Positions 1 through 64,000 of a DNA stretch of 64,000 nucleotides are shown piece by piece. Below the pieces are notes generated by a model. That model searched no databases. It worked only from the letters and a program-made list of their open reading frames with translations, and had not been told where the DNA came from. The first letter of the stretch is position 1. Each line of letters opens with the position of its first letter. Location: contig NZ_CP087999.1 in assembly GCF_021044625.1 (NCBI RefSeq), positions 3,679,001-3,743,000 on the forward strand, in the 5' to 3' direction. Both the position numbers and the translations under genes were made by a program. The DNA comes from Geomonas sp. RF6. GTDB taxonomy: Bacteria; Desulfobacterota; Desulfuromonadia; Geobacterales; Geobacteraceae.

Positions 1-528
1 CTGCGCCTCGATCGAGGCGCCGTCAGGGTCGGTTGCGGAGTAGACGTACAGGACTCCGGCACTCCAGTACCACCGGTTAGCTCCGGAGAGACTTGCAAGG
101 GATGAGACGCGGGTGCCGAAGTCGCCGTTGAACCAGACCATACCCGGTGCGGCGGCGTACGATTTCCGGTAGATCTGCCCGGAATGCGCGGTCCACCCGG
201 TGACGTGGTTGGCGCCGTTGAAAACCGGAGGCTCTCCGCTGCCGTAGGCGCTGTAGGTGATGGGGGCGCCGCTCACGCCGGAGGAGGAGACGCTGAGCAT
301 CTCCCGCCACATTCCCCCTCTTTTGAAGAGGATCTGATCCCCGGGCTGAAACCTCGTGGAATTGACCTTTGCCACGGTTTTCCACGGTGATGAAGATGTG
401 CCGCTGTTATAGTCCATGCCGGTTACTGAATCCACATAGTAGACTGCTGACCATGACGGACTCGCCTGTGCTGCCATACTGATGAATAAAAAGAAGGGCA
501 GGAAAATATTTTTGAATAATTTATTCAT
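1..528 (-). CDS. Secreted right-handed beta-helix (pectate-lyase-like) protein, C-terminus cut by window edge
   Basis: The frame is open from an ATG at 528 to the window edge, giving 176 codons with no stop. The start has a clear GAGGAG ribosome site six bases upstream. Residues 1 to about 28 form a signal peptide ending near Ala-Ser / Trp-Ser-Ala. The mature part opens with a YYVDS motif, then a GT-SSPWKTVAKVN stretch and a PGDQILFKRGG motif. That opening is typical of secreted right-handed beta-helix proteins (DUF1565 or pectate-lyase-fold families), which act on or bind extracellular polysaccharide. Only 71 bases separate it from the FN3 repeat gene upstream on the same strand, so both may be transcribed from the riboswitch-controlled promoter near 2130. 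The catalytic region, if there is one, lies outside the window, so enzyme activity cannot be claimed. Confidence 0.8.
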   Translation of the reverse strand, partial: MNKLFKNIFLPFFLFISMAAQASPSWSAVYYVDSVTGMDYNSGTSSSPWKTVAKVNSTRFQPGDQILFKRGGMWREMLSVSSSGVSGAPITYSAYGSGEPPVFNGANHVTGWTAHSGQIYRKSYAAAPGMVWFNGDFGTRVSSLASLSGANRWYWSAGVLYVYSATDPDGASIEAQ

Positions 529-599
529 TGTCATCTCCTCTATTAGCTATGGCCAGTACAGCACACGGTAAGTTTACCAACTGTGCCGCCCGGTGCTGG

Positions 600-1895
600 C
601 TATTTCAATGTGAAGTTTGCCCTGATAGTGTGGTTGGACGTCACATTGGTGAAGGTATACGAGGTCCGCGCTCCGACGGAAACGCCGTCGACGACGACGC
701 TGGAGATGACATAGTTGGTGCCCGGGGTGATGGTGAAGGCCCTGCCGTAGCCATGGTTCACCTTCACGTTCCCCTGCGGAGAGATGGCGCCGCCGGTCCC
801 CGCGGAAGCGGCGATGGTGTAGGAGTTGATGCCGAAGGTGGCGCTGATCGTGTGGCTGGCGGTGACGTTGCTGAAGGTGTAGCGGCCCACTGCGCCGACG
901 GAGACGCCGTCGACCTTCACACCGGTCACGTGATATCCCGTCCTCGGCACCATTGTGTAGGTGATGCTCCCCCCCGCGGAGACGGTGGAGGTCCCGGCGG
1001 GGGAGATGCTGCCGCCGCTTCCCGCGCTTGCCGTCACGGTGAGGGCCGCTGCGGGCGCGAAGGTCGCAGCGATGGTGTGAGCTGCGCCGACGTTGGAGAA
1101 GGTATAGGTCGTAACCGCCCCGACAGCGGCGCCGTCGACCGTCACCCCCGCGACGCGGTAGCCGCCCGCCGGGACGATGGAGAAGCTCTGGCTGGCGCCG
1201 GCGGGGACCGAAACGATGCTCGTGGTGGACGTGCCGTCGGTGTATTGGCTGACCGCGCTGTTGTTGACCGCCTTCACGGCGCCGTTTGCCCCTGCCGTGG
1301 CCGTGATGCTGTAGCTCTTGGTGAAGGTCGCCGTTACAGTTGTCGCGGCATTGACGGTTACCGTGCAGGGGCCTGTTCCGGAGCATCCGCCCCCGGACCA
1401 TCCGGAAAAGGACGAGCCGGACGCCGCGACCGCGCTGAGGGTTGCCCCGGTGCCGGATTGCAGAAGGGCCGAGCAGGCTGTGCCGCAGCTTATGGCGCCG
1501 CCGGAGACCGTGCCGGAGCCGGTGCCGCTTTTGGCTACCGTCAGGAGGTACTGGGACAGTGGGAAGGTTTTGCTGATCTCGTTCGCGTAGCCGCTCTGGC
1601 GGCCGCTGGCGTCGTAGGAGGTCACGTTGAAGTAGTAGGTCTGGCCGTCGGTGAGAGAGGGAATTGTGCAGCTCGTGACGTTGCCGACGTCGATGCTCCT
1701 GCTGTAGGAGCCGCTCGAGGTGCCGTAGTAGACCTTGTAGCCGGCGACCGCGCCGGAGGCGGCTGCGTCCCAGGCGATGGTGGTCTGTGCCGCGTGCGAC
1801 GGGGCGCAGGCGAGAAGGAGGGAGAGGACGAGGCAGAAGAGGAGCGAAGCGAGCCCGGCCCTTTGCGGACCGGCAGGTGTGGAAAGTTGTTTCAT
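600..1895 (-). CDS. Secreted protein with fibronectin type III domain and five bacterial beta-repeats
   Basis: This encodes a 431-residue exported protein. Residues 1-35 are a signal peptide ending in SHA-A. Residues about 36-110 form a fibronectin type III domain (WDAAASG, YKVYYG, YYFNVTSYD motifs). From about 114 to the end there are five beta-rich repeats of 75-85 residues, each closing with a pattern like YTFSNV-A-HTI-ATF. Such repeats (InlB B-repeat / bacterial repeat families) occur in surface adhesins and in N-termini of Geobacter extracellular cytochromes. There is no enzymatic motif, heme site or sorting signal, so a scaffold, adhesin or matrix role is inferred. Its 5' leader contains a GEMM-I riboswitch with an overlapping terminator, so expression should follow a cyclic dinucleotide signal. 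The start ATG at 1895 follows a GGAGGG site. Confidence 0.85.
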   Translation of the reverse strand: MKQLSTPAGPQRAGLASLLFCLVLSLLLACAPSHAAQTTIAWDAAASGAVAGYKVYYGTSSGSYSRSIDVGNVTSCTIPSLTDGQTYYFNVTSYDASGRQSGYANEISKTFPLSQYLLTVAKSGTGSGTVSGGAISCGTACSALLQSGTGATLSAVAASGSSFSGWSGGGCSGTGPCTVTVNAATTVTATFTKSYSITATAGANGAVKAVNNSAVSQYTDGTSTTSIVSVPAGASQSFSIVPAGGYRVAGVTVDGAAVGAVTTYTFSNVGAAHTIAATFAPAAALTVTASAGSGGSISPAGTSTVSAGGSITYTMVPRTGYHVTGVKVDGVSVGAVGRYTFSNVTASHTISATFGINSYTIAASAGTGGAISPQGNVKVNHGYGRAFTITPGTNYVISSVVVDGVSVGARTSYTFTNVTSNHTIRANFTLK

Positions 1896-1973
1896 GGGGT
1901 GACCCTCCGTTTCTTGTCAATGCAGGCGGCAGTTCCCCCGCAGCGCCCGGACACTCCGTTCTCCGCACGACAC

Positions 1974-2026
1974 AAAAAAAGCCGGGTGCACGCGAATATC
2001 TGTCCTGATATTTCGGCGACCCGGCT
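1974..2026 (-). terminator. Riboswitch expression-platform terminator
   Basis: On the minus strand an AGCCGGGT arm (2026-2019) and its complement ACCCGGCT (1987-1980) enclose an inner hairpin (CGAAATATC with GATATTCG) and are followed directly by a run of seven T (1980-1974). The 5' arm lies within the 3' half of the riboswitch aptamer, so a ligand-bound aptamer and the terminator should exclude each other. That geometry predicts an ON switch for the downstream FN3 gene. Confidence 0.8.
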
Positions 2027-2095
2027 GTCTCTGGGAGACCCTGTAGGCTTTCCGTCCCACCCTCGCAGGTGGTTTAGTATTGTCGTCTACCTTGT
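2007..2095 (-). promoter_or_regulatory. GEMM-I riboswitch, probable 3',3'-cGAMP-selective variant
   Basis: Read on the minus strand, the leader shows the GEMM-I core: AAACCACC, a GCGA tetraloop, GGTGGGACGGAAAGCCTAC, a second hairpin GGTCTC-CCA-GAGAC, and the closing AGCCGGGTCGCCGA. These are the P2 GNRA loop, the conserved ACG-AAAGCC joint and the P3 receptor of the c-di-GMP-I family. Aligned on the AAACC block, the base that corresponds to G20 of the Vibrio Vc2 aptamer is A (the string ATACTAAACC). A at this position is the signature reported for Geobacter GEMM-Ib switches that prefer 3',3'-cGAMP over c-di-GMP. The aptamer identity is clear from sequence. Ligand preference is inferred from one aligned base. 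It lies between a candidate promoter near 2130-2160 and the FN3 gene. Confidence 0.9.
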
Positions 2096-2131
2096 GGCGT
2101 TTTGCGGGAGCGACTGCTCCTTGGTGCCGCC

Positions 2132-2160
2132 TTTATACGACGAAATGTGCATATGTTCAG
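2132..2160 (-). promoter_or_regulatory. Candidate promoter for the riboswitch-controlled transcript
   Basis: On the minus strand a TATAAA box (2137-2132) sits 17 bases downstream of CTGAAC (2160-2155). Transcription from here would start near 2124 and place the riboswitch at the 5' end of the message. The -10 box is good and the -35 box is weak. Confidence 0.45.
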
Positions 2161-2211
2161 TGACCGTTGTCACCGGAAGGGCCGATTGCGACACTCCGCT
2201 TCTGAAAGGGG

Positions 2212-2240
2212 TTGACATGGTTTAGTTAAAATGCAATAAC
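2212..2240 (+). promoter_or_regulatory. Candidate sigma-70 promoter for the ankyrin gene
   Basis: A perfect TTGACA (2212-2217) is followed after 17 bases by AATAAC (2235-2240), with a TGC extended -10 element just before it. It lies 75 bases upstream of the ankyrin gene and is divergent from the riboswitch promoter, so the two transcription units share this regulatory region. Confidence 0.55.
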
Positions 2241-2315
2241 TCTCGTCGGCAAATCCTCACGAGGTGGCGCTGCGGCGTCTGCGGGAGGTTTTATAACAGA
2301 ACAAGGGGGGGACCG

Positions 2316-2768
2316 ATGAAGAAATGTCTTTTTGCAGCGCTCTTTATAGTTCTTATGGCAGCCCAGGTCGCCTGCGCTGGTACCAAACTGTCCCGCGCCG
2401 CGGTCGATGGGGATCTGGATCTTGTGAAGGAGCGGGTGGAGAAGAAGGGTGAGAACGTTAACGAGATCGACAAGTGGGGATGGACGGCGCTCATGTGGGC
2501 GGTCTATTACGGCAACTACCCGGTCACCCAGTACCTGCTAGAGCACGGGGCAGATCCGAACATAAAGACGGAAGCGGAGTACGGCAGATACCTCCCCGGG
2601 ACGACCGCTCTCATCCTCGCAGCCGCCTATGGACATGACGATGCCGTCGCCGCCCTTTTGAAGAAGAAGGCGGACTCGAGCGTAACGGACAGGAATGGGA
2701 AGAGGGCGATCGACTACGCGAAGGAGTACCAGTTCGACAAGTGCGTCGCGCTCCTGAAGGGGAAGTAG
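2316..2768 (+). CDS. Small exported ankyrin-repeat protein
   Basis: This is a 150-residue protein. Residues 1-22 form a signal peptide; it ends QVACAG, which could be a weak lipobox (Cys20), so a lipoprotein is possible. Three ankyrin repeats follow (about 26-60, 58-92 and 92-130), recognisable by GWTALMWAVYYGN, EHGADPN and TTALILAAAYGHDDAVAALL. Ankyrin repeats bind other proteins, and periplasmic ankyrin proteins of this size are often found with stress or catalase functions, but no partner is visible here. The gene stands alone between its own TTGACA promoter and a strong terminator. An AAGGGGGGG site precedes the ATG. Confidence 0.85.
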   Translation: MKKCLFAALFIVLMAAQVACAGTKLSRAAVDGDLDLVKERVEKKGENVNEIDKWGWTALMWAVYYGNYPVTQYLLEHGADPNIKTEAEYGRYLPGTTALILAAAYGHDDAVAALLKKKADSSVTDRNGKRAIDYAKEYQFDKCVALLKGK

Positions 2769-2791
2769 GGACCCATCCGAAATACCCGTAG

Positions 2792-2830
2792 GGAAGGGCA
2801 CCTGGACGTCACCAGGTGCCCTTCCTTTTT
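2792..2830 (+). terminator. Strong intrinsic terminator after the ankyrin gene
   Basis: A perfect 14-bp stem (2792-2805 with 2812-2825) with a six-base loop is followed by five T. It separates the ankyrin gene from the convergent cupredoxin gene. The minus strand lacks a T run, so it mainly serves the plus strand. Confidence 0.9.
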
Positions 2831-2848
2831 ACATAAACTCCCACTCCG

Positions 2849-3268
2849 TTACTTCTCCACCTCCAGCATCCCTTCCATCCCCTTGTCCCGATGGCTCTCC
2901 AGGAAGAGGAGCTTCTTGCTGCAGTAGATCGGGTAGCTCCCCGCTTTCGTGGGGGTGAAGCGGACGGTCTTTGGCTCGTCCCCCAACTTCACCGCGAAGT
3001 CGATCCCCGCCTCGGGTGCCTTCACCACCATGTCGTGCGGCACCACCCCCGGTTCCTTCTTCACCAGGAGCTCCACCGGCATGTTCACCTTCACGATGAT
3101 GCGCTCCGGCGCGAAGAAGTAGCTTCCCCCCGTCACCGCGACCCGCTGTACTCCGTCGGCATCGACCACGGCCCGGACCGTCTTTGGTGAAGCCTCACGA
3201 GCATGAGGATAAGAAGTTATTGCCATCGAAGTGAGAATGGCGACAGCTGCCAGCACGATTTTCTTCAA
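2849..3268 (-). CDS. Periplasmic cupredoxin-domain protein
   Basis: This is a 139-residue protein with a signal peptide (about 1-23) and one cupredoxin domain. Candidate copper ligands are His in VPHDMVV (about residue 80), Cys in YPIYCSKK (about 115), His in ESHRDKGM (about 126) and the nearby Met residues, the His-Cys-His-Met set of type 1 copper or plastocyanin-like proteins. The loop between Cys and the second His is unusually long (CSKKLLFLESH). A blue-copper electron carrier or a copper-binding periplasmic protein fits. There is no linked oxidase. It is convergent with the ankyrin gene and divergent from the polyene locus across 167 bp. Confidence 0.75.
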   Translation of the reverse strand: MKKIVLAAVAILTSMAITSYPHAREASPKTVRAVVDADGVQRVAVTGGSYFFAPERIIVKVNMPVELLVKKEPGVVPHDMVVKAPEAGIDFAVKLGDEPKTVRFTPTKAGSYPIYCSKKLLFLESHRDKGMEGMLEVEK

Positions 3269-3365
3269 GAGAAGTCCCTCCTTCCGACATTGGTTCTTTC
3301 ACACGCAGGACCTGCAGGTCATAACCCTTGCCTCACTGGATGATTTTTAGTATAAATAAGATGGC

Positions 3366-3395
3366 GATTTTTCAAGAAGAGTAATTTTTTATAAT
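3366..3395 (+). promoter_or_regulatory. AT-rich candidate promoter region of the polyene locus
   Basis: A perfect TATAAT (3390-3395) sits in a markedly AT-rich patch 40 bases before the first gene of the locus, in an otherwise GC-rich genome. There is no good -35 box at 16-18 bases upstream, so an activator or an alternative sigma factor may be needed. No regulator gene is linked. Confidence 0.35.
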
Positions 3396-3435
3396 ATTTA
3401 TGATTATTCACTCTCTTAGGGGCTGATCTAGTTCT

Positions 3436-4164
3436 ATGGAAGAAAAAAAGATAGCTCTGGTCACCGGAGCAAGCAAGGGAATCGGAGCAGCCACAGCCAT
3501 TGTCCTGGCACGCGAAGGGTACGACATCTGGCTGAATTACCGCTCCAATCACGAGGCGGCCGCTGCCGTGCGCGACGAGATAACCGCCCTCGGACGCTCC
3601 TGCACCCTCCTTTGCTTCGACGTCTCCGACGTCGCCGCCGTAAAGGCGACGCTCTCCCCCCTCCTGGAGAATGAGATTCCGCACGTACTGGTAAACAACG
3701 CGGGGTTTGCGAAGGACACCCTCATGGTGTGGATGGGGGACTCGGAGTGGAAGGACGTCCTCTCCGTGCACCTGGACGGCTTCTTTTACGTGACGAGGCT
3801 CCTCCTCCCGGGGATGCTGAAAAGAAGGAGCGGCAGGATCATCAATATCGCCTCCACCTCGGGGCAGAGCGGCGTGCCGGGGCAGGTGAACTACTCCGCG
3901 GCAAAAGCGGGGCTGATCGGCGCCACGAAGGCGCTCGCGGCAGAAACGGCGAAGCGCAAGGTCCTGGTGAATACCGTTTCCCCCGGTTTCATCGAGACGG
4001 ACATGACAAGCGAGCTCCCGATGGACCGGATCCTCCCCGTCATCCCCATGGGGCGGGTCGGAAAAGCGAACGAGGTGGCGGAGGTCGTGGGCTTCCTCGC
4101 CTCCGACAAGGCCTCGTATGTGACCGGGCAGGTCATCTCCGTAAATGGCGGAGCGTACATGTAG
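3436..4164 (+). CDS. FabG-like 3-oxoacyl-ACP reductase
   Basis: This 242-residue protein is a classical short-chain dehydrogenase. The cofactor motif TGASKGIG is at about 10-17, and the catalytic residues are Ser140, Tyr153 and Lys157 in the pattern NIAST...NYSAAK. The C-terminal VNGGAYM is the FabG-type ending. It would reduce 3-ketoacyl-ACP with NADPH during polyene chain growth. It is the first gene of the plus-strand locus, and its product would pair with the ketosynthases and two dehydratases downstream. The ribosome site is weak (AGGGG 13 bases upstream), and a 113-base gap with a small GC-rich hairpin follows. Confidence 0.9.
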   Translation: MEEKKIALVTGASKGIGAATAIVLAREGYDIWLNYRSNHEAAAAVRDEITALGRSCTLLCFDVSDVAAVKATLSPLLENEIPHVLVNNAGFAKDTLMVWMGDSEWKDVLSVHLDGFFYVTRLLLPGMLKRRSGRIINIASTSGQSGVPGQVNYSAAKAGLIGATKALAAETAKRKVLVNTVSPGFIETDMTSELPMDRILPVIPMGRVGKANEVAEVVGFLASDKASYVTGQVISVNGGAYM

Positions 4165-4277
4165 CACTGAGCCTGACCGCCCTGCGGTCGGGCCTTCCCT
4201 TTCGGGAGGGCGGACGGTAAAAGCCTTGGATCATTCCACGGCATTTTTTTTGATCGCACCACTTACTGCGAGGTCCT

Positions 4278-5498
4278 GTGCACAGAGTAGCAATAACCGG
4301 TATCGGTATCGTCTCCTGCCTCGGCAACACGGTTGATGCGGTGGCAGAATCGCTGCGCGCCGGGAAGTCCGGAATAGTCCACGATCCGGAGCGCGAGAAA
4401 CTCGGTTTCAGAAGCGCCCTGACCGGTGCCATCAGCGGCTTCGATCCGCGGGCGCACCTTTCCAAAAAGCAGGTGAAGACCATGCCGGACTTCGCCGTCC
4501 AGGCCCATGCCGCGGCCCTGGAGGCGCTCGCCATGTCCGGCCTCGCACCGGCCGAAATCGAGAACCCCCGGACGGGGCTGATATTCGGCTGCGACTCCAG
4601 CTGCATCGCCGCCATCGAGCAGGTCGACCTCCTCCGCGAGCGCGGGGAGACGAAGCTGATCGGCTCCGGCCACGTCTTTCGCTCCATGACCTCCTGCATC
4701 ACCATGAACCTCAACACGCTCCTAAAGACCGGCGGCGCCTGCTGGACCATCAGCTCCGCCTGCTCCAGCGGCGGGCACGCGGTCGGCCAGGCGGCGGACC
4801 TGATTGCCTTCGGACGGCAGGAGAGGATCATCTGCGGTGGCGCGCAGGAGCTGAACTGGGAGTCGATGTGCTCCTTCGACGCCCTCGGCGCCTTCTCCAT
4901 CAGGGCTGACGATCCCGCGGCCGCCTCGCGCCCCTTCGACGCCGGTCGCGACGGGCTCGTGCCGAGCGGCGGCGCCGCTGTGGTGATTCTCGAGCGCTAC
5001 GACCTCGCGGTATCGCGCGGCGCGACGATCCTCGGGGAGGTGAAGGGGTACGGATTCTCCTCCGACGGGGCGCATCTCTCCGTTCCGAGCGAGGACGGAC
5101 TGCAGCGGGCGATGCACGACGCGGTCTCCCGCTCCGGCATCAAGGCCGCCGACATCGACTACCTCTGCGCCCACGCCACCTCCACTCCGGCGGGGGACGC
5201 AGCGGAGGCTCGCAACATTGCCGCCTTTTTCGGCGCGAAGACCCCGCCGGTCTCGTCTCTCAAGTCGATGACCGGCCACGAGCTCTGGATGTCCGGCGCC
5301 TCCCAGGTCGTCTACTGCGCCATCATGGCGCGCGACGGGTTCATTGCCCCGAACCTGAACTTCACCGAGCCGGACGAGTTCTCGGCAAAGCTCAACATCG
5401 CAGCGCAACGCATCGACCGGGCGCCGGAGCATGTCCTTTGCAACTCGGCCGGTTTCGGAGGCACCAATTCCTGCCTCGTCCTGGGGTTCGGCGCTTGA
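4278..5498 (+). CDS. Beta-ketoacyl-ACP synthase (KS 1 of the locus)
   Basis: This is a 406-residue thiolase-fold condensing enzyme starting at GTG. The nucleophile Cys162 lies in ISSACSSGG, and the two active-site histidines are in the CAHATSTPAGD and MTGHELWMSGA motifs, so it should be catalytically complete. The second histidine motif is less canonical than the usual GHTLGAAG, which suggests a specialised substrate. It would extend or initiate ACP-bound chains by decarboxylative condensation of malonyl-ACP. It overlaps the next gene by one base (ATGA), so the two are translationally coupled. Confidence 0.88.
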   Translation: MHRVAITGIGIVSCLGNTVDAVAESLRAGKSGIVHDPEREKLGFRSALTGAISGFDPRAHLSKKQVKTMPDFAVQAHAAALEALAMSGLAPAEIENPRTGLIFGCDSSCIAAIEQVDLLRERGETKLIGSGHVFRSMTSCITMNLNTLLKTGGACWTISSACSSGGHAVGQAADLIAFGRQERIICGGAQELNWESMCSFDALGAFSIRADDPAAASRPFDAGRDGLVPSGGAAVVILERYDLAVSRGATILGEVKGYGFSSDGAHLSVPSEDGLQRAMHDAVSRSGIKAADIDYLCAHATSTPAGDAAEARNIAAFFGAKTPPVSSLKSMTGHELWMSGASQVVYCAIMARDGFIAPNLNFTEPDEFSAKLNIAAQRIDRAPEHVLCNSAGFGGTNSCLVLGFGA

Positions 5499-6982
5499 TG
5501 TACGACTGCATAGTCATCGGCGCGGGGATCTCCGGGATCACCTCGGCGATCACCCTCGCGCAGCACGGCTACCAGGTGGCCCTCCTGGAAAAGGCGCAGG
5601 TGAGCGCGCCGGTCCTGCGCGGCTTCTCCCGCAGAGGGGTCCATTTCGACACCGGCTTCCACTACGCAGGGGGGCTTGCCCCGGGAGAGCCGCTCGACCT
5701 CTTCCTGCGCTACCTCGGGGTGCTGGACGGTATCGCCACCTTCCCCTTTTCCGACGAGGGATTCGATATCTTCCACTGTGCCTCCGAAAGGTTCCAGTTT
5801 GCGGTCCCCGCCGGCTACGACCGTCTCCGCGAGGCCCTCTCCGAAGCCTTCCCGGCGGAGCGGGGAGCGGTGGAGCGCTACCTCGAGATGGTGGCGGCGG
5901 TGTGCCGGGAGATGCCGTATCTCAATCTCGATGCGGAGATCGACTCGGGGAACATGCTGCAGCGCGTCATCGGTCCGTCCCTTTCCGATGTGCTGGACGC
6001 CCTCACGGAGAACCGGCTTCTAAAGAGCGTCCTCTCCATGCACACCCTCTTGTACGGCGTGTCGCGCAGCGAGATCTCCTTTGCCCAGCACGCGAGCATC
6101 GTTGGCGGCTACTACGAGTCCGCCCGCGGCATCCGCGGCGGCGGCGTGAGCCTCGCCCGCGTCTTCGACGCACGCCTTGAGACTCTCGGGGTGGAGTGCC
6201 GCACCGGTTGCGGCGTTTCCGAGATCTGCGTCTCCCCCGGTGGCGAGGTGAGCGGGGTGCGGCTCGACAGCGGCGAGGTCCTCGCGGCAAAGGCGTGCAT
6301 CTCCACGGTGCACCCCCGGATGCTCCTCCATATCGCACCGCACGGCGCCTTCCGCCCCGCCTACCGCAAAAGGCTGGAGATGCTGGAGGAGACGGTTTCC
6401 GCCTGCATCGCCTTCGCGACCTGCAACGATTCCGTTCCCGCCCTCGCGGGGTGCAACCGCTTCCTCCTCCCCGACCCGGAGGCGCTGGAGCACCTCGGCG
6501 CGAGAGGGATCGAGGACGGGCCCCTGTATCTGAGTGCCGCCTACCGCAATGGAGGCAGCGACCCCGCGGGGTTCCTGGCGATCTTCCCGGCAAAGGCCGG
6601 CGAGACGGAGCGTTGGGGGGAGAGCAGCCTCGGCAGGCGCCCGCAGGAGTACGGCGCCTTCAAGAGTGAGCTCCTCGAGAGGATGCGAGGGCGCATCGAG
6701 CGGGAATTCCCGGAGCTTGCCGCGACGATAGAGCACTTCGAGGGATCGACCCCTCTCACCATCCGGGACTACTGCAGCAACCCCGGCGGGGGGCTCTACG
6801 GCGTGAAGCACATGGTCGGTCAGTACAACCCGCACCCTGTCACCCGGGTGAGCGGGCTCTTCCTCGCGGGGCAGGGTGTCGTCGCCCCGGGGCTCCTCGG
6901 TGCGGTCCTCTCCGGGTTGCTCGCCTGCGGCAGCATCCTCGGGCATGACCGCTTGAGAAAGGATATAAAGGGATGCAGCTAA
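5498..6982 (+). CDS. Phytoene-desaturase-like FAD oxidoreductase
   Basis: This is a 494-residue protein. The start is the ATG overlapping the stop of KS 1; an extended upstream frame exists but lies inside KS 1. The N-terminus MYDCIVIGAGISGITSAITLA is a dinucleotide-binding GxGxxG fold for FAD with a downstream acidic LLEK. The C-terminus has the CrtI/CrtO-family ending (YNPHP, SGLFLAGQGVVAPGLLGAVLSG). Relatives desaturate, isomerise or saturate polyene chains such as carotenoids. In this operon a role in setting the polyene double-bond pattern or in chain reduction is inferred. It overlaps the next KS gene by 10 bases. Comparable enzymes are reported in candidate ladderane-lipid gene clusters. 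Confidence 0.85.
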   Translation: MYDCIVIGAGISGITSAITLAQHGYQVALLEKAQVSAPVLRGFSRRGVHFDTGFHYAGGLAPGEPLDLFLRYLGVLDGIATFPFSDEGFDIFHCASERFQFAVPAGYDRLREALSEAFPAERGAVERYLEMVAAVCREMPYLNLDAEIDSGNMLQRVIGPSLSDVLDALTENRLLKSVLSMHTLLYGVSRSEISFAQHASIVGGYYESARGIRGGGVSLARVFDARLETLGVECRTGCGVSEICVSPGGEVSGVRLDSGEVLAAKACISTVHPRMLLHIAPHGAFRPAYRKRLEMLEETVSACIAFATCNDSVPALAGCNRFLLPDPEALEHLGARGIEDGPLYLSAAYRNGGSDPAGFLAIFPAKAGETERWGESSLGRRPQEYGAFKSELLERMRGRIEREFPELAATIEHFEGSTPLTIRDYCSNPGGGLYGVKHMVGQYNPHPVTRVSGLFLAGQGVVAPGLLGAVLSGLLACGSILGHDRLRKDIKGCS

Positions 6983-8205
6983 GACGCGTTGTCATAACGG
7001 GAATAGGGGCGATCTCCCCGCTCGGTCGCGGCGTCGACGCCCTCATGGCGGGACTTCTCGAGGGGAAGAGCGGAGTCGTTGCCGCACCAAGTCTTGCCGA
7101 GATCGGCGCCATGCGCACGCGGGTTGCAGCGCTGGTCACCGGCGTCGACCCGATGGAGATCCCGCGCAAGTTTCGCCGCTCCATGTCCAGCATGTCGGTC
7201 TTTGCCACCCTTGCCTGCCAGGACGCCGCCGCCATGGCGGGAATCCCGGAGGAAAGCTTCTGCTCCGGTAGACTCGGGGTGTGCATCGGCTCCACCACCG
7301 GCTCGGCGGGGACGATGGAGGAATTCTTCCGCGACTACGGCATCGACCATAGTCTGGAGCGGATGAAGTCCACCATCTTCTTCCACATCATAAACCACAG
7401 CTGCGCCTCCAACGTCGCCCAGGCCCTCGGCGTCACCGGCCGCATCCTCGCACCGTCGGCGGCGTGCTCCACGAGTTGCCAGGCGGTGGGGTACGGCGCG
7501 GAGATGATCGCGCTCGGCAGGCAGGACTTCGTCTTCTGCGGCGGTGCGGACGAGTTCCATCCGCTCACCTCCGGCACCTTCGACATCATGAACGCCGCCT
7601 CCAGCCGCTTCAACGATTCCCCCACCAGCACGCCGCGCCCCTTCGACCTCGACCGGGACGGCATCGTCTGCGGCGAAGGGAGCGGCATCCTGCTCCTCGA
7701 ATCCCTCGACTCGGCGCTCGCCCGCGGAGCGGAGATCCTCGCGGAGGTCGCGGGTTTTGCCACCAATTCCGACCCGGCAAGCATCGCCAATCCCAATCCG
7801 GACGCCATCAGCGCCTGCATGCGGGAGGCGCTCGCCGATGCCGGGATCGACCCGGGGGAGGTCGACTACGTCAATGCCCACGCCACCGGCACCGAGCTTG
7901 GCGACATAGCGGAATGCGAGGCGATCGCCCGTGTCGTAGGCGGTGATACTCCGGTCAGCAGCCTGAAGGGGCACCTCGGGCACACCATGGCGGCGAGCGG
8001 GACGCTGGAGCTTGCCGGCTGCCTCGAGATGATGCGGCAGGGAAAGCTCATACCGACCCGCAACCTGGAAAAGGTCGACCCGCGCTGCGCCGGAGTGCGT
8101 CACCTGCAGCAGGTGGAAGAGAAGAAGCTCGAAGTGGTACTGAAAAACAACTTCGCCCTCGGGGGCGTAAACTCATCAATAATCCTCAGGAGATATCATA
8201 GATGA
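6973..8205 (+). CDS. Beta-ketoacyl-ACP synthase (KS 2, FabF-like)
   Basis: This is a 410-residue FabF-type condensing enzyme. The nucleophile Cys165 lies in PSAACSTSCQAVG; the histidines lie in NAHATGTELGD and KGHLGHTMAASGT; the C-terminal NNFALGGVNSSIIL is a typical KS closing loop. All catalytic residues are present. The gene is embedded between the FAD oxidoreductase (overlap 10 bases) and an acyl carrier protein (overlap 4 bases), so it probably works with that ACP. The role in elongation versus initiation cannot be told from sequence. Confidence 0.9.
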   Translation: MQLRRVVITGIGAISPLGRGVDALMAGLLEGKSGVVAAPSLAEIGAMRTRVAALVTGVDPMEIPRKFRRSMSSMSVFATLACQDAAAMAGIPEESFCSGRLGVCIGSTTGSAGTMEEFFRDYGIDHSLERMKSTIFFHIINHSCASNVAQALGVTGRILAPSAACSTSCQAVGYGAEMIALGRQDFVFCGGADEFHPLTSGTFDIMNAASSRFNDSPTSTPRPFDLDRDGIVCGEGSGILLLESLDSALARGAEILAEVAGFATNSDPASIANPNPDAISACMREALADAGIDPGEVDYVNAHATGTELGDIAECEAIARVVGGDTPVSSLKGHLGHTMAASGTLELAGCLEMMRQGKLIPTRNLEKVDPRCAGVRHLQQVEEKKLEVVLKNNFALGGVNSSIILRRYHR

Positions 8206-8459
8206 CCGACCAAGAGATCGTTTCCCTCATCAACAGTTCCCTCGCCACGGAGTTCGAGTACCCGGAGGAGAAAATGACCCCGGAGACCGCACTGTTCGAC
8301 GACATGGGACTGGACAGTCTCGACGTCGTCGACCTGGTTATCGTCCTTGAGACCGCCTTCGGAATGAAGATCCGCGAGGAGGAGGCGATCAGGCAGATCC
8401 GCACCCTCGGCGACATCCACAGCTTCGTGATAGCGAAGAAAGCGCAGCTGAAGGGGTAA
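8202..8459 (+). CDS. Acyl carrier protein (ACP 1)
   Basis: This is an 85-residue acidic four-helix carrier. The phosphopantetheine attachment Ser39 sits in MGLDSLDVVDLV. It would carry the growing acyl or aryl chain between the ketosynthases, reductase, dehydratases and acyltransferases of the locus. The start ATG overlaps the stop of KS 2 by four bases (ATGA). It differs clearly in sequence from the second ACP at 23461, which suggests the two serve different steps or different KS partners. Confidence 0.93.
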   Translation: MTDQEIVSLINSSLATEFEYPEEKMTPETALFDDMGLDSLDVVDLVIVLETAFGMKIREEEAIRQIRTLGDIHSFVIAKKAQLKG

Positions 8460-8462
8460 AGG

Positions 8463-9257
8463 ATGCAGGACGTGTCCATACCTTTGTCGCAGTGCGGGGC
8501 GCGAAGAGGGGGAGGGATCGAGGTGCTTCTGCTGAACCTCTTCTTCTTCCCGATGATGATACTCTGGACTGCGCTGGGGATCGCGGCGGCTCCCTTTTGC
8601 CTCGTCCTTCTGAAGCTCTTCACGCGCTGGGACTGGGGACGGGTTGTACGCACCCTGATCGGGATCCACGGGCACGGGGTGGTGCTGATCCTCTCCCCCT
8701 TCGTCTCCTTCACGGGAGAGGGGCTGGAGGAGATCTCCTACCCCTGCATCCTCGTGGTGAACCACCTCTCCTTCTTCGACAGCTACTTCATGGCGGAGCT
8801 TCCCTCCCGCGACATCGTCTTCGCGGTGGGGGCGTGGCCCTTCAAGATGTACTGGTACACCTTCTTCATGCGGCTCGCCCGCTACCTCGACGTCGAGAGC
8901 ACCCCGTGGGATGAGGTCATCGGCACCTGCAAGGAGACCTTCGGCAGCCGCGGCGCCGTTCTCTTCTTCCCGGAGGGGCACCGCAGCAGGAACGGGAAGC
9001 TGCAGCAGTTCCACTCCGGCGCCTTCCGCCTCGCCTCCGAGACCGGCATCCCCATCGTTCCGTTGTGCATCACCGGGACCGACACCCTCCTTCCCCCGAA
9101 ACATTACCTGCTCCACCCCGCGAAGGTCCGCCTGAAGGCGCTCCCTCCCGTCGACCCGAAGACCTTCCCCGGTCCGATGGGGCACCTCGGGCTGCGCAGG
9201 CACCTCGCCGAGGTCATGGCTCGCGGTCTTGCCGAGATGCGGGGAGAGAGGTCCTGA
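8463..9257 (+). CDS. PlsC-type 1-acylglycerol-3-phosphate-like acyltransferase
   Basis: This is a 264-residue membrane-associated acyltransferase. A hydrophobic segment (about residues 20-45) precedes the catalytic NHxxxxD motif (VVNHLSFFDS, about 97-103) and the FPEGHRSR motif (about 172-179), the two hallmark blocks of the PlsC family. It probably transfers the ACP-bound polyene or another acyl chain to a glycerol or other lipid headgroup. The ATG at 8463 has AAGGGG six bases upstream. A GTG at 8523, behind a stronger GGAGGG site, is a real alternative start that would drop 20 residues. The stop overlaps the ATG of the ligase gene. Confidence 0.85.
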   Translation: MQDVSIPLSQCGARRGGGIEVLLLNLFFFPMMILWTALGIAAAPFCLVLLKLFTRWDWGRVVRTLIGIHGHGVVLILSPFVSFTGEGLEEISYPCILVVNHLSFFDSYFMAELPSRDIVFAVGAWPFKMYWYTFFMRLARYLDVESTPWDEVIGTCKETFGSRGAVLFFPEGHRSRNGKLQQFHSGAFRLASETGIPIVPLCITGTDTLLPPKHYLLHPAKVRLKALPPVDPKTFPGPMGHLGLRRHLAEVMARGLAEMRGERS

Positions 9258-10570
9258 TGCCGGGGAGGGAATTTTGTGCGGTAAAGGGTGCAGAGCTCGC
9301 TCGCAGCGACGCGGAGACGATCGCTCGACGCCAGGACGAGCTCCTGCGCCGGCATGTGGAGTACGCCTACACCCGTTCCGCTTTCTACCGCCGCACCTTT
9401 GACGGAGCCGGGGTGACCCCTGCGGATATTCGGACGAGCGCCGATCTCGTTCGCCTCCCCTTTACCGCCAAGAGAGATCTGGAGGAGTGCCACGCCGATT
9501 TTCTGGCGCTCGGGGAAGGGGCGATGGTCGATCTCTGCCTCACCTCCGGGACGACGGGGAAGGCGGTGGCGATGCTGCAGAGCGCACAGGACCTGAAGCG
9601 CCTGGCTTACAACGAGGAGATCTCCTTCCGTGGGGCGGGGTTCACCGCCGACGACCGGGTCCTCGTGGTGGCTGCGGTGGATCGCTGCTTCATGGCGGGG
9701 CTTGCCTATTTTCTGGGGCTCACGGCTCTCGGCGCCACCGTTTTGAGGGGGGGCTCCAGCAACATTCCGCTTCTCATGGAACTGGTGAAAAATTGCGCCC
9801 CGAGCGGGATCGTGGGTGTCCCCTCCCTTCTCCTGGCGCTCGGCGAGAGGCTGCAGCAGGGGGGGCTCGACCCGGCGCGGCTCGGTGTGAGAAAGATCGT
9901 GTGCATCGGTGAGCCGGTGCGCAGGCAGGATTTCTCCCTCTCGGCGCTCGGAGAAAGGGTTGCCGCGATCTGGGGAGCGCAGATCTTCGGGACGTACGCC
10001 AGCACCGAGATGGCCACCTCCTTCACCGACTGCCCAGCCGGTCTCGGGGGGCATCTGCACCCCGACCTCATGGTGGTGGAAGTGGTGGACGAGGAAGGAC
10101 GAGCGGTGCCGCCGGGGGAATTCGGCGAAGTCGTAGCCACCCCCTTGGGCGTCACGGGGATGCCCCTTTTGCGCTTCCGCACCGGTGACATCGCGAAGCT
10201 GCACACCGAGCCTTGCGTTTGCGGCCGGAACACGCACCGCCTGGGGCCCGTCTTGGGGCGAAAGGCGCAGATGCTGAAGTATCGCGGCACCACGGTGTAT
10301 CCCCCTGCGATCTTCTCCGTTTTGCAGGAGATCGAGGGGATCCGCGGCTACTACATCGAGGCGCACAGCGAATTCGAGCTGTCGGACCGGATCCGGGTGG
10401 TGGTGGGGGCGCAGGACTCCACCCTCTCCGCGGCGTACGTCGCCGACCGGATCTCCGCGACCATCAGGGTGAAGCCGGAGGTCGTGGTGGCCTCGCCGGA
10501 AGAGGTGCAGAAGAAGACGGTGCAGGACGTGAAGCAGAAGCCGGTGACCTTTTTCGATTATCGGGTGTAG
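9257..10570 (+). CDS. PaaK-like AMP-forming aryl/acyl acid ligase
   Basis: This is a 437-residue adenylate-forming enzyme starting at the ATG that overlaps the acyltransferase stop. The phosphate-binding loop LCLTSGTTGKAVAM (about 95) and the FGTYASTEMATSF block mark the phenylacetate-CoA ligase (PaaK) branch; later motifs LLRFRTGDIA and KYRGTTVYPPAIFS belong to the same branch. It would activate a free aromatic or fatty acid with ATP for loading onto CoA or ACP. With an aromatic ammonia-lyase downstream, 4-coumarate or a related cinnamate is the likely substrate, which is inference. It ends the first tightly coupled block; a 596-base repeat-filled gap follows. Confidence 0.85.
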   Translation: MPGREFCAVKGAELARSDAETIARRQDELLRRHVEYAYTRSAFYRRTFDGAGVTPADIRTSADLVRLPFTAKRDLEECHADFLALGEGAMVDLCLTSGTTGKAVAMLQSAQDLKRLAYNEEISFRGAGFTADDRVLVVAAVDRCFMAGLAYFLGLTALGATVLRGGSSNIPLLMELVKNCAPSGIVGVPSLLLALGERLQQGGLDPARLGVRKIVCIGEPVRRQDFSLSALGERVAAIWGAQIFGTYASTEMATSFTDCPAGLGGHLHPDLMVVEVVDEEGRAVPPGEFGEVVATPLGVTGMPLLRFRTGDIAKLHTEPCVCGRNTHRLGPVLGRKAQMLKYRGTTVYPPAIFSVLQEIEGIRGYYIEAHSEFELSDRIRVVVGAQDSTLSAAYVADRISATIRVKPEVVVASPEEVQKKTVQDVKQKPVTFFDYRV

Positions 10571-10604
10571 GGGAACGTCGGGACGCTGCGCCGGGATGTA
10601 TATG

Positions 10605-10984
10605 AACCGCCGGGGTCAGGCTTTGCATTTTGCGATTCGGTGCGGAAATGTGAACATGCGAAGCCTGACCCCGCAGCACGTTGTAGGCCCGGGGAACCCC
10701 ATCCCCACCCTGTCCCTCCCCTTGAAAGGGAGGGGACGCTGGGGAGGCGCGTTGCAATGTAGGCCGGAATAAGCGGAGCGTTTCCGGCACACGCTGAACC
10801 GCCGGGGTCAGGCTTTGCATTTTGCGATTAGGTGCGCAGATGTGAATATGCGAAGCCTGACCCGCGTGTTGTAGGCCCGGGGGAACCCCATCCCCACCCT
10901 GGCCCTCCCCTTGAAAGGGAGGGGACGCTGGGGAGGCTGCGTCAATGTAGGCCGGAATAAGCGGAGCGTTTCCGGCACAAGCTG
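10605..10984. repeat. Tandem duplication of a ~190-bp non-coding repeat unit
   Basis: Two nearly identical units (10605-10796 and 10797-10984) lie head to tail in the gap between the ligase and lyase genes. Each holds a long inverted repeat (GGGTCAGGCTT with AAGCCTGACCC around a TGCAT/ATGCG inner stem), a GC-rich stretch with CTCCCCTTGAAAGGGAGGGG, and a REP-like palindrome half (GTAGGCCGGAATAAGCGG...). The units differ at several scattered bases and by small indels, so the duplication is not brand new. I see no coding frame with conservation signs. Confidence 0.85.
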
Positions 10985-11152
10985 GACCGCCGCAAGTGTG
11001 CCGGGAACGCCTGCGGCTTATCCCGGCCTACGGATACCCCCACCCCTTGCGGGCGGGGGACAGGGGGCGGGGGAAGAGGCCACCTGCATCGGTGATGGCA
11101 GCTTCACCCACCCCCCAGCCCCCTCCCGTCGAGGGAGGGGGAGGAAAGACGA
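10985..11152. repeat. REP-like palindrome and GC-rich dispersed repeat before the lyase gene
   Basis: At 10998-11032 a REP-like unit runs opposite to those in the preceding duplication (TGCCGGGAACGCC...GGCCTAC). From about 11037 to 11152 lies a C-rich stretch that resembles a second copy at about 44975-45085, sharing GGCAGCTTCACCCACCCCC and CCGTCGAGGGAGGGG. No promoter is evident between these repeats and the lyase start, so either the message reads through from upstream or a promoter is hidden in repeat DNA. Confidence 0.7.
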
Positions 11153-11166
11153 CAAAGGAAATCACT

Positions 11167-12804
11167 ATGACTGAAATTCCCGTCGTGGTCCTCAACGGCT
11201 ACGACCTTACAGTTGAAGATATAGTTGCCATCGGCGTCGGCGACAAGAAGGTCGCGCTGGAGCCCGCCGCTCTGGAGCGCTGCCGCGCCAGCCGCGGCTT
11301 TCTCGAGGAGGAGGTGGCCGCGCGCCGCATCATCTACGGCGTCAACACTTCCTTTGGCCCGATGTGCAACAAGATTATCGAGGACGCCGAGATCGAGGCG
11401 CTCCAGGTAAACCTGATCCGCAGCCACGCGGCCGGGCTCGGCGATCCGCTGAAGCCGTACGTCGCCACCGCGGTCATGGCGGTCCGCCTGAACACCCTGG
11501 TGAAGGGATTCAGCGGTGTGCGCCTCGAGCTCCTCCACTTCATGCAGAACCTCATCAATACCGGGATCGCCAGCTACATCCCCGAGTGCGGCAGCGTCGG
11601 CGCCTCCGGCGACCTCATCCACCTCGCGCACCTCGCCCTCACCATCATCGGCGAGGGGAAGGCCTATTATCAGGGGGAGTTGCACGACACCGCAGCACTC
11701 TTCCAGCGCCTTGGCATCACCCCCATGCGCCTCTCCTTCAAGGAGGGGATCGCCCTCATGAACGGCACGAGCGCCATGACGGCGCTCGCCGCCTTCGCCC
11801 TTTTCGGCGCCAAGAAGCTGTACCGCTTGGGGTGCGTCACCGGCGCCTTCGCGCTCGAGATATTCGGCGGCATCGACGACGCCTTCGACGAGGACCTGCA
11901 CCTCGTGAAGCCGCACGCAGGGCAGCTGAAGGTCGCGGAGACGGTGCGCAGCCTCTACGCCGGCTCCGGAAACATCACGCTCAGAAAAGACATGCACGAG
12001 CTCATCCGTAGCCACGAAACGGAAGGGCCGGTGTACGAGACGACGATCAACGTGCAGGACGTGTACTCCATCCGCTGCACGCCGCAGATCCTCGCGCCGG
12101 TGCTCGAGGCGATCTCCTACGCCACCACGGTGATCGAGACGGAGGCGAACTCCTCCAACGACAACCCCATCATCATTCCGGAGAAAAAGAAGATCATTCA
12201 CGGCGGGAACTTCCACGGCCAGAGCGTCGGCTTTGCCATGGACACCCTCTGCATGGCGATTGCCACCCTGTGCACCCTCTCGGAGCGGCGCATCAACAAG
12301 TTCCTGGACCGCTCCCTCAACGAGGGGCTCCCGGAATTCCTCATCCCCGGCACCCCCGGCCTCACCATGGGGTTCATGGGGGCGCAGTACCTCGCGACCT
12401 CGACTACCGCGGAGAACAGGCAACTGGCAAACCCGGTGAGCACGAACTCCATCTCCTGCAACGCCTCGAATCAGGACGTGGTCAGCATGGGAACTGTGGC
12501 GGCACGCAAGGCATTCCGCTCGGTCAGTAACGCGAAGCACATCCTCACCCTTGAGGTGCTCGCCGACCTGCAGGCGCTCTCCTTCCGCAACGCGGAGCGC
12601 CTCGGCACCGGGACCGGGAGGATCTACCGCATCCTCAACGCGCACTTCTCCGTGTACGACAACAAGAGGGTCTTTCACGACGACCTGGTGAAGTTCAGAA
12701 AGCTCCTCTTCTCCAGCCAGATCTTCGACGACCTTTCCCCCTACCTCTGTGAGGCGCCGTCGGACGCGCCCCCCGCAGGGAGCCACGCGGAGCTCTACGC
12801 ATGA
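11167..12804 (+). CDS. Aromatic amino-acid ammonia-lyase (HAL/TAL family), probable starter-unit enzyme
   Basis: This is a 545-residue lyase. The start ATG at 11167 has AAAGGAA seven bases upstream; the open frame extends further but only through repeat DNA. Ala146-Ser147-Gly148 form the self-made MIO electrophile in GSVGASGDLIHLA. Other family blocks include YGVNTSFGP, SSNDNPII, GGNFHGQS and the late QDVVSMGT. The selectivity region reads NLIRSHAAG, as in the tyrosine ammonia-lyase of the Flavobacterium flexirubin pathway (recalled, not searched), rather than the PAL-type FL. It would deaminate tyrosine to 4-coumarate (or histidine to urocanate), giving the aryl starter. No hut genes are nearby, which argues against histidine catabolism. 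The stop overlaps the dehydratase ATG. Confidence 0.88.
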   Translation: MTEIPVVVLNGYDLTVEDIVAIGVGDKKVALEPAALERCRASRGFLEEEVAARRIIYGVNTSFGPMCNKIIEDAEIEALQVNLIRSHAAGLGDPLKPYVATAVMAVRLNTLVKGFSGVRLELLHFMQNLINTGIASYIPECGSVGASGDLIHLAHLALTIIGEGKAYYQGELHDTAALFQRLGITPMRLSFKEGIALMNGTSAMTALAAFALFGAKKLYRLGCVTGAFALEIFGGIDDAFDEDLHLVKPHAGQLKVAETVRSLYAGSGNITLRKDMHELIRSHETEGPVYETTINVQDVYSIRCTPQILAPVLEAISYATTVIETEANSSNDNPIIIPEKKKIIHGGNFHGQSVGFAMDTLCMAIATLCTLSERRINKFLDRSLNEGLPEFLIPGTPGLTMGFMGAQYLATSTTAENRQLANPVSTNSISCNASNQDVVSMGTVAARKAFRSVSNAKHILTLEVLADLQALSFRNAERLGTGTGRIYRILNAHFSVYDNKRVFHDDLVKFRKLLFSSQIFDDLSPYLCEAPSDAPPAGSHAELYA

Positions 12805-13247
12805 TCGATCTCACCCTGCCGATGCCTGCCGAAACCTTCATTCCGCACCGCCCGCCGATGCGGCTCGTGGAGACACTTTTGACCTACGGCGAACTCGCCG
12901 GGACCGTCGAAGCGACACCCGAAGCGGGTTCCGTCCTCGTGAACGGCGCCGGTGAACTGCACGAAGTTGCCCTCGTCGAGCTTCTCGCGCAGGGGTATGC
13001 GGTCATAAAGGGGTACGACGACCTCTCCCGCGGCAAGGCGATCTCCGAGGGGTTCCTCGTGGGGGTGAAGCGCTTCAGGATCTCAGGGCAGGCGTGCGCT
13101 GGGGACCGGCTTCTCGTGCACATAAGGACGATCGGAACCTTCGAGGGGTTCGCCGTCGCCGAGGGGGAGATCGAGCGGGAAGGGGAGGCGATCGCGTCGG
13201 GAACCATAAAGCTCTGGATCACCGAGGGCGCAGGGGGTAAGGCATGA
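12801..13247 (+). CDS. Hotdog-fold 3-hydroxyacyl-ACP dehydratase (APE type)
   Basis: This is a 148-residue single hotdog domain. The N-terminal FIPHRPPMRLVE matches the catalytic-histidine segment of FabZ-like dehydratases found in aryl polyene loci. ELHEVALVELLAQGYAVIKGY supplies the central helix region with acidic residues. It would dehydrate the 3-hydroxyacyl-ACP made by FabG to build conjugated double bonds. It overlaps the lyase gene and the following LolA-like gene by four bases each, the usual spacing in this block. Confidence 0.83.
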   Translation: MIDLTLPMPAETFIPHRPPMRLVETLLTYGELAGTVEATPEAGSVLVNGAGELHEVALVELLAQGYAVIKGYDDLSRGKAISEGFLVGVKRFRISGQACAGDRLLVHIRTIGTFEGFAVAEGEIEREGEAIASGTIKLWITEGAGGKA

Positions 13248-13876
13248 GATACCTCTTCATCGCAATTGCTGCAACGTTCTTCTTCATCTTTTCCATCGGC
13301 GCGCAGGTGACCGGTGCCGCGCAGGCACCGCCCGAGAGCGTCTTTCAGCAGCTGCAGCGCACCGCCAGCGGCGTGCGCACCCTTTCGAGCGATTTTGTGC
13401 AGGAAAAGCACCTGAGCATGTTCAAGACGGTCGTCTCCTCCAAGGGGCGCTTCAACTTCAACAAGCCGGACCAGCTGCGCTGGGAAATCACCGCGCCTGT
13501 CGCCTCCGGGTTCGTCCTGAAGGGGGACAAGGGGAGGCGGTGGCACGCGCACACCGGCCGCACCGAGTCGTTCCAGATAAGCCAGGAGCCGGTCATGAAG
13601 CTCGTGGCGGATCAGCTCCTTTCCTGGGCGCAGGCGGACTTTGCGCGCATCCAGAAGGAGTACCGCATAACTGTTCTGGACGATGCGCCGGTGTCGCTGC
13701 GCCTGGAGCCTACCTCCGCGACGACCGCCGGTTTCCTGCGCTATCTCCTGGTGAGCTTCAGCCCCGACGGCCGCTACGTGCGCACAGTCGAGGTGCACGA
13801 GCAGGACGGCGACTTCACCCGGATAAAGTTCGTGAACACGGCGGTTAACAAGCCGCTGAAGGCGGACCTCTTCTAG
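13244..13876 (+). CDS. LolA-like outer-membrane lipoprotein carrier
   Basis: This is a 210-residue periplasmic protein with a signal peptide (about 1-27). The LolA fold is shown by VRTLSSDFVQEKHLSMFKT, SSKGRFNFNKPDQLRWEI and the hydrophobic pocket strands that follow. In aryl polyene clusters a LolA-like protein shuttles the lipid product, or a lipoprotein, across the periplasm to the outer membrane. It directly precedes the MMPL exporter, with which it probably forms the export path. Confidence 0.88.
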   Translation: MRYLFIAIAATFFFIFSIGAQVTGAAQAPPESVFQQLQRTASGVRTLSSDFVQEKHLSMFKTVVSSKGRFNFNKPDQLRWEITAPVASGFVLKGDKGRRWHAHTGRTESFQISQEPVMKLVADQLLSWAQADFARIQKEYRITVLDDAPVSLRLEPTSATTAGFLRYLLVSFSPDGRYVRTVEVHEQDGDFTRIKFVNTAVNKPLKADLF

Positions 13877-16255
13877 ATGCCGGTTCCCTCCTGCACGATC
13901 TTCGAGCGCCTGTACCGCTTCCTGGCGACCCGGCGCCGCGCGCTCTTTGGCACCACGATCCTGCTGGTGATCCTCGCCACCCTTGCCTCCACCAGGCTGC
14001 ACATCGAGGAGGACATCGCCGCGATGCTCCCGGACGACGGCTCCAGCGTCGCCAAGGACTTCGAGCTCCTGCAGCTCGCCCCCTTCACCCGGAAGGTGGT
14101 GATTACCCTGAGTGGAGGAGAGGGGACCGACCCCGCGACCCTTTCGGCCGCCGCCGACCGTCTCGCCGCCTCGCTGGCGGGCGCCGGAGTCTCCAAGGTG
14201 ACGACCGGTCCCGACAGCGCAGCAGGGGGCCTCTTCCGCTGGCTCGGATCGACCTTGGGGAGCCTCGCAGGGGAGGAAGAGCTCTCCCGTCTCGGGACGA
14301 TGAGCACGGGGGCGGAGGTGCAGAAACGCCTGCGCGCGAGCTATGAGTCGCTCCTCTCCCCGGAGGGGTGGGCCCTGAAGGGGAGCATCCAGAACGACCC
14401 GCTCTCTTTCTCGGCGGTCGCCATGGAGAAGATGCGCTTCCTGAACATGATCCCGCACCTGCGGCTGGTCGATAACCACTTCATGAGCGCCGACGGGAAG
14501 AACGCCCTCGTGGTCCTCGACTCCACCGTATCGATGACCGATTCGGACGGCTCCCGAAAACTCCTGGAGCGGATCAGGCAGGGGGTCGCGAAGAGCCTCC
14601 CGCAGGGGGTGAGCGCGACGGTGATCTCCGGGCACCGCTACACGCTGGTGAACGCGGACACCATAAAAGGGGACCTCGCCCTCATCCTCACCGTCACCTC
14701 GGTGGCGGTGCTGGGGATCTACTTCTTCTTCCTGCGCTCCCTGAGTGCGGTCTTTGTCTTTCTGGTGCCGAGCTCGATCCTCGTGATCGCATCCGGCGTC
14801 ATGGCGTGCCTCGACAGCAACGTCTACGCGCTTACCTTGGGCTTTGGCGGAGTCCTGCTGGGGATCGCCGACGAATACGCCATGCTCATCTACTTCTCCT
14901 GCCGGCAGGGGGGGAAGGATATCGGCACCATCACCGGCGAGGTGGCGCGCCCCGTTCTTTTTGGCGCCGCGGCGACGCTCCTCTCCTTTGGCGTAATGAT
15001 GATCTCGGCGCTCCCCGGGCAGCGGGAGCTCGCGATATACTCCATGATCGGCATCGTCGCCTCCGTGGCGATCTCGCTGGTGGTGCTGCCGCACCTCGTA
15101 AAGCCGCTGCCGCAAGCTGCCGTCCCTGCCGCCCGGCTCGATCTCATGCCGCGCCTGCCGCGCCGCCTGGTGATCGGTGTATGGCTCGGGATCCTTCTCC
15201 TCTGCGGCTGGCAGACGACGAAGGTGCGCTTCAACGGAAAGTTGAGCGCGGTCAGCATGGTGACGTCGGAGCTGAAAGAAGCCGAGGATCAGGTCGCGAA
15301 GACCTGGGGGGATGTGCGGGGGAAGGCGCTCGTCTTTGCAGAGGGGCCCGATCTCGATGCCGCTCTCGCGGTGAACGACAGGCTCTTCGCGCGGCTCGGC
15401 AAGCGCTTCGCCCCGGGTGAGCTGGTGAGTATCGCGCCCCTCCTGCCGAGTTCCGCCCTTCAGGAGGAGAACCGGCAGCGCTGGATCTCCTACTGGAAGG
15501 ATGGGCGCGCCGCGCGCCTTGCCGCCGATCTCGGCAGGGAAGGGGAGGCACTCGGCTTCTCCGGCGACGCATTCAAGCCGTTCCTGGAGAGGCTGAGTAC
15601 TCCTCCCCCCGCCGCCACGGAAGAGGGGATGCGCGCCGCGGGGATGGAGGAGCTGGTGAATTCCCTGATCGTGCGCTCCCCGGGGGGCGTGAGGGTCCTT
15701 ACCATGGTCCCCGACACGCCGGAGGCGATAGCGAGCCTCAGCGAAGAGCTGAAGGGGATCCCGGGGGTGCGGCTGGTGTCGCAGACCCGCTTTGCCACCC
15801 AGATGAGCGGCGCCATCGTGCACGACTTCACCCGCTACCTCACCATCACCTGCATACTGGTTTTCGCGCTGGTGGCGATCATCTTCCGCAACCCGCGCCG
15901 GATCGCACTGGTGCTCGTGCCGGTGGTCACCGGGCTCGTGTGCTCCCTCGGGATCATGGGGATGCTCGGGATGGAGTTCAACATCTTCAACATCGCGGCG
16001 ACGATCCTCATCATCGGGCTCTGCGTGGACTACGGGATCTTCACCGTCTGCCGGCTCACGGAAGGCTCCACCCATGCGGCGGACCGCGCCGTCCTCGTCT
16101 CCGGGCTTACCACCCTTGCCGGGCTCGGGGCGCTGGCTCTTGCCCGCCACCCCTCGATGCACTCGATCGGGATGACGGTCCTTCTGGGGATCGGGACCGG
16201 GATCCCCGCGGCGCTCCTGGTGATTCCGGCTCTGTGCCGGGAGGAGGAGTCATGA
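13877..16255 (+). CDS. MMPL/RND-family exporter of the polyene locus
   Basis: This is a 792-residue inner-membrane protein with the duplicated RND layout: a first transmembrane helix near residue 25, a periplasmic domain (about 50-265), five or six helices (about 270-420), a further helix near 435, a second periplasmic domain (about 455-650) and a final helix bundle (about 660-785). Motifs such as GFGGVLLGIADEYAMLIYF and GLCVDYGIFTV are the conserved acidic and glycine-rich TM4/TM10-type segments. MMPL proteins of this type are a standard aryl polyene cluster component and likely flip or deliver the polyene lipid. Its start follows the LolA stop directly. Confidence 0.9.
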   Translation: MPVPSCTIFERLYRFLATRRRALFGTTILLVILATLASTRLHIEEDIAAMLPDDGSSVAKDFELLQLAPFTRKVVITLSGGEGTDPATLSAAADRLAASLAGAGVSKVTTGPDSAAGGLFRWLGSTLGSLAGEEELSRLGTMSTGAEVQKRLRASYESLLSPEGWALKGSIQNDPLSFSAVAMEKMRFLNMIPHLRLVDNHFMSADGKNALVVLDSTVSMTDSDGSRKLLERIRQGVAKSLPQGVSATVISGHRYTLVNADTIKGDLALILTVTSVAVLGIYFFFLRSLSAVFVFLVPSSILVIASGVMACLDSNVYALTLGFGGVLLGIADEYAMLIYFSCRQGGKDIGTITGEVARPVLFGAAATLLSFGVMMISALPGQRELAIYSMIGIVASVAISLVVLPHLVKPLPQAAVPAARLDLMPRLPRRLVIGVWLGILLLCGWQTTKVRFNGKLSAVSMVTSELKEAEDQVAKTWGDVRGKALVFAEGPDLDAALAVNDRLFARLGKRFAPGELVSIAPLLPSSALQEENRQRWISYWKDGRAARLAADLGREGEALGFSGDAFKPFLERLSTPPPAATEEGMRAAGMEELVNSLIVRSPGGVRVLTMVPDTPEAIASLSEELKGIPGVRLVSQTRFATQMSGAIVHDFTRYLTITCILVFALVAIIFRNPRRIALVLVPVVTGLVCSLGIMGMLGMEFNIFNIAATILIIGLCVDYGIFTVCRLTEGSTHAADRAVLVSGLTTLAGLGALALARHPSMHSIGMTVLLGIGTGIPAALLVIPALCREEES

Positions 16256-16917
16256 AGCGGCTGGTACTGGCACTTCTCCTTTTTGTCGCCGGTTGCGGCT
16301 CGGTCCCCTTCAGGGAGACCCCCGCCGTCCCGACGGTGCAAAAGAGCGCGGCCGAGCTCGCGGCGGGGCTCTGGACGAAGGGGCGCGACACGCTTCTCCT
16401 TCGCCAGTCGGCGCTCTTCGAGCTGCGCGGCATGAAGGTCCCACTGGACGGCATCATGAAGCTCGACCCGGTCCGGAAGACCGCGCGGCTGGTGGGGATG
16501 AACGACCTCGGGGTGAAGCTGTACGACATCTCGGTGGACCGGGAGAAGACGACTCCCCATTCGATCATCCCGGATCTCGCGAAGTACCCCGGGTTCGCCG
16601 ATGCGGTCGGCACCTCGGTGAGGCGCATCTTCCTCTCCCCGGAGCCGCTCCCCTCCGACCGGTTGAAGACCGGTTCCGACAGCTACGAGCTCACCCGGAG
16701 TGAAGGGGACAAAATGCTCCGCTTCCTCCTCGGCGGCCCCGAGGCGCAGCTCCTCGAGAAGAGCTCGAAGGGGGGAGGGGAATCGTGGCGGGTCCGCTAC
16801 TACCAGTACGAACGGCTGCAGGGGATACCGGTCCCCACAGGCATCGTGCTCGATGACTCCGAGGCTGGCTACCGCCTCACACTCTGGATAGAAAGCGTGG
16901 AAAAGACCGATGAGTAA
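16252..16917 (+). CDS. Lipoprotein, DUF3261-like, of the polyene export group
   Basis: This is a 221-residue lipoprotein. The ATG at 16252 overlaps the exporter stop. The lipobox LFVAGC places the lipidated Cys at residue 15. The rest is beta-rich with no enzyme motif (GRDTLLLRQSALFELRGMKVPLDGIMKLD). A lipoprotein of this position and size follows the MMPL gene in aryl polyene clusters and is usually assigned to DUF3261. A role as an outer-membrane acceptor paired with the LolA-like carrier is inferred from the LolA/LolB analogy. It overlaps the next gene by eight bases. Confidence 0.78.
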   Translation: MKRLVLALLLFVAGCGSVPFRETPAVPTVQKSAAELAAGLWTKGRDTLLLRQSALFELRGMKVPLDGIMKLDPVRKTARLVGMNDLGVKLYDISVDREKTTPHSIIPDLAKYPGFADAVGTSVRRIFLSPEPLPSDRLKTGSDSYELTRSEGDKMLRFLLGGPEAQLLEKSSKGGGESWRVRYYQYERLQGIPVPTGIVLDDSEAGYRLTLWIESVEKTDE

Positions 16918-17293
16918 GATCGTGCAACAGATAGGGCAATCGGCGCTCGGCCCGCTGACGGTGGAGGAAGAAACCGTCAGCCGCAGCTACCTTTTCAGCG
17001 ACGACTTCGCCGGCTTTGCGGGGCACTTTCCGCAATTTCCCATCCTCCCCGCGGTCGTGGAGATACTGACGGTGGTCTCCCTCATGGGTGAGCATCTCGG
17101 CGCGAAGCAGCGCCTGGTGGCCGTGGAGGACGCGAAGTTCATGAATCCGGTGCGGCCGAACCAGGAAGTGGCGGTCTCCTGCCGGCCGCGCACCGTGCGC
17201 GGGAAGGCCCTGTACGACGCGCAGCTCTCGGTGGAGGGGAAGACCGCCGCCGCCTTTCTCCTGGAGCTGCACCCGGTGGAGAGTGTGGCATGA
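16910..17293 (+). CDS. FabA/FabZ-like hotdog dehydratase (second dehydratase)
   Basis: This is a 127-residue hotdog protein. FAGHFPQFPILPAVVEI is the HFPxxPxxPxxxxxE motif of FabZ/FabA dehydratases, with the catalytic His at about 39 and an acidic partner in the following helix. It differs from the dehydratase at 12801, and two dehydratases are usual in aryl polyene loci. It would act on 3-hydroxyacyl-ACP intermediates, possibly on a different chain length or on the aromatic first intermediate. It overlaps both neighbours. Confidence 0.85.
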   Translation: MSKIVQQIGQSALGPLTVEEETVSRSYLFSDDFAGFAGHFPQFPILPAVVEILTVVSLMGEHLGAKQRLVAVEDAKFMNPVRPNQEVAVSCRPRTVRGKALYDAQLSVEGKTAAAFLLELHPVESVA

Positions 17294-17751
17294 GCAAGCA
17301 CTATTTCCCGAAGCAGGAGGGGGCGCCCCCTTCGCTGAGCGTGACCGTGGAGCGGCAGGTCCGCTTCGAGGAGGTCGACCCTCTCGCCATCGTGTGGCAC
17401 GGCCGCTACCCCAGCTTTTTCGAGGACGCCCGGGTCGCCTTCGGCGCGAAGTACGGCGTCGGCTATCTCGACTGCTACCGGAACGGCTTCCTGACCCCCA
17501 TCAAGAAGATGCACGTGGACTATTTCCGTCCCCTCTCTTTCCCGGAACCGTTCACCATAGAGGGGATCCTGCACTGGACCCCGGCGGCTCGCCTGAACTT
17601 CGAGTTCATCATCAGAAACGGTGAGGGTGAGGTGACGACGACGGGGTACACGGTGCAGATGATGGTCGACACGGAGCAGAATGTCCTCCTCATCCCGCCC
17701 CCCTTCATCAGGGACTTCCTCGACCGCTGGCAGGCGGGGGAGCTTTCATGA
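17290..17751 (+). CDS. 4HBT-type hotdog thioesterase
   Basis: This is a 153-residue acyl thioesterase of the 4-hydroxybenzoyl-CoA/YbgC group. The motif VRFEEVDPLAIVWHGRYPSFFEDAR carries the conserved Asp (about residue 25) and the H-x-RY-x-x-FFE segment that replaces the more common VYxxNY. In this pathway it could release the finished chain or edit stalled acyl-ACPs. It starts in a four-base overlap with the dehydratase and is followed in the same way by the KS gene. Confidence 0.85.
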   Translation: MSKHYFPKQEGAPPSLSVTVERQVRFEEVDPLAIVWHGRYPSFFEDARVAFGAKYGVGYLDCYRNGFLTPIKKMHVDYFRPLSFPEPFTIEGILHWTPAARLNFEFIIRNGEGEVTTTGYTVQMMVDTEQNVLLIPPPFIRDFLDRWQAGELS

Positions 17752-18878
17752 GGGAAGTGTGCATCTGCAAGACGGGTGTGCTGACAGGGTTCGGCGCCGG
17801 GGTGGACGCCCTCTGGGAGGGCTCTCTTTGCGGCGCGACCGCGGTACGCCCCGTGGAGCGCTTCGCCACCGGGCGCTACCTCTCCTCCAGCGCCTCCTGG
17901 ATCGAGGGGCTGGAGCGCGGCGCCGCCGCCTCGTTGCTCTACCCGCTCCTGGAGATGCTCCTGGACGGCTTTGGCGAGGTCCCCCGCGATGCCCTCCTTG
18001 TCACCGCCACCACGAAGGGGTCGATCGACGTGCTGGAGTCGCTGCGCGACGGCGCGGCTCCGGATGCGGCATCGCTCGCCACCAAAGGTGTGCTGGAATG
18101 GCTTGCCGCGCGGCTGGGGCTCTCCGACCCGGGGATGAACATAAACGCCGCCTGCGCCTCCTCCACCCTTGCCGTGGCGCGCGCCGCAGCGCTTATTGCG
18201 GCCGGTCGCGCCGAGGCGGTGCTGGTTGTGTGCATGGATCTCGTGAGCGAGTTTGTCTTCTCCGGCTTCTCGGCGCTCCAGGCGCTCGACCCGGAGCGCT
18301 GCCGTCCCTTTGACCGCAGCCGCAGGGGGCTCTCCCTCGGCGAAGGGGGGGCTGTTCTCCTCCTTACCAGCCGGGAGCGGGCCGCTGCCGAGGGACTCCC
18401 GGTCCTTGCCACCGTGGCGGGGTGGGGTGCCGCGAATGACGCGACGCATATCACTGCCCCCGCGCGCGACGCCTGCGGGCTCATCCAGACCGTGCAGCAG
18501 ACGCTGTGCCGTGCCTCTATCGGGGCGGGAGATGTCGCAGCGGTCAGTGCCCACGGCACCGGAACGGTGTACAACGACCAGATGGAGCTCACCGCCTTCC
18601 GCGCCCTCTTCGGAGAGCGCACCCTCCCGGTCCACTCGGTGAAGGGCGCGATAGGGCACACCCTCGGTGCCGCCGGGGGGATCGAGATCGCACTCGGAGT
18701 CCGGTGCCTGCAGGAGCGACTCCTGCCGCCGACGACCGGGCTTCTCGAGCCGGAGGCGGGTGGGGAGGAAATGGTTGGCGCCACCGCGCGCCCCATCGCC
18801 GGGAGCTATCTTTTGAGCACCAACTCCGGCTTCGGCGGCGTCAATGCGGCAGTCGTGCTGCGCAGGGAGGAGCCGTAA
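17748..18878 (+). CDS. Beta-ketoacyl synthase (KS 3), catalytic half of a KS/CLF-like pair
   Basis: This is a 376-residue condensing enzyme. The nucleophile Cys136 lies in NAACASSTLAVARAA, with histidines in SAHGTGTVYND and KGAIGHTLGAAGG, so all catalytic residues are present. It is shorter at the N-terminus than FabF. The next gene, overlapping by one base, encodes a truncated KS with no active site, so the two likely form a KS-alpha/KS-beta heterodimer that sets chain length, as shown for aryl polyene type II systems. Confidence 0.88.
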   Translation: MREVCICKTGVLTGFGAGVDALWEGSLCGATAVRPVERFATGRYLSSSASWIEGLERGAAASLLYPLLEMLLDGFGEVPRDALLVTATTKGSIDVLESLRDGAAPDAASLATKGVLEWLAARLGLSDPGMNINAACASSTLAVARAAALIAAGRAEAVLVVCMDLVSEFVFSGFSALQALDPERCRPFDRSRRGLSLGEGGAVLLLTSRERAAAEGLPVLATVAGWGAANDATHITAPARDACGLIQTVQQTLCRASIGAGDVAAVSAHGTGTVYNDQMELTAFRALFGERTLPVHSVKGAIGHTLGAAGGIEIALGVRCLQERLLPPTTGLLEPEAGGEEMVGATARPIAGSYLLSTNSGFGGVNAAVVLRREEP

Positions 18879-19618
18879 TGGAGGCGTTTATCACCGGGAT
18901 CGGCTGGGTAACCTCCGGCGGGATCGGCATGGGGAAAGGGGGAAGTGACTTTCTCCCCGGAAGCGGAGAGCTTCCCCGCCTCTCGCGCAAAGATGTCTTC
19001 GACGAGCCGAACCAGCGCTTCGGGCGGCAGTCGGAGTATTCAAAGCTCGGCCTTGCCGCCGTTGCCCTCGCATTGCGCGACGCCGGGCTGGAGAAGTGGA
19101 GCGAGAAGCGCCCGGTCTCCGTCTTCGCCGCCACCGTCCTTGGGTGTCTTGCCACCGACAGCGAGTACTTCCAGACCGTCCTCCTTGAGGGGGGAGCGCT
19201 GGCGAGCCCGAATCTCTTTGCCTTTACGCTGGCGAACTGCTTCCTCGGCGAGGCGGCGCTGCAGTTTGGGCTCACCGGCTCTCTCATGGCGGTAAACGAA
19301 GGGGAGGGTGGGGGGGTGACCCCATTGCGACTCGCCCTGGAAGAAATGGCGATAGGGGATGCCGGGACGGCTCTTGCCGGAATCTGCGACCTGCCGGTGC
19401 CGGAGGGGATGGAAAAGAGCCTCCCGCTGCAGCCGGGGGCTGCTTTCATCCTCCTTTCGGCGGAAGAGCCGCAGGAGGAGGGGTACGGGAAAGTTTCCCT
19501 CGGTATGGACGGCACGGTCTCTTTCGACGGTGCGCCGGTTTCATCCTTTTTTGATCTGGTAAGGGGTGCGCTGGCTCTGAGACGTGGACCGGAAAGAAAG
19601 GAAACGGTAACCCCTTGA
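18878..19618 (+). CDS. Truncated, active-site-less KS homologue (chain-length-factor-like)
   Basis: This is a 246-residue protein aligning with only the N-terminal half of a ketosynthase (MEAFITGIGWVTSGG at the start, SLMAVNEGEGGG where the nucleophile loop should be). No Cys occupies the catalytic position, and the His-containing C-terminal half is missing. Its length fits the Ketoacyl-synt_2 family (PF13723, recalled) that acts as chain-length factor in aryl polyene clusters. The intact frame, good ATG overlap with KS 3 and following coupled gene argue against a pseudogene. Its partner should be KS 3. Confidence 0.82.
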   Translation: MEAFITGIGWVTSGGIGMGKGGSDFLPGSGELPRLSRKDVFDEPNQRFGRQSEYSKLGLAAVALALRDAGLEKWSEKRPVSVFAATVLGCLATDSEYFQTVLLEGGALASPNLFAFTLANCFLGEAALQFGLTGSLMAVNEGEGGGVTPLRLALEEMAIGDAGTALAGICDLPVPEGMEKSLPLQPGAAFILLSAEEPQEEGYGKVSLGMDGTVSFDGAPVSSFFDLVRGALALRRGPERKETVTP

Positions 19619-20958
19619 GACGTATATTCCTCATCTCCACCAACGTGACCCGCGAGCCGTACCCGGTGTACCCCTTGGGGTTGGCCGCCATTTCCGCAGC
19701 GCTTTCGGCGGCGGGGCACGAGGTACAACAGTTCGACATGCTCGTCGCGGGAGAGTCGCGGGAACTCCTTTGCGAGCGGCTGAAGGAATGGAATCCCGAC
19801 TTTGTCTGCGTCTCCATGCGCAACCTGGACAACTGCGACTCCCTGAGCGTGACCGGCTATGCGGAGGAGGTCCGCGACGTTATAGGCGCGGTCCGGAGCG
19901 TATCGCGCGCACCGGTCATTATCGGAGGGGCCGCCTTTTCCATTCTCCCCGAGGAGCTCCTTCGCTACACCGGGGCGGACTACGGCGTGGTGGGCGAGGG
20001 GGAGCGCCTGATATGCCGCCTTGTCGACGATCTGAAAAAGGGAGTTGCGGCGCCGAGGCTGGTGCGAAACGAGTCGCTTCTCTGCGGGCCTGCGGTGCCG
20101 TCCCCTCTGTACTCGGAGGAGCTGATCGCGTTCTACCGTGCGGAGAGCGGGATGATCAACCTGCAGACGAAGCGTGGCTGCCCGTACGACTGCGTCTACT
20201 GCAGCTATCCCACGCTGGAGGGGAAGAGGTACCGCCATCGCGACCCGAAGACGGTGGTAGATGACCTGGTGCGCATCCAGGTCGACCACGGGATGGAGAC
20301 GGTCTTTTTCACCGATTCCATCTTCAACGACAGCGAGGGGCGCTACATGGAGGTGGTGGAAGAGATCCTCTCCCGCGGCGTTTCGCTTCGCTGGTGCTGC
20401 TACATGCGCCCCGCCGGGATCGGCAGGACGGAGATCGCCCTCATGAAGCGGGCAGGGCTCTATGCGGTGGAGCTCGGCACCGACGCGGCGTGCGACACGA
20501 CTCTAGAGGGGCTGGAAAAGGGATTCACCTTTGCCGACGCCCTGGAGGTCAACCGCGCCTGCGTCGCAGAGCGGCTACCGTGCGCGCACTTCGTCATGTT
20601 CGGCGGACCGGGGGAGACCCCGGAAACAGTGGCGGAGGGGGTGGCAAACCTGGAGCTCCTGGAGCACACAGTGGTATGCGCCTTCTCCGGGATCAGGGTC
20701 CTCCCGGGTACGAAGCTTCTTGACCGCGCGGTGCGCGAGGGGGTGCTCCCGGAGGGGGGCTCCCTGCTGGAGCCGGCCTACTACCTTTCACCCGGAGTCG
20801 ACGGTGCCGTCATGAACGAGACGATCACCGAGGCGTTCCGCGGCCGGCGCGACCGGATCTTCCCGCCGGAGGAAGGGCAAAAGAGGCTCTCCATCATGCA
20901 CCGCTTCGGGTACCGCGGGCTTCTCTGGGACACGCTCATAAAATTCCCGCAGCCGTAG
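19615..20958 (+). CDS. B12-binding radical SAM enzyme (lipid-cluster type), copy 1
   Basis: This is a 447-residue protein that starts at TTG overlapping the upstream stop; AAAGGAAA lies about 10 bases before it. Residues about 1-140 form a cobalamin-binding Rossmann domain (YPLGLAAISAALSAAGHEV). The radical SAM core begins with RGCPYDCVYCSYP (CxxxCxxC at about 186-193). Such enzymes methylate or rearrange unactivated carbons. In lipid clusters with several KS genes they are assumed to modify the acyl chain. There is no classic DxHxxG B12 motif, as in many class B members, so cobalamin use is inferred from the domain. Confidence 0.87.
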   Translation: MRRIFLISTNVTREPYPVYPLGLAAISAALSAAGHEVQQFDMLVAGESRELLCERLKEWNPDFVCVSMRNLDNCDSLSVTGYAEEVRDVIGAVRSVSRAPVIIGGAAFSILPEELLRYTGADYGVVGEGERLICRLVDDLKKGVAAPRLVRNESLLCGPAVPSPLYSEELIAFYRAESGMINLQTKRGCPYDCVYCSYPTLEGKRYRHRDPKTVVDDLVRIQVDHGMETVFFTDSIFNDSEGRYMEVVEEILSRGVSLRWCCYMRPAGIGRTEIALMKRAGLYAVELGTDAACDTTLEGLEKGFTFADALEVNRACVAERLPCAHFVMFGGPGETPETVAEGVANLELLEHTVVCAFSGIRVLPGTKLLDRAVREGVLPEGGSLLEPAYYLSPGVDGAVMNETITEAFRGRRDRIFPPEEGQKRLSIMHRFGYRGLLWDTLIKFPQP

Positions 20959-20996
20959 GAAGGGAGCCGGACGTTTTCGGCATCGGAGTTAGCTTT

Positions 20997-22451
20997 ATGC
21001 TGAACAACAAGAAGATACTGCTGGTCCACCCGCTGGGGTACCGGTCCGACGCGGCAGGGCACGACATCTCCCGCCTCGCGAACATCATGCCCCCCTTGGG
21101 TCTCGCCAGCATCGCGGCCTACGTGGAGAGGCGCGGCATGTCCGCCGACATCATCGACTGCTACGCCCGCCCCGACTCCGACCGGGCGATCTGCGACTAC
21201 CTGAAGGCGGAGCGTCCCGCCTTCCTGGGGCTGAGCTGCACGACCTCCTCCTTTCTGGACGGGATACGCATCGCCGAGATGGCGCGCAGCATCGTCCCAG
21301 GGATCACCACCGTCTTCGGGGGACCCCACGTCTCTGCGTTGAAGGAGGAGCTCTTCCCGCGCTTCCGCGGCATGGACATCGCCGTCATCGGGGAGGGGGA
21401 GGAGACGATGGCGCAGCTCATGGAGAAGGGGCTCGATGACCCGGCCTCGGTGAAGGGGATCATCTATCGTCCCGGCGGGGGGGCGGAGGGGTGCTTCACC
21501 GGCTACCCCGATCAGCTCCTCGAGCTCGACGACCTCCCTTTCCCGGCGTACGAGAAGCTCGAAGGGTTCCCCACGTCGTACATGCTGCCGATCTTCAACT
21601 ACCCGAAGACACCGAATACGAGCTGCATCTCCAGCCGCGGCTGCCCCTATTCGTGCAGCTATTGCGACCGCTCCGTTTTCCGGCGTTCCTTCCGCTACAA
21701 CTCGGCAAGCTACCTGTACGAGCACCTGCGCTACCTGAGGGAGCGCTTCGGGGTGCGGCACATAAACTTCTACGACGACCAGTTCACCTTCAACCGCAAG
21801 AGGGTGGAGGAGTTCGCGCGTCTCATGATCGACCGCCCCCTGGGGATGACCTACAACTGCGCGGTGCGCGCGGAGCACATCGACCCGGAGCTTCTGGCGC
21901 TGATGAAGAGGTCGGGGTGCTGGATGATGAGCCTGGGGATCGAGACGGGGGATCCGGAGCTCCTCGCCCAGCACCGGCAGAACGCCGACCTGGACCACCT
22001 GGCCCGGAAGATCCGCATGATAAAGGACGCCGGGATGCGCACGAAGGGGCTCCTGATGATCGGGCTCCCGGGAGAAACGGAAGAGAGCATCCGGCGCAGC
22101 ATGGACTACGTCTTCTCCCTCCCGATCGACGACTTCAACCTGGCGAAGTTCACCCCTTTTCCCGGGTCGCCGATCTACGACCGGATCCACGAGCTCGGCG
22201 AGTTCAACGAGGACTGGGAGCAGATGGACTGCATGAACTTTCTCTTCGTGACAAAGGGGATGACGAGGGAGCGCCTGGAGGAGCTTTTCCAGGAGTTCTA
22301 CCGCAACCACTTCAAGCGGCCGAAGGTGCTCTGGGGGTACGTGGCGATGCTGTGGCGCTCGCCGCACAGCTGGCAGCGCTTCATCGGCAACATGGGGAGC
22401 TTTTTGAAGTTCACCCGCAACACCGAGCGCTATCTCGAGCCGGAGGGGTGA
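20997..22451 (+). CDS. B12-binding radical SAM enzyme, copy 2
   Basis: This is a 484-residue protein with the same layout as its upstream neighbour: an N-terminal B12-binding domain (PPLGLASIAAYVERRGMSADIID), then the radical SAM core with SRGCPYSCSYCDRS (CxxxCxxC at about 215-222), and a C-terminal helical region of about 100 residues. Overall identity to copy 1 is low by eye, so this is not a recent duplication and the two may act on different positions. Likely chemistry is C-methylation, cyclisation or C-C bond formation on the polyene or lipid. A GGAG site lies nine bases before the ATG. Confidence 0.87.
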   Translation: MLNNKKILLVHPLGYRSDAAGHDISRLANIMPPLGLASIAAYVERRGMSADIIDCYARPDSDRAICDYLKAERPAFLGLSCTTSSFLDGIRIAEMARSIVPGITTVFGGPHVSALKEELFPRFRGMDIAVIGEGEETMAQLMEKGLDDPASVKGIIYRPGGGAEGCFTGYPDQLLELDDLPFPAYEKLEGFPTSYMLPIFNYPKTPNTSCISSRGCPYSCSYCDRSVFRRSFRYNSASYLYEHLRYLRERFGVRHINFYDDQFTFNRKRVEEFARLMIDRPLGMTYNCAVRAEHIDPELLALMKRSGCWMMSLGIETGDPELLAQHRQNADLDHLARKIRMIKDAGMRTKGLLMIGLPGETEESIRRSMDYVFSLPIDDFNLAKFTPFPGSPIYDRIHELGEFNEDWEQMDCMNFLFVTKGMTRERLEELFQEFYRNHFKRPKVLWGYVAMLWRSPHSWQRFIGNMGSFLKFTRNTERYLEPEG

Positions 22452-22457
22452 TTTCCG

Positions 22458-23399
22458 GTGGCCGCTAGCAATGCACAGCAGCCGGGGAAGAAGTGGACGA
22501 GCCGCAGCATCGGGGCCGACTGGCAGCACCGGGTCTTTTACACGCTGATCCGCTTCGGCGGGCGGTGGGCAGCAGACTTCCTGCTCGTCTTCGTGGTCCT
22601 CTACTACACCCTCTTTCGACCCTCGGTGCGAAACCGCTCCATGCACTACCTGAGGCGCAGGTTTCCGAGGCACGGGACGCTCGGGCTTTGGTGGGGGAGC
22701 TACCGCATGAGCTTTGGCGTCGGGCGGGTACTGGTGGACCGGGCGGTGCTGGGGATACTCGGGCCGCAGTACCTCTCCGTCAGTCTGGAGGCACGCGCCG
22801 CGCTGGCGGCGCTCCTTGCCGAGGGGCGCGGGCTGATCCTGGTGACGGCGCATGTGGGGTGCTGGCAACTCGCCATGTCCAGCCTTTCGCACCTGGGGAG
22901 CGCGGTGAGCCTCGTGATGCACCGCGAAGAGGGTGACGTCGACCGGCAGTTTTTCGAGCATGGAGGGGGGGAGGCGCCGTACCGCTTCATCGACCCCGCG
23001 ACGGCACTCGGCGGTTCCCTGGAGATGCTGCAGGTCCTGAAGAATGGGGAGGTGCTGAGCATCATGGGGGACCGGATGATGGGGGGGAAGAGGAGCTGCC
23101 TCTCGGTCCCCTTCCTCGGCGACCCGATAGAGGTGCCCTTCAGCCCATACATGCTGGGGTCCGCCACCGGAGCGCCGGTGGCGGTGATCTTCCCGCACAC
23201 GGTCGCTCGCGGGAAGTATGGTCTCCAGGTGGCCCGCGTGATGCGGGTGCCGGAGGGGCTGGGGAGGCGCGGCGAGGCGTATCGCCCCTACGCCGAGGAG
23301 TTTGTGCGCGCCCTCGAGGAGTTTGTCGAGGAGCGTCCGTACCAGTTTTTCAATTTTTACGACATGTGGGCACCCGTCGGACCAGTCGGACTGGTCTGA
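22458..23399 (+). CDS. LpxL/HtrB-like lysophospholipid acyltransferase
   Basis: This is a 313-residue inner-membrane acyltransferase starting at GTG. A transmembrane segment (about 25-55) precedes the family block TAHVGCWQLA, in which the usual HxxxxD/E reads HxxxxQ, a possible loss or change of the general base. MGDRMMGG and FSPYMLGSATGAPV match later family motifs. It may transfer the product to a lipid or lipid A-like acceptor. The last residues (PVGPVGLV) are encoded by a 9-bp tandem array that begins inside the gene at 23376, so the C-terminus was probably altered by repeat expansion or insertion. Confidence 0.83.
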   Translation: MAASNAQQPGKKWTSRSIGADWQHRVFYTLIRFGGRWAADFLLVFVVLYYTLFRPSVRNRSMHYLRRRFPRHGTLGLWWGSYRMSFGVGRVLVDRAVLGILGPQYLSVSLEARAALAALLAEGRGLILVTAHVGCWQLAMSSLSHLGSAVSLVMHREEGDVDRQFFEHGGGEAPYRFIDPATALGGSLEMLQVLKNGEVLSIMGDRMMGGKRSCLSVPFLGDPIEVPFSPYMLGSATGAPVAVIFPHTVARGKYGLQVARVMRVPEGLGRRGEAYRPYAEEFVRALEEFVEERPYQFFNFYDMWAPVGPVGLV

Positions 23400-23429
23400 C
23401 CAGTCGGACCAGTCGGACCAGTCGGACCG
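23376..23429. repeat. 9-bp tandem array, six units, overlapping the 3' end of the acyltransferase gene
   Basis: There are six 9-bp units of GTCGGACCA with single-base variants (23376-23429). The first two and a half encode the acyltransferase C-terminus and its stop codon. The same core recurs at 44756-44800 and, inverted, at the right window edge. Confidence 0.9.
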
Positions 23430-23460
23430 AGCAACCAATTATACAGATCAAGGAGATCTC

Positions 23461-23715
23461 ATGGATACCAAGGAAAAGCTGAAAAAGATTCTGGTGCAGG
23501 ACCTCAATCTCGAAGAGGTGACCCCCGAGGAGATCGAGGACGACGCGCCTCTCTTCGGCGACGGGCTCGGGCTCGACTCCCTCGACGCGGTAGAGCTGGT
23601 GGTGCTGGTGCAGAAGCATTTCGGCGTCGAGATAAAGGACATGGAGGAAGGGCGTGCCGCCTTCCAGTCTGTGAACGCGCTTGCTGCCTACATCGAGGCG
23701 CGCCTCTCCGCATGA
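23461..23715 (+). CDS. Acyl carrier protein (ACP 2)
   Basis: This is an 84-residue carrier. The start ATG follows AAGGAG by five bases; the longer upstream frame only reads the tandem repeat. Ser40 in GLGLDSLDAVELV is the phosphopantetheine site. It overlaps the following KS gene by four bases, so it is probably the carrier for the second KS/CLF-like pair. It differs in sequence from ACP 1. Confidence 0.93.
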   Translation: MDTKEKLKKILVQDLNLEEVTPEEIEDDAPLFGDGLGLDSLDAVELVVLVQKHFGVEIKDMEEGRAAFQSVNALAAYIEARLSA

Positions 23716-24905
23716 GCCGCCCCTGGCAGGTAGCCATCACCGGGATCGGATGCATCTGCGCCGCAGGCGCCAGCGTCCCCGAGTGCCTGGAGACGCTCTA
23801 CCGTGGGGAGCGGGACCCGCGTCCGCCGACCCGTTATTCCAGCAGCCACTCCACCGCCTATCCGGTCTTCGAGATACCGGGATTCGAGGAGCCGCCCGAG
23901 ATCCTGCGCACGGCGGCGCTGGGTGTCCACGCGGCACGGGAGGCGCTCGCTGACGCAAGACTTGCGCCCGCGGAGCTCGAGAGGTTGCGGGTCGGTGTCT
24001 GCGTCGGAACGACGGTCGGGAGCGCCTTCAACAACGAGGTCTTCTGCCGCGAGTACCGCGCCGGGATCGACCCGGACCTGGAGCCGATCGAGCGCATCTT
24101 GCGCAGCAACCCTGCGGAAGTCATTGCCGGGGAATTCGGCTTCGACGGCCCCTGCCAGACCGTGGTAAACGCCTGCGCCTCCGGCACCGACGCCGTGGGG
24201 ATCGGCGCCTCCTGGATCCGCGGCGGCATCTGCGACGTCGTCATCGCCGGCGGCGCCGACGAGCTCGGCCGCATCACCTACAACGGCTTTATCTCCCTCA
24301 TGATCACCGACGACTCCCCCTGCAGGCCTTTTGACAGGGATCGGAAGGGGCTGAATCTCGGGGAAGGGGCGGGGATGCTCGTCCTCGAATCGGAAGTGGT
24401 GCGGGCGCGGCGCTCGAAGAAGGCTCGCTCCTTCCTCATCGGCTACGGCTCCGCCTGCGACGCCCACCACCTCACCGCACCGAAGCCGGACGGCGACGGG
24501 TTGCGCCGTGCCCTGGCGGAAGCCCTTGGCTGCTGCGGCACAGCTCCCGGCGAGATCGCCTTCGTCAATGCGCACGGCACCGGCACCCCCGATAACGACA
24601 GGGTGGAGAGCCGCGTCCTCGCGGACGTACTGCCGGGCGTCCCCTTTATCTCCACGAAAGGATATACCGGCCACACCCTGGGGGCTGCGGGAGCGATCGA
24701 AGCAGTCTTCACGGTCGCCTGCCTGGAGCGCGGGCGCATCCCCGGGAACGCCGGGTTCAGGACACCCGACCCCGAGCTGGGGGGGACTCCCGTTCCGGAA
24801 GCGGCCGAGATCGGCGGCTCAGTCGCCCTCTCCGAATCCCTCGCTTTTGGCGGCAGCAACTCCGTCATCGTCCTGGCAAAAGGGGAGGAGGCGCCATGCG
24901 CATGA
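23712..24905 (+). CDS. Beta-ketoacyl synthase (KS 4), catalytic half of the second KS/CLF-like pair
   Basis: This is a 397-residue condensing enzyme. Cys155 lies in VNACASGTDAVGIG; the histidines lie in NAHGTGTPDND and KGYTGHTLGAAGA; LAFGGSNSVIVL closes the fold. It is catalytically complete. Its stop lies ten bases past the start of a degenerate KS gene, repeating the pairing seen at 17748-19618. With ACP 2 immediately upstream it makes a self-contained minimal type II condensing module (ACP-KS-CLF). Confidence 0.9.
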   Translation: MSRPWQVAITGIGCICAAGASVPECLETLYRGERDPRPPTRYSSSHSTAYPVFEIPGFEEPPEILRTAALGVHAAREALADARLAPAELERLRVGVCVGTTVGSAFNNEVFCREYRAGIDPDLEPIERILRSNPAEVIAGEFGFDGPCQTVVNACASGTDAVGIGASWIRGGICDVVIAGGADELGRITYNGFISLMITDDSPCRPFDRDRKGLNLGEGAGMLVLESEVVRARRSKKARSFLIGYGSACDAHHLTAPKPDGDGLRRALAEALGCCGTAPGEIAFVNAHGTGTPDNDRVESRVLADVLPGVPFISTKGYTGHTLGAAGAIEAVFTVACLERGRIPGNAGFRTPDPELGGTPVPEAAEIGGSVALSESLAFGGSNSVIVLAKGEEAPCA

Positions 24906-25924
24906 TCGTGCGGGGAATAGGGGTGGCGGGCGGCTTCGGGTGCGGTGTGGCGGACCTCTCCGCGGCGTTGCAGGGGGGGAGCGTCGTGCCGGGGGAATTC
25001 ACCGTCCCCACCGGCTCCGGCCCGGTGCAGATACCGGCATTGCGGGCGTCGACCGCGCGCCTGGAAGAGTTTGTAGCGAAAAAAGCGCTGCGGCGCATCG
25101 ACCACTACTCAAAGCTCGCGCTCCTCGGCTCCTCTCTGGCGCTGCAGGATGGCCGGATGCTGGGGCAGGATCTCAGCCGCCTTGGCCTCGTCATCGCCAG
25201 CGGCTATGGGGCGACGACCACGACCTTTTCCTTTCTCGACTCGGTGATCGCAGACGGCGACGCTCTCGCCTCGCCGACTCACTTTGCCAACTCCGTCCAC
25301 AACGCCGCCGCGGCCTATATCACCATGATGCTTGGGGTGAAGGGGCCGAGCCTTACCGTAAGCCAGTTCGATATGTCCGTTCCCTCGGCTCTTGCGAGTG
25401 CGCGGCAGTGGCTGGCGGAGGGGAGGGTGGACCAGGTCCTCTTTGGTGCGATTGATGAGATCTCTGAGCTCGTTGGCTACCTCTGGCATCGCAGGAGTCA
25501 GACCGGTGCGGCGGGGAGGACGATCCCGGGTGAGGGGGCTGCCTTTTTCCTCCTGGGGCGGGACGAAGCTGAGGAGGGCGGGTATTGCGCCATCGACGAC
25601 GTCTTCATCGGCCGGAGCTGTGCTCAATCCGTTGCCGCCCGTGACCCGTACTTCATCGTAAGAGGCAGTGGGGAAGGATCGTTCCGCAAAAGTGGCGGCA
25701 TCCCTGAAGGGCGCTGCCTTGGGGAGTATGCCGGCATATACGGCAGTACCCCGGCGGGAGCTGCGTTTGATATCGCCATTGCTGCCCTGATGCTGAAAGA
25801 GGGGCGGTTTGTCGCAGGAAAAGGTGCTGCCGGAGGGGTAGAGGGGATAGAGGCAGGTCACATCTGCACCGTCACGGAGTCCGGGACAGGGGGATGCGGG
25901 GTGGTCCAGATGTCGCGGCTGTAG
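24896..25924 (+). CDS. Degenerate KS (KS-beta / chain-length-factor-like), full length
   Basis: This is a 342-residue KS-fold protein. By hand alignment the nucleophile loop reads LTVSQFDMSVPSA, placing Asp where Cys should be. The second histidine region reads GIYGSTPAG instead of GHTLGAAG. Unlike the partner at 18878 it keeps the C-terminal half. Loss of these catalytic residues in an intact, coupled gene next to a complete KS is the pattern of KS-beta subunits. It is the last gene of the overlapping block; 63 bases separate it from the PagL-like gene. Confidence 0.8.
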   Translation: MRMIVRGIGVAGGFGCGVADLSAALQGGSVVPGEFTVPTGSGPVQIPALRASTARLEEFVAKKALRRIDHYSKLALLGSSLALQDGRMLGQDLSRLGLVIASGYGATTTTFSFLDSVIADGDALASPTHFANSVHNAAAAYITMMLGVKGPSLTVSQFDMSVPSALASARQWLAEGRVDQVLFGAIDEISELVGYLWHRRSQTGAAGRTIPGEGAAFFLLGRDEAEEGGYCAIDDVFIGRSCAQSVAARDPYFIVRGSGEGSFRKSGGIPEGRCLGEYAGIYGSTPAGAAFDIAIAALMLKEGRFVAGKGAAGGVEGIEAGHICTVTESGTGGCGVVQMSRL

Positions 25925-25987
25925 CAGAACGATGTACCCTGTCTCCGTCAAGGAGGCGGGAATGTTATGTGATGAAAGGAACTGTGT

Positions 25988-26611
25988 ATGAAGCTGAGGG
26001 CACCTTTTCGTGCAGGACTTGCAACTGCACTTTGTCTCGTCTGTCTTTCCGGCGTATCGTTTGCCGCCGCGGAGGCCCCGACAGCGCCTGTCGCTGGAGA
26101 GGTGAAGTCCGCCCCTGCCGACGAGCGCCTGCCGACCCAGCACGGCGTGTCGCTGGAGTACGGCTATGTGTTCGATCCGCAGGAAGATCTTACCTATGCC
26201 ATGGCGCGAGTCTTCGCTATCTACGACTACGCGAGCATCTGGCGCAACACCGCGCGCAAGGAGCTGCGCTTCAAGATTGAAGGGGCAGCGGGCAGTACCA
26301 TCACGCCCAGTGCCAATGCCATGGTGTCAGCGAACATGTTCGCCATGTACTACCCTTGGTTCCGTCCGAATCCGACCTTCCGCCCGTACATAGAGGGGGG
26401 GATCGGGATCATCTACACCCAGTTCAGGGTGCAGGGGCAGGGGCTGCACTTCAACTTCAATCCGATACTCGGGGTAGGTGTGGAGATGCCCCAGAAGGAC
26501 GGGAAGAACCCCTTCATGTCGCTGCGCACGCACCATATCTCCAACGGGAATCTCTACCACGAAAACCGCGGAGTAAATGCGGTCGTCCTCCAGGCCGGAC
26601 GCTACTTCTAG
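25988..26611 (+). CDS. PagL-like lipid A deacylase (acyloxyacyl hydrolase family)
   Basis: This is a 207-residue outer-membrane beta-barrel enzyme with a signal peptide (about 1-27). The C-terminal block RTHHISNGNLYHENRGVN carries the PagL catalytic His and Ser (HxSN) and a following Glu, and the protein ends in Tyr-Phe as barrel proteins do. PagL removes the 3-O acyl chain of lipid A at the outer membrane. Position right after the polyene locus, same strand, suggests that it remodels the outer-membrane lipid that receives or surrounds the product. It could equally be an independent gene. A strong terminator follows. Confidence 0.83.
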   Translation: MKLRAPFRAGLATALCLVCLSGVSFAAAEAPTAPVAGEVKSAPADERLPTQHGVSLEYGYVFDPQEDLTYAMARVFAIYDYASIWRNTARKELRFKIEGAAGSTITPSANAMVSANMFAMYYPWFRPNPTFRPYIEGGIGIIYTQFRVQGQGLHFNFNPILGVGVEMPQKDGKNPFMSLRTHHISNGNLYHENRGVNAVVLQAGRYF

Positions 26612-26628
26612 TCCACCTGCACGCACAG

Positions 26629-26685
26629 TAAAAAGGGGGCAGGCTACTTTTCTGAAGAGGAAAAAGTAGCCTGTCCCTTTTTTTT
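26629..26685 (+). terminator. Strong terminator closing the polyene locus
   Basis: A long stem (about 26629-26651 with 26661-26683, arms reading GGCAGGCTACTTTT and AAAGTAGCCTGTCCC) is followed by eight T. Similar AAAAGT(A/T)GCCTGTCCC hairpins occur at 38501-38592, so it belongs to a recurring hairpin family. Confidence 0.9.
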
Positions 26686-26709
26686 GAGGTTCATTTAGGA
26701 ATGAGTAGT

Positions 26710-27053
26710 ATTGCCATGAAGCACTGCAGATGGCCTAACGTTCCCCCTTCGCCGCGAAGGCTCATGCGAGAATTCGGTCGTAGTATGTTCCAATGAAGGG
26801 CCGCACGAGGCCTCGCGTCCCCCCCTTTGCGACTTGGCGAGGACCGTCCTGAAACCGGCGCAACTGTTTGTGGTCAGGGCAATTTGCAAAAAAGTGGTGG
26901 GGCCTGTGTCGTTGATCTTTAGACTGCCGCAGCACCGCGGTTCGACGACCGAGACGTGCTGTTAAACGGGTGAGGAGACTTGAAGATCAAATCCCCCCTG
27001 CCCCCCCTTCGCAAAGGGGGGAACGTTAGGCCTTCTGCAGTGCTTCCTGGCAA
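26710..27053. repeat. 344-bp non-coding element with ~40-bp terminal inverted repeats (MITE-like)
   Basis: The left end (26710-26751) and the right end (27010-27053) are inverted copies that match at all but about two bases over 38, plus a small indel; both read ATTGCCA/GGAAGCACTGCAG... inward. The interior has no convincing coding frame. An internal stretch at 26795-26830 (GGCCGCACGAGGCCTCGCG plus C-run) recurs near 37315-37340. No clear target duplication is visible. The structure fits a non-autonomous transposable element or a large intergenic repeat. The rest of the gap to 27172 shows nothing I recognise. Confidence 0.6.
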
Positions 27054-27172
27054 TGTACCGACGCTCCCCCGGAATTCCCTGATGAACCTTTGCGCGAAGG
27101 GGTGAACGCGACTTCTCGTGCAGTGCCTGAGGAAATCTTCGATGCTCCGCATAATCACGGAAGAAGTCTTTT

Positions 27173-28363
27173 TCAGCGATTGCCGCTCTTTCTCTTTCTA
27201 AACCAGTTGACTACGAGATACGTGAGGGCTGCGCCGAGGGCGCCGAGGAGGGGGCCGATCAGGAGTGAGCCTATCAGCCATTCGAGGAGCCGGTGATGCA
27301 GCTCGTACAGGAGTGTCTGCTTGCTGAAATCTTCCAGCGGCGCACCATACAGCAACAGGTGCCCTACCTCCACACAAAGAAGGGGCACGAAGGGGGCGAT
27401 GCAGAGGTTGCTCGCGCCGACGGCGGCGACCTTGTTGAGGTGGATCTTGTGGGCTGTGTACACGATCGCCGCGATCCCAAAAGGGATTATCGGCAGCGCG
27501 CCCAGAAAGATGCCGATCCAGGCGGCGGCGGCGAGCTGCGCGGGGCTCGAGTGCTCCTTGCTGATCGCCTTGAAAAACGCGACCGGTCGCAGGATGCTCG
27601 GCCGCAGCTCGGTCCCGGTCGACTTGCGGTACAGCCGCCGCTGCGGCCAGGGGAGAAGGGAGCGGGTCACCAGGCAGGTGTGCAGGCAGGTCAGGCGCAC
27701 GTTGTCCCTGAACTTGTCAAAGTGGGATATGCGCTCCTCCCCCGGCGGATAATACACGGAGACGGAGACGGAACTGATCGGCAGCCCCGCCCATGCCGCG
27801 CGCACCAGCACCTCTATCTCAAAGGTGTAGCGCCTGGAGAAAAAGCGACCCCCGACGAGGAAGTCGACTGGATAGAGCCGGTAGCCGCTCTGGGTGTCGG
27901 GAAGGGTTTGGCCACACTCGAGACGGACCCAGAAGTTGGAGAAGTCCCTGCCGAAGAGGCTCGAGGCGGGGACATTATCCTCTTTATCCATCCGGCGCGC
28001 GCCGATGACCAGTGACGGCCAGTCCGCGGCAGCTGCCTCGACGAGCAATCGGGCGTCGGCAGGGTCGTGCTGGCCATCGGCGTCGATGGTCAATATCGCC
28101 TCGAACCCCTGCTCGGCCGCGACAGCTGCGGCGGCGAGGATCGCGCTTCCCTTCCCTGCATTTACCGCCAGATGATGTCGCTGCACCGGCAGGTCCTTCA
28201 CAACCTCCAGACCGGCGTCTGTGCTCCCGTCGTCCACCACCAGCACAGGAAAACCCGCGGCGAGTGCCTTTTCGGCCACCCCTCTCACCGTCTGGGAATG
28301 GTTATAGAGCGGTATCACCACGAGCGTCCGCGGCGCCGGCACCTCCGGATGCGACTCGGTCAC
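27173..28363 (-). CDS. Family 2 glycosyltransferase fused to DUF2062 membrane domain
   Basis: This is a 396-residue protein; the start is a GTG at 28363 that overlaps the stop of the upstream gene (GTGA). A longer frame exists but lies inside that gene. Residues about 10-225 form a GT-A glycosyltransferase of the dolichyl-phosphate type (VVIPLYNHSQT, VVDDGSTD, TIDADGQHDP). Residues about 260-390 form a membrane domain with several helices matching DUF2062. Such proteins transfer a sugar from a nucleotide donor to a lipid carrier. Together with the deacetylase-methyltransferase fusion upstream it may decorate the polyene product or make a surface glycan. Confidence 0.85.
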   Translation of the reverse strand: MTESHPEVPAPRTLVVIPLYNHSQTVRGVAEKALAAGFPVLVVDDGSTDAGLEVVKDLPVQRHHLAVNAGKGSAILAAAAVAAEQGFEAILTIDADGQHDPADARLLVEAAAADWPSLVIGARRMDKEDNVPASSLFGRDFSNFWVRLECGQTLPDTQSGYRLYPVDFLVGGRFFSRRYTFEIEVLVRAAWAGLPISSVSVSVYYPPGEERISHFDKFRDNVRLTCLHTCLVTRSLLPWPQRRLYRKSTGTELRPSILRPVAFFKAISKEHSSPAQLAAAAWIGIFLGALPIIPFGIAAIVYTAHKIHLNKVAAVGASNLCIAPFVPLLCVEVGHLLLYGAPLEDFSKQTLLYELHHRLLEWLIGSLLIGPLLGALGAALTYLVVNWFRKRKSGNR

Positions 28364-29826
28364 TTCTCCCTCCGGCCGGCATCCCCGAGCGGCTTGCGGG
28401 CTGTGACCTCCAGAAGCATACCGCCGTTGATCCCGCACTTCAGGAGGTGGGAAGATATGGAGATCTTCTCGAATCCGGCATCCTTCAGCATCTTCTCGAT
28501 CTGCCGCCGGGAGTGCGACTTGAGCCAGAGCCCCTGCCGCATGGCGTTTCCGATCTGGGTGAAGAATCTGAAGAATGAGGTTCTGGCGGTGATGAAGTAG
28601 ACGGCGCCACCGGGCTCGAGCTCGGCGGCGATCTTCTTCACGAATCCCGGGAGGTCGGTCAGGTATTCCAGCGCCGAGAATGCGCAGGCGAGCGAGAAGG
28701 GGCCGTGCAATTCCATCTTTTCCGCGTCCCCCTGCACGGTCCGGATATTTTCGATCCCCTCTTTCTGCGCTTTCTGCTCCAGAAGATCGAGCATGTTGCG
28801 GGAGATGTCGGCCGCCACCACCTCGCGGCAGTTTCTGGCGATCTGCACGGTGAAGATGCCGGTGCCCGCGCCGATCTCCAGCACGCGGTCGCAGCCGGAG
28901 AAGAGGATTGGGACCTGTGCTTCGAAGAGGCGGCACTCGGTCGTGCGGGAAAGGGAGACGCCGGAGCCGAACTGCTCGGCGTCGTAGGTCGCCGCGAGGC
29001 CGTCGTAGAAGAGCTTTGCGGCATGCGGGTCGGCTCCGGAAGCGTCTTGCATGACTTCCTTGCCGATCAGTTGCGCGAGGGGGAGGATTTCCAGCCCCTT
29101 AGCATTCACCCCATTCAAAAACGCCTCGAACTCCCCCAGCAGATACGGCACGTCCCCCTCTCGCGGCGAAATGTCGTGCAGGAGGACGATGTCCCCCGGG
29201 CGCACCTTGGCGAGGAGTTTGCGCGCGAGCCCCTTCGTCCGGCGGTTTCCCCTGTCGCAGGCGCGGAGGCTGAAGTTGACGCAGAACATCCCCTGCTCCA
29301 GCAGAACTCGCCACAGCCGCGAACTTGTTATCCCGACCGGCGGGCGAAACGCCAGGGGGATGACGCCGAACCCTTTCAGGACCTCCTGTGCGGAGGCGAC
29401 CTCTCGCCGCAGCGTGCCGCTCCCTTTCAGCATCAGGAACGGTGAGTGGTTGAAGGAGTGGTTTCCAATGGAGTGCCCGCCGTCGAGGATGGCGCGGATC
29501 AACTCGGGATAGCGCTCGGCGCGTACCCCCGTGACGAAAAAGGTGGCTTTTGCGCCGTGCCGTGCCAGAAGCTCCAGGAGTGCGGGGGTGGTGGCGGGAT
29601 CGGGGCCGTCGTCAAAAGTCAGCGCGACTCCGCGCCCGTCTTTCTTCCCCTTGCTGGTGATCGGCAAAAAGAAGCTGAATTGCGGGAAAAAGGGGGCCGC
29701 GATGCAGAGGGCGAGGAAGATCAAAAGTGGCAGAGGGGAAAGGGGCGGATTGATGAAGATGAGCAGCGTGAAGATCTGAAACGCGCCCAGTGCAAAGAAA
29801 TGGGCGAGGGACAACGGACAGATCAT
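28360..29826 (-). CDS. Polysaccharide deacetylase fused to a SAM-dependent methyltransferase
   Basis: This is a 488-residue two-domain protein. Two hydrophobic segments at the N-terminus (about 5-55) anchor it. A NodB deacetylase domain follows (about 65-260) with LTFDDGPDP and the GNHSFNHSP zinc-binding motif. A class I methyltransferase domain occupies about 275-480, with motif I VLEIGAGTGIF and VVAADIS. The fusion joins carbohydrate deacetylation, expected outside the cytoplasm, with a cytoplasmic SAM-dependent activity, which is topologically odd unless the domain works on a lipid-linked substrate on the cytoplasmic face. It is translationally coupled to the glycosyltransferase. Aryl polyene loci often carry a methyltransferase and glycosyltransferase, so a functional link to the adjacent cluster is plausible. 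Confidence 0.85.
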   Translation of the reverse strand: MICPLSLAHFFALGAFQIFTLLIFINPPLSPLPLLIFLALCIAAPFFPQFSFFLPITSKGKKDGRGVALTFDDGPDPATTPALLELLARHGAKATFFVTGVRAERYPELIRAILDGGHSIGNHSFNHSPFLMLKGSGTLRREVASAQEVLKGFGVIPLAFRPPVGITSSRLWRVLLEQGMFCVNFSLRACDRGNRRTKGLARKLLAKVRPGDIVLLHDISPREGDVPYLLGEFEAFLNGVNAKGLEILPLAQLIGKEVMQDASGADPHAAKLFYDGLAATYDAEQFGSGVSLSRTTECRLFEAQVPILFSGCDRVLEIGAGTGIFTVQIARNCREVVAADISRNMLDLLEQKAQKEGIENIRTVQGDAEKMELHGPFSLACAFSALEYLTDLPGFVKKIAAELEPGGAVYFITARTSFFRFFTQIGNAMRQGLWLKSHSRRQIEKMLKDAGFEKISISSHLLKCGINGGMLLEVTARKPLGDAGRREK

Positions 29827-29934
29827 CGACTTTCCTTTTCAAGCAGCCCGGACGGTATTTGGAGGAGGGGCGCCCTCCATGGGCGGCGAGTTATCATGAC
29901 CCAAAGCTGCTGAAAAGTCAAACATCCGTGCCCT

Positions 29935-30855
29935 TTAGCGCTTGCTCAACTTCCGGCTTGCGGTCCTTGTCTGCAGCGTCCCGAGGAACTTCGACCATGC
30001 CTGCAGGTAGGAGGTGGCTTCCACCTCCTGCGCGTCGCAGTGCCTGCCGTTCGGGACGATGTACAACATCTTCGGCTGCTGCGCCTTGGCATAGAGGCGC
30101 CGCCCCATCTCCACCGGCGCAACAGCATCCTTCGTGCCGTGAATGACAAAGACCGGCACCCTGTTTTGCTGGATCTTCGCGACGTTGTCGAAGCCGAGGT
30201 CGAAGCACCACCAGAAGAGAACGTAGTAAGGGATCGGCGCGAGGTGTTTCACGATGTCGGAAAGTGTGGTGAAGCAGCTTTCCAGCACCAGCGCGCGGGG
30301 CTGCTTCTCCAGAGCCATTTGCAGCGCCACCGCGCCCCCCATGGACTGGCCGTAGAAGATCGTGTTTTCGTAGCGCCACCCCATCGTTGAGAGAAAAGTG
30401 AGGGCTCCCCGAGCATCGTTGTACAAGTCGTTTTCTCCGAGCGGCTTGCCGCGGCTTTTGCCAAAACCGCGGTAGTCGAAGATGAAGATCGGGAAACCGC
30501 GGTCGTGCAGCAGCCTGACGTACGGCACGTTGTCCGAGAGGTTGCCGCCATTGCCGTGGAAGAAGAGGAGGGGGGGGACCTGTGGTTTCCCCGGGATGTA
30601 CCAGCCATTGAGTTGTACCCCGTCTGCCGACGTGAACCACACATCCTGGTAGCGCAGCCCGTACGTCCCCGGCGTCTCCCTTACCTCCTTTTTGCTCGAA
30701 AAGATGTGGCTCCCGATGGAGCACCCGACGATGCAGGAAAGGAGGATGAGCACAAAAAGCGGTAGTGTGTGACTCTTCGTCGGAGACTTCTTGACCGGGA
30801 GAGGGTTACGGCCTCCTCTCTGGCGCAGCGTAGCCACATGATGCAAGATCCCCAT
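29935..30855 (-). CDS. Membrane-anchored alpha/beta hydrolase (BEM46/ABHD13-like)
   Basis: This is a 306-residue protein. A hydrophobic segment (about 31-50) ends in IVGCSIG, either an uncleaved anchor or a lipobox. The hydrolase fold follows: LLFFHGNGGN oxyanion region, nucleophile elbow GQSMGG (Ser about 168), Asp in HGTKDAV and His in NGRHCDA. Family members are esterases or thioesterases of unsettled substrate. It lies downstream of the deacetylase fusion gene on the same strand, with a 108-base gap, and has no partner that defines its substrate. Confidence 0.85.
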   Translation of the reverse strand: MGILHHVATLRQRGGRNPLPVKKSPTKSHTLPLFVLILLSCIVGCSIGSHIFSSKKEVRETPGTYGLRYQDVWFTSADGVQLNGWYIPGKPQVPPLLFFHGNGGNLSDNVPYVRLLHDRGFPIFIFDYRGFGKSRGKPLGENDLYNDARGALTFLSTMGWRYENTIFYGQSMGGAVALQMALEKQPRALVLESCFTTLSDIVKHLAPIPYYVLFWWCFDLGFDNVAKIQQNRVPVFVIHGTKDAVAPVEMGRRLYAKAQQPKMLYIVPNGRHCDAQEVEATSYLQAWSKFLGTLQTRTASRKLSKR

Positions 30856-31037
30856 GGCATCCCCCGTTTCATTCGCCCCCTCCGATCCGGAAATTAAAAG
30901 AAATCAATGCTAATCGTACTCTGCGGACCAGAAATGGCAAGACAGCGGGGATGGTGTCTCAGTGTAGACAAGGTTGACATCACGCACGCTTTGTTGTACT
31001 GGGTGGTCGTTTGTTAATTCTGTCAAAGGAGAAAATT

Positions 31038-31562
31038 ATGAAACTGCTGTCGCTGCTTCTTGCCGGACTGCTCACCCTCACCACTGCCGCATGCTCGACG
31101 TTCCCTCCGAAGAAGGACACGGTGCTCGCCCCGTACACAAAGGTTTTGGTAAAACCGCTCTCCTTTGACGAAGTGTCGTTCGACAAGATGAGCAGCACAG
31201 ACATCGAGGCATTCAAGAAGTCGAAAGCCTTCTATACGAAGCTTTTTAACGACGGGTTCAGCAAGACCTTGCCCAAGACCACCTACTTCGACAAGGCCCT
31301 TTTCGGCGGAAAGGCGGATTCAAGGACCCTGGTTGTGGAGCCGAAGCTGGTTCTAATCGATCCGGGGATAGCGATGACCTTGACCGGGAGGGGGATGACG
31401 ACCTGTCGGCTAAAGGATGGCGGGAGCGGTAAAGTCATCGGCACCTACATGGTGAACCGGTACATCGACCGTAACCCTTGGGTCACCTATGCGGTGGCCG
31501 TGGAGTCGCTGGTCGCCGGCATGGGTGAGGACGCGGCGTGGTACATGACGGACGCGAAGTAA
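31038..31562 (+). CDS. Lipoprotein, DUF3313-like
   Basis: This is a 174-residue lipoprotein. I chose the ATG at 31038, which follows AAGGAGA by six bases and starts a normal signal; nine extra upstream residues would spoil it. The lipobox TTAAC gives lipidated Cys20. The mature part resembles the DUF3313 lipoproteins (YTKVLVKPLSFDEV near the start, VVEPKLVLIDPG in the middle, and a charged C-terminal end). No enzymatic motif is visible and its function is unknown. It stands alone before a strong terminator. Confidence 0.8.
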   Translation: MKLLSLLLAGLLTLTTAACSTFPPKKDTVLAPYTKVLVKPLSFDEVSFDKMSSTDIEAFKKSKAFYTKLFNDGFSKTLPKTTYFDKALFGGKADSRTLVVEPKLVLIDPGIAMTLTGRGMTTCRLKDGGSGKVIGTYMVNRYIDRNPWVTYAVAVESLVAGMGEDAAWYMTDAK

Positions 31563-31590
31563 CTCCTTCCTCTCCTGCAGTGTTACAATA

Positions 31591-31622
31591 AGCCCCGGTG
31601 GCAGACGCTACCGGGGCTTTTC
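31591..31622 (+). terminator. Intrinsic terminator after the DUF3313-like lipoprotein
   Basis: A 9-bp stem AGCCCCGGT (31591-31599) pairs with ACCGGGGCT (31610-31618), followed by TTTTCC. Confidence 0.88.
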
Positions 31623-31703
31623 CGTCTCCGGGGGCGGATCCAGGAGAGCCATGAGGTAGGGCGGCAGAAGCCTCAGGCGTACCTGGCGTCGGCGCGGACG
31701 GCG

Positions 31704-31735
31704 TGCCGGAAACGCTCGCGCTTATTCCAGCCTAC
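31704..31735. repeat. REP-like palindromic unit
   Basis: TGCCGGAAACGCTCGCGCTT...CCAGCCTAC is one copy of the dispersed REP-like unit also found near 10767, 10955, 10998, 37252 and 55325. It sits between a terminator and the next promoter. Confidence 0.75.
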
Positions 31736-31758
31736 ATAACGGCTACCGTTGCCCTTTA

Positions 31759-31822
31759 GTCTACTACTCAGGTAGACAATGTATATATTTTTCTTGACCG
31801 TTTTGATTTTGTTCAGTATCTT
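31759..31822 (+). promoter_or_regulatory. Promoter with upstream palindrome for the unknown gene-DASS transporter pair
   Basis: TTGACC (31794-31799) and TATCTT (31817-31822) are separated by 17 bases. Just upstream, GTCTAC (31759-31764) and GTAGAC (31772-31777) form an inverted repeat with a 7-base centre, a possible operator. The region is AT-rich. A regulator is not encoded nearby. Confidence 0.5.
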
Positions 31823-31910
31823 CCGGATGCCCTAGTTGTTGGGTAGAGTACTAGAGGACGGGTGAGATCCAATCACCGTCCATCATGTACCGTCGGGATG
31901 AGAGAGTGAA

Positions 31911-32705
31911 ATGAAGATCGACCAGAACAAATTGCGGGAGCTCGTCTCCCTGGATCCCCGTGATCCTTCTCCCGACGAGTTGCGGCGGGAGGACAGCGTC
32001 TTCTTCGTCGGCGGCAACCTTCCCGAACGGGAGACGCTGGAAACTCTGTACGAGAGCCACTACCAGTGCAACGCCTCTCTTTTTCATCTCACCTTCGGGG
32101 GGAGCGAACGCTTTCCGCAAGGGGAGAGCCTGGCCAGGGTCATAAAAAAGAACTTCAACGCTCACCTCATGGGAAGACTCCCGTGGGCGGCGTCTGCTGA
32201 ACAGGTCGAGCGTGCCTACGCCGCCGGTGTGGACATTGTCGATATCCCCCTTACCTCCTTCGCGGACGGCCGCTCCACCGAGGTGGAGACGCGTCTGGAG
32301 GCATTGAATCACGCCCGTTCGGTCTTTCCCCGCTGGTCGGTAACCTCGACGCTGACGGTGGGACAGGAGCCGGTGACCTCTACGATGGCGGGGATCGATA
32401 CCCTCCTGTCACTCGGGGTGGTTCCGCTCGTCAGGCTCTGCACAGGGGCGGCGAAGATGCCGGCGGAAGAGCTGTACGCCACCTTCGACCATCTCCATCA
32501 CGGATGGAGAGGGAAGAAGGCCCTGATAAAGCCGCTGCTGCCGCTGGTATTGCTTTCCACCCCCTTCGTGCGGGTTTCGGGGCGCGGTGCCATGCGCGGC
32601 TTCATCGACATGGTCGACGACAAGCGCCTCCTCGCCACTTCCGACCTGAGGCGGATTCTCAGGGTGAAGCAGGTAGAGGAGTCGTACGCGTCATCGGGGC
32701 TGTAA
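31911..32705 (+). CDS. Conserved-looking protein of unknown function, linked to a DASS transporter
   Basis: I do not recognise this 264-residue protein. It has no signal peptide, no transmembrane segment and no metal-binding cysteine cluster. The pattern AYAAGVDIVDIPLTSF followed by TLTVGQEPVTSTMAGIDTLLSLGVVPLVRL looks like alternating beta/alpha units of a TIM barrel; it recalls the C-terminal half of radical SAM proteins but without CxxxCxxC, so that resemblance may be structural only. It is 64 bases upstream of an anion transporter on the same strand, behind the promoter at 31794, so a role in handling or sensing the transported dicarboxylate or other anion is conceivable but unsupported. 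Confidence 0.7.
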   Translation: MKIDQNKLRELVSLDPRDPSPDELRREDSVFFVGGNLPERETLETLYESHYQCNASLFHLTFGGSERFPQGESLARVIKKNFNAHLMGRLPWAASAEQVERAYAAGVDIVDIPLTSFADGRSTEVETRLEALNHARSVFPRWSVTSTLTVGQEPVTSTMAGIDTLLSLGVVPLVRLCTGAAKMPAEELYATFDHLHHGWRGKKALIKPLLPLVLLSTPFVRVSGRGAMRGFIDMVDDKRLLATSDLRRILRVKQVEESYASSGL

Positions 32706-32769
32706 GCCCCTCCAATCAGCCGGGGTGCCGCCCCTCGCCGTGCAGCAAGAAGGGAAAGACGTCACGCAG

Positions 32770-34224
32770 ATGAACAACGATCAAAATCAGCTCTTCGACA
32801 AGCCCCTCAAGATAGACAACCGCCCGATGTGGCTCATCCTTCTGGACAAGACCGCGCGTTACCAGGTCATGGCGGCGCTCGCGGTTGTAGTGGCCATCCT
32901 GCTGCGCCTCTCCCCGCCGCAGGGGCTTTCGCCGGAAGGGTACCGCTCCCTCGTCCTCTTCGGTGCTACGATCTTTTTCTGGATCTCCGGTCTCCTCCCG
33001 ATCGCGGTGACGGCGCTTCTCTCCATGGTCATGCTCCCCCTTCTGGGGATCATGGACGCGAAGAAGACCTACTCCATGTTCGGCAACGAGGCGGTCTTCT
33101 TCATTCTCGGCGCCTTCATCCTCGCTGCAGCCATGACCGGGACGGGTATATCGGCGCGCCTCGCTCGCGCCATGCTCGCGAAGTTCGGGAAGACTCCGAC
33201 AAGCCTCGGGCTGACCGTCTTTCTCCTCTCGGCATTTCTCTCCTTCATCATGAGCGAGCATGCGGTAGCGGCGATGCTCTTTCCGGTCGTGACCGAGATC
33301 TCCACCGCGCTGCAGCTGGAGAAGGGGAAGAGCAACTTCGGCCGGCTCCTTTTCATGTCGCTTGCCTGGGGGTGCATCATCGGTGGTATCGCCACCTTCC
33401 TCGGCGGGGCGCGCGCTCCCCTTGCCGCCAGCCTTCTGAAGGAGGCCACAGGGCTTCACTTCTCCTTCATCGATTGGACTATTGCCGCGTGCATGATCGT
33501 CATCCCGCTCCTGGTGATCGCCTTCATCATCCTCCTCAAGTTCTTTCCCCCAGACCTGACCGACGTGGAGGTGGGGAGGAAGTTTCTGAACCACAAAAGG
33601 CTGGAAATGGGGAAGATGGGATACGATGAGATGCTGACGGCACTCGTCATGGTCGTCACCGTGTGCTGCTGGATCACCCTCGGCGAGAAGACGGGACTTG
33701 CCGCCATCGCAATCCTCGCCGCCGCGGCACTCTTCACCTTCAAGGTGGTCTCCTGGCAAAAGATCGAGGAGTACGTCAACTGGGGGATCATCCTCATGTA
33801 CGGCGGCACCATCGCTCTGGCCTCGGCACTGGAGAAGACGGGGGCAGCGGTGTGGATCGTCAAGAAGGGGATGGGGTATTACGACTCACCCCTCGCCGTG
33901 ATCGCCATCATCTCCCTCGTCGCCATCGTCCTTACCGAGTGCATCAGCCACGCGGCGGTCGTCGCCATACTGATGCCGGTGGGGATGGGACTCTGCCAGA
34001 CCACCGGGATGGACCCGAAGGTCATGACCCTTTCCATCGCGCTCCCCGCCGGTCTCGCCTACTGCCTGCCGATGGGGACCCCTGCCACCGCCATCGCCTA
34101 TGCCTCCGGCTACCTGAAGAGCCGCGACATCATCGTCTCCGGTCTGGTGATCATGGCGATCTCCTGGCTCCTCTTCATGGCCTCGGTCGTCTTCATCTGG
34201 CCGCTTATCGGGCTGAAGATCTAG
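32770..34224 (+). CDS. SLC13/DASS-family sodium:anion symporter
   Basis: This is a 484-residue integral membrane protein with about 11-12 helices. The start is set at ATG 32770, after AAGGGAAAG; a GTG at 32725 in the same frame lacks a ribosome site. Family blocks are visible: FILGAFILAAAMTGTGI, SEHAVAAMLFPV (the SNT/SNE-like first substrate motif, here SEH), and SHAAVVAILMPVG with GTPATAIAYASGYL (the second motif region). DASS carriers take up dicarboxylates, citrate, sulfate or molybdate-like anions with sodium. The substituted first motif leaves the substrate open. Confidence 0.87.
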   Translation: MNNDQNQLFDKPLKIDNRPMWLILLDKTARYQVMAALAVVVAILLRLSPPQGLSPEGYRSLVLFGATIFFWISGLLPIAVTALLSMVMLPLLGIMDAKKTYSMFGNEAVFFILGAFILAAAMTGTGISARLARAMLAKFGKTPTSLGLTVFLLSAFLSFIMSEHAVAAMLFPVVTEISTALQLEKGKSNFGRLLFMSLAWGCIIGGIATFLGGARAPLAASLLKEATGLHFSFIDWTIAACMIVIPLLVIAFIILLKFFPPDLTDVEVGRKFLNHKRLEMGKMGYDEMLTALVMVVTVCCWITLGEKTGLAAIAILAAAALFTFKVVSWQKIEEYVNWGIILMYGGTIALASALEKTGAAVWIVKKGMGYYDSPLAVIAIISLVAIVLTECISHAAVVAILMPVGMGLCQTTGMDPKVMTLSIALPAGLAYCLPMGTPATAIAYASGYLKSRDIIVSGLVIMAISWLLFMASVVFIWPLIGLKI

Positions 34225-34410
34225 TGCTCCCTCCGGCTTGGGTTGGAGGTGAGGATTCGACAGTTACCGGCTTTGAATGGGTCAACGATGGGGGTCGTCA
34301 GGAATTGGCGCGCAGAAAGACTCCTGAAATACGACGGCGGCGGGGGAGGACCCCGCCGCCTGCAGTGGTAGGTGGATGTTGTCTAGCTGAGCAGGTCACA
34401 AGCGCGGTTT

Positions 34411-34746
34411 CTACATCTTGTTCCTGAAGGGATCGACGATGTTCTCGGTCCGCTCCTCGCGGGTCCCGCGAAATTCCTGAGCTTTTTCCCGCACCATATC
34501 CATTCCTTCCTCGGCGGCGGATTTGCCGCGATTCATCATGGATCTGGCTTTCTCCTGCATCATCTCAGCCGTCTCCCTCGTTTTGTCCATGGCGTCCCTG
34601 GAGACGTCCTTGATCGTCTGGCGCATCTCCTCACCCGCCTTGGGCGCCAGCAACAACCCCAACGCCACACCAGCGGCAGCTCCGATCACAAATGCCATAA
34701 GCGCGGTCATGCTGCTGCTATCGTCTCTTTCCATGTCCATTTCCAT
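34411..34746 (-). CDS. YtxH-domain stress-type membrane protein
   Basis: This is a 111-residue protein. I set the start at ATG 34746, seven bases after AAGGAGG; a GTG one codon upstream is too close. A single transmembrane helix (about 12-32) ends in GLLLAPKAGEEMRQ, the YtxH signature, followed by an amphipathic, charged coiled-coil tail rich in Arg, Glu and Met. YtxH proteins are general-stress proteins of unknown biochemistry that resemble LEA-type or lipid-associated helices. It is monocistronic and divergent from the spermidine-synthase-like gene. Confidence 0.85.
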   Translation of the reverse strand: MEMDMERDDSSSMTALMAFVIGAAAGVALGLLLAPKAGEEMRQTIKDVSRDAMDKTRETAEMMQEKARSMMNRGKSAAEEGMDMVREKAQEFRGTREERTENIVDPFRNKM

Positions 34747-35124
34747 CACTAAACCTCCTTGATACCTTCTTTGGGGGGCATCTCAGGTGGTGTCCACTTT
34801 GACGGTGCCTCCTCCCGTATGGCTGCTCCGGTGCTTACCTCGGCAGGTACCTTTCTGCGGGACAGAGGAACACCCGAGCCTATGATAAGTGTACCAAGAT
34901 ACGGGAAACAGTGCTGCATTGACCTTTTCCAACGACGGTTGGTATGCCTTCTATCGGCCCTTCGGACCGACATGAGGCGCAGGAGCAGAATGGGTTGCTT
35001 TTGGTCGGGGAGGTATGTTACTTGATCATGTGCATCGTTTGATGTGGCGAAACCTTTGCCAGGTACTCTTTTCCCGCTGTTTCAGGGGAGGGAGCCGGCG
35101 GCAGTAGCACATGGTGGAGATTTT
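34747..35124. other. Divergent intergenic region without a gene
   Basis: This gap of 378 bases lies between the YtxH gene and the spermidine-synthase-like gene. A TTGACC (34919-34924) with TATGCC 18 bases downstream is a weak candidate promoter toward the right. I see no coding frame, repeat or structured RNA in it. Confidence 0.4.
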
Positions 35125-35961
35125 ATGGCAGCGCCCGGACGCGCAAAAGGACCAGAAAAGGTCGTGCACACGGAGCCCTCGATATACCGCAAGATCACCG
35201 TGTACGAGAGCGAAGGGGAGAGGTGCATCCGTTTCGGGCGTGAGCGCGCCCCGCGCCAGACCTGCATTTCGCTGAAAGATCCCGGGCACCTCGTCTTCAA
35301 TTACACGAAGATGATGCTTGCCGCGTTGTATCTGCACCCGGAGCCGAGAAGGATCCTCATCATCGGGCTGGGAGGGGGGACTCTGGCGACGACACTTTCC
35401 GCCATATTTCCCGAAGCGGAGATCGATACGGTGGAGATCGACCCTGCCGTGGTGCGCGTGGCGCAGAGGTACTTCGGCTTCCGCGTGAGTGACAGGGTCC
35501 GCGTTGCAGAGGAGGACGGCCGGGCCTTCGTGCGCCGCGCGGCGCGGGAGGGTGAGAGTTTCGACATTGTCATGCTCGATGCTTTCGAGCAGGAGTACAT
35601 CCCGGAGCACCTGCTGACACGGGAGTTTCTGACGGAGGTGAAGAGCGTACTGACGCCGGAAGGTGTGCTGGCCGCGAATACCTGGTCCTCCAGCCGGCTG
35701 TACGATCGGGAATCGGAGACGTACGAGTCTGTCTTTGGCAGGTTTTTCAGTCTCCGCAAGGTGAACAGGGTCATCCTGGCCCGGAAGGACGGAGTGCCGT
35801 CGAAGGAAATGATCAGGGAGAATGCCTACGCGCTGGACAAGCGGCTCGGCTCATTCGGAGTATGGAGCCAGCAGCTCTTGCCCCTCTTTTCCATGAACCG
35901 CGACTGGCGCCACGGCGCCCCCATTCTCACTGACAGAGGGACCGCGTCGCGACCGAGTTAG
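35125..35961 (+). CDS. Spermidine-synthase-like SAM-fold protein
   Basis: This is a 278-residue protein. The ATG at 35125 follows GGTGGAG by six bases; the frame runs further up to a GTG at 35044, which lacks a site. The Rossmann motif LIIGLGGGTLATTL and the acidic VEIDPAVVRVAQRYF define the polyamine-synthase/methyltransferase fold. The spermidine-synthase gatekeeper and putrescine-binding motifs are not convincing (the region after DAFEQEYIPEHLLT lacks the usual D-S-DP pattern), so aminopropyl transfer should not be assumed. No polyamine genes are linked. It may be a stand-alone relative of the MFS-spermidine synthase fusions. Confidence 0.78.
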   Translation: MAAPGRAKGPEKVVHTEPSIYRKITVYESEGERCIRFGRERAPRQTCISLKDPGHLVFNYTKMMLAALYLHPEPRRILIIGLGGGTLATTLSAIFPEAEIDTVEIDPAVVRVAQRYFGFRVSDRVRVAEEDGRAFVRRAAREGESFDIVMLDAFEQEYIPEHLLTREFLTEVKSVLTPEGVLAANTWSSSRLYDRESETYESVFGRFFSLRKVNRVILARKDGVPSKEMIRENAYALDKRLGSFGVWSQQLLPLFSMNRDWRHGAPILTDRGTASRPS

Positions 35962-36053
35962 TCCGGGCTTCCGATCGGGAACGGCGCAACCGCAGAATCA
36001 ACAAGGCCCTGTCACCACAGCCGGTGCAGGGTCTCAATCTTTAGAGGTAACGG

Positions 36054-37208
36054 GTGAATATGATTCCTACCACGATTCCTACCAGAGTAGATGAACTGAC
36101 TTCCTTCATCGTTATGGATGTGCTCGAAGAGGCCCAGAGCATGGAGAGGGCCGGCCACAAGGTGATCCATCTCGAGGTGGGGGAGCCGGACTTCGACGTG
36201 CCGGAGTGCGTAAGCGAGGCGATCTGCAAGGCGGTGAAGGACGGCCGCACCCACTATACCCACAGCCTGGGGATGATCGAGCTGCGGGAGGCGATTGCTG
36301 AGCACTACCACAACACCTACGGCGTGCAGGTGCATCCGGAGCAGGTTGTGGTGACCTCGGGGACATCGCCTGCCATGTTCAGCATGTTCTCCATGATCCT
36401 CGAGAAAGGTTCCGAGGTTATCATCTCTGACCCACACTATGCCTGTTACCCAAACTTCATAAAATTTCTGGACGGAAAGGTGGTGACCGTTCCGGTATAC
36501 GAGGAGGACGGTTTCCAGTACCGGCCGGAGGCGATCCGCGAGAAGATAACGGACAGGACGAAGGCGATCCTCATGAACTCGCCGTGCAACCCGACCGGCA
36601 CGGTATTGTCGGCGGACCGGATGCGCGCCATCAGCAACATGGGGCCGTGGGCGATCTCGGACGAGATCTATCATGGGCTGAATTACGTCGGGGAGGAGCA
36701 CACGGTGCTCGAATTCACCGACCGCGCCTTCGTGTTGAACGGGTTCTCCAAGGCTTTTGCCATGACGGGGTTGCGGCTCGGCTACCTGATCGCGCCGAAG
36801 GCGTTTGTGCCGACATTGCAGAAGCTGCAGCAGAATTTTTTCCTGGCTCCGAACTCCGTGGCGCAGATCGGCGGCATCGCAGCTCTGAAGGAAGCGCAGG
36901 CAGACGTGGTGAGGATGCGGGGAATCTATGACAGCAGGAGGCGCTTCATGATCGACCGCCTGCGGGAGATCGGCTTCGGGATTCCTGTGGAGCCGACCGG
37001 CGCCTTCTACGTCTTTGCCAATGCCCGCCATATTTCGGAGGACTCATACAAGCTGGCGTTCGAGATCCTCAAGAAGGTGCACGTCGGCGTCACCCCCGGG
37101 ATCGACTTCGGCAAAGGGGGGGAAGGGTACCTCAGGTTTTCCTATGCGAACTCCATGGAGAATATTGCGGAAGGGCTGAACCGGCTGGAGGCGATGCTGA
37201 AGGGGTAG
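36054..37208 (+). CDS. Class I/II PLP-dependent aminotransferase
   Basis: This is a 384-residue fold-type I aminotransferase starting at GTG, with AGAGGTAAC just upstream; an ATG two codons later is the alternative. It shows NSPCNPTGTV (substrate and PLP phosphate region), SDEIYHGLNY, the PLP-binding lysine in NGFSKAFAMTGLRLGY (about residue 234) and the C-terminal RFSYANS. It probably acts on aspartate, alanine, aromatic or branched-chain amino acids with 2-oxoglutarate; sequence alone does not decide. It is a single gene between the spermidine-synthase-like gene and a REP element. Confidence 0.87.
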   Translation: MNMIPTTIPTRVDELTSFIVMDVLEEAQSMERAGHKVIHLEVGEPDFDVPECVSEAICKAVKDGRTHYTHSLGMIELREAIAEHYHNTYGVQVHPEQVVVTSGTSPAMFSMFSMILEKGSEVIISDPHYACYPNFIKFLDGKVVTVPVYEEDGFQYRPEAIREKITDRTKAILMNSPCNPTGTVLSADRMRAISNMGPWAISDEIYHGLNYVGEEHTVLEFTDRAFVLNGFSKAFAMTGLRLGYLIAPKAFVPTLQKLQQNFFLAPNSVAQIGGIAALKEAQADVVRMRGIYDSRRRFMIDRLREIGFGIPVEPTGAFYVFANARHISEDSYKLAFEILKKVHVGVTPGIDFGKGGEGYLRFSYANSMENIAEGLNRLEAMLKG

Positions 37209-37251
37209 GAGCCTGAAGAGGGCGTCTTCCTCCGCATAACTGCCAAGATTA

Positions 37252-37372
37252 TGCCGGAAACGCTTTGCTTATTCCGGCCTACAGTACACAATCCTCTGCC
37301 CCGCGCCACTAACGGCCGCACGAGACCTCGCGTTCCCCCCTTTGCGAAGGGGGGGCAGGGGGGATTGGGGGC
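37252..37372. repeat. REP-like unit followed by a C/G-run dispersed repeat
   Basis: 37252-37282 is a REP-like unit (TGCCGGAAACGC...CCGGCCTAC). At 37313-37372 lies a copy of the GGCCGCACGAGACCTCGCG element with C- and G-runs that also occurs inside the inverted-repeat element at 26795-26830. It lies between convergent genes and may help transcription termination. Confidence 0.7.
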
Positions 37373-37384
37373 ACTCCCCTTTTT

Positions 37385-37927
37385 CTACCGAGCTCCGCAG
37401 TGCACTGCTATCGGTGTTTCCAGCGACTCGCCGCCGATCTGGAGATAGACAGTACCCTCTGTTATGGTTATCTCCCAGCTGATGGAACGCTGCACGAGGG
37501 CGGCGAGACGGTTGATGAAGGCCTGCTCGACCGTCGCGACCGTCAGATTCCCCACGCCCACGAGCTTCGGCAGGTGATGCCGCTCCCAATGCGGCAGCGA
37601 GTTGCCACAGGCCAGAAGCGCTACGCGTCCTGCGTGCCGCGCGGCCTTTGCCACCCTTTCCGGCTCCGGCACACCCACCTCGATCCACGACAGCACCCGC
37701 CCGTCAGCCTCCTTGCTCCAGAGATCCGGCTCCTCCCCCACGCAGATCCCTTTGGTGAACTGCACCCCTTCTTCGTGAAAAATGGCGTAGGCGAGGAGCC
37801 GCGCGACCAGGCGCTCCGCCGTTTCTGAGGGATGCCGTGCCACGGTCGCCTGCAAGGATTCGTAGACGCCGCGGTCGATGTCGGAGAGCTGGATGGAAGC
37901 TTTGTGAACTGTTGAGGGGAGTGCCAT
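37385..37927 (-). CDS. yaeQ: YaeQ family protein
   Basis: This is a 180-residue protein matching YaeQ through most of its length: [22 protein letters not shown] at the start, ERLVARLLAYAIF, EEPDLWSKE, and HLPKLVGVGNLTVATVEQAFINRL. YaeQ has a PD-(D/E)XK nuclease-like fold; a cellular role is not firmly established. It overlaps the stop of the upstream YaiI-type gene by one base (TAATG), so the two are co-translated. Confidence 0.9.
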   Translation of the reverse strand: MALPSTVHKASIQLSDIDRGVYESLQATVARHPSETAERLVARLLAYAIFHEEGVQFTKGICVGEEPDLWSKEADGRVLSWIEVGVPEPERVAKAARHAGRVALLACGNSLPHWERHHLPKLVGVGNLTVATVEQAFINRLAALVQRSISWEITITEGTVYLQIGGESLETPIAVHCGAR

Positions 37928-38391
37928 TAACGTGGTCCTTTGCCGCGGGTCATTTGGGTGAGAAGACGGTCCAGAGCGGATGCGAAGCGCTGGCGGTCGG
38001 TGAGGGAGAACTGGCTCGGGCCGCCGGTGACGAGGCCGTTGCCGCGCAACTCCGCCATCAGGTCGCGCATTGCGAGCCGCTCCCCCACGTTCTCTTCGGT
38101 GTAGAGTTCGCCGCGAGGGTCGAGAGCCACACCCCCCTTGGCGACGACCCGCGCGGCGAGGGGGATGTCGGCGGTGATGACGAGGTCGTCCGCGGCGGCG
38201 TTTTCGGCGATGTAGTCGTCGGCCACGTCGAAACCGTCAGCTACGACAGTTGACTGTATGAGAGTGGTGTGGTGCTTCGCCAGGCTCTTGTTTGCCACGA
38301 GCTGGACGGGGAGTTTCAGGCGTTCGGACGCGCGGAAGATGATCTCCTTGATCACCCGCGGGCAGGCATCGGCATCGATCCAGATTTTCAG
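37927..38391 (-). CDS. yaiI: YaiI/YqxD family protein (UPF0178), probable CTG start
   Basis: This is a 154-residue protein if it starts at CTG 38391. The family's invariant N-terminus ([16 protein letters not shown]) is encoded directly after this CTG, and AAGGAG lies five bases upstream. No ATG, GTG or TTG exists in the frame between the conserved start and the ribosome site, so a conventional start (GTG 38355) would delete the conserved IDADACP metal or nuclease motif. YaiI proteins are small PIN-like/NYN-like predicted nucleases of unknown substrate. An overlapping 7-codon frame (ATG at 38409, stop overlapping the CTG) may help translation. It is coupled with yaeQ downstream. Confidence 0.85.
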
Positions 38392-38500
38392 AAGTGCTCC
38401 TTGCTGTTCATGGGGAGTGTACGCTGGCGCAACGAAAAGTGGATGATATGCCGGATGGGCGAGAAAGACAAGGGGAGACGTCCCATAGCCGGTGCCAGAG

Positions 38501-38592
38501 GAAAAGGGGACTGGCTACTTTTCCATAGAAAAGTTGCCTGTCCCCCTTCCGCCTTTCGGGCGCGTGGAAAAGTTGCCTGTCCCCCTTTTGCT
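38501..38592 (-). terminator. Hairpin repeat acting as terminator for the MFS gene
   Basis: Arms GGGGACTGGCTACTTTTC (38506-38523) and GAAAAGTTGCCTGTCCCC (38528-38545) form a stem. A second partial copy (GAAAAGTTGCCTGTCCCC, 38567-38584) lies next to it. On the minus strand the hairpin is followed by CCTTTTCC. The same hairpin family closes the polyene locus at 26629-26685. Confidence 0.65.
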
Positions 38593-38598
38593 GCGTGA

Positions 38599-39837
38599 TC
38601 AGTTGCCGGAACGGAGCGCAAGTCCCGCTGGCTCTTCACCGTGGGGAGCTTCCTCTCGTGCCACGACCCGTGAGAGGACTGCGGCGACGATGCCGCCTAC
38701 TGCAACGAGGCTGCAAATCAGGGCGACCACGCCGCTCCACCCCTCCGTCGACCAGAAGACGCCGCCGACCGTCCCTGAGATGCTGGAGCCGAGGTAGTAG
38801 GAGCAGAGATAGAGGGAGGAGGCTTGCGCCTTGGCGGTGGCTGCCCGGCTCCCGACCCAGCTGGAGGCGGTGGCGTGGGCGGCAAAGAAGCCGGCGGTGA
38901 AGACGGCCATCCCGCACACCATGGCGGGGACCTCCGGAGCCAGCGTGATGGTCGCGCCAACACCCATCAGCGTGATGGCAAAGACAAGGGTCTTGTCCCT
39001 GCCGAGACGGCGTGAGACCTTGCCGGCCGAGGCGGAGCTCCAGGAACCGATGAGGTAGACGAGGAAGAGCCAGCTCACCGTCGTGTGGCTGAAGTGGTAC
39101 GGCGTCCCCAGGAGGCGGAAGGTGATGTAGTTGTACATGGTGACGAAGCCGCCGGTCAGGAGAAAGGCGATGCCGTACAGGCAGAGGAGCCCGGGGTCGC
39201 GCAGGTGCCTGTAGAGGGACGTGAAAAGGTAGGAGACCTTGAAAGTCTGGCGGCGGAAGTGGACGGAAGGGGGGAGGCTCCTGGCAAAGATAAAGGAGAG
39301 CCCGATGCAGATGACGCCGATGGCGCCGATCGCGACGCGCCAGGAGAAGAGGTCGGTGACGGAAGCGGTGAAGATACGCCCGGTCATCCCCCCGACGGCA
39401 TTTCCGCCGATGTACAGTCCCATGGCGGCTGCAAGTGACGAGGGCGCCACCTCTTCGCTGAGGTAGGCCATCGCAACGGCAGGAAGTCCCGCCAGCACGG
39501 CGCCCTGTATCAGCCGCACCCCGAGGAGGGTGGGAAAGCTCTGCGTGAGCGGGGTGATGAGCGCCAGAATGGAGGTGATGAAGAGGGAGGCGACCATCAC
39601 CGGCTTGCGCCCGAAGCATTCAGAGAAGGTCCCGGCGACCAGCATGGTTGCTGCGAGTGCCGCCGTCGAAAGAGAGAGGGGCAGGCTCGCCAGCGCCGCC
39701 GGCACTCCGTACTCCTTGGAGAAGACCGGCAGCAGCGGCTGCACGTCGTACAGCGTCACGAAGGTAACAAATCCTGCCGCGAAGAACGCGAGGTTTATCG
39801 TCCGGAAGGTGCGGCTCCCCTTTTCTACCTTACCCAT
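38599..39837 (-). CDS. MFS transporter (drug/metabolite efflux type)
   Basis: This is a 412-residue protein with 12 predicted helices. The ATG at 39837 has AGGGG six bases upstream; a longer frame adds 29 polar residues with no site. VTLYDVQPLLPVFSKEYG in helix 1 and the loop SECFGRKPVM (the MFS signature between helices 2 and 3) identify the family and suggest the YnfM/AraJ-like efflux group. It is divergent from a LysR regulator, the classic arrangement for a regulated efflux pump, so control by that regulator is likely. Confidence 0.87.
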   Translation of the reverse strand: MGKVEKGSRTFRTINLAFFAAGFVTFVTLYDVQPLLPVFSKEYGVPAALASLPLSLSTAALAATMLVAGTFSECFGRKPVMVASLFITSILALITPLTQSFPTLLGVRLIQGAVLAGLPAVAMAYLSEEVAPSSLAAAMGLYIGGNAVGGMTGRIFTASVTDLFSWRVAIGAIGVICIGLSFIFARSLPPSVHFRRQTFKVSYLFTSLYRHLRDPGLLCLYGIAFLLTGGFVTMYNYITFRLLGTPYHFSHTTVSWLFLVYLIGSWSSASAGKVSRRLGRDKTLVFAITLMGVGATITLAPEVPAMVCGMAVFTAGFFAAHATASSWVGSRAATAKAQASSLYLCSYYLGSSISGTVGGVFWSTEGWSGVVALICSLVAVGGIVAAVLSRVVAREEAPHGEEPAGLALRSGN

Positions 39838-39981
39838 TCTTTTCCCCTGCCTTGCTGAAGATTTCACCACTGTAGAAGCGCTTCCAGTTTCCGATGACCT
39901 CAACAATACCAGTGCCACATCCATAAATAAAATATATAATATTTATGTATAGTATAAGCTGTAGTTATGATAGGGGGCGGG
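39838..39981. promoter_or_regulatory. Divergent MFS/LysR control region
   Basis: The strongly AT-rich core (about 39924-39960: ATAAATAAAATATATAATA and following) stands out in the GC-rich genome and holds TATA-like boxes on both strands, with ATTTAT-type symmetry suitable for a LysR T-N11-A site. Promoters of both genes probably overlap here. Exact boxes cannot be fixed by eye. Confidence 0.5.
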
Positions 39982-40866
39982 ATGGAACTTCGGCAACTGC
40001 AATTTTTCGTGGAGATCGTCAGGCAAAGCAGCTTCACCAAGGCGGCGGAACGGCTGCATGTGGCGCAACCTGCGGTGAGCATGGCGATGAAGAAGCTCGA
40101 GGATGAGCTCGATCTGGTTCTCTTCAACAGGCAGGAGAGGCGGGCACAGTTAACTGCTGAAGGAGCCATCTTTCTGCGGCATGCGGAGAAGATCCTCGAT
40201 GAGGTGGCGGCGACCGAGGCGGAGATGGAGGAGTTGCGAGGTGTCGCGAAGGGGGAGGTGCGTATAGGGATCCCGCCGATGCTGAGTGCATACTTTTTCC
40301 CGCAGATCATCCGCGACTTCATCGGCCGCTACCCGGGGCTCAACATCACGGTTTCGGGAGAGGGTGCCTCCAGCATTCAGAAGATGATCCTGCAGGGGGA
40401 ACTCGACCTCGGGGTGATCGCCGGGGCGAGCTTTCCCGAGACGCTGGAGATGCAAAGGCTGTTACGCGAAGAAGTAATTATCTGTCTGCCGAAGTCGCAC
40501 CCGTTGGCGTCGAGGAAGAGCCTGACGGCACGCGAACTGGCGTCGGAGCCCCTTATCATGTACCAGGAGGGGTACTACCTGCGGGAGCTCATTCTCGAGG
40601 TGCTGAAGGAGGCCGGGGTGACGCCGAAGATCGCATTCGAGACGAACCTCTTCTCGTTGGCAAAGCCGCTGGTCCAGAACGGGCTGGGGATTTCCGTATT
40701 CCTGGAAATGGTCATTGCGGAAGATGATGAACTGCAGAGTGTTTCATTCGACCCGCCGCTGTATCTCGATCTGCTGATCGGGTGGAAGAAGCACGGATAC
40801 CTTTCCCGTGCCAATCGGGCGTTCCTCGACTTTCTCCTGGAGAAGGGGATCGGCACCTCGAAATAA
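39982..40866 (+). CDS. LysR-type transcriptional regulator
   Basis: This is a 294-residue protein. The start is the ATG giving MELRQLQFFVEIVRQSS, the usual LysR opening, five codons after an in-frame ATG. The winged helix-turn-helix occupies about 3-60 (FTKAAERLHVAQPAVSMAMKKLEDEL); the substrate-binding domain (about 90-290) belongs to the CynR/nitrogen-assimilation-like group by general appearance. It most likely regulates the divergent MFS pump and itself. The inducer is unknown. Confidence 0.9.
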   Translation: MELRQLQFFVEIVRQSSFTKAAERLHVAQPAVSMAMKKLEDELDLVLFNRQERRAQLTAEGAIFLRHAEKILDEVAATEAEMEELRGVAKGEVRIGIPPMLSAYFFPQIIRDFIGRYPGLNITVSGEGASSIQKMILQGELDLGVIAGASFPETLEMQRLLREEVIICLPKSHPLASRKSLTARELASEPLIMYQEGYYLRELILEVLKEAGVTPKIAFETNLFSLAKPLVQNGLGISVFLEMVIAEDDELQSVSFDPPLYLDLLIGWKKHGYLSRANRAFLDFLLEKGIGTSK

Positions 40867-40882
40867 TGGGGGTGGAGGGGAC

Positions 40883-41743
40883 CTACTTGTTGTTGCCGTT
40901 TCCCCCCTTTCTTTTGCCCGAGATGACCTGTGCATGGTTCAACGCGGCGACGAGCGCGACTCCGCCTACGACGTTGCCGGCGAGGGTCGGCAGCATGTAG
41001 TGCGTAAGGTACTCCACGAAGGGGAGGGCGCCTGTCGTCACCAGGTAAAGGGTCTCCGCCGATCCGCAGATGATGTGGGACATCTTCCCAAGCCCCACGA
41101 GGTAGGTGATGATTATGATGATCGCCACGCGCGATGAGTCCGCCCCCGGCAGGAGCCACACCATCAGGGCGATCAGCCACCCGCCGAAAATCCCCTTGAA
41201 GAAGATTGCACTCGTGCCGGGAGCCATCGCTTCGTGGCCGATGGTGGCAAAACTCTGCAGCACGTGAGGATCGAAGACCGGTTCACGCAGTCCCAGCGTG
41301 AACAGCCACACCCCGAGCAGATTGGCCAGGAGCACGATAGTCCACAGCCTGATCACGTTGAAGAGAGTGCTCCGATCTCTGCGATACAAGAGGGGGAGGA
41401 TGACGGTGAGCGTGTTCTCCGTGAAGAGCTGCTGCCGTCCGAGGATGACGATGAGAAAGCCGATGGTATAGCCGAACTTTCCGATGAGCGGGCGCCAGGG
41501 GAGGTCGGGGAGGTGGGCGTGCAGAATCCCCTCGCCGACGAGGGAAAACCCCATGGAGAGGCCCGCAGCGAGGCCGGACCAGGCAAGAGCCGAGGAGGGG
41601 CGGCCAAGCTCCGCTTCACCCTCCTTGCGGACCGCCTCGTGCACAACAATGGCGGCGATGCTGGTCGCCTCCTCAATCTTTCGCTCCTCTTCCGGGGAAA
41701 CAGAGAGCGGGTGGGCCTCGTCATCTGATCTTGCTGCGGTCAT
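40883..41743 (-). CDS. Formate/nitrite transporter (FNT) family channel
   Basis: This is a 286-residue protein with a charged cytoplasmic N-terminus (about 1-55) and six helices. GRQQLFTENTLTVILPLL matches the FNT signature region, and LVGLGKMSHIICGSAETLYL carries the conserved His-type second half motif. FNT channels pass formate, nitrite, hydrosulfide or acetate. The extended acidic N-terminus fits the YfdC-like subgroup. AGGAG lies nine bases before the start. Convergent with the LysR gene, with no linked formate or nitrite enzyme. Confidence 0.87.
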   Translation of the reverse strand: MTAARSDDEAHPLSVSPEEERKIEEATSIAAIVVHEAVRKEGEAELGRPSSALAWSGLAAGLSMGFSLVGEGILHAHLPDLPWRPLIGKFGYTIGFLIVILGRQQLFTENTLTVILPLLYRRDRSTLFNVIRLWTIVLLANLLGVWLFTLGLREPVFDPHVLQSFATIGHEAMAPGTSAIFFKGIFGGWLIALMVWLLPGADSSRVAIIIIITYLVGLGKMSHIICGSAETLYLVTTGALPFVEYLTHYMLPTLAGNVVGGVALVAALNHAQVISGKRKGGNGNNK

Positions 41744-41958
41744 GCCGGCTCCTGAGGTGCTGCATTCCCAGCACTTCTAGAAGTTTATCACACCCCGCAG
41801 CACCGCTTTTTATCGCGCCTTGAAGCTGATCCCACTTTCATCATTGCAGTTACCCCTTCCCGCGATGGTATTGTTACTAGAGAAGGTGAAGCCAGTCTGC
41901 AAGGCGCTCCACCCCCCGACTTCGGGGGCAGGATCAGCGGAAAAGGAGGTGGCATCAC

Positions 41959-42471
41959 ATGCCAACTATGAGCGGATATCAGCTATCCCAGGGAATCAGG
42001 CAGAAAATGGAGCTGTTGAAGAAGGTCTGCATGGAGGTTGACGAGGATATGGCCGCCCGCGCCCCCGCGGGACGGTGGTCTCCAAAGGAGATCCTTTCGC
42101 ACATGGCAGGTCCGGATGGAGTAGGGTACATGCCCTCGCTGCGCGCCTTTCTCGACACCGAGATGCCAACGATAGAGATGGAGGCTGAAAACCCCTTTTA
42201 TTCCGAGCGGCGGGTAAAGATGAGCTTTGCCGAGCTCCTCGTCGAGGTGGAGAGGGAATACGACACCATGGCGCAGTTCGCTGCGACGCTCGATGATGAG
42301 CAGCTTGACCGCACCGCCCGAATTCCGATGCTGAAAGACTCACCCCTGGGGGAGAACCCGACACTGGAAGGATTGATCGGCGGGCTCGGCCACTATCATG
42401 TGCAGTTCCATATCGACCACCTGCGGGAGATCGTGCACGAGCTGGCACAGGAAGCGGATCTGCAACATTAG
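41959..42471 (+). CDS. DinB/YfiT-like four-helix metalloprotein
   Basis: This is a 170-residue DinB-superfamily protein. The three expected metal-binding histidines are placed in ILSHMAG (about 49) and in the late [12 protein letters not shown] cluster (about 145-155). Members are thiol-dependent S-transferases or hydrolases, often damage- or redox-induced. A strong AAAGGAGG site lies nine bases upstream. It is a single gene. Confidence 0.82.
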
Positions 42472-42652
42472 GGCGCGGGAACTCTTCCGGTCTCTGAAGC
42501 TGAGCCGGTGGGCGTCGCGGCGAGGGAGTAAGTCATCCTCGATTGCCAGGGGATGACAAAGAAGCGCTTCATCGTAGAATTGGGGTACGCGACGGCGGGC
42601 GGGTTCATCTATGCCGGACGCCATCACTGAAGAAAACCAGGAGAAGAGCCAG

Positions 42653-43417
42653 ATGCGCCTGAACTACGAGACGTACGGGGAAGGGCATCCGCTGGTAATC
42701 CTGCACGGCCTTTTCGGCTCGCTGGAGAACTGGCGGACCATCGGGAAGGAACTGGGTCGCCACTACCGGGTCTTTGCGCTCGACCTGCGCAACCACGGCA
42801 AATCGCCCCACGCTGACGACTTCGACTACGCGACCATGGCCGAAGACCTTCACGCCTTTGTCGAGGAGCAGTCGCTGTCGCGGATATTTCTCCTTGGACA
42901 CTCCATGGGGGGGAAGGTGGCGATGCAATTCAGCGTGACGTGGCCGGAGCTGGTGGAAAAACTGGTGGTGGTGGACATGTCTCCGAAGGAGTACAACCCC
43001 CAGCACCGGGAGATCCTCGAGGCGATGCTATCCCTTCACCCGGAGCGCTTCACCGAGCGGAAAGAGGTGGACCATGCGCTCTCCTCTGCCATCAAGGACT
43101 CGGCTACGCGACTCTTCCTTTTGAAGAACCTGGTAGCAGACGAAAGGGGCCGCTTTGCCTGGCGCCTCAACCTGAAAGCTATCGCCCGCAACTACGGCGA
43201 CCTGGTGAAGGGCATTCCCGCCGGGCGCGCCTTCGACGGCCCCACGCTCTTTATGAAAGGGGAAAACTCCAACTACATCAGGCAGGAGGATGTCTCCCGG
43301 ATAAAGCACCTCTTCCCGGCTGCCTACGTCGTCTCCGTACCGGATGCGGGGCATTGGGTGCACGCGGAGAATCCCACCTTTTTCCTCAGTTCCGTCATCG
43401 CATTCCTCCATTCCTGA
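42653..43417 (+). CDS. Alpha/beta-hydrolase, YbfF-like esterase
   Basis: This is a 254-residue protein. I set the start at ATG 42653, eight or nine bases after AGGAG, which gives the exact YbfF opening (MRLNYETYGEGHPLVILHG); a frame start at 42611 has no site. The fold shows HGLFGSLENW, DLRNHGKS, the nucleophile elbow LGHSMGGK (Ser about 88), and the C-terminal His in DAGHWVHAE. YbfF esterases hydrolyse short acyl esters and acyl-CoAs. It is a single gene. Confidence 0.87.
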   Translation: MRLNYETYGEGHPLVILHGLFGSLENWRTIGKELGRHYRVFALDLRNHGKSPHADDFDYATMAEDLHAFVEEQSLSRIFLLGHSMGGKVAMQFSVTWPELVEKLVVVDMSPKEYNPQHREILEAMLSLHPERFTERKEVDHALSSAIKDSATRLFLLKNLVADERGRFAWRLNLKAIARNYGDLVKGIPAGRAFDGPTLFMKGENSNYIRQEDVSRIKHLFPAAYVVSVPDAGHWVHAENPTFFLSSVIAFLHS

Positions 43418-43602
43418 ATCGAGACGGCGTCATGCACTTCCGGCAAGGGGAGGGCGTGACCTCCTGTCTACAGCACGTAGCTCCCCCCAAAGAACACTCT
43501 CCCTTACGAAAAGGTTGACCTGCGCCGCATAAAGTAGCAATTATCTCCTTTCATGTTTTGGAAGAGGATAGTCGGTGCAGACGCTCGACCAGAGGAGAGA
43601 TT

Positions 43603-44487
43603 ATGCAACAGGTAGTCATCGCAGGATGTGGCCGGATCGGGACGCGTGTGGCGCGGCTTTGGAGAGAGAGGGGCGCGACGGTGACGTGCATGGTGCGCTC
43701 GCCGGAGCACCAGGCGGCGCTGGAGAACGACGGATTTCTCGTCCACAGGTGCAGCTTCGACGAGGCTTCGGATCTGACCCTGCCGCAGATGGAGGGAACC
43801 GTCCTCTACTACTTCGTCCCCCCTCCCGGTGGAGGTTTCAGCGATACCCGCGCGCGCAATTTTTGCTCCGCGCTGATTTCGGCCGACGCGCCGCCGGCGA
43901 CTATCGTCTATATCTCTGCGACTTCCGTCTACAGTGAGACCCGTGGAGGTGTCGTGACTGAATCATCCCCCACAGACCCGCCGTCGGCGATGGGGAAGCG
44001 CCGTCTCGATGCGGAGGATGCTTTTCGCGGATATGCTGCTGCGAGCGGTGCGGCGCTCGTGATTCTCAGGGTGAGCGGGATCTATGGACCTGAGATGCTG
44101 CCGCTCATGCAGATACGGCAGGGGCAGCCGCTCCTGAGGGAGGCGGATGCCGGTCCCAGCAACCGCATCCATGCGGACGATCTCGCGCAGATATGCGTGA
44201 CGGCCGCAGAAAAAGGGAGTGACGGCGACATCTTCAATGTCAGTGATGGCAATCCGAGCAGCATCACGGCCTATTTCAACGCCTGCGCCGACGCGCTCGG
44301 GGAACCGCGCCAGCCGCAGGTCTCGCTGACCGAGGCGCGGCAGGTGCTCTCTCCCCTCATGTACTCCTACGTCAGCGAGACACGGATCGTGGACAACACG
44401 GCAATGATCGAGCGGCTGGGTGTGACGTTGCGCTATCCCACCCTTCAGGAGGGTCTGAGGGCGTCGGTGGCGGAGCGTCTGGGATGA
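43603..44487 (+). CDS. Atypical SDR (NAD-dependent epimerase/dehydratase-like, YeeZ type)
   Basis: This is a 294-residue protein whose ATG at 43603 follows AGAGGAG by six bases. The nucleotide fold has VVIAGCGRIGTRVARLW, an atypical GxGxxG motif, and the sequence follows the YeeZ-like atypical SDR pattern: ISATSVYSETRGG, the SDR lysine in MGKRRLDAED without the preceding Tyr, and ILRVSGIYGPE. The catalytic Tyr-x-x-x-Lys pair appears disrupted, so dehydrogenase activity is uncertain. It overlaps the next gene by four bases. Confidence 0.82.
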   Translation: MQQVVIAGCGRIGTRVARLWRERGATVTCMVRSPEHQAALENDGFLVHRCSFDEASDLTLPQMEGTVLYYFVPPPGGGFSDTRARNFCSALISADAPPATIVYISATSVYSETRGGVVTESSPTDPPSAMGKRRLDAEDAFRGYAAASGAALVILRVSGIYGPEMLPLMQIRQGQPLLREADAGPSNRIHADDLAQICVTAAEKGSDGDIFNVSDGNPSSITAYFNACADALGEPRQPQVSLTEARQVLSPLMYSYVSETRIVDNTAMIERLGVTLRYPTLQEGLRASVAERLG

Positions 44488-44756
44488 TGGCGACCGGCGT
44501 TGTACACCTGTATGTCGCGGCAAGCGCAGTTGCCGTTGTTGCCTATGGCGTCGACAAGGTAGCGGCAAAGATGGGGGCGCGCCGCATTCCCGAGGTGTAT
44601 CTGCAGATCATAGCGTTTGCCGGTGGATGGCCGGGGGCACTGCTGGCGCAGCAGATTTTTCGTCACAAGTGCAGCAAGCGCTCCTTTCAGGTCACCTTCT
44701 GGAGCGCGGCTGCCGCAAATTCGGCGGCCCTCCTCGCTGCAGCCTGTCTCCTGTAG
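44484..44756 (+). CDS. Small DUF1294 membrane protein
   Basis: This is a 90-residue protein with two or three helices. YGVDKVAAKMGARRIPE and the following AGGWPGALLAQQIFRHK match DUF1294. Function unknown. It overlaps the SDR gene by four bases, and its stop codon abuts the 9-bp tandem array. Confidence 0.87.
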   Translation: MMATGVVHLYVAASAVAVVAYGVDKVAAKMGARRIPEVYLQIIAFAGGWPGALLAQQIFRHKCSKRSFQVTFWSAAAANSAALLAAACLL

Positions 44757-44958
44757 GTCGGACGAGGTCGGACAGGTCGGACAGGTCGGACAGGTCGGAC
44801 TGGGCGGACTGGGCGGACTGGGCGGACTGGGCGGACTGGGCGGACTGGGCGGACTGGGCGGACTGGGCGGACTGGGCGGACTGGGCGGACTGGGCGGACT
44901 GGGCGGACTGGGCGGACTGGGCGGACTGGGCGGACTGGGCGGACTGGGCGGACTGGGC
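44756..44958. repeat. 9-bp tandem array: variant units then 18 perfect GGACTGGGC units
   Basis: About four AGGTCGGAC-type units (about 44756-44796) run into a block of 18 identical GGACTGGGC units at 44797-44958 (162 bases). The unit length, 9 bp, equals that of the arrays at 23376 and 63975 and the GTCGGAC core is shared. Perfect identity implies recent expansion and length variability between strains. Being a multiple of three, it leaves all frames open, so apparent ORFs here (Ala-Asp-Trp or Gly-Leu-Gly repeats) are artefacts. Confidence 0.95.
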
Positions 44959-44974
44959 GGGACCCTTGAGCGCC

Positions 44975-45085
44975 CCCTCCCCCCTTGCGGGGGAGGGACA
45001 GGGTGGGGGGGGAGGCGCCACCACCGACCCCGGCGGCAGCTTCACCCACCCCCTGTCCCCCTTCCGTCGAGGGAGGGGGGACTTC
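44975..45085. repeat. GC-rich dispersed repeat, second copy of the 11037-11152 element
   Basis: This copy shares TTGCGGGGGAGGGACAGG, GGCAGCTTCACCCACCCCC and CCGTCGAGGGAGGGG with the copy before the lyase gene. Together with the tandem array it fills the 701-base gap between the DUF1294 gene and polX. The remainder of that gap holds a terminator and a T-rich leader with no gene. Confidence 0.75.
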
Positions 45086-45115
45086 CAGTCAGACGCTCCA
45101 GAGAAGTTCCAAACG

Positions 45116-45149
45116 AAAAGGCCGTCCATTTTTCAATGGGCGGCCTTTT
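45116..45149. terminator. Bidirectional intrinsic terminator
   Basis: A 15-bp stem AAAAGGCCGTCCATT / AATGGGCGGCCTTTT with a TTTC loop has T runs on both strands. It ends transcription from the SDR-DUF1294 pair. Confidence 0.9.
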
Positions 45150-45457
45150 TAAAATGTCGCCTGTTTCTTCGGTAGCCAGGCCACCTGTGTTTTACTTTCG
45201 GGTCCTTGGCTTTGTGTCGCTGGAATTTCTTCCAGGTTACCTTTTCGGAAACAGGCTGATTTTTATTGTACCCCTCCCACCGCTCCTGTAAAGCATTTTT
45301 TGCCAAAAAAAATCTGCTGCAACAGGCGCTTCTCTATACACCTCTAAAGCTCTGCATTAGCTCCTACCCTCTCCTGCGTTTCCTCCGCGACGAGCCGATA
45401 CCGAAAGGGATAAAATTACCAGGGGGGAGGGACGCCCCGCCGGTGTCGGAGGTGACG

Positions 45458-47188
45458 ATGAAAAACCGCGAGATCGCCCGCATCTTTTCCGAAATGGCCA
45501 GCATCCTCGAGATCAAGGATGACAATGTCTTCAAAATCAGGGCGTACCGCAAGGCGGCTCTCAACCTCGAGGGGATTTCGCAGAGTCTGGAGAACCTCTC
45601 CCGCAAGGAGTTGCTGGAGATACCGGGGGTAGGGGCGGATCTCGCCGCGAAGATCGAGGAGTACCTGCAGACCGGAAAGATCGCGGCCTTCGAGGAGTTG
45701 AAGACGACGGTGCCGGCGGGGCTCCACTCCATGCTGGCCATTCCCGACCTCGGCCCAAAGACCGCGAAGCTCCTCTACGACACGCTCGGTATCAGCACCA
45801 TCGAGGAGCTGGAGAAGGCGGCCGTCGAACACAGGCTGGCGGGGATCCGCGGCATCCAGCAACGGACGGAGGAAAAGATCCTCAACGGCATCCGTTCGCT
45901 CAAGCGGGGACGGGAGCGTTACCCGCTCGGGAGAATGCTCCCGGCGGCTCGTGCGCTGGTGGAGGAGCTGCAGAAGCGGGCGCAGGTGGACCGCATCGAG
46001 ATCGCCGGCAGCATCCGACGCCGCAGGGAGACGATCAGGGACATAGACATAGTGGCGACAGCCCCGGTGCCCGCGGCCGTGATGGAAGTCTTCGTCAATC
46101 TATCCCAGATCGAGACGATCATGATGCGCGGCCCCACACGCTCCAGCGTTACGATCGATGAAGGGGTGCAGGTCGACCTGCGCGTGGTCGATCCCAGCTC
46201 TTTCGGGGCGGCCCTTGCCTACCTCACCGGAAGCAAGCAGCACAACGTGCGGCTGAGGGAAATGGCGGTGAAGCGCGGGCTGCGCATAAACGAGTACGGC
46301 GTATTCCAGGAGGACGGCGTGCACCGGCTCGGCGGCGAGAACGAGGAGGATATCTACCGCCTGCTCGACCTGCCGTTCATCCCGCCGGAGCTGCGCGAGG
46401 ATCAGGGGGAGGTGGAAGCTGCCCTCGCAGGGACGCTGCCGCAGCTGGTGACCCTCTCGGATCTCAGGGGCGACCTTCATGTGCACACCCGCTGGAGCGA
46501 CGGTTCCCACACCATAGCGGACGTGGCGGCTGCGGCCATGGCGCGGGGACTTTCGTACATTGCGGTCACCGACCATTCAAGAGGACTGGCCGTGACCGGT
46601 GGTCTCAGCATCGAGCGGCTTATGGAGCAGGGGGAGGAGATCGCCTCCTTCAACAAGACTCAATCGGGGGTGACGGTGCTGCGCGGGACGGAGATGGAGA
46701 TCCATGATGACGGCACCCTGGACTATCCGGATGAGGTGCTGCAAAAGCTCGAATTCGTCGTCGCCGCAGCGCACACCGGCTTTCACCTCTCAAAAGAGCA
46801 GAACACCGCGCGACTCGTGGGGGCGATGAGGAATCCGTGGGTTGCCATAATAGCCCACCCCACGGGGAGGCTCATCGGCGAGCGGGAGCCGTATCCGGTG
46901 GACATGGAGGAAGTCCTCCGGGTGGCACGGGAAACGGGGACGGCTCTGGAGATCAGCAGCTACCCCTTCCGCCTCGACCTGAACGACCGCGACGTGCGCA
47001 GGGCGAAGGAGCTGGGGGTACGGCTGGCGATCAGCAGCGACACCCACGCGGCGCTGCAGTTTGACCATCTGCCGTACGGTATTTCAGTCGCACAGCGCGG
47101 GTGGCTTGAAAAGAAGGACCTCTTGAATGCGCTGGAGGTCCAGGATCTGCTGAAGTGGGTGAAGGGAAAGAAGGGGAGGAAGGCGTAA
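45458..47188 (+). CDS. polX: PolX-type family X DNA polymerase with PHP exonuclease domain
   Basis: This is a 576-residue protein. The ATG at 45458 follows GGAGGTG by five bases; the frame upstream is leader. The polymerase part (about 1-315) has helix-hairpin-helix segments (LLEIPGVGADLAAKI, IPDLGPKTAKLLY) and the catalytic palm GSIRRRRETIRDIDIV. The C-terminal PHP domain (about 335-570) has LHVHTRWSDGSH, TDHSRG, and HPTGR metal-binding motifs and provides 3'-5' exonuclease activity. PolX acts in base-excision and gap repair. Length equals that of the Bacillus and Thermus enzymes. Confidence 0.93.
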   Translation: MKNREIARIFSEMASILEIKDDNVFKIRAYRKAALNLEGISQSLENLSRKELLEIPGVGADLAAKIEEYLQTGKIAAFEELKTTVPAGLHSMLAIPDLGPKTAKLLYDTLGISTIEELEKAAVEHRLAGIRGIQQRTEEKILNGIRSLKRGRERYPLGRMLPAARALVEELQKRAQVDRIEIAGSIRRRRETIRDIDIVATAPVPAAVMEVFVNLSQIETIMMRGPTRSSVTIDEGVQVDLRVVDPSSFGAALAYLTGSKQHNVRLREMAVKRGLRINEYGVFQEDGVHRLGGENEEDIYRLLDLPFIPPELREDQGEVEAALAGTLPQLVTLSDLRGDLHVHTRWSDGSHTIADVAAAAMARGLSYIAVTDHSRGLAVTGGLSIERLMEQGEEIASFNKTQSGVTVLRGTEMEIHDDGTLDYPDEVLQKLEFVVAAAHTGFHLSKEQNTARLVGAMRNPWVAIIAHPTGRLIGEREPYPVDMEEVLRVARETGTALEISSYPFRLDLNDRDVRRAKELGVRLAISSDTHAALQFDHLPYGISVAQRGWLEKKDLLNALEVQDLLKWVKGKKGRKA

Positions 47189-47220
47189 AGGGGGCTTTAG
47201 TCGGATAGGAGACTTTCGGT

Positions 47221-48585
47221 ATGGCGATTCAATCGATCAATCCTGCAACGGGGAAGGTTTTGGATACTTTCGAGGAGTGGACCGCTGAAAAGACGGCTCA
47301 TGTCGTCTCGCAGGTGCACAAGGCGTGGCTGGAATGGCGCAACTCCTCTTTTGCGGAGCGTGCGGCGGTCATGAAGGGGGCGGCGGAGGTGCTGCGCCAC
47401 AACAGGGACGAATTTGCCCAGCTCATGGCGCTGGAGATGGGAAAGCCGATAAGACAGGGGCGCGATGAGGTGGAGAAGTGCGCCTGGGGGTGCGAGTACT
47501 TCGCGGAGAATGCGGAGGCGATGCTGGCGCCGGAGAGCGCCAACAGCGACGGCTCCGCGGCCTATGTCGCCTTTCGCCCCTTAGGTGTCGTGCTGGCGAT
47601 CATGCCGTGGAACTTCCCCTTCTGGCAGGTGTTCCGTTTTGCCGCGCCGGCGCTCATGGCGGGAAATACCGCGGTTTTGAAGCACTCTTCCAACGTGCCT
47701 CTTACGGCGCTTGCCATAGAACAGGTCTTTGTGCGCGCGGGATTTCCGGAGGACGTGTTCCGCACCCTCCTGGTGAGCTCGAGCCACGCGGAAGAGGTGC
47801 TGGAAAACCCTCTCGTGCGCGCGGTCTCACTCACCGGAAGCAGCGATGCCGGACGGCATGTGGCAAGGCGGGCAGGGGAGCTGTTGAAGAAATCGGTACT
47901 GGAACTAGGGGGGAGCGATCCTTTCGTGGTACTCGACGACGCGGATCTGGACAGCGCGGCGCGCATCGCGGCGAAGGCGCGGTGCTTCAACTCCGGACAG
48001 AGCTGCATCGCGGCGAAGCGCTTCATCGTGGAGAGGAGCGTGTACGGCCCGTTCCTCAATCGCTTCAGGACGGCCATGGCTTCTCTCGTGGTGGGGGATC
48101 CGATGGAGGAGAGGACGGAGGTCGGGCCGCTGGCGCGCGGCGACCTGCGCGAGGCGTTGCATGAGCAGGTGCTCGACGCGGTGCAGCACGGCGCCGAGCT
48201 CGCACTCGGCGGCATGATACCGCACAAGGACGGCTTTTTCTACCCGACGACGGTCCTCTCCGGGGTGCGCCCTGGGATGCGGGCGTACCACGAGGAACTC
48301 TTCGGTCCCGTCGCCTCCGTCATTCCGGTGCGGGACGACGAGGAAGCGATAGAGGTGGCGAACGACACCCCCTTTGGTCTCGGCGGCTCTGTATGGACGC
48401 GTGACACGGCGAAAGGGGAGGCACTCGCTGCGCGGATCGAGGCGGGGGCTGTCTTTGTGAACGGCATGGTGAAGAGCGACCCGCGCCTTCCGTTCGGCGG
48501 GATAAAGGACTCCGGGTTCGGGCGGGAACTGTCGCGTTACGGCATCCGGGAGTTTACCAACGTGCAGACGGTGTGGATCAAGTGA
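47221..48585 (+). CDS. NAD(P)-dependent aldehyde dehydrogenase (succinate-semialdehyde type)
   Basis: This is a 454-residue ALDH. Catalytic Cys is in NSGQSCIAAKR (about 262) and general-base Glu in LELGGSDPF (about 228). MPWNFPFWQVFRFAAPALMAGN and KHSSNVP are typical of the Sad/YneI-like succinate-semialdehyde dehydrogenases, so semialdehyde oxidation to succinate is the best guess. It starts 32 bases after polX on the same strand with TAGGAGA upstream, but the two functions are unrelated. Confidence 0.88.
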   Translation: MAIQSINPATGKVLDTFEEWTAEKTAHVVSQVHKAWLEWRNSSFAERAAVMKGAAEVLRHNRDEFAQLMALEMGKPIRQGRDEVEKCAWGCEYFAENAEAMLAPESANSDGSAAYVAFRPLGVVLAIMPWNFPFWQVFRFAAPALMAGNTAVLKHSSNVPLTALAIEQVFVRAGFPEDVFRTLLVSSSHAEEVLENPLVRAVSLTGSSDAGRHVARRAGELLKKSVLELGGSDPFVVLDDADLDSAARIAAKARCFNSGQSCIAAKRFIVERSVYGPFLNRFRTAMASLVVGDPMEERTEVGPLARGDLREALHEQVLDAVQHGAELALGGMIPHKDGFFYPTTVLSGVRPGMRAYHEELFGPVASVIPVRDDEEAIEVANDTPFGLGGSVWTRDTAKGEALAARIEAGAVFVNGMVKSDPRLPFGGIKDSGFGRELSRYGIREFTNVQTVWIK

Positions 48586-48596
48586 CAACTGCCAAC

Positions 48597-48826
48597 ACCC
48601 ACCGCAAAGGCGCAAAGGACGCAAAGGAAAATCCGCAAAGAGAAGCAATCTTGTCCGCAGATTACGCACATTTCGCAGATTACATACACGCTGCCTGCTC
48701 TTTTACATGCGGGGAGAGATGACCCTGGAAACGGCAGGCAATACGGCATAGACCGTAGCCCCTATCTCTCTTTCAGCCTTTCCTTTGCGCGCAGTTCTTT
48801 GCGCTCTTTGCGTCTTTGCGGTGGGT
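48597..48826. repeat. Inverted CGCAAAG-rich repeat pair with GCAGATTACGCA spacer
   Basis: The left arm (48597-48630) reads ACCCACCGCAAAGGCGCAAAG and the right arm (48777-48826) is its inverted counterpart ending CTTTGCGGTGGGT. Between them is CCGCAGATTACGCACATTTC, another short motif known from intergenic repeats of many bacteria. The unit fills the 264-base gap between convergent genes and could fold into one long hairpin. No coding frame. Confidence 0.75.
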
Positions 48827-48849
48827 TCTGTCTTTGCCTTTGCTTAGCC

Positions 48850-49404
48850 TTAGTCCCTCTCCTGCGGATGAAGCCTCTTCACATATGCCGTGCCGGTGGC
48901 GGGGAGGAAAAAAACCTTCCGCGGGTAGTGGTCCCCGAGGTCCGTGGCCCTGACCGGAATATTCCTTTCCCTCAGATAACCGATGGCAAAGGCCGCATTC
49001 TGTTCGCCGATGTGGCTCTTTCCCGCCATTACGCGCCCCGCCCCGAACACCTTTGCCTCGAGCCGCGACTGCTGCGCTCCGAGACTGTAGAGCCAGTCGA
49101 GCAGGTGCTTCATGGCGCACGCGCCGTAGCGGGTTGAGCATGCCTCGCTGCAGGTGGAGTTCTTCGGATCGCAGCGCGTTGCGCCCTGGTTTGCGAGGAT
49201 CTCCGGGAGCATGAAGTGATTCATCCCGCCGACGCCACTTGTGACGTCATAGAGGCAAACCGAGACGCATGAGCCGAGAAGGGTGGTGATGGCGGTGCCG
49301 TCGGCGGTGGCAAAGAATTCCCCCGGCAGGATCTTTACCGCCTTCCGTTCGAGGGTGGGATCGAAATAGTTGTCGCGGCCGGTGGCGGCCTTACCTTCCA
49401 GCAT
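48850..49404 (-). CDS. cheD: CheD chemoreceptor glutamine deamidase
   Basis: This is a 184-residue protein with the start at ATG 49404 (AAGGAG upstream); a GTG 14 codons earlier lacks a site. TLLGSCVSVCLYD carries the catalytic Cys, and GGMNHFMLP the catalytic His; the Thr of the triad lies in the later TDLGDHYPRK/FGAGRVM region by family pattern. CheD converts receptor glutamines to glutamates and, in some bacteria, interacts with CheC. An insert with extra Cys residues (ATRCDPKNSTCSEACSTR) is unusual and may bind metal. No other che gene is near. Confidence 0.9.
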   Translation of the reverse strand: MLEGKAATGRDNYFDPTLERKAVKILPGEFFATADGTAITTLLGSCVSVCLYDVTSGVGGMNHFMLPEILANQGATRCDPKNSTCSEACSTRYGACAMKHLLDWLYSLGAQQSRLEAKVFGAGRVMAGKSHIGEQNAAFAIGYLRERNIPVRATDLGDHYPRKVFFLPATGTAYVKRLHPQERD

Positions 49405-49517
49405 GTGGGCTTCAGCTCCTTCTCTTTCAGCGGTCGATGCGCTCACCCGGTTGATCCGGAATGAAGCGCTGCAGGTGATAGGACATCAGGGCGAAACGTG
49501 GCAGCGGGAGGTGAGCG

Positions 49518-51752
49518 TTATCCTGCCTTCTGCATATGCCGCTGCGCGACGAACCCGGCGATCGGGTCCGGAGGGAGCGGCTTGCTGAGGAGAAACCCCT
49601 GCATCTCGTCGCACCCTTGCGCCGCCAGAAAATGCAGCTGCTCCACAGTCTCCACCCCTTCCGCCACCACCTTCAGGCCGAGGCTCTGCCCGGTGGCGAT
49701 TATGGCCTTCACGATGGCGACGTCCTCCCGGTGGTTCGACAGGTCCTTTATGAACGACCGGTCGATCTTTATGGCGTTGACCGGCAACTTCTTCAGATAG
49801 CTGAAGGAGGAGTAGCCGGTACCGAAGTCGTCGATGCTGATGAAGACCCCTATCTGCTGCAGTCGGCCGAGAATCCCGAGTGTATGGCTGGTCTCCTGCA
49901 ACATGACGCTCTCGGTTATTTCCAGCTCGAGGTATTTCGGCTCAAGTCCGCTCGCCTCCAGCGCTTTCTGGACGATCCGGACCAGGTTCTCCTGCATGAA
50001 GAGGTGGGTGGAGATGTTCACGGCGACTGCGAGCGGGGGATATCCCTCCGTCTGCCACGCCTTCACCTGCCGGCACGCCTCGGCGATCACCCATTCCGTT
50101 ATCGGCACGATCAGTCCGTTTTCCTCCGCAATGGGGATGAACTCCTGCGGCGAAATCATCCCTATCTCCGGATGCTTCCAGCGCAGGAGCGCCTCGACCC
50201 CGGTGATCTCTCCGGAAGCAAGATGCATCTTCGGCTGGTAGTACAGGAGGAAGTCCCCCTGTTCCAGTGCCTTGTGCAGGCCGTTTTCCAGGGTCAGACG
50301 GGCCAGCGCGTTCTCGTTCATGCTATGGCGGTAGAACTGGTAGCGATTCTTCCCCCCGAGTTTCGCCTTGTACATGGCGGTGTCGGCATTCTTGAGGAGG
50401 ATGTCGAGCGTCGTGCCATCTTTCGGGTAGATGCTTATGCCGATACTCATGGTGACGAAGACTTCGTGCTCCTCCAGCGGCATCGGCTCGGCGAACGCCT
50501 CGATGACGCGCTGGGCGACGATGGCGGGGTCGTTGTCATCCTTGATAATTCCCAGAAGGATGGTGAACTCGTCGCCGCCGAAGCGCGCCACTATCTCCAC
50601 GTCGTCACTCGCGCCGGGGCGGTGCAGCAGGTCGGACTTGCGCAGTGATCTCTTCAGCCGCTCGGAAACGGTCTTCAGGACCTGATCCCCCAGGCGGTGC
50701 CCCAGGGTGTCGTTGATCCTCTTGAAGTTGTCGAGGTCGACGAGCATTATCGCCGCCTTCCCGGTCGCTCGCTGGGCGAGGGCCAGCGCCGACTCCACCT
50801 GGTCGCTGAAAAAGGTCCTGTTGGGGAGGCCGGTAAGATCGTCGAAGTAGGCCATGTGCAGGATGTGCTCCTCGGCGAGTTTGCGCTCCGTGATGTCCTC
50901 CGCGGAGATGACGATGCTCCTCACTGCGTCTCCCCGGATGACCGGCGCGGCGCCGCACGATATCACGGTCGGCGTCGGGAGATCGCACTGCACCTCCATC
51001 TCGAAGTGCACCATCGGCGCCTCACCTTCCAGGACCTTGCGCAGCGGCTCCAGCAGCGCCCCCTCTTTCTCCGGCAGCAGGTCGAGGAAAGGGCGCCCTG
51101 TCATCGCCTCCTCGTCGAAACCGAGAAGCTCGCCTGCGCGCGGGTTCGCCATCATCACCACGAGCTGGGTGTCGAGGACGAAGATCCCGTTGGTGCTGCT
51201 CTGCATGACCTGCGAGAGGAAATCGTTCGCCTCGGTGAGGGCTTCCTCAGCCTTTGCCGCGGCTCTCAGCGGCAAGGTGCGCATCCCGAGGTAGAGGGTG
51301 ATGCCGAGTATGATGCCGAGAGCCGCGACGGCCGCCGAGTCGACGAGGACCTCGCGGTAGCTCGCGCTGATTTCGAGGCGCGCGACCGGCTTTCCCTTCT
51401 CCATGATGAGGTAATGGCGCTGCAATAGCGGCGGCGTCAGAGTTGTGCCGGTGCTGGCGAGCTCGTTGCCGTCCATGTCGAGCAGCTGCCGTATCTCGGG
51501 AGGACCGTGCTTCGGGCGGAGGGAGAGGAGCTCGTGCAGGCGCAGGGAGTAGTAGTGGTCGAGGGCCGGGATCTCGCGCAAAAAGCGGTTCACCATTCTG
51601 CCGTTCATCTCTGCTTCTGCTTCGAGACGACCGGCGAGGTTCTCGTAGGAGACGGCAAAATAACCGGCGGGGAGGACCGTCGCTATGACGCAGGCGAGAA
51701 GAACCGCGATCAGCGTGGTTATTTTGGTTATCGATAAAGCAGGATAGGTCAT
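49518..51752 (-). CDS. Membrane PAS-GGDEF-EAL cyclic-di-GMP signalling protein
   Basis: This is a 744-residue protein. An N-terminal helix (about 12-34), a periplasmic segment (about 35-140) and a second helix (about 141-160) form a sensor. A PAS domain follows (about 175-295). The GGDEF domain (about 305-475) has an intact RFGGDEF site and the canonical FKRINDTLGHRLGD guanine-binding pattern with Asp, so it should make c-di-GMP rather than cGAMP. The EAL domain (about 490-735) keeps EALLRW, the DDFGTGYSS loop and the late VVAEGVET. Both activities appear intact. It could set the cyclic dinucleotide level sensed elsewhere. Confidence 0.92.
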   Translation of the reverse strand: MTYPALSITKITTLIAVLLACVIATVLPAGYFAVSYENLAGRLEAEAEMNGRMVNRFLREIPALDHYYSLRLHELLSLRPKHGPPEIRQLLDMDGNELASTGTTLTPPLLQRHYLIMEKGKPVARLEISASYREVLVDSAAVAALGIILGITLYLGMRTLPLRAAAKAEEALTEANDFLSQVMQSSTNGIFVLDTQLVVMMANPRAGELLGFDEEAMTGRPFLDLLPEKEGALLEPLRKVLEGEAPMVHFEMEVQCDLPTPTVISCGAAPVIRGDAVRSIVISAEDITERKLAEEHILHMAYFDDLTGLPNRTFFSDQVESALALAQRATGKAAIMLVDLDNFKRINDTLGHRLGDQVLKTVSERLKRSLRKSDLLHRPGASDDVEIVARFGGDEFTILLGIIKDDNDPAIVAQRVIEAFAEPMPLEEHEVFVTMSIGISIYPKDGTTLDILLKNADTAMYKAKLGGKNRYQFYRHSMNENALARLTLENGLHKALEQGDFLLYYQPKMHLASGEITGVEALLRWKHPEIGMISPQEFIPIAEENGLIVPITEWVIAEACRQVKAWQTEGYPPLAVAVNISTHLFMQENLVRIVQKALEASGLEPKYLELEITESVMLQETSHTLGILGRLQQIGVFISIDDFGTGYSSFSYLKKLPVNAIKIDRSFIKDLSNHREDVAIVKAIIATGQSLGLKVVAEGVETVEQLHFLAAQGCDEMQGFLLSKPLPPDPIAGFVAQRHMQKAG

Positions 51753-51940
51753 TATTTACACCCTTCTGGGCAGGGAACATCAGTGTGTCCGCGCAGTTGG
51801 AACCGGTTGCAGCAACGGTGGGGGGCGGCATCATCCTCTTCGGGCTCGATACCGGAATCTTTAGGGAAAAGGAGAATGGCGGGGAAAAGGCGGGTGCGGG
51901 CGCAATTTCGGGATTGCAGTCTCTCGCCGGCGGCTGCGAT

Positions 51941-52286
51941 GACGGCGGCCACAGCACTACAGGTAGGGTGAGGGCACCGTGGGCCGTTGCGCTGGAGCGC
52001 AGGCATCTTGCCTGCGATGGCGGCGGGAGCCGCCACCAAGGACGCGGCTCGTGCCGCGGCTACAGGCTGGGAAGCCTGTGCTCCAGCGCGGGTTCGGCGG
52101 CCACCGTGACTTTAAGCAGCATCTCGCGGGCGGCTGCTGCGACGGCGGCCACAGCACTACAGGTAGGGTGAGGGCACCGTGGGCCGTTGCGCTGGAGCGC
52201 AGGCATCTTGCCTGCGATGGCGGCGGGCCGCCACAAAGGACGCGGCTTTTGCCGCGGCTACAGGCTGGGAAGCCTGTGCTCCAGCG
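51941..52286. repeat. 200-bp-period direct duplication of non-coding DNA
   Basis: Two copies, 51941-52088 and 52141-52286, are nearly identical from GACGGCGGCCACAGCACTAC to CTGTGCTCCAGCG. Each contains GCTGGAGCGCAGGCATCTTG palindromic halves. The gap from 51753 to 52341 holds otherwise only a short, apparently non-coding stretch (51753-51940). ORFs here are by-products of the repeat. Confidence 0.88.
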
Positions 52287-52341
52287 GGGTGGCGGCCGCC
52301 TCCGTTAAAGTGGTACGTGAATGCGAGGTATGGAGGGCGCA

Positions 52342-52992
52342 TCACTCTTTGCGGTGCTGAGAGAGGAGCCAACGGTAGATGCCGTCATTGCGGTAGGCCG
52401 AGGTGGCGGTCCCGACGTGGTCGAGCCCCTCGTCGGCGTACACCCGCTGCTGCGATGGTGTGTGCGGCTCTTCGAGCTGGAGGCGGGCGATGAACTGCCT
52501 GCTGCGCGGCCGGGATGCGTCGCCGGAGGAGAGCCAGACAGGCAGCCCCGGATCCGACTCCGGCACACGGGTCGGGTCCACCGGCCACAGTGCCGCCCAC
52601 AGATCCGGAAGGCGCAGCGCGATGTCGAAGACGCCGTTCCCTCCGAAGCTGAAACCGGAAAGATAGGTGCGCTGGAAATCTCCCCCGTAGCGGGTGTGCA
52701 TCTGGTGGACAATGTCGCGGACCGCCTCCGCCTCGAAGCGCCAGAGGTCCCCCCGCGCAGGAAGCTGCGGTGCTGCAACGATGAATTCGCTGGTGGCAAG
52801 GGGAGAGCTGCCGGGCCGCAACGGGCCGTGGGCGGTGATCCCGTCGCGCAGTTCCATCGGCGGCCCTTCCTCATACCCGTGGAGAAATATGAAGACCGGA
52901 AAGGGGGCTGCGGCTTCCCCCGACTTCACCGGGAGGGATAGCAGGTACGGCAACGGCATGTCGTGCACCACGGCGAAATCGTTTGCGCTCAT
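52342..52992 (-). CDS. Alpha/beta hydrolase, carboxylesterase/phospholipase type
   Basis: This is a 216-residue cytoplasmic hydrolase. FIFLHGYEEGPP forms the oxyanion region, LSGFSFGGNG the nucleophile elbow (Ser about 116), and the C-terminal His probably lies in EGLDHVGTA. The family (LYsophospholipase / dienelactone-hydrolase-like) contains esterases of broad range. A short region of AGGAG precedes the ATG. It is divergent from the next hydrolase gene. Confidence 0.82.
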   Translation of the reverse strand: MSANDFAVVHDMPLPYLLSLPVKSGEAAAPFPVFIFLHGYEEGPPMELRDGITAHGPLRPGSSPLATSEFIVAAPQLPARGDLWRFEAEAVRDIVHQMHTRYGGDFQRTYLSGFSFGGNGVFDIALRLPDLWAALWPVDPTRVPESDPGLPVWLSSGDASRPRSRQFIARLQLEEPHTPSQQRVYADEGLDHVGTATSAYRNDGIYRWLLSQHRKE

Positions 52993-53146
52993 GCGATCCT
53001 CCTGAGTCTCGTTTCAGAGATTCTCTCTCTTCTTGCTGGTCCGCGTCAATGGATGGCGCGAGATTCGCACCGTCTCCTTCCTCACGCTCACGGGAGCGGG
53101 CGCGGGCTCCTGCGGCAGACTCTCCGGTCATGATACACTTTCCCCT

Positions 53147-54001
53147 ATGAAAGCACCTCTTCGCGAATGTACCCTTTCCCCCCGCGAAATCCTGCGCTAC
53201 CGCGTCTACGGCAGCGGAGAAAAGCGCGTCCTGCTCCTCCACGGGCTGGCGGCCCGGTCGGAATGCTGGATCGACATTGTTCCCCTTTTCCCCTCTGAAG
53301 AGTACACCGTCTATCTCGTCGATCTCCTCGGCTCCGGCGAGTCCTCCAAGCCGAGGGGCGCGGACTACTCCATCCAGGCGCACGCCAACAGGCTCCTCGA
53401 TTTCATCGAGCGGGAGGGTGTGGCGGGGATCGTTCCGGTGGGGCACTCCCTTGGCGGCGCGGTCGTTCTCGTCGCCGCCATCGAGGCGATGCGGCAGGGG
53501 AGGGAGAGGCTTTTTCCCGCCATGGTGGTTATGGCAGGGCCGGGGTTCATCCAGCGTCTCCCCCTTATGGCGGAGGTGTTCCAGCTCCCGTTGGCGGGCC
53601 CCCTTTTCGTTGCCCTCTACGCGCCTGACATATGGGTGAAGGTGGGGCTGAGGGCTGCCTACCACGACTCCCGCCTCGTCGATCGGGAACACGTGCGCCG
53701 CTACGCCCCCTGCTATCGCGACAGGGACTCCAAAAGGGCGCTGGTCGCGACTTGCCGTCAACTTGTTCCGCCCGACTGCGAGGAGCTGACCAGATGTTAT
53801 GGCGATCTGCGCCTTCCGGTTCTCCTTCTGTGGGGGAGGCACGACCACATCGTCCCTCTTTCGCAGGGGCAAAGGCTGGTGCAGGCAATTCCCGGCTCGA
53901 GGCTCGAAGTGCTGGAGGATTGCGGGCACAACCCGCAGGAAGAGAAGCCGGCGGAGACATTCCGCGTCATCGACAGCTTTGTCCGCACGCTTCACGCCTG
54001 A
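53147..54001 (+). CDS. Alpha/beta hydrolase
   Basis: This is a 284-residue protein: LLLHGLAARSECW, VDLLGSGESSKP, nucleophile elbow PVGHSLGGA (Ser about 103), Asp in GRHDHIVP and His in EDCGHNPQEE. Typical of the MhpC/haloalkane-dehalogenase-like esterases. The ATG at 53147 has no recognisable ribosome site, and a TGATACACT box lies 7-15 bases upstream, so a leaderless or very short leader transcript is possible. The frame is open further upstream without a better start. Confidence 0.83.
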   Translation: MKAPLRECTLSPREILRYRVYGSGEKRVLLLHGLAARSECWIDIVPLFPSEEYTVYLVDLLGSGESSKPRGADYSIQAHANRLLDFIEREGVAGIVPVGHSLGGAVVLVAAIEAMRQGRERLFPAMVVMAGPGFIQRLPLMAEVFQLPLAGPLFVALYAPDIWVKVGLRAAYHDSRLVDREHVRRYAPCYRDRDSKRALVATCRQLVPPDCEELTRCYGDLRLPVLLLWGRHDHIVPLSQGQRLVQAIPGSRLEVLEDCGHNPQEEKPAETFRVIDSFVRTLHA

Positions 54002-54156
54002 GGTCTGATCTCTGCCCGTTTACAATTTGATGTTCCCTCTTTGGCTGTGCTAATCTTGCGCATCCCGTTGGCTGGGATATCCTCCTCTGTCATTGGGCGT
54101 TGCCTCACTGACATTGGCAACCTCACCGTCTGTACCTGCACTTTACAGGAGCGTTC

Positions 54157-55290
54157 ATGAATAGTGTCGATGCCAGCACCGAGCGGAAGCGGTACCTTCA
54201 GAATCTGGAGGAGGAAAGGAACAGCGCCTTTCTCTACCGAACTCTTGCGGAGAAGGAAGAGAACGGGAATCTCGCGGAGGTGTACCGCAGACTCGCCGAA
54301 GCGGAGGAGGGGCATGCGGATCTCTGGGGACAGAAGCTGGATGTCGCCGGCGGCGCCGTTCCGCCGTTTCGCCCGACAACGCGGACCCGTATCCTCGCCT
54401 GGCTCGCCGGCCGCTTCGGCGCGCAGGTCGTCATTCCCACCCTCACGGCAAAGGAGAACGCAGCTTCCAGCGACTACGCCGGGCAGGCGGACGCCGCGGA
54501 CCTCATCCCCACGGAGCAGTCTCACGCACGCGTGCTACGCCAGATCGGGGAAAACTCGGCTGCGGGGCTGGGAGGGAGCGCGGTGGCGCAGCTCGAGGGT
54601 CGCCACAGAATGGCGGGGGGGAACGCCCTGCGGGCGGCGGTGCTTGGCGCGAGCGACGGCCTCCTTTCCAACTTCAACCTGATCATGGGGGTAGCGGGGG
54701 CGGCCCTCTCCGCCCGCAACATTCTCCTCACCGGCTTTGCCGGCCTCCTTGCCGGGGCAATCTCCATGGCGCTCGGGGAGTGGATCTCGGTGCAGAGTTC
54801 GCGCGAGCTGTACCAGAAGCACATCGAGACAGAGCGGGAGGAGATAGAGAACGCTCCGGAGGAAGAGATCGAGGAACTGGTGCTGATCTATCAGGCGCGG
54901 GGGATGGAGGAGTCGGTGGCTCGTCAGTTTGCCACCCGCATCATGGCGGACCGGGAGAACGCGCTGACCACACTCGTGCGCGAGGAGCTTGGGGTCGATC
55001 CGGAGGAATTGGGAGGGTCCGCCTGGGAGGCGGCCTTTACCTCTTTCCTTCTCTTTGCCGTCGGCGCGATTGTTCCTGTCATACCGTTCCTCTTTCTGGA
55101 GGGAATGACGGCGGTAGTCGTCAGCGCGGCTTTCAGTGCGGTAGGGCTCTTCGCCATCGGCGCGGCGATCACCCTCTTTACCGGTCGCTCGATCTGGTAT
55201 TCGGGAATGCGTCAGGTGGCGTTCGGCTTGATAGCGGCGGGTGCCACCTTCGCCGTCGGTCGGCTGGTGGGGGTGGCGGTGATGGGGTAG
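54157..55290 (+). CDS. mbfA: MbfA-like ferritin-like/VIT1 fusion iron exporter
   Basis: This is a 377-residue protein. Residues about 10-140 form a rubrerythrin/ferritin-like di-iron domain (EEERNSAFLY, EAEEGHADLW with ExxH, then EQSHARVL). Residues about 150-375 form a VIT1/CCC1 membrane transporter domain (GASDGLLSNFNLIMGVAG, MALGEWISVQSSRELY, and a cytoplasmic helix insert before three final helices). The fusion is that of MbfA, which exports iron in alpha-proteobacteria under iron or peroxide stress. A GTTGCC/GGCAAC inverted repeat upstream (about 54101-54123) may be an operator. AGGAG lies seven bases before the ATG. Confidence 0.87.
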   Translation: MNSVDASTERKRYLQNLEEERNSAFLYRTLAEKEENGNLAEVYRRLAEAEEGHADLWGQKLDVAGGAVPPFRPTTRTRILAWLAGRFGAQVVIPTLTAKENAASSDYAGQADAADLIPTEQSHARVLRQIGENSAAGLGGSAVAQLEGRHRMAGGNALRAAVLGASDGLLSNFNLIMGVAGAALSARNILLTGFAGLLAGAISMALGEWISVQSSRELYQKHIETEREEIENAPEEEIEELVLIYQARGMEESVARQFATRIMADRENALTTLVREELGVDPEELGGSAWEAAFTSFLLFAVGAIVPVIPFLFLEGMTAVVVSAAFSAVGLFAIGAAITLFTGRSIWYSGMRQVAFGLIAAGATFAVGRLVGVAVMG

Positions 55291-55324
55291 GCTGGGAGGG
55301 AAGTCTTGGTGGGAGAAAATAGAC

Positions 55325-55397
55325 TGCCGGAAACGCTGCCGCTTATTCCGGCCTACATTTCAACGTAGGCCGGGATAAGCCGCAGGCGTTCCCGGCA
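55325..55397. repeat. Inverted pair of REP-like units forming one long hairpin
   Basis: Left unit 55325-55356 (TGCCGGAAACGCTGCCGCTT...GGCCTAC) and right unit 55365-55397 (GTAGGCCGGGATAAGCCGCA...GGCA) are inverted with an 8-base loop. The complete two-unit form shows the single units elsewhere are half-sites. It lies between convergent genes. Confidence 0.88.
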
Positions 55398-55418
55398 GTT
55401 TTTCATTCTACCACTGCG

Positions 55419-56129
55419 CTAGTTGTTGCCTGTCCCGGTCCCTTTCCCTTCCTGCGCCTTCAGCCTCTCGTTGGGGCTTATCTCCAGCTGCACCCTGCGG
55501 TTCAGCGCCCTGTTGGCTTCCGTGTCGTTCGGGACCGCCGGGCGGCTCGAGCCGTATCCTACTGCGGTCATCCTCGAGGCGGGTACTCCGTTGCTTGCCA
55601 GGAAGTTCATCACGTTCCTCGCACGCCTCTCGCTCAGCGGCTGGTTGATGGAGTTGTTGCCGGTCGAGTCGGTGTGACCCTCGATGATGATGTTGGTCTC
55701 GGAGGTCCTGAGGGTGGTAGCGGCCTTTGCCAGCGAATCTCTCGCCGCCGGTTTCAGTGCGTCCTTGCCGAGATCAAAGAGGATCCCGGACGGGAGCGCC
55801 ACGTACACCTTGTCGCCGTCACGCACGACTTCCGCTTCCGGCATTTGCTGCTTCAGCTTTGCCGCCTGCTTGTCCATGTATAAACCGACGGCGCCCCCCA
55901 CGACGGCACCGCTCAACCCGCCGATCGCGGCATTGCGCCCGCGGTGGCTCTTTCCTCCGGCCAGGGCGCCGATTCCTGCTCCGATTGCGCCGCCACTGAC
56001 TGCACCTATCGTCGTCTTCTTGTATCCGAATTCCCCTCCCTGTCCCTGCTGATCGGTGGCGCAGCCGGTGGCCAGGAAAGCGGCGGTGGAAAATACAGCG
56101 ATGAACTTCACGACAATGTTGGCTTTCAT
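55419..56129 (-). CDS. OmpA-family lipoprotein with glycine-zipper region (YiaD-like)
   Basis: This is a 236-residue lipoprotein. Lipobox FLATGC gives lipidated Cys23. A glycine-rich zipper (about 40-85, repeated GAxxGAxxG pattern) may insert in the membrane. The OmpA C-terminal domain (about 115-225) binds peptidoglycan through the TNIIIEGHTDSTG and NQPLSERRARNV motifs. Such proteins tie the outer membrane to the cell wall. Monocistronic, ended by the REP hairpin. Confidence 0.93.
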   Translation of the reverse strand: MKANIVVKFIAVFSTAAFLATGCATDQQGQGGEFGYKKTTIGAVSGGAIGAGIGALAGGKSHRGRNAAIGGLSGAVVGGAVGLYMDKQAAKLKQQMPEAEVVRDGDKVYVALPSGILFDLGKDALKPAARDSLAKAATTLRTSETNIIIEGHTDSTGNNSINQPLSERRARNVMNFLASNGVPASRMTAVGYGSSRPAVPNDTEANRALNRRVQLEISPNERLKAQEGKGTGTGNN

Positions 56130-56371
56130 ACAGTCTCTCCTCCTGATTCAGATAATGAATTCTCCGATCCCTAGTTTAAGCCGAAATTCCTCTTCTGGCC
56201 AGATTGCGTCCCCCTTTTCCGCGCCTTCTCCATTGAGGGACAGAAAACACAGTTACTCGGGAATAGCCGGATCGACCGAAAAATGCTGTTGCCTCTCCGC
56301 AGACTTGCTGGTACTGTCGCAACCCCGCCTCTGGAAAGGGAGCGAGGTTGCGATGAAGGCAGGGAAGTGCT

Positions 56372-57001
56372 GTGGGGAATTATTCGGTCGTCGTTCTCGA
56401 CTTTGAAACAACGGGACTCTCTCCGGATCGCGGTGACAGGGCCATAGAAATCGGGGCGGTGCTGATCCGCGACAACCGCATCGTGGACCGCTTCCAGAGC
56501 CTGATGAACCCGGGAATGAGAATCACCCCCTTCATCGAAAACTACACGGGCATCACCAACAAGATGCTCGCCGACGCCCCCCCCGCCGCCGAGGTCATGG
56601 CGCGCTTCGCCTCCTTCATGGAGAGCCACCACCTCGTCGCCCACAACGCGAGCTTCGACGGGCGCTTCCTCGACAACGAGCTGTGCCGCATAAACCTGCG
56701 GCGCAAGCAGGAGTTCGCCTGTTCCCTTCTCCTTTCGCGCCGCCTTTATCCCGATGCTCCGAGCCACTCGCTGGAATCGCTGGTCCGCTACAAGAAGCTC
56801 AAAACCACCGGCGTGCATCATCGCGCCCTCGCCGATGCGGAGATGACGGCCCACCTGTGGCTCACCTTCATCGAGGAGCTCAAGGGTGTACATCGACTCG
56901 AAAGGGTTCCCTTCGACCTGATGCGGAAGCTCGCCAAGGTTTCCAAAAAGAAGGTTCCCGCCTTCCTCGAAAGCCTCGCCGCCGTTACGCCGAGCTCCTG
57001 A
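56372..57001 (+). CDS. DnaQ-like 3'-5' exonuclease
   Basis: This is a 209-residue protein starting at GTG. The three exonuclease motifs are present: I, VVLDFETTGLS (Asp-Glu); II, LVAHNASFDGRFL; III, HHRALADAEMTAHL (His-x5-Asp). It belongs to the DEDDh group of polymerase III epsilon-like proofreading exonucleases. The short C-terminus without a clamp motif suggests a stand-alone nuclease, not the replicative epsilon subunit. No polymerase gene is linked. Confidence 0.85.
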   Translation: MGNYSVVVLDFETTGLSPDRGDRAIEIGAVLIRDNRIVDRFQSLMNPGMRITPFIENYTGITNKMLADAPPAAEVMARFASFMESHHLVAHNASFDGRFLDNELCRINLRRKQEFACSLLLSRRLYPDAPSHSLESLVRYKKLKTTGVHHRALADAEMTAHLWLTFIEELKGVHRLERVPFDLMRKLAKVSKKKVPAFLESLAAVTPSS

Positions 57002-57176
57002 TCCTCTGGTCCTTCAGGAGTTCCTATACCCTCTCCCTGAGTCCGCTAACTGCGGCTCAATTCTCTGCCGTACTCTCTGATTTTCTGGTTGCTTTTCCCA
57101 CAGAATGTTCTACTTTTTTAGTTTTTATTAAAGTGTAAGTTTTGTGGCGATGTCGTTTCAACCAAAAGAGGAGGGT

Positions 57177-59810
57177 ATGATGAAAAAGCTACTGCTTGTA
57201 CTTTTGCTGCTGTCTTCTTTTCCGGCATTGGCCAATGCCTGGACCATCACTGCGAAGATCGGTAGTCCTTCCGGGAAAATAACGTGGGGGACGCAGACTG
57301 TCTCATCAGGTACCGGTTACTTTTACGTCCCCACCGGTGACACCACCGTCACGGTCACCCCATCCTCCGGCTATTCCGTCTCCCTCGTCACCCTCGACGG
57401 GACCTCTCTCGGCACTCCGCCCGCTGGGGGCGCTGTGACCGTGCCTCAGGGAGGGAGGTCATCCCGCACACTGATCGCCTATTTCACCTCCGCAAGCTAT
57501 ACGGTCACCGCCAGCCAGTCGGCGGGAGGAACCCTTTCCCTACAGCAGACGGCTCCGACTGTCGGTGCAATTTCCCAGACGTCGCTGTCGGGGCTTAAAA
57601 CAGGCGCGGTTGTGAAGATCAGCGCGAGCCCCAATACCGACTACACCGTTACCTCGCTGAGAGTCGGGAACTCCACCGTGTGGAGCGGCAGCAGTGCCCT
57701 TCCTGTCATCTACAACTACACCATCACCAACTCAAGCCAGACAGTCAGCGCGACTTATGCTCTCATTCCCCGGGCGAGCGCAAACATCGTCGTCGGCTCC
57801 ACGACGGCACCGGTGGAAGCCTCCGTCTCCCTCAACGCCTCGGCCTCCAGCACCAATGACCCCCCCTTGAGCTACCTCTTCAGCGTCGCCTCCGGCGATG
57901 CCTCCAAAGTCACCATCTCCCCGGCGGGACAGAGCAGTTCCCCCCTTGCCACCTTCAGCGCCAGTGCCACCGGGACGTACTCGGTGAAGGTCACCATCAC
58001 CTCCGCCCACGGTGCCACAAGCAGCGCTACCTCCCCGGAGATAACCGTCATGACGCAGTCCGCCTACGACTCAGGCGTCTGCACCTCCTGCCACGCCAAC
58101 CGCGACAGTGCTCTGGTGGGAGCCTTCCGGGAGTCGGACCATTACCTCTCTGCAGGGGTCAGTTGCTCCAACTGCCACAACCCCGACGGCACACTTGGGC
58201 ACCCCTATCTCACTAACCCCGCAAATGCCTGCCAGGGGTGCCACGCTACGGCCGTGGCGGAAGTTTCCTCCTCCCCGCACAGTCAGGGGTGCGCCGGCTG
58301 CCATGCCGACCACTCCGTCAAGGCCGACTTCAACATCTGCACCAGCTGCCACAGCTCGGTCTTCGGTGCCGGAGCCATCCACCAGAATGCGCTCGCCGTG
58401 CTGGCGCCCCACTGCAGGGAGTGCCACAACCCCCACACCTTCATGTCCAATGCGAGCCGTCCGCACTTCTCCAATTCGAGCAGCGCCCAGTACATCACCA
58501 AGAACCTGGGGTGCCCGCAGTGCCACAACGAAGTCGACAGAGACGGGACCGTCTCCTTCGAGATCTACGACGCGACGAGAGAGTGGGCTCGCAGCGGGAA
58601 GGGGGACGGCCGTGCGCCGGCGTACATGAGTTACGACTTCAAGCTGGAGGGGACCCCTGCTCCCGCAACACCCGCCAACTCAGCGGCGAAGGATTGCGTC
58701 AGGTGCCATACCACAACCGGCTACATCAACTACGTCACTTCCAATTTCCAGGACATCCACGCATGGGGGAGCTCTGACGACCGGACGAGAGAGATGATTG
58801 CCTGCTCGACATGCCACGACCCCATCCCGTTCAGGTCGTACAACACGGTCGACCCTGTCACTCTCAACGTGACCGCAGAGGCATACTCCAGGCGCGACAT
58901 CCCCGCCGTCACCGCCTACTACAACTTCAGCGGAGCGGGCGCCGGGCGCGTGCTGAATGCGGTGCCGATGGGGTATGACGCAGGCGCCTCCAACAACTGC
59001 ATCGCCTGCCACAGCGGCACCGCAGCCGGGTCGACGCTGAAGGCCCTGGTGAGCGCGGCAGGGGCCCAGGGGGAGTTCTGGAACAGCACACCCCTCATCG
59101 ATCCCCACGGGATGGGAGCTGCCGGCATACTCTTCGCGAAGAGCGGGTACGAGTTCAACGGGCGCAGCTACACGGGCCCCTTGAACTACATCCACTGGTC
59201 CGTCGGGGACGGCAACCCCGGCTCGTGCGTGACGTGCCACATGTGGACGCCCAAGCCGCACGTCTTCTCTGCCGTCTCCAGTGCAGGGGGGACCATCACC
59301 AAAATCACCGGTTTCGACGACGTCTGTTCCTACTGCCACGACAACACGACGAGGCCGATCCCGCTGAACAACCCTGCGGTGCTTGACGGCAAGAAGCAGC
59401 AGTACCTCTCCTCGCTGCGGGTGCTGAGAGGGGTCCTCGCAGGAAAGGGTATCCATTTCAATCCCTCCCGCGCCCCCTACTTCTTCTCCGTTGCGGAAGA
59501 GGGGGGGCAGGCCCCGGGGACTGCCTACAAGACCTGGAACAGCCTGTACGCAGCCGGTTCCCCGGCAGCGTACAAAGGCAGCGATCTCATGGGCGCCGCC
59601 TTCAACCTCCGTCTCCTCTGGAGCGAAGGAGGGGCGTACACCCACAACTCGTTCTATGCACGGAGGCTCATCTACGACTCCATCGACCTGGCCGACAACG
59701 GGCTCCTGGACAACAGCGTCGCCTTGACGATCCAGAATGCTGCGGTGACGGATCTGGTCAGCAGCGACGACAAGACAAGGGCAGCGTCCTATGTGGGAGC
59801 TCGCCCCTGA
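57177..59810 (+). CDS. Secreted 12-heme c-type cytochrome with beta-repeat N-terminal domain
   Basis: This is an 877-residue protein. The ATG at 57177 follows GAGGAGGG; the frame upstream is leader. A signal peptide (about 1-24) ends in ANA-W. Residues about 25-200 form beta-repeat domains like those of the FN3 protein at 600-1895, and about 205-300 a PKD-like domain. From about 305 to 725 there are twelve CxxCH heme sites (for example CTSCH, CSNCH, CQGCH, CAGCH), each with spare His for axial ligation; the last 150 residues lack hemes. It probably takes part in extracellular electron transfer or metal reduction. No riboswitch is visible in its leader. It is transcribed alone. Confidence 0.92.
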   Translation: MMKKLLLVLLLLSSFPALANAWTITAKIGSPSGKITWGTQTVSSGTGYFYVPTGDTTVTVTPSSGYSVSLVTLDGTSLGTPPAGGAVTVPQGGRSSRTLIAYFTSASYTVTASQSAGGTLSLQQTAPTVGAISQTSLSGLKTGAVVKISASPNTDYTVTSLRVGNSTVWSGSSALPVIYNYTITNSSQTVSATYALIPRASANIVVGSTTAPVEASVSLNASASSTNDPPLSYLFSVASGDASKVTISPAGQSSSPLATFSASATGTYSVKVTITSAHGATSSATSPEITVMTQSAYDSGVCTSCHANRDSALVGAFRESDHYLSAGVSCSNCHNPDGTLGHPYLTNPANACQGCHATAVAEVSSSPHSQGCAGCHADHSVKADFNICTSCHSSVFGAGAIHQNALAVLAPHCRECHNPHTFMSNASRPHFSNSSSAQYITKNLGCPQCHNEVDRDGTVSFEIYDATREWARSGKGDGRAPAYMSYDFKLEGTPAPATPANSAAKDCVRCHTTTGYINYVTSNFQDIHAWGSSDDRTREMIACSTCHDPIPFRSYNTVDPVTLNVTAEAYSRRDIPAVTAYYNFSGAGAGRVLNAVPMGYDAGASNNCIACHSGTAAGSTLKALVSAAGAQGEFWNSTPLIDPHGMGAAGILFAKSGYEFNGRSYTGPLNYIHWSVGDGNPGSCVTCHMWTPKPHVFSAVSSAGGTITKITGFDDVCSYCHDNTTRPIPLNNPAVLDGKKQQYLSSLRVLRGVLAGKGIHFNPSRAPYFFSVAEEGGQAPGTAYKTWNSLYAAGSPAAYKGSDLMGAAFNLRLLWSEGGAYTHNSFYARRLIYDSIDLADNGLLDNSVALTIQNAAVTDLVSSDDKTRAASYVGARP

Positions 59811-59820
59811 GCCTGCCGGG

Positions 59821-59850
59821 TTGACGTCGCCTCATACAAAATGGTATATG
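59821..59850 (+). promoter_or_regulatory. Promoter of the zinc-ribbon gene
   Basis: TTGACG (59821-59826) and TATATG (59845-59850) are separated by 18 bases, 48 bases before the gene start. Confidence 0.5.
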
Positions 59851-59897
59851 GTCAGTCAAGGTGACAACCAAAAGCACGCTGACGAGGGGAAGAGACC

Positions 59898-60161
59898 ATG
59901 ATTATCGAGAAAAAGATCGATCCGATTCTGCATCGGCAGAAATGTCACGCATGTGGTTACTACACCATCTATGAGGCAATACCGACCGGCGATACGGCAA
60001 CCGATACCTGCACCTACTGCGGTCACCAGGTGCAGTTGAATTGGTATTCTGATCTGAGGGCAGCCATCAAGAGCAACGAGAAGTGGTTCAAGGACATGGC
60101 TGCTGTGGTACCTGAACTGGATCAGCTCAAAAACCGTGGAGACCACATCCTTCTCGACTAG
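59898..60161 (+). CDS. Small zinc-ribbon-like protein, function unknown
   Basis: This is an 87-residue protein with two CxxC knuckles (KCHACGYYT and TCTYCGHQV, residues about 16-19 and 38-41) that could form a zinc ribbon, followed by a helical tail. I do not recognise the family. It has its own promoter and terminator, and a GAGGGGAAGAG site before the ATG. Small zinc-ribbon proteins often serve as regulators or rubredoxin-like electron carriers; neither is supported here. Confidence 0.78.
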   Translation: MIIEKKIDPILHRQKCHACGYYTIYEAIPTGDTATDTCTYCGHQVQLNWYSDLRAAIKSNEKWFKDMAAVVPELDQLKNRGDHILLD

Positions 60162-60197
60162 CTCGTGTATGAGGAGGCTCCCCGGATGTACCATCCC

Positions 60198-60230
60198 GAC
60201 CCCCGGCCTTCACTGCGCCGGGGGTCTTTT
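60198..60230 (+). terminator. Intrinsic terminator
   Basis: GACCCCCGGC (60198-60207) pairs with GCCGGGGGTC (60217-60226), followed by TTTT. Confidence 0.9.
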
Positions 60231-60350
60231 CGTACTATGAGTTCTTTATACAGGGCGAAAAGGGTGCTGTGAGTGACACGCTCTTGCATTTGCCATGGCA
60301 TGATGCAATATATGGCCTGCATGAAGGCGCAATGAGTAGAGGAGGGAAGT

Positions 60351-60662
60351 ATGAAGATCGTGGAGCTCGGATCCGCAGAAAGGGTCCCCATCAACATCGA
60401 CGCGAGAAAGCTCTGCGTCCGTGAGGACCTCGAGCTGATCCATCTCGAGTTTGCGCCGGGGGAGGGGCTCGATGTACATGCCAATCCCTTTGACGTGGTA
60501 TTCTTCGTGGTGGAGGGCTCTGGGGAGCTGGAGGTCGGAGGGGAAAGGAGGATGGTCACGCAGGACGCCGCGGTAGAGGTGCCGGCCCAGGTAATGCGCG
60601 GCTGGAAGAACACGGGTCCGGGGAGGCTGCGCGTCCTCGTTATCAAGGCGCTCAGGAAGTAG
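60351..60662 (+). CDS. Small cupin-domain protein
   Basis: This is a 103-residue single cupin. The core is LEFAPGEGLDVHANPFDVVFFVVEGSGEL. Only one His of the usual HxH metal site remains (DVHANP), so it may be a non-metal cupin with a binding or sensing role. GGAGG lies seven bases before the ATG. The next gene starts 33 bases downstream, so the two may be co-transcribed. Confidence 0.82.
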   Translation: MKIVELGSAERVPINIDARKLCVREDLELIHLEFAPGEGLDVHANPFDVVFFVVEGSGELEVGGERRMVTQDAAVEVPAQVMRGWKNTGPGRLRVLVIKALRK

Positions 60663-60695
60663 GGTGGGTGGAGATGCGATGGGAGTGCGGCCAGG

Positions 60696-61772
60696 ATGAA
60701 GCATAAAGGTCACGGAATGGGTTTCTCCTGGTTCATCTTCTTCTCTCTGCTCTATGTAGCGCTCCTCGCCGCCATATCGGTGCTCAACCGCTTCGGCGCC
60801 GACCGCTTCTGGTTCGGCGCACTCAATCTTTACCTCCCCCAGGCCATGTGGCTCCTGCCGGGGATCGTCCTCACCGTCGTAGCACTCTTTGTCGCCAGGC
60901 GCTGGATCTGGCTGCCGCTGCTGTGCCTCCTCTGGGTCATCGGTCCCGTCATGGGGCTTTGCCTCCCGCTCCACCCGTACACTCTCGCTCCTGGCGATCT
61001 CCTGCTGCGGGTCATGACGTGCAACACGAAGTACGGCAAGTACCCCTCAAACGCGCTCATCTCCGACATAGACCGCTACAGCCCCGATCTCCTTCTCTTC
61101 CAGGACGCCGAGGAGGTGCGCAAGAGCGAGCTCGGGAAGATCCTTCGCTCGTGGCACGTGCGCTACCACGGCCAGTATGTGGTGGCAAGCAAGCTCCCTC
61201 TGTCGGAGTTCGAGGTCTTCCGCATCGAGGTGCCGGGGGAAAAGGAGGATTTTCTGCGGGTGCGCCTGATGGTGGGGGGGAAGCCGGTGTCGGTATATAA
61301 CGTCCACCTTCAGACGCCGCGTGCGGGGCTGAACGCCTTTCGCAAGGTGAAGAGGCGCCCGTGGTACTTCCCGAAGGCGGTGGAGCGGTTCGAGGGGAAC
61401 GTGGAGGTGCGGCTGGCGCAGGCGCGGGCCCTGACGGAACGGCTGGAACGGGAGAAGGGGGCGGTGATCCTCGCGGGCGACCTGAACTCCCCCGACGCCT
61501 CCCTGACCTGCCTCATGCTGCGCGATGCGGGTCTGCACGATGCCTTCGCAGAGGGGGGGAGGGGGTACGGGTACAGCTACGGCCACAAGCTCCTGCAGCA
61601 CCGGCTCCCCTGGATCCGCGTCTCCTGGATGCGCATCGATCACATCATGATGAGCGACGACCTGCGCACGCTGTCGTGCTGGACCGGCAACGGCGAGTCC
61701 TCGGAGCATCGCCCGGTGCTGGCGGACCTGGTACTGCGAGGGGATGAGGGTGCGGAGCGAAGGGGGCGCTGA
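60696..61772 (+). CDS. Membrane-bound endonuclease/exonuclease/phosphatase (EEP) family protein
   Basis: This is a 358-residue protein. Three N-terminal helices (about 10-85) anchor it. The EEP domain (about 105-350) shows RVMTCNTKYG (Asn), LLLFQDAEEV (Gln-Asp where Glu is usual), YNVHLQT, AGDLNSPDAS and the terminal SSEHRPVLADL. Members are phosphodiesterases or sphingomyelinase-like phosphatases; the membrane anchor points to a lipid or extracytoplasmic substrate. The substitution at the Glu metal ligand deserves note. Overlapping TGA/ATG spacing is absent; it follows the cupin gene. Confidence 0.83.
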   Translation: MKHKGHGMGFSWFIFFSLLYVALLAAISVLNRFGADRFWFGALNLYLPQAMWLLPGIVLTVVALFVARRWIWLPLLCLLWVIGPVMGLCLPLHPYTLAPGDLLLRVMTCNTKYGKYPSNALISDIDRYSPDLLLFQDAEEVRKSELGKILRSWHVRYHGQYVVASKLPLSEFEVFRIEVPGEKEDFLRVRLMVGGKPVSVYNVHLQTPRAGLNAFRKVKRRPWYFPKAVERFEGNVEVRLAQARALTERLEREKGAVILAGDLNSPDASLTCLMLRDAGLHDAFAEGGRGYGYSYGHKLLQHRLPWIRVSWMRIDHIMMSDDLRTLSCWTGNGESSEHRPVLADLVLRGDEGAERRGR

Positions 61773-61792
61773 GGAGACCGCCGCCCTCTCCG

Positions 61793-62668
61793 TCACGGCA
61801 CCCTTTTTTCCTTTCGACTGTTCACGAGGTAAATTCCGCCGAGGACGAGCACCCCGCCGATCGTCTCCGTCGCTCCCAAAGTTTCTCCTAGTACGGGGAT
61901 GGAGAGGAGAGCGGTCACCACTGCCTGCCCGAGGAGGGAGACCGACACCGACGATGCCTTCAGGTGCCCCAGGGCATAGTTGATGGCGAGCCAGCCGACG
62001 AGATGGGAGACGAGTCCGAGGCCCGCCAGAGCCCACCAGCTCCTCGGACTGAAGCCGGTGAGGGGGAGTCCGAGGGCGAGGTTCACGACCAGGAGGAGGG
62101 CGGCCCCGGCGATGACGGAGATGGTCATGAAGGTCAGGGTGTCGCTGGCGCCTCGTGCCTTTTGCGTGGTGAGGAGGTAGGCGGCGTAGAAGATGCTCGC
62201 TCCGATGCTTAAGAGATCTCCCCGGTTGAAGGTGAGCTCCCGCAGGGCGTTTGGCCCCACGATGAGGGCCATGCCGATGAGGGAAAGCCCGAGCCCCAGC
62301 CAGAACCTCGGTGCGAGCCGCTCCCGGAAGAAGATCAGTGCGCCGAGCCCCACCCAGATCGGCGCGTTGTTGGCTAGAAGCGTGGCCGCTGCAGCCGAGG
62401 TGAGGAGAAGGCCCGAGTTCCAGAAGGTGAGATCGGCGGCAAAGAGGGCGCCTCCGGCGGCGATGAGGAGCAGGTCGTGCCGCGCGGGGAGCGTCTTTTT
62501 CCCCACAACCCACGCCATAACGAGGGGCGGGGCAGCAAAAAAGAGCCTGTAGAAGGCGGAAACGGTTCCCGGGAGTGCGGCGATCTTCACAAAGAGCGCG
62601 GAGCACCCTATGCAGAGAATGCCACAGGCAAGCGCGGCGTAGGCGAGGCGGATTTCCTTGGTCGTCAT
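61793..62668 (-). CDS. EamA/DMT-superfamily metabolite exporter
   Basis: This is a 291-residue protein with ten helices in two EamA repeats (about 10-140 and 150-285). AANNAPIWVGLGALIFF and LLGQAVVTALLSIPVLGE are the paired repeat motifs. RhaT/YdcZ/PecM-like exporters of this class move amino acids or metabolites. It is convergent with the EEP gene and divergent from the acyl-CoA dehydrogenase. Confidence 0.87.
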   Translation of the reverse strand: MTTKEIRLAYAALACGILCIGCSALFVKIAALPGTVSAFYRLFFAAPPLVMAWVVGKKTLPARHDLLLIAAGGALFAADLTFWNSGLLLTSAAAATLLANNAPIWVGLGALIFFRERLAPRFWLGLGLSLIGMALIVGPNALRELTFNRGDLLSIGASIFYAAYLLTTQKARGASDTLTFMTISVIAGAALLLVVNLALGLPLTGFSPRSWWALAGLGLVSHLVGWLAINYALGHLKASSVSVSLLGQAVVTALLSIPVLGETLGATETIGGVLVLGGIYLVNSRKEKRVP

Positions 62669-62764
62669 ATCAGGTCTTTCGTGGTGGGATTCGCGCCAAG
62701 GTACCCGATTACCTCCCGAGGATCAATGTAAAAGGGAAGACCCTGTTCACATCCAGGAGGCTCC

Positions 62765-63925
62765 ATGAATCTCGATCTCACGGAAGAGCAGAAGCTGATA
62801 CAGGAGACCGCGCGGGAGTTTGCCCGGGCCGAGTTGCAGCCGGTGGCGGCGAGGCTCGACGAGTCGGGAGACAGGGAGCTTTTTCTGGCTAACCTGAAAA
62901 AACTCGCCCACCTCGGCTTCATGGGGCTGAACATCCCGGAGAGCTACGGGGGGGCCGAAGCCGGTGCGGTCGCCTTCAGCGTCGCGGTCACAGAGATTGC
63001 CCGCGCCTGCGCCTCGACGGCGGTCACCCTTTCGGTCAACAACATGGTTTGCGAGGTCATTGCGGCCATGGGGACGGAGGAGCAGCGCCGGCGCTACCTG
63101 CCGCGCATCTGTTCCGGCGAGTATTCTGCTGCGAGCTTCGCCCTTTCCGAACCGGGAGCGGGCTCCGACGCCGCCGCCATATCGACGGAGGCGGTTCCCA
63201 CAGCAGACGGCTACGTCCTTAACGGTGCAAAGGTTTTCATCACCAGCGCTCCGTATGCCGGCGTTTTCCTCGTGTGGGCAGTGACGGACAAGGCAGCTCC
63301 GAAAGGGAAGGGGATCACCTGCTTTCTCGTGGAGGCGGGAACCCCCGGGCTGGTGGTGGGGAAGGAAGAGCACAAGATGGGGCAGAAGGCGTCGGCGACG
63401 TGCGAGGTGCTCTTGAAGGAGTGCCGGGTGCCGGCTGACGCGGTTCTTGGTACCGTGAATGACGGCTACCGCATTGCCGTCGGCGAACTGGCCGGCGGCC
63501 GCATCGGCATCGGCTCGTTGGCACTCGGCGTGGGGCTGGCCGCAATGGAGTATGCCACGCGGTACGCCGCGCAGCGGGTGCAGTTCGGCCAGAAGCTCAC
63601 GTCGTTCCAGTCGCTGCAGTGGAAGATCGCGGAAGCGTACACGGAGCTTGAGGCGGCGCGCCTCCTGCTCATGCAGGCGGCATTTCGCAAGGAGCAAGGG
63701 AGGAGCTTTTTCAAGGAAGCCTCCATGGCGAAGATGTACGCGAGCGAAGCGGCGAACCGCGCCTGTTACAGCGCCATCCAGATGCTCGGGGGATACGGGT
63801 ACATCCAGGACTTCCCGGTGGAGCGATACGCGAGGGACGTGCGGGTAACATCCATCTACGAAGGGACGAACGAGATCCAGCGGCTCATCATCGCCCGCGA
63901 GATCGTGCGGGGGTTCGAGGGATAG
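62765..63925 (+). CDS. Acyl-CoA dehydrogenase
   Basis: This is a 386-residue flavoprotein of full family length. ASFALSEPGAGSDAAA and VFITSAPYAGVFLVWAV are the FAD-binding blocks; the catalytic Glu lies in IYEGTNEIQRLIIAR (about residue 366), the short- or medium-chain butyryl-CoA type position. It would oxidise acyl-CoA to enoyl-CoA, passing electrons to ETF. A strong CAGGAGG site lies five bases upstream. No linked ETF or thiolase is within the window; the neighbouring region is cut. Confidence 0.92.
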   Translation: MNLDLTEEQKLIQETAREFARAELQPVAARLDESGDRELFLANLKKLAHLGFMGLNIPESYGGAEAGAVAFSVAVTEIARACASTAVTLSVNNMVCEVIAAMGTEEQRRRYLPRICSGEYSAASFALSEPGAGSDAAAISTEAVPTADGYVLNGAKVFITSAPYAGVFLVWAVTDKAAPKGKGITCFLVEAGTPGLVVGKEEHKMGQKASATCEVLLKECRVPADAVLGTVNDGYRIAVGELAGGRIGIGSLALGVGLAAMEYATRYAAQRVQFGQKLTSFQSLQWKIAEAYTELEAARLLLMQAAFRKEQGRSFFKEASMAKMYASEAANRACYSAIQMLGGYGYIQDFPVERYARDVRVTSIYEGTNEIQRLIIAREIVRGFEG

Positions 63926-63974
63926 CGGAGGGTACAAGCCGCCGTGTAATCCACGGTCCCGCGAACGGTCGACA

Positions 63975-64000
63975 CTGGTCCGACTGGTCCGACTGGTCTG
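63975..64000. repeat. 9-bp tandem array, inverted copy, cut by window edge
   Basis: Almost three CTGGTCCGA units (63975-64000). The inverted form TCGGACCAG is the unit of the array at 23376. It continues past the window. Confidence 0.85.

Follow-up and report, generated by a model that had tools for sequence, protein, structure and literature searches.

A predicted cGAMP-I riboswitch upstream of a secreted FN3/beta-helix gene unit in Geomonas sp. RF6, and A20-G20 aptamer series in the leaders of related genes

A two-gene unit of Geomonas sp. RF6, encoding a secreted fibronectin type III (FN3) protein and a beta-helix protein, is very likely controlled at the level of transcription by a cGAMP-I (GEMM-Ib) riboswitch located in its leader. 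The unit lies on the minus strand of a 64,000-nt stretch of DNA, referred to here as the window, which corresponds to positions 3679001-3743000 of the genome, a single contig of 5.26 Mb. Neither the kind of target nor the kind of switch is new, as an FN3 gene preceded by a GEMM riboswitch is already on record in strain KN400 and the cGAMP-I class is itself known; the unexpected part lies outside the window, where comparison of related leaders reveals cGAMP-type aptamers, with A at the position equivalent to Vc2 G20 (A20), followed by c-di-GMP-type aptamers with G at this position (G20). The features of the window locus, in the order in which they would be transcribed, are as follows.

2132..2159 (-), possible sigma-70-like promoter, TGAACA (2159-2154), 16-nt spacer and TATAAA (2137-2132), read by eye
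2007..2091 (-), cGAMP-I (GEMM-Ib) riboswitch aptamer with extended P1 (GGUA/UAUC), from the RF01051 match and P1 covariation
2078 (-), selectivity base A (equivalent to Vc2 G20 and 4YAZ A14; RF01051 model position 11), from alignment
2050..2052 (-), pocket bases G40-A41-A42, with A41 stacked between the ligand bases, from alignment to the contact list in PMC6274999
2016 (-), ligand-pairing C (equivalent to 4YAZ C75 and Vc2 C92), base-paired in the terminator fold
1974..2026 (-), intrinsic terminator, folding energy -30.9 kcal/mol
2026-2019 (-), terminator 5' arm AGCCGGGU, inside the aptamer 3' strand
1987-1980 (-), terminator 3' arm ACCCGGCU, the perfect complement of AGCCGGGU
1980-1974 (-), terminator U tract of seven U, read after the 3' arm
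1903..1908 (-), Shine-Dalgarno sequence GGAGGG, read from the sequence
600..1895 (-), gene for a secreted protein of 431 aa with FN3 and divergent InlB B-repeat domains, from domain matches
1..528 (-), start of the gene for a beta-helix protein of 548 aa (genome 3679528-3677882), which continues past the window end

When the entire 64,000-nt window was searched against all 4227 Rfam families, RF01051 (c-di-GMP-I/GEMM-I) matched the minus strand at 2012-2088 over the full length of the model, scoring 40.7 bits (gathering score, 35; E 1.6e-4). This is the search that a preliminary description of the locus had proposed, and the GEMM-I riboswitch which that description placed at 2007-2095 covers essentially the same span as the P1-extended element at 2091-2007. 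The P1 extension contains one pair that covaries (A-U/G-C/G-U) across the 23 GEMM-Ib-type aptamers of the genome, and stem covariation is likewise seen in the 23 leaders of this type. The first P2 pairs of the window aptamer, at alignment columns 22/47 and 23/46, are C-G and U-G, like those of the other GEMM-Ib RNAs of the genome, while the P3 position A50-C81 is mismatched, as it is in several other copies. Energy folding of the aptamer alone gave no gain over shuffled sequences (z -0.15) and was left out of the evidence. A chance match is excluded because the genome holds 22 more GEMM-Ib-like copies, 81-95% identical save for one G20 copy at 66%, and because GEMM-Ib matches occur in 48/48 sampled genomes of the family.

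Alignment places A, not G, at window position 2078, in agreement with the base assigned to the Vc2 G20 position in the preliminary description. In addition, the window RNA has all ten bases reported to contact the ligand in the 3',3'-cGAMP riboswitch structure (4YAZ; contacts and numbering from PMC6274999): G8, A9, A11, A12 and A14 correspond to window 2084, 2083, 2081, 2080 and 2078, and C15, G40, A41, A42 and C75 to 2077, 2052, 2051, 2050 and 2016, with the P1 members of the list located by reading the sequence. The preliminary description had taken A20 itself as the mark of cGAMP selectivity. This base is indeed present but is insufficient alone, because the genome also holds one RNA that combines A20 with a c-di-GMP-type scaffold and one with the converse combination, G20 and a cGAMP-type scaffold; the assignment of the window RNA to the cGAMP type is instead supported by the whole pocket together with the C-G/U-G base of P2. 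The combination that characterizes c-di-GMP-I (GEMM-Ia) RNAs, G20 with a G-C P2 base, is replaced in the window aptamer by A20 and C-G. The element is thus a well-supported candidate for an additional member of the known cGAMP-I class, and we infer that it very probably senses cGAMP.

A source for this signal is also predicted. Among the 31 GGDEF matches in the genome, some of which are two pieces of a single domain, one (genome 3561235-3561708) bears the Hypr signature GHLVGS...GGDEY, with Ser in the GHxxGS motif. Its best PDB match is 6d9m (2.7e-60), a lysozyme-fused construct that agrees with the one reported for GacA of G. metallireducens (PMC6456294). The genome therefore appears to encode an ortholog of the GacA-type cGAMP synthase, and cGAMP probably can be made in this bacterium.

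It is unlikely that the aptamer is a promiscuous sensor through which the FN3 unit follows c-di-GMP as well as cGAMP. Sensitivity to both messengers has been reported for the omcST operon riboswitch (PMC6456294), A20 cGAMP riboswitches can bind c-di-GMP via a protonated adenine (cited in PMC9262584), and FN3 relatives in other genera also use a c-di-GMP-type aptamer; however, the pocket and lower P2 of the window RNA are of the cGAMP-RNA type, and the pgcA riboswitch is ~1200-fold selective (PMC6456294). That 22 copies combine A20 with C-G/U-G at the P2 base, while G20 accompanies G-C in the window's own c-di-GMP-type aptamer, and that a GacA ortholog is found in the genome, make it most improbable that the element is a c-di-GMP-I riboswitch carrying a neutral G20A change, even though the best family model, RF01051, is named c-di-GMP-I.

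The expression platform of the predicted cGAMP riboswitch excludes the aptamer. Consistent with the preliminary description, the 5' arm of the terminator (2026-2019) lies within the aptamer and pairs with the arm at 1987-1980, which is followed by seven U. The energy of -30.9 kcal/mol is that of the fold from the aptamer 3' strand onward, in which the ligand-binding C75 is paired, and the fold of the window leader is 3.4 SD more stable than those of shuffled sequences. Nearly all A20 leaders in the genome share this overlapping-terminator layout. Similarly, the pilM cGAMP ON switch ceases to bind its ligand once the terminator has captured C75 (PMC9262584), and deletion of gacA in G. sulfurreducens lowered transcripts downstream of GEMM-Ib riboswitches and raised termination near the aptamer (PMC6456294). 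The capture of C75 as in pilM, the genome-wide layout and the gacA-deletion transcripts together make ON logic the best reading, so that the prediction of an ON switch holds on the basis of the overlapping terminator; since RNA folding programs take no account of the aptamer's tertiary structure, the direction of switching is deduced from the exclusivity of the two folds. Under this model, in the absence of ligand the aptamer 3' strand, beginning with AGCCGGGU, would pair with the downstream ACCCGGCU to form a strong terminator that also takes up the C required for ligand pairing, and transcription would stop. Co-transcriptional binding of cGAMP, supplied by the GacA-type Hypr GGDEF enzyme, would hold the aptamer and its P1 helix and so keep the terminator from forming, and both genes, for the secreted FN3/InlB-repeat protein and for the beta-helix protein, would be expressed. 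A constitutive terminator hairpin next to a decayed aptamer that has lost switching might be read from the energies (-30.9 kcal/mol for the hairpin stretch versus -24.0 for the aptamer alone), but with all pocket bases and P1 pairing intact and a similar energy balance in the other A20 leaders of the genome, it is scarcely credible.

The genes placed under this predicted switch are those named in the preliminary description. The FN3 protein combines one fn3 domain (PF00041, 4.1e-7) with an InlB-B-repeat match (PF18998, 1.4e-16) and a signal peptide-like start, and the gene downstream encodes a right-handed beta-helix protein (PF13229, 6.1e-17), from which a surface or matrix role of the two proteins may be inferred. 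The possible promoter at 2132..2159 (-), read from the sequence alone, is absent from the list produced by a promoter scan. The suggestion that the unit extends the regulon of this signal to surface proteins stands in so far as the FN3/beta-helix unit is confirmed; such a target is not new in kind, as a GEMM riboswitch is reported in front of the FN3 gene KN400_1971 (PMC13194489), and earlier work had established pili and polysaccharides as targets (PMC6456294).

The window element belongs to a large set. The genome contains 27 GEMM-I matches (23 with A20, 4 with G20), and 22/23 A20 RNAs share an AAUACU core as well as C-G and U-G at the P2 base. Three A20 leaders besides that of the window are followed directly by FN3 genes (L017, L025 and L026), the unit behind L025 consisting of two consecutive FN3 genes and that behind L026 of an FN3 + malectin gene followed by a pectate-lyase-like beta-helix gene. 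FN3 genes are accordingly enriched as first genes behind A20 leaders, with 4/17 units versus 15 FN3 ORFs in the genome (p ~2e-7, assuming ~4600 genes, within an estimated range of 4000-5000). Among the remaining A20 units are those of a YkuD/SPOR protein, which has a pair of aptamers in front of it, of a PilZ response regulator and of an M15 peptidase. Larger arrays were also observed: four A20 aptamers in tandem (L010, L015, L019, L014; genome 3033428-3034088, minus) lie upstream of a PEP-CTERM/polysaccharide export cluster, and an A20 pair (L011 and L016; genome 1571620-1571969, minus) lies upstream of apparent NiFe hydrogenase genes, named from sequence. The window itself holds a second GEMM-I aptamer (45168-45251, minus, 53.9 bits) of the G20 type with G-C at P2. 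No clear gene lies immediately downstream of it, and SAQ-coding repeats follow in a run within ~500 bases.

Comparison further brought to light candidate natural intermediates between cGAMP and c-di-GMP specificities. One RNA (L022:1501-1577, genome 3266573-3266649), upstream of a FemAB/GNAT gene, has G20 on an otherwise cGAMP-type scaffold with a C-G P2 base and would be either a natural intermediate or a revertant; hybrids resembling it occur in L065 and L174:5973-6082. Another (L004:1501-1587, genome 2979557-2979643) has A20 on a c-di-GMP-type scaffold, with G at the first P2 position and then U-A.

Homologs of the FN3 protein were sought in 58 relatives, and their leaders were read with a covariance model built from the window's genome. 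The homologs show 51-53% identity over nearly the full length, and the adjacency of FN3 and beta-helix genes is kept in relatives and other genera, mostly behind leaders with A20 aptamers. In eight leaders (L110, L111, L114, L115, L116, L118, L126 and L235), a canonical G20 aptamer of the c-di-GMP type comes after the A20 aptamer or aptamers; it scores 71-86 bits and is the top GEMM-I match of its respective genome. In a ninth (L219), upstream of an FN3-like gene named from sequence, the second aptamer, also G20, is of the RF03167 type. These nine intact mixed FN3 leaders come from eight genomes and five genera, and their order is always A20 then G20, with one or two A20 terminator switches preceding one G20 aptamer. 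Wherever the downstream sequence was read, each A20 aptamer has its own U-tract terminator, while 3' of the G20 aptamer lies a hairpin that pairs the Shine-Dalgarno sequence (AGUACCUC...GGAGGUACU; covariation in G005, the genome of L235), and then the FN3 gene. The mixed leaders read in the first eight genomes examined all precede FN3 genes. The leader of the homolog nearest to the window FN3 gene (G010, L109) keeps three intact A20 aptamers together with a decayed G20 aptamer, from which the strand that would carry G20 is deleted (L109:4214-4305). Only the A20 part is left in the Geomonas and window leaders, and the interval 1974-1895, which separates the window terminator from the FN3 start, shows no G20 remnant and is too short to hold one.

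As a means of translational control by the G20 aptamer, a P0 helix between an upstream GGAGGU and the anti-Shine-Dalgarno ACCUCC was considered; it was plausible in several leaders and failed in G005, where the Shine-Dalgarno and anti-Shine-Dalgarno sequences have changed together and the upstream GGAGGUG is unchanged. In Nitrospirota and other Deltaproteobacteria, FN3 relatives carry G20 GEMM-I aptamers just upstream (L162, L174, L152, L168 and L190), which suggests that the link of the FN3 family to c-di-GMP may be old.

These leaders incline us to the view that a serial cGAMP/c-di-GMP RNA gate, of which the window locus would be a simplified descendant, often controls secreted FN3 genes in the Geobacter family. 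According to PMC6456294, cGAMP and c-di-GMP have opposing actions and c-di-GMP inhibits GacA; a serial gate would therefore respond over no more than a limited range of conditions if both of its switches are ON, and with an OFF switch in second place it would sharpen the opposition. The cGAMP/c-di-GMP pair is absent from the published tables of tandem-riboswitch gates (PMC9481103), a survey that lists c-di-GMP-I doublets as homotypic, and an earlier mention in the founding cGAMP-riboswitch papers is possible. If true, the likely serial gate of the relatives would constitute a two-messenger logic gate on signals reported to oppose each other. More broadly, secreted, repeat-rich FN3 and beta-helix proteins would stand beside cytochromes and pili among the most consistent cGAMP targets of the family, and a matrix or attachment role for cGAMP becomes testable.

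Of the known systems, the Geobacter cGAMP-I/GEMM-Ib riboswitches (pgcA/GSU1761, pilM, Gm0970) have in common with the window RNA A20, the ten pocket bases and the C-G/U-G P2 base, and likewise the overlapping terminator, the ON logic and a GacA signal source; they differ in target, which is a cytochrome or pilus gene rather than a secreted FN3 + beta-helix unit. Like the window locus, G. sulfurreducens KN400_1971 has a GEMM riboswitch before a fibronectin type III surface protein (PMC13194489), a likeness by description that does not imply orthology, and the paper in question speaks of c-di-GMP. The c-di-GMP-I riboswitches (Vc2 type, RF01051; also RF03167) share the overall fold and family model with the window RNA but have G20 and a G-C/C-G P2 base where it has A20 and C-G/U-G. 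Finally, the tandem logic gates (Sherlock 2022, PMC9481103) consist of serial aptamers, each with its own platform, as do the leaders of the relatives, in contrast to the single aptamer of the window FN3 leader.
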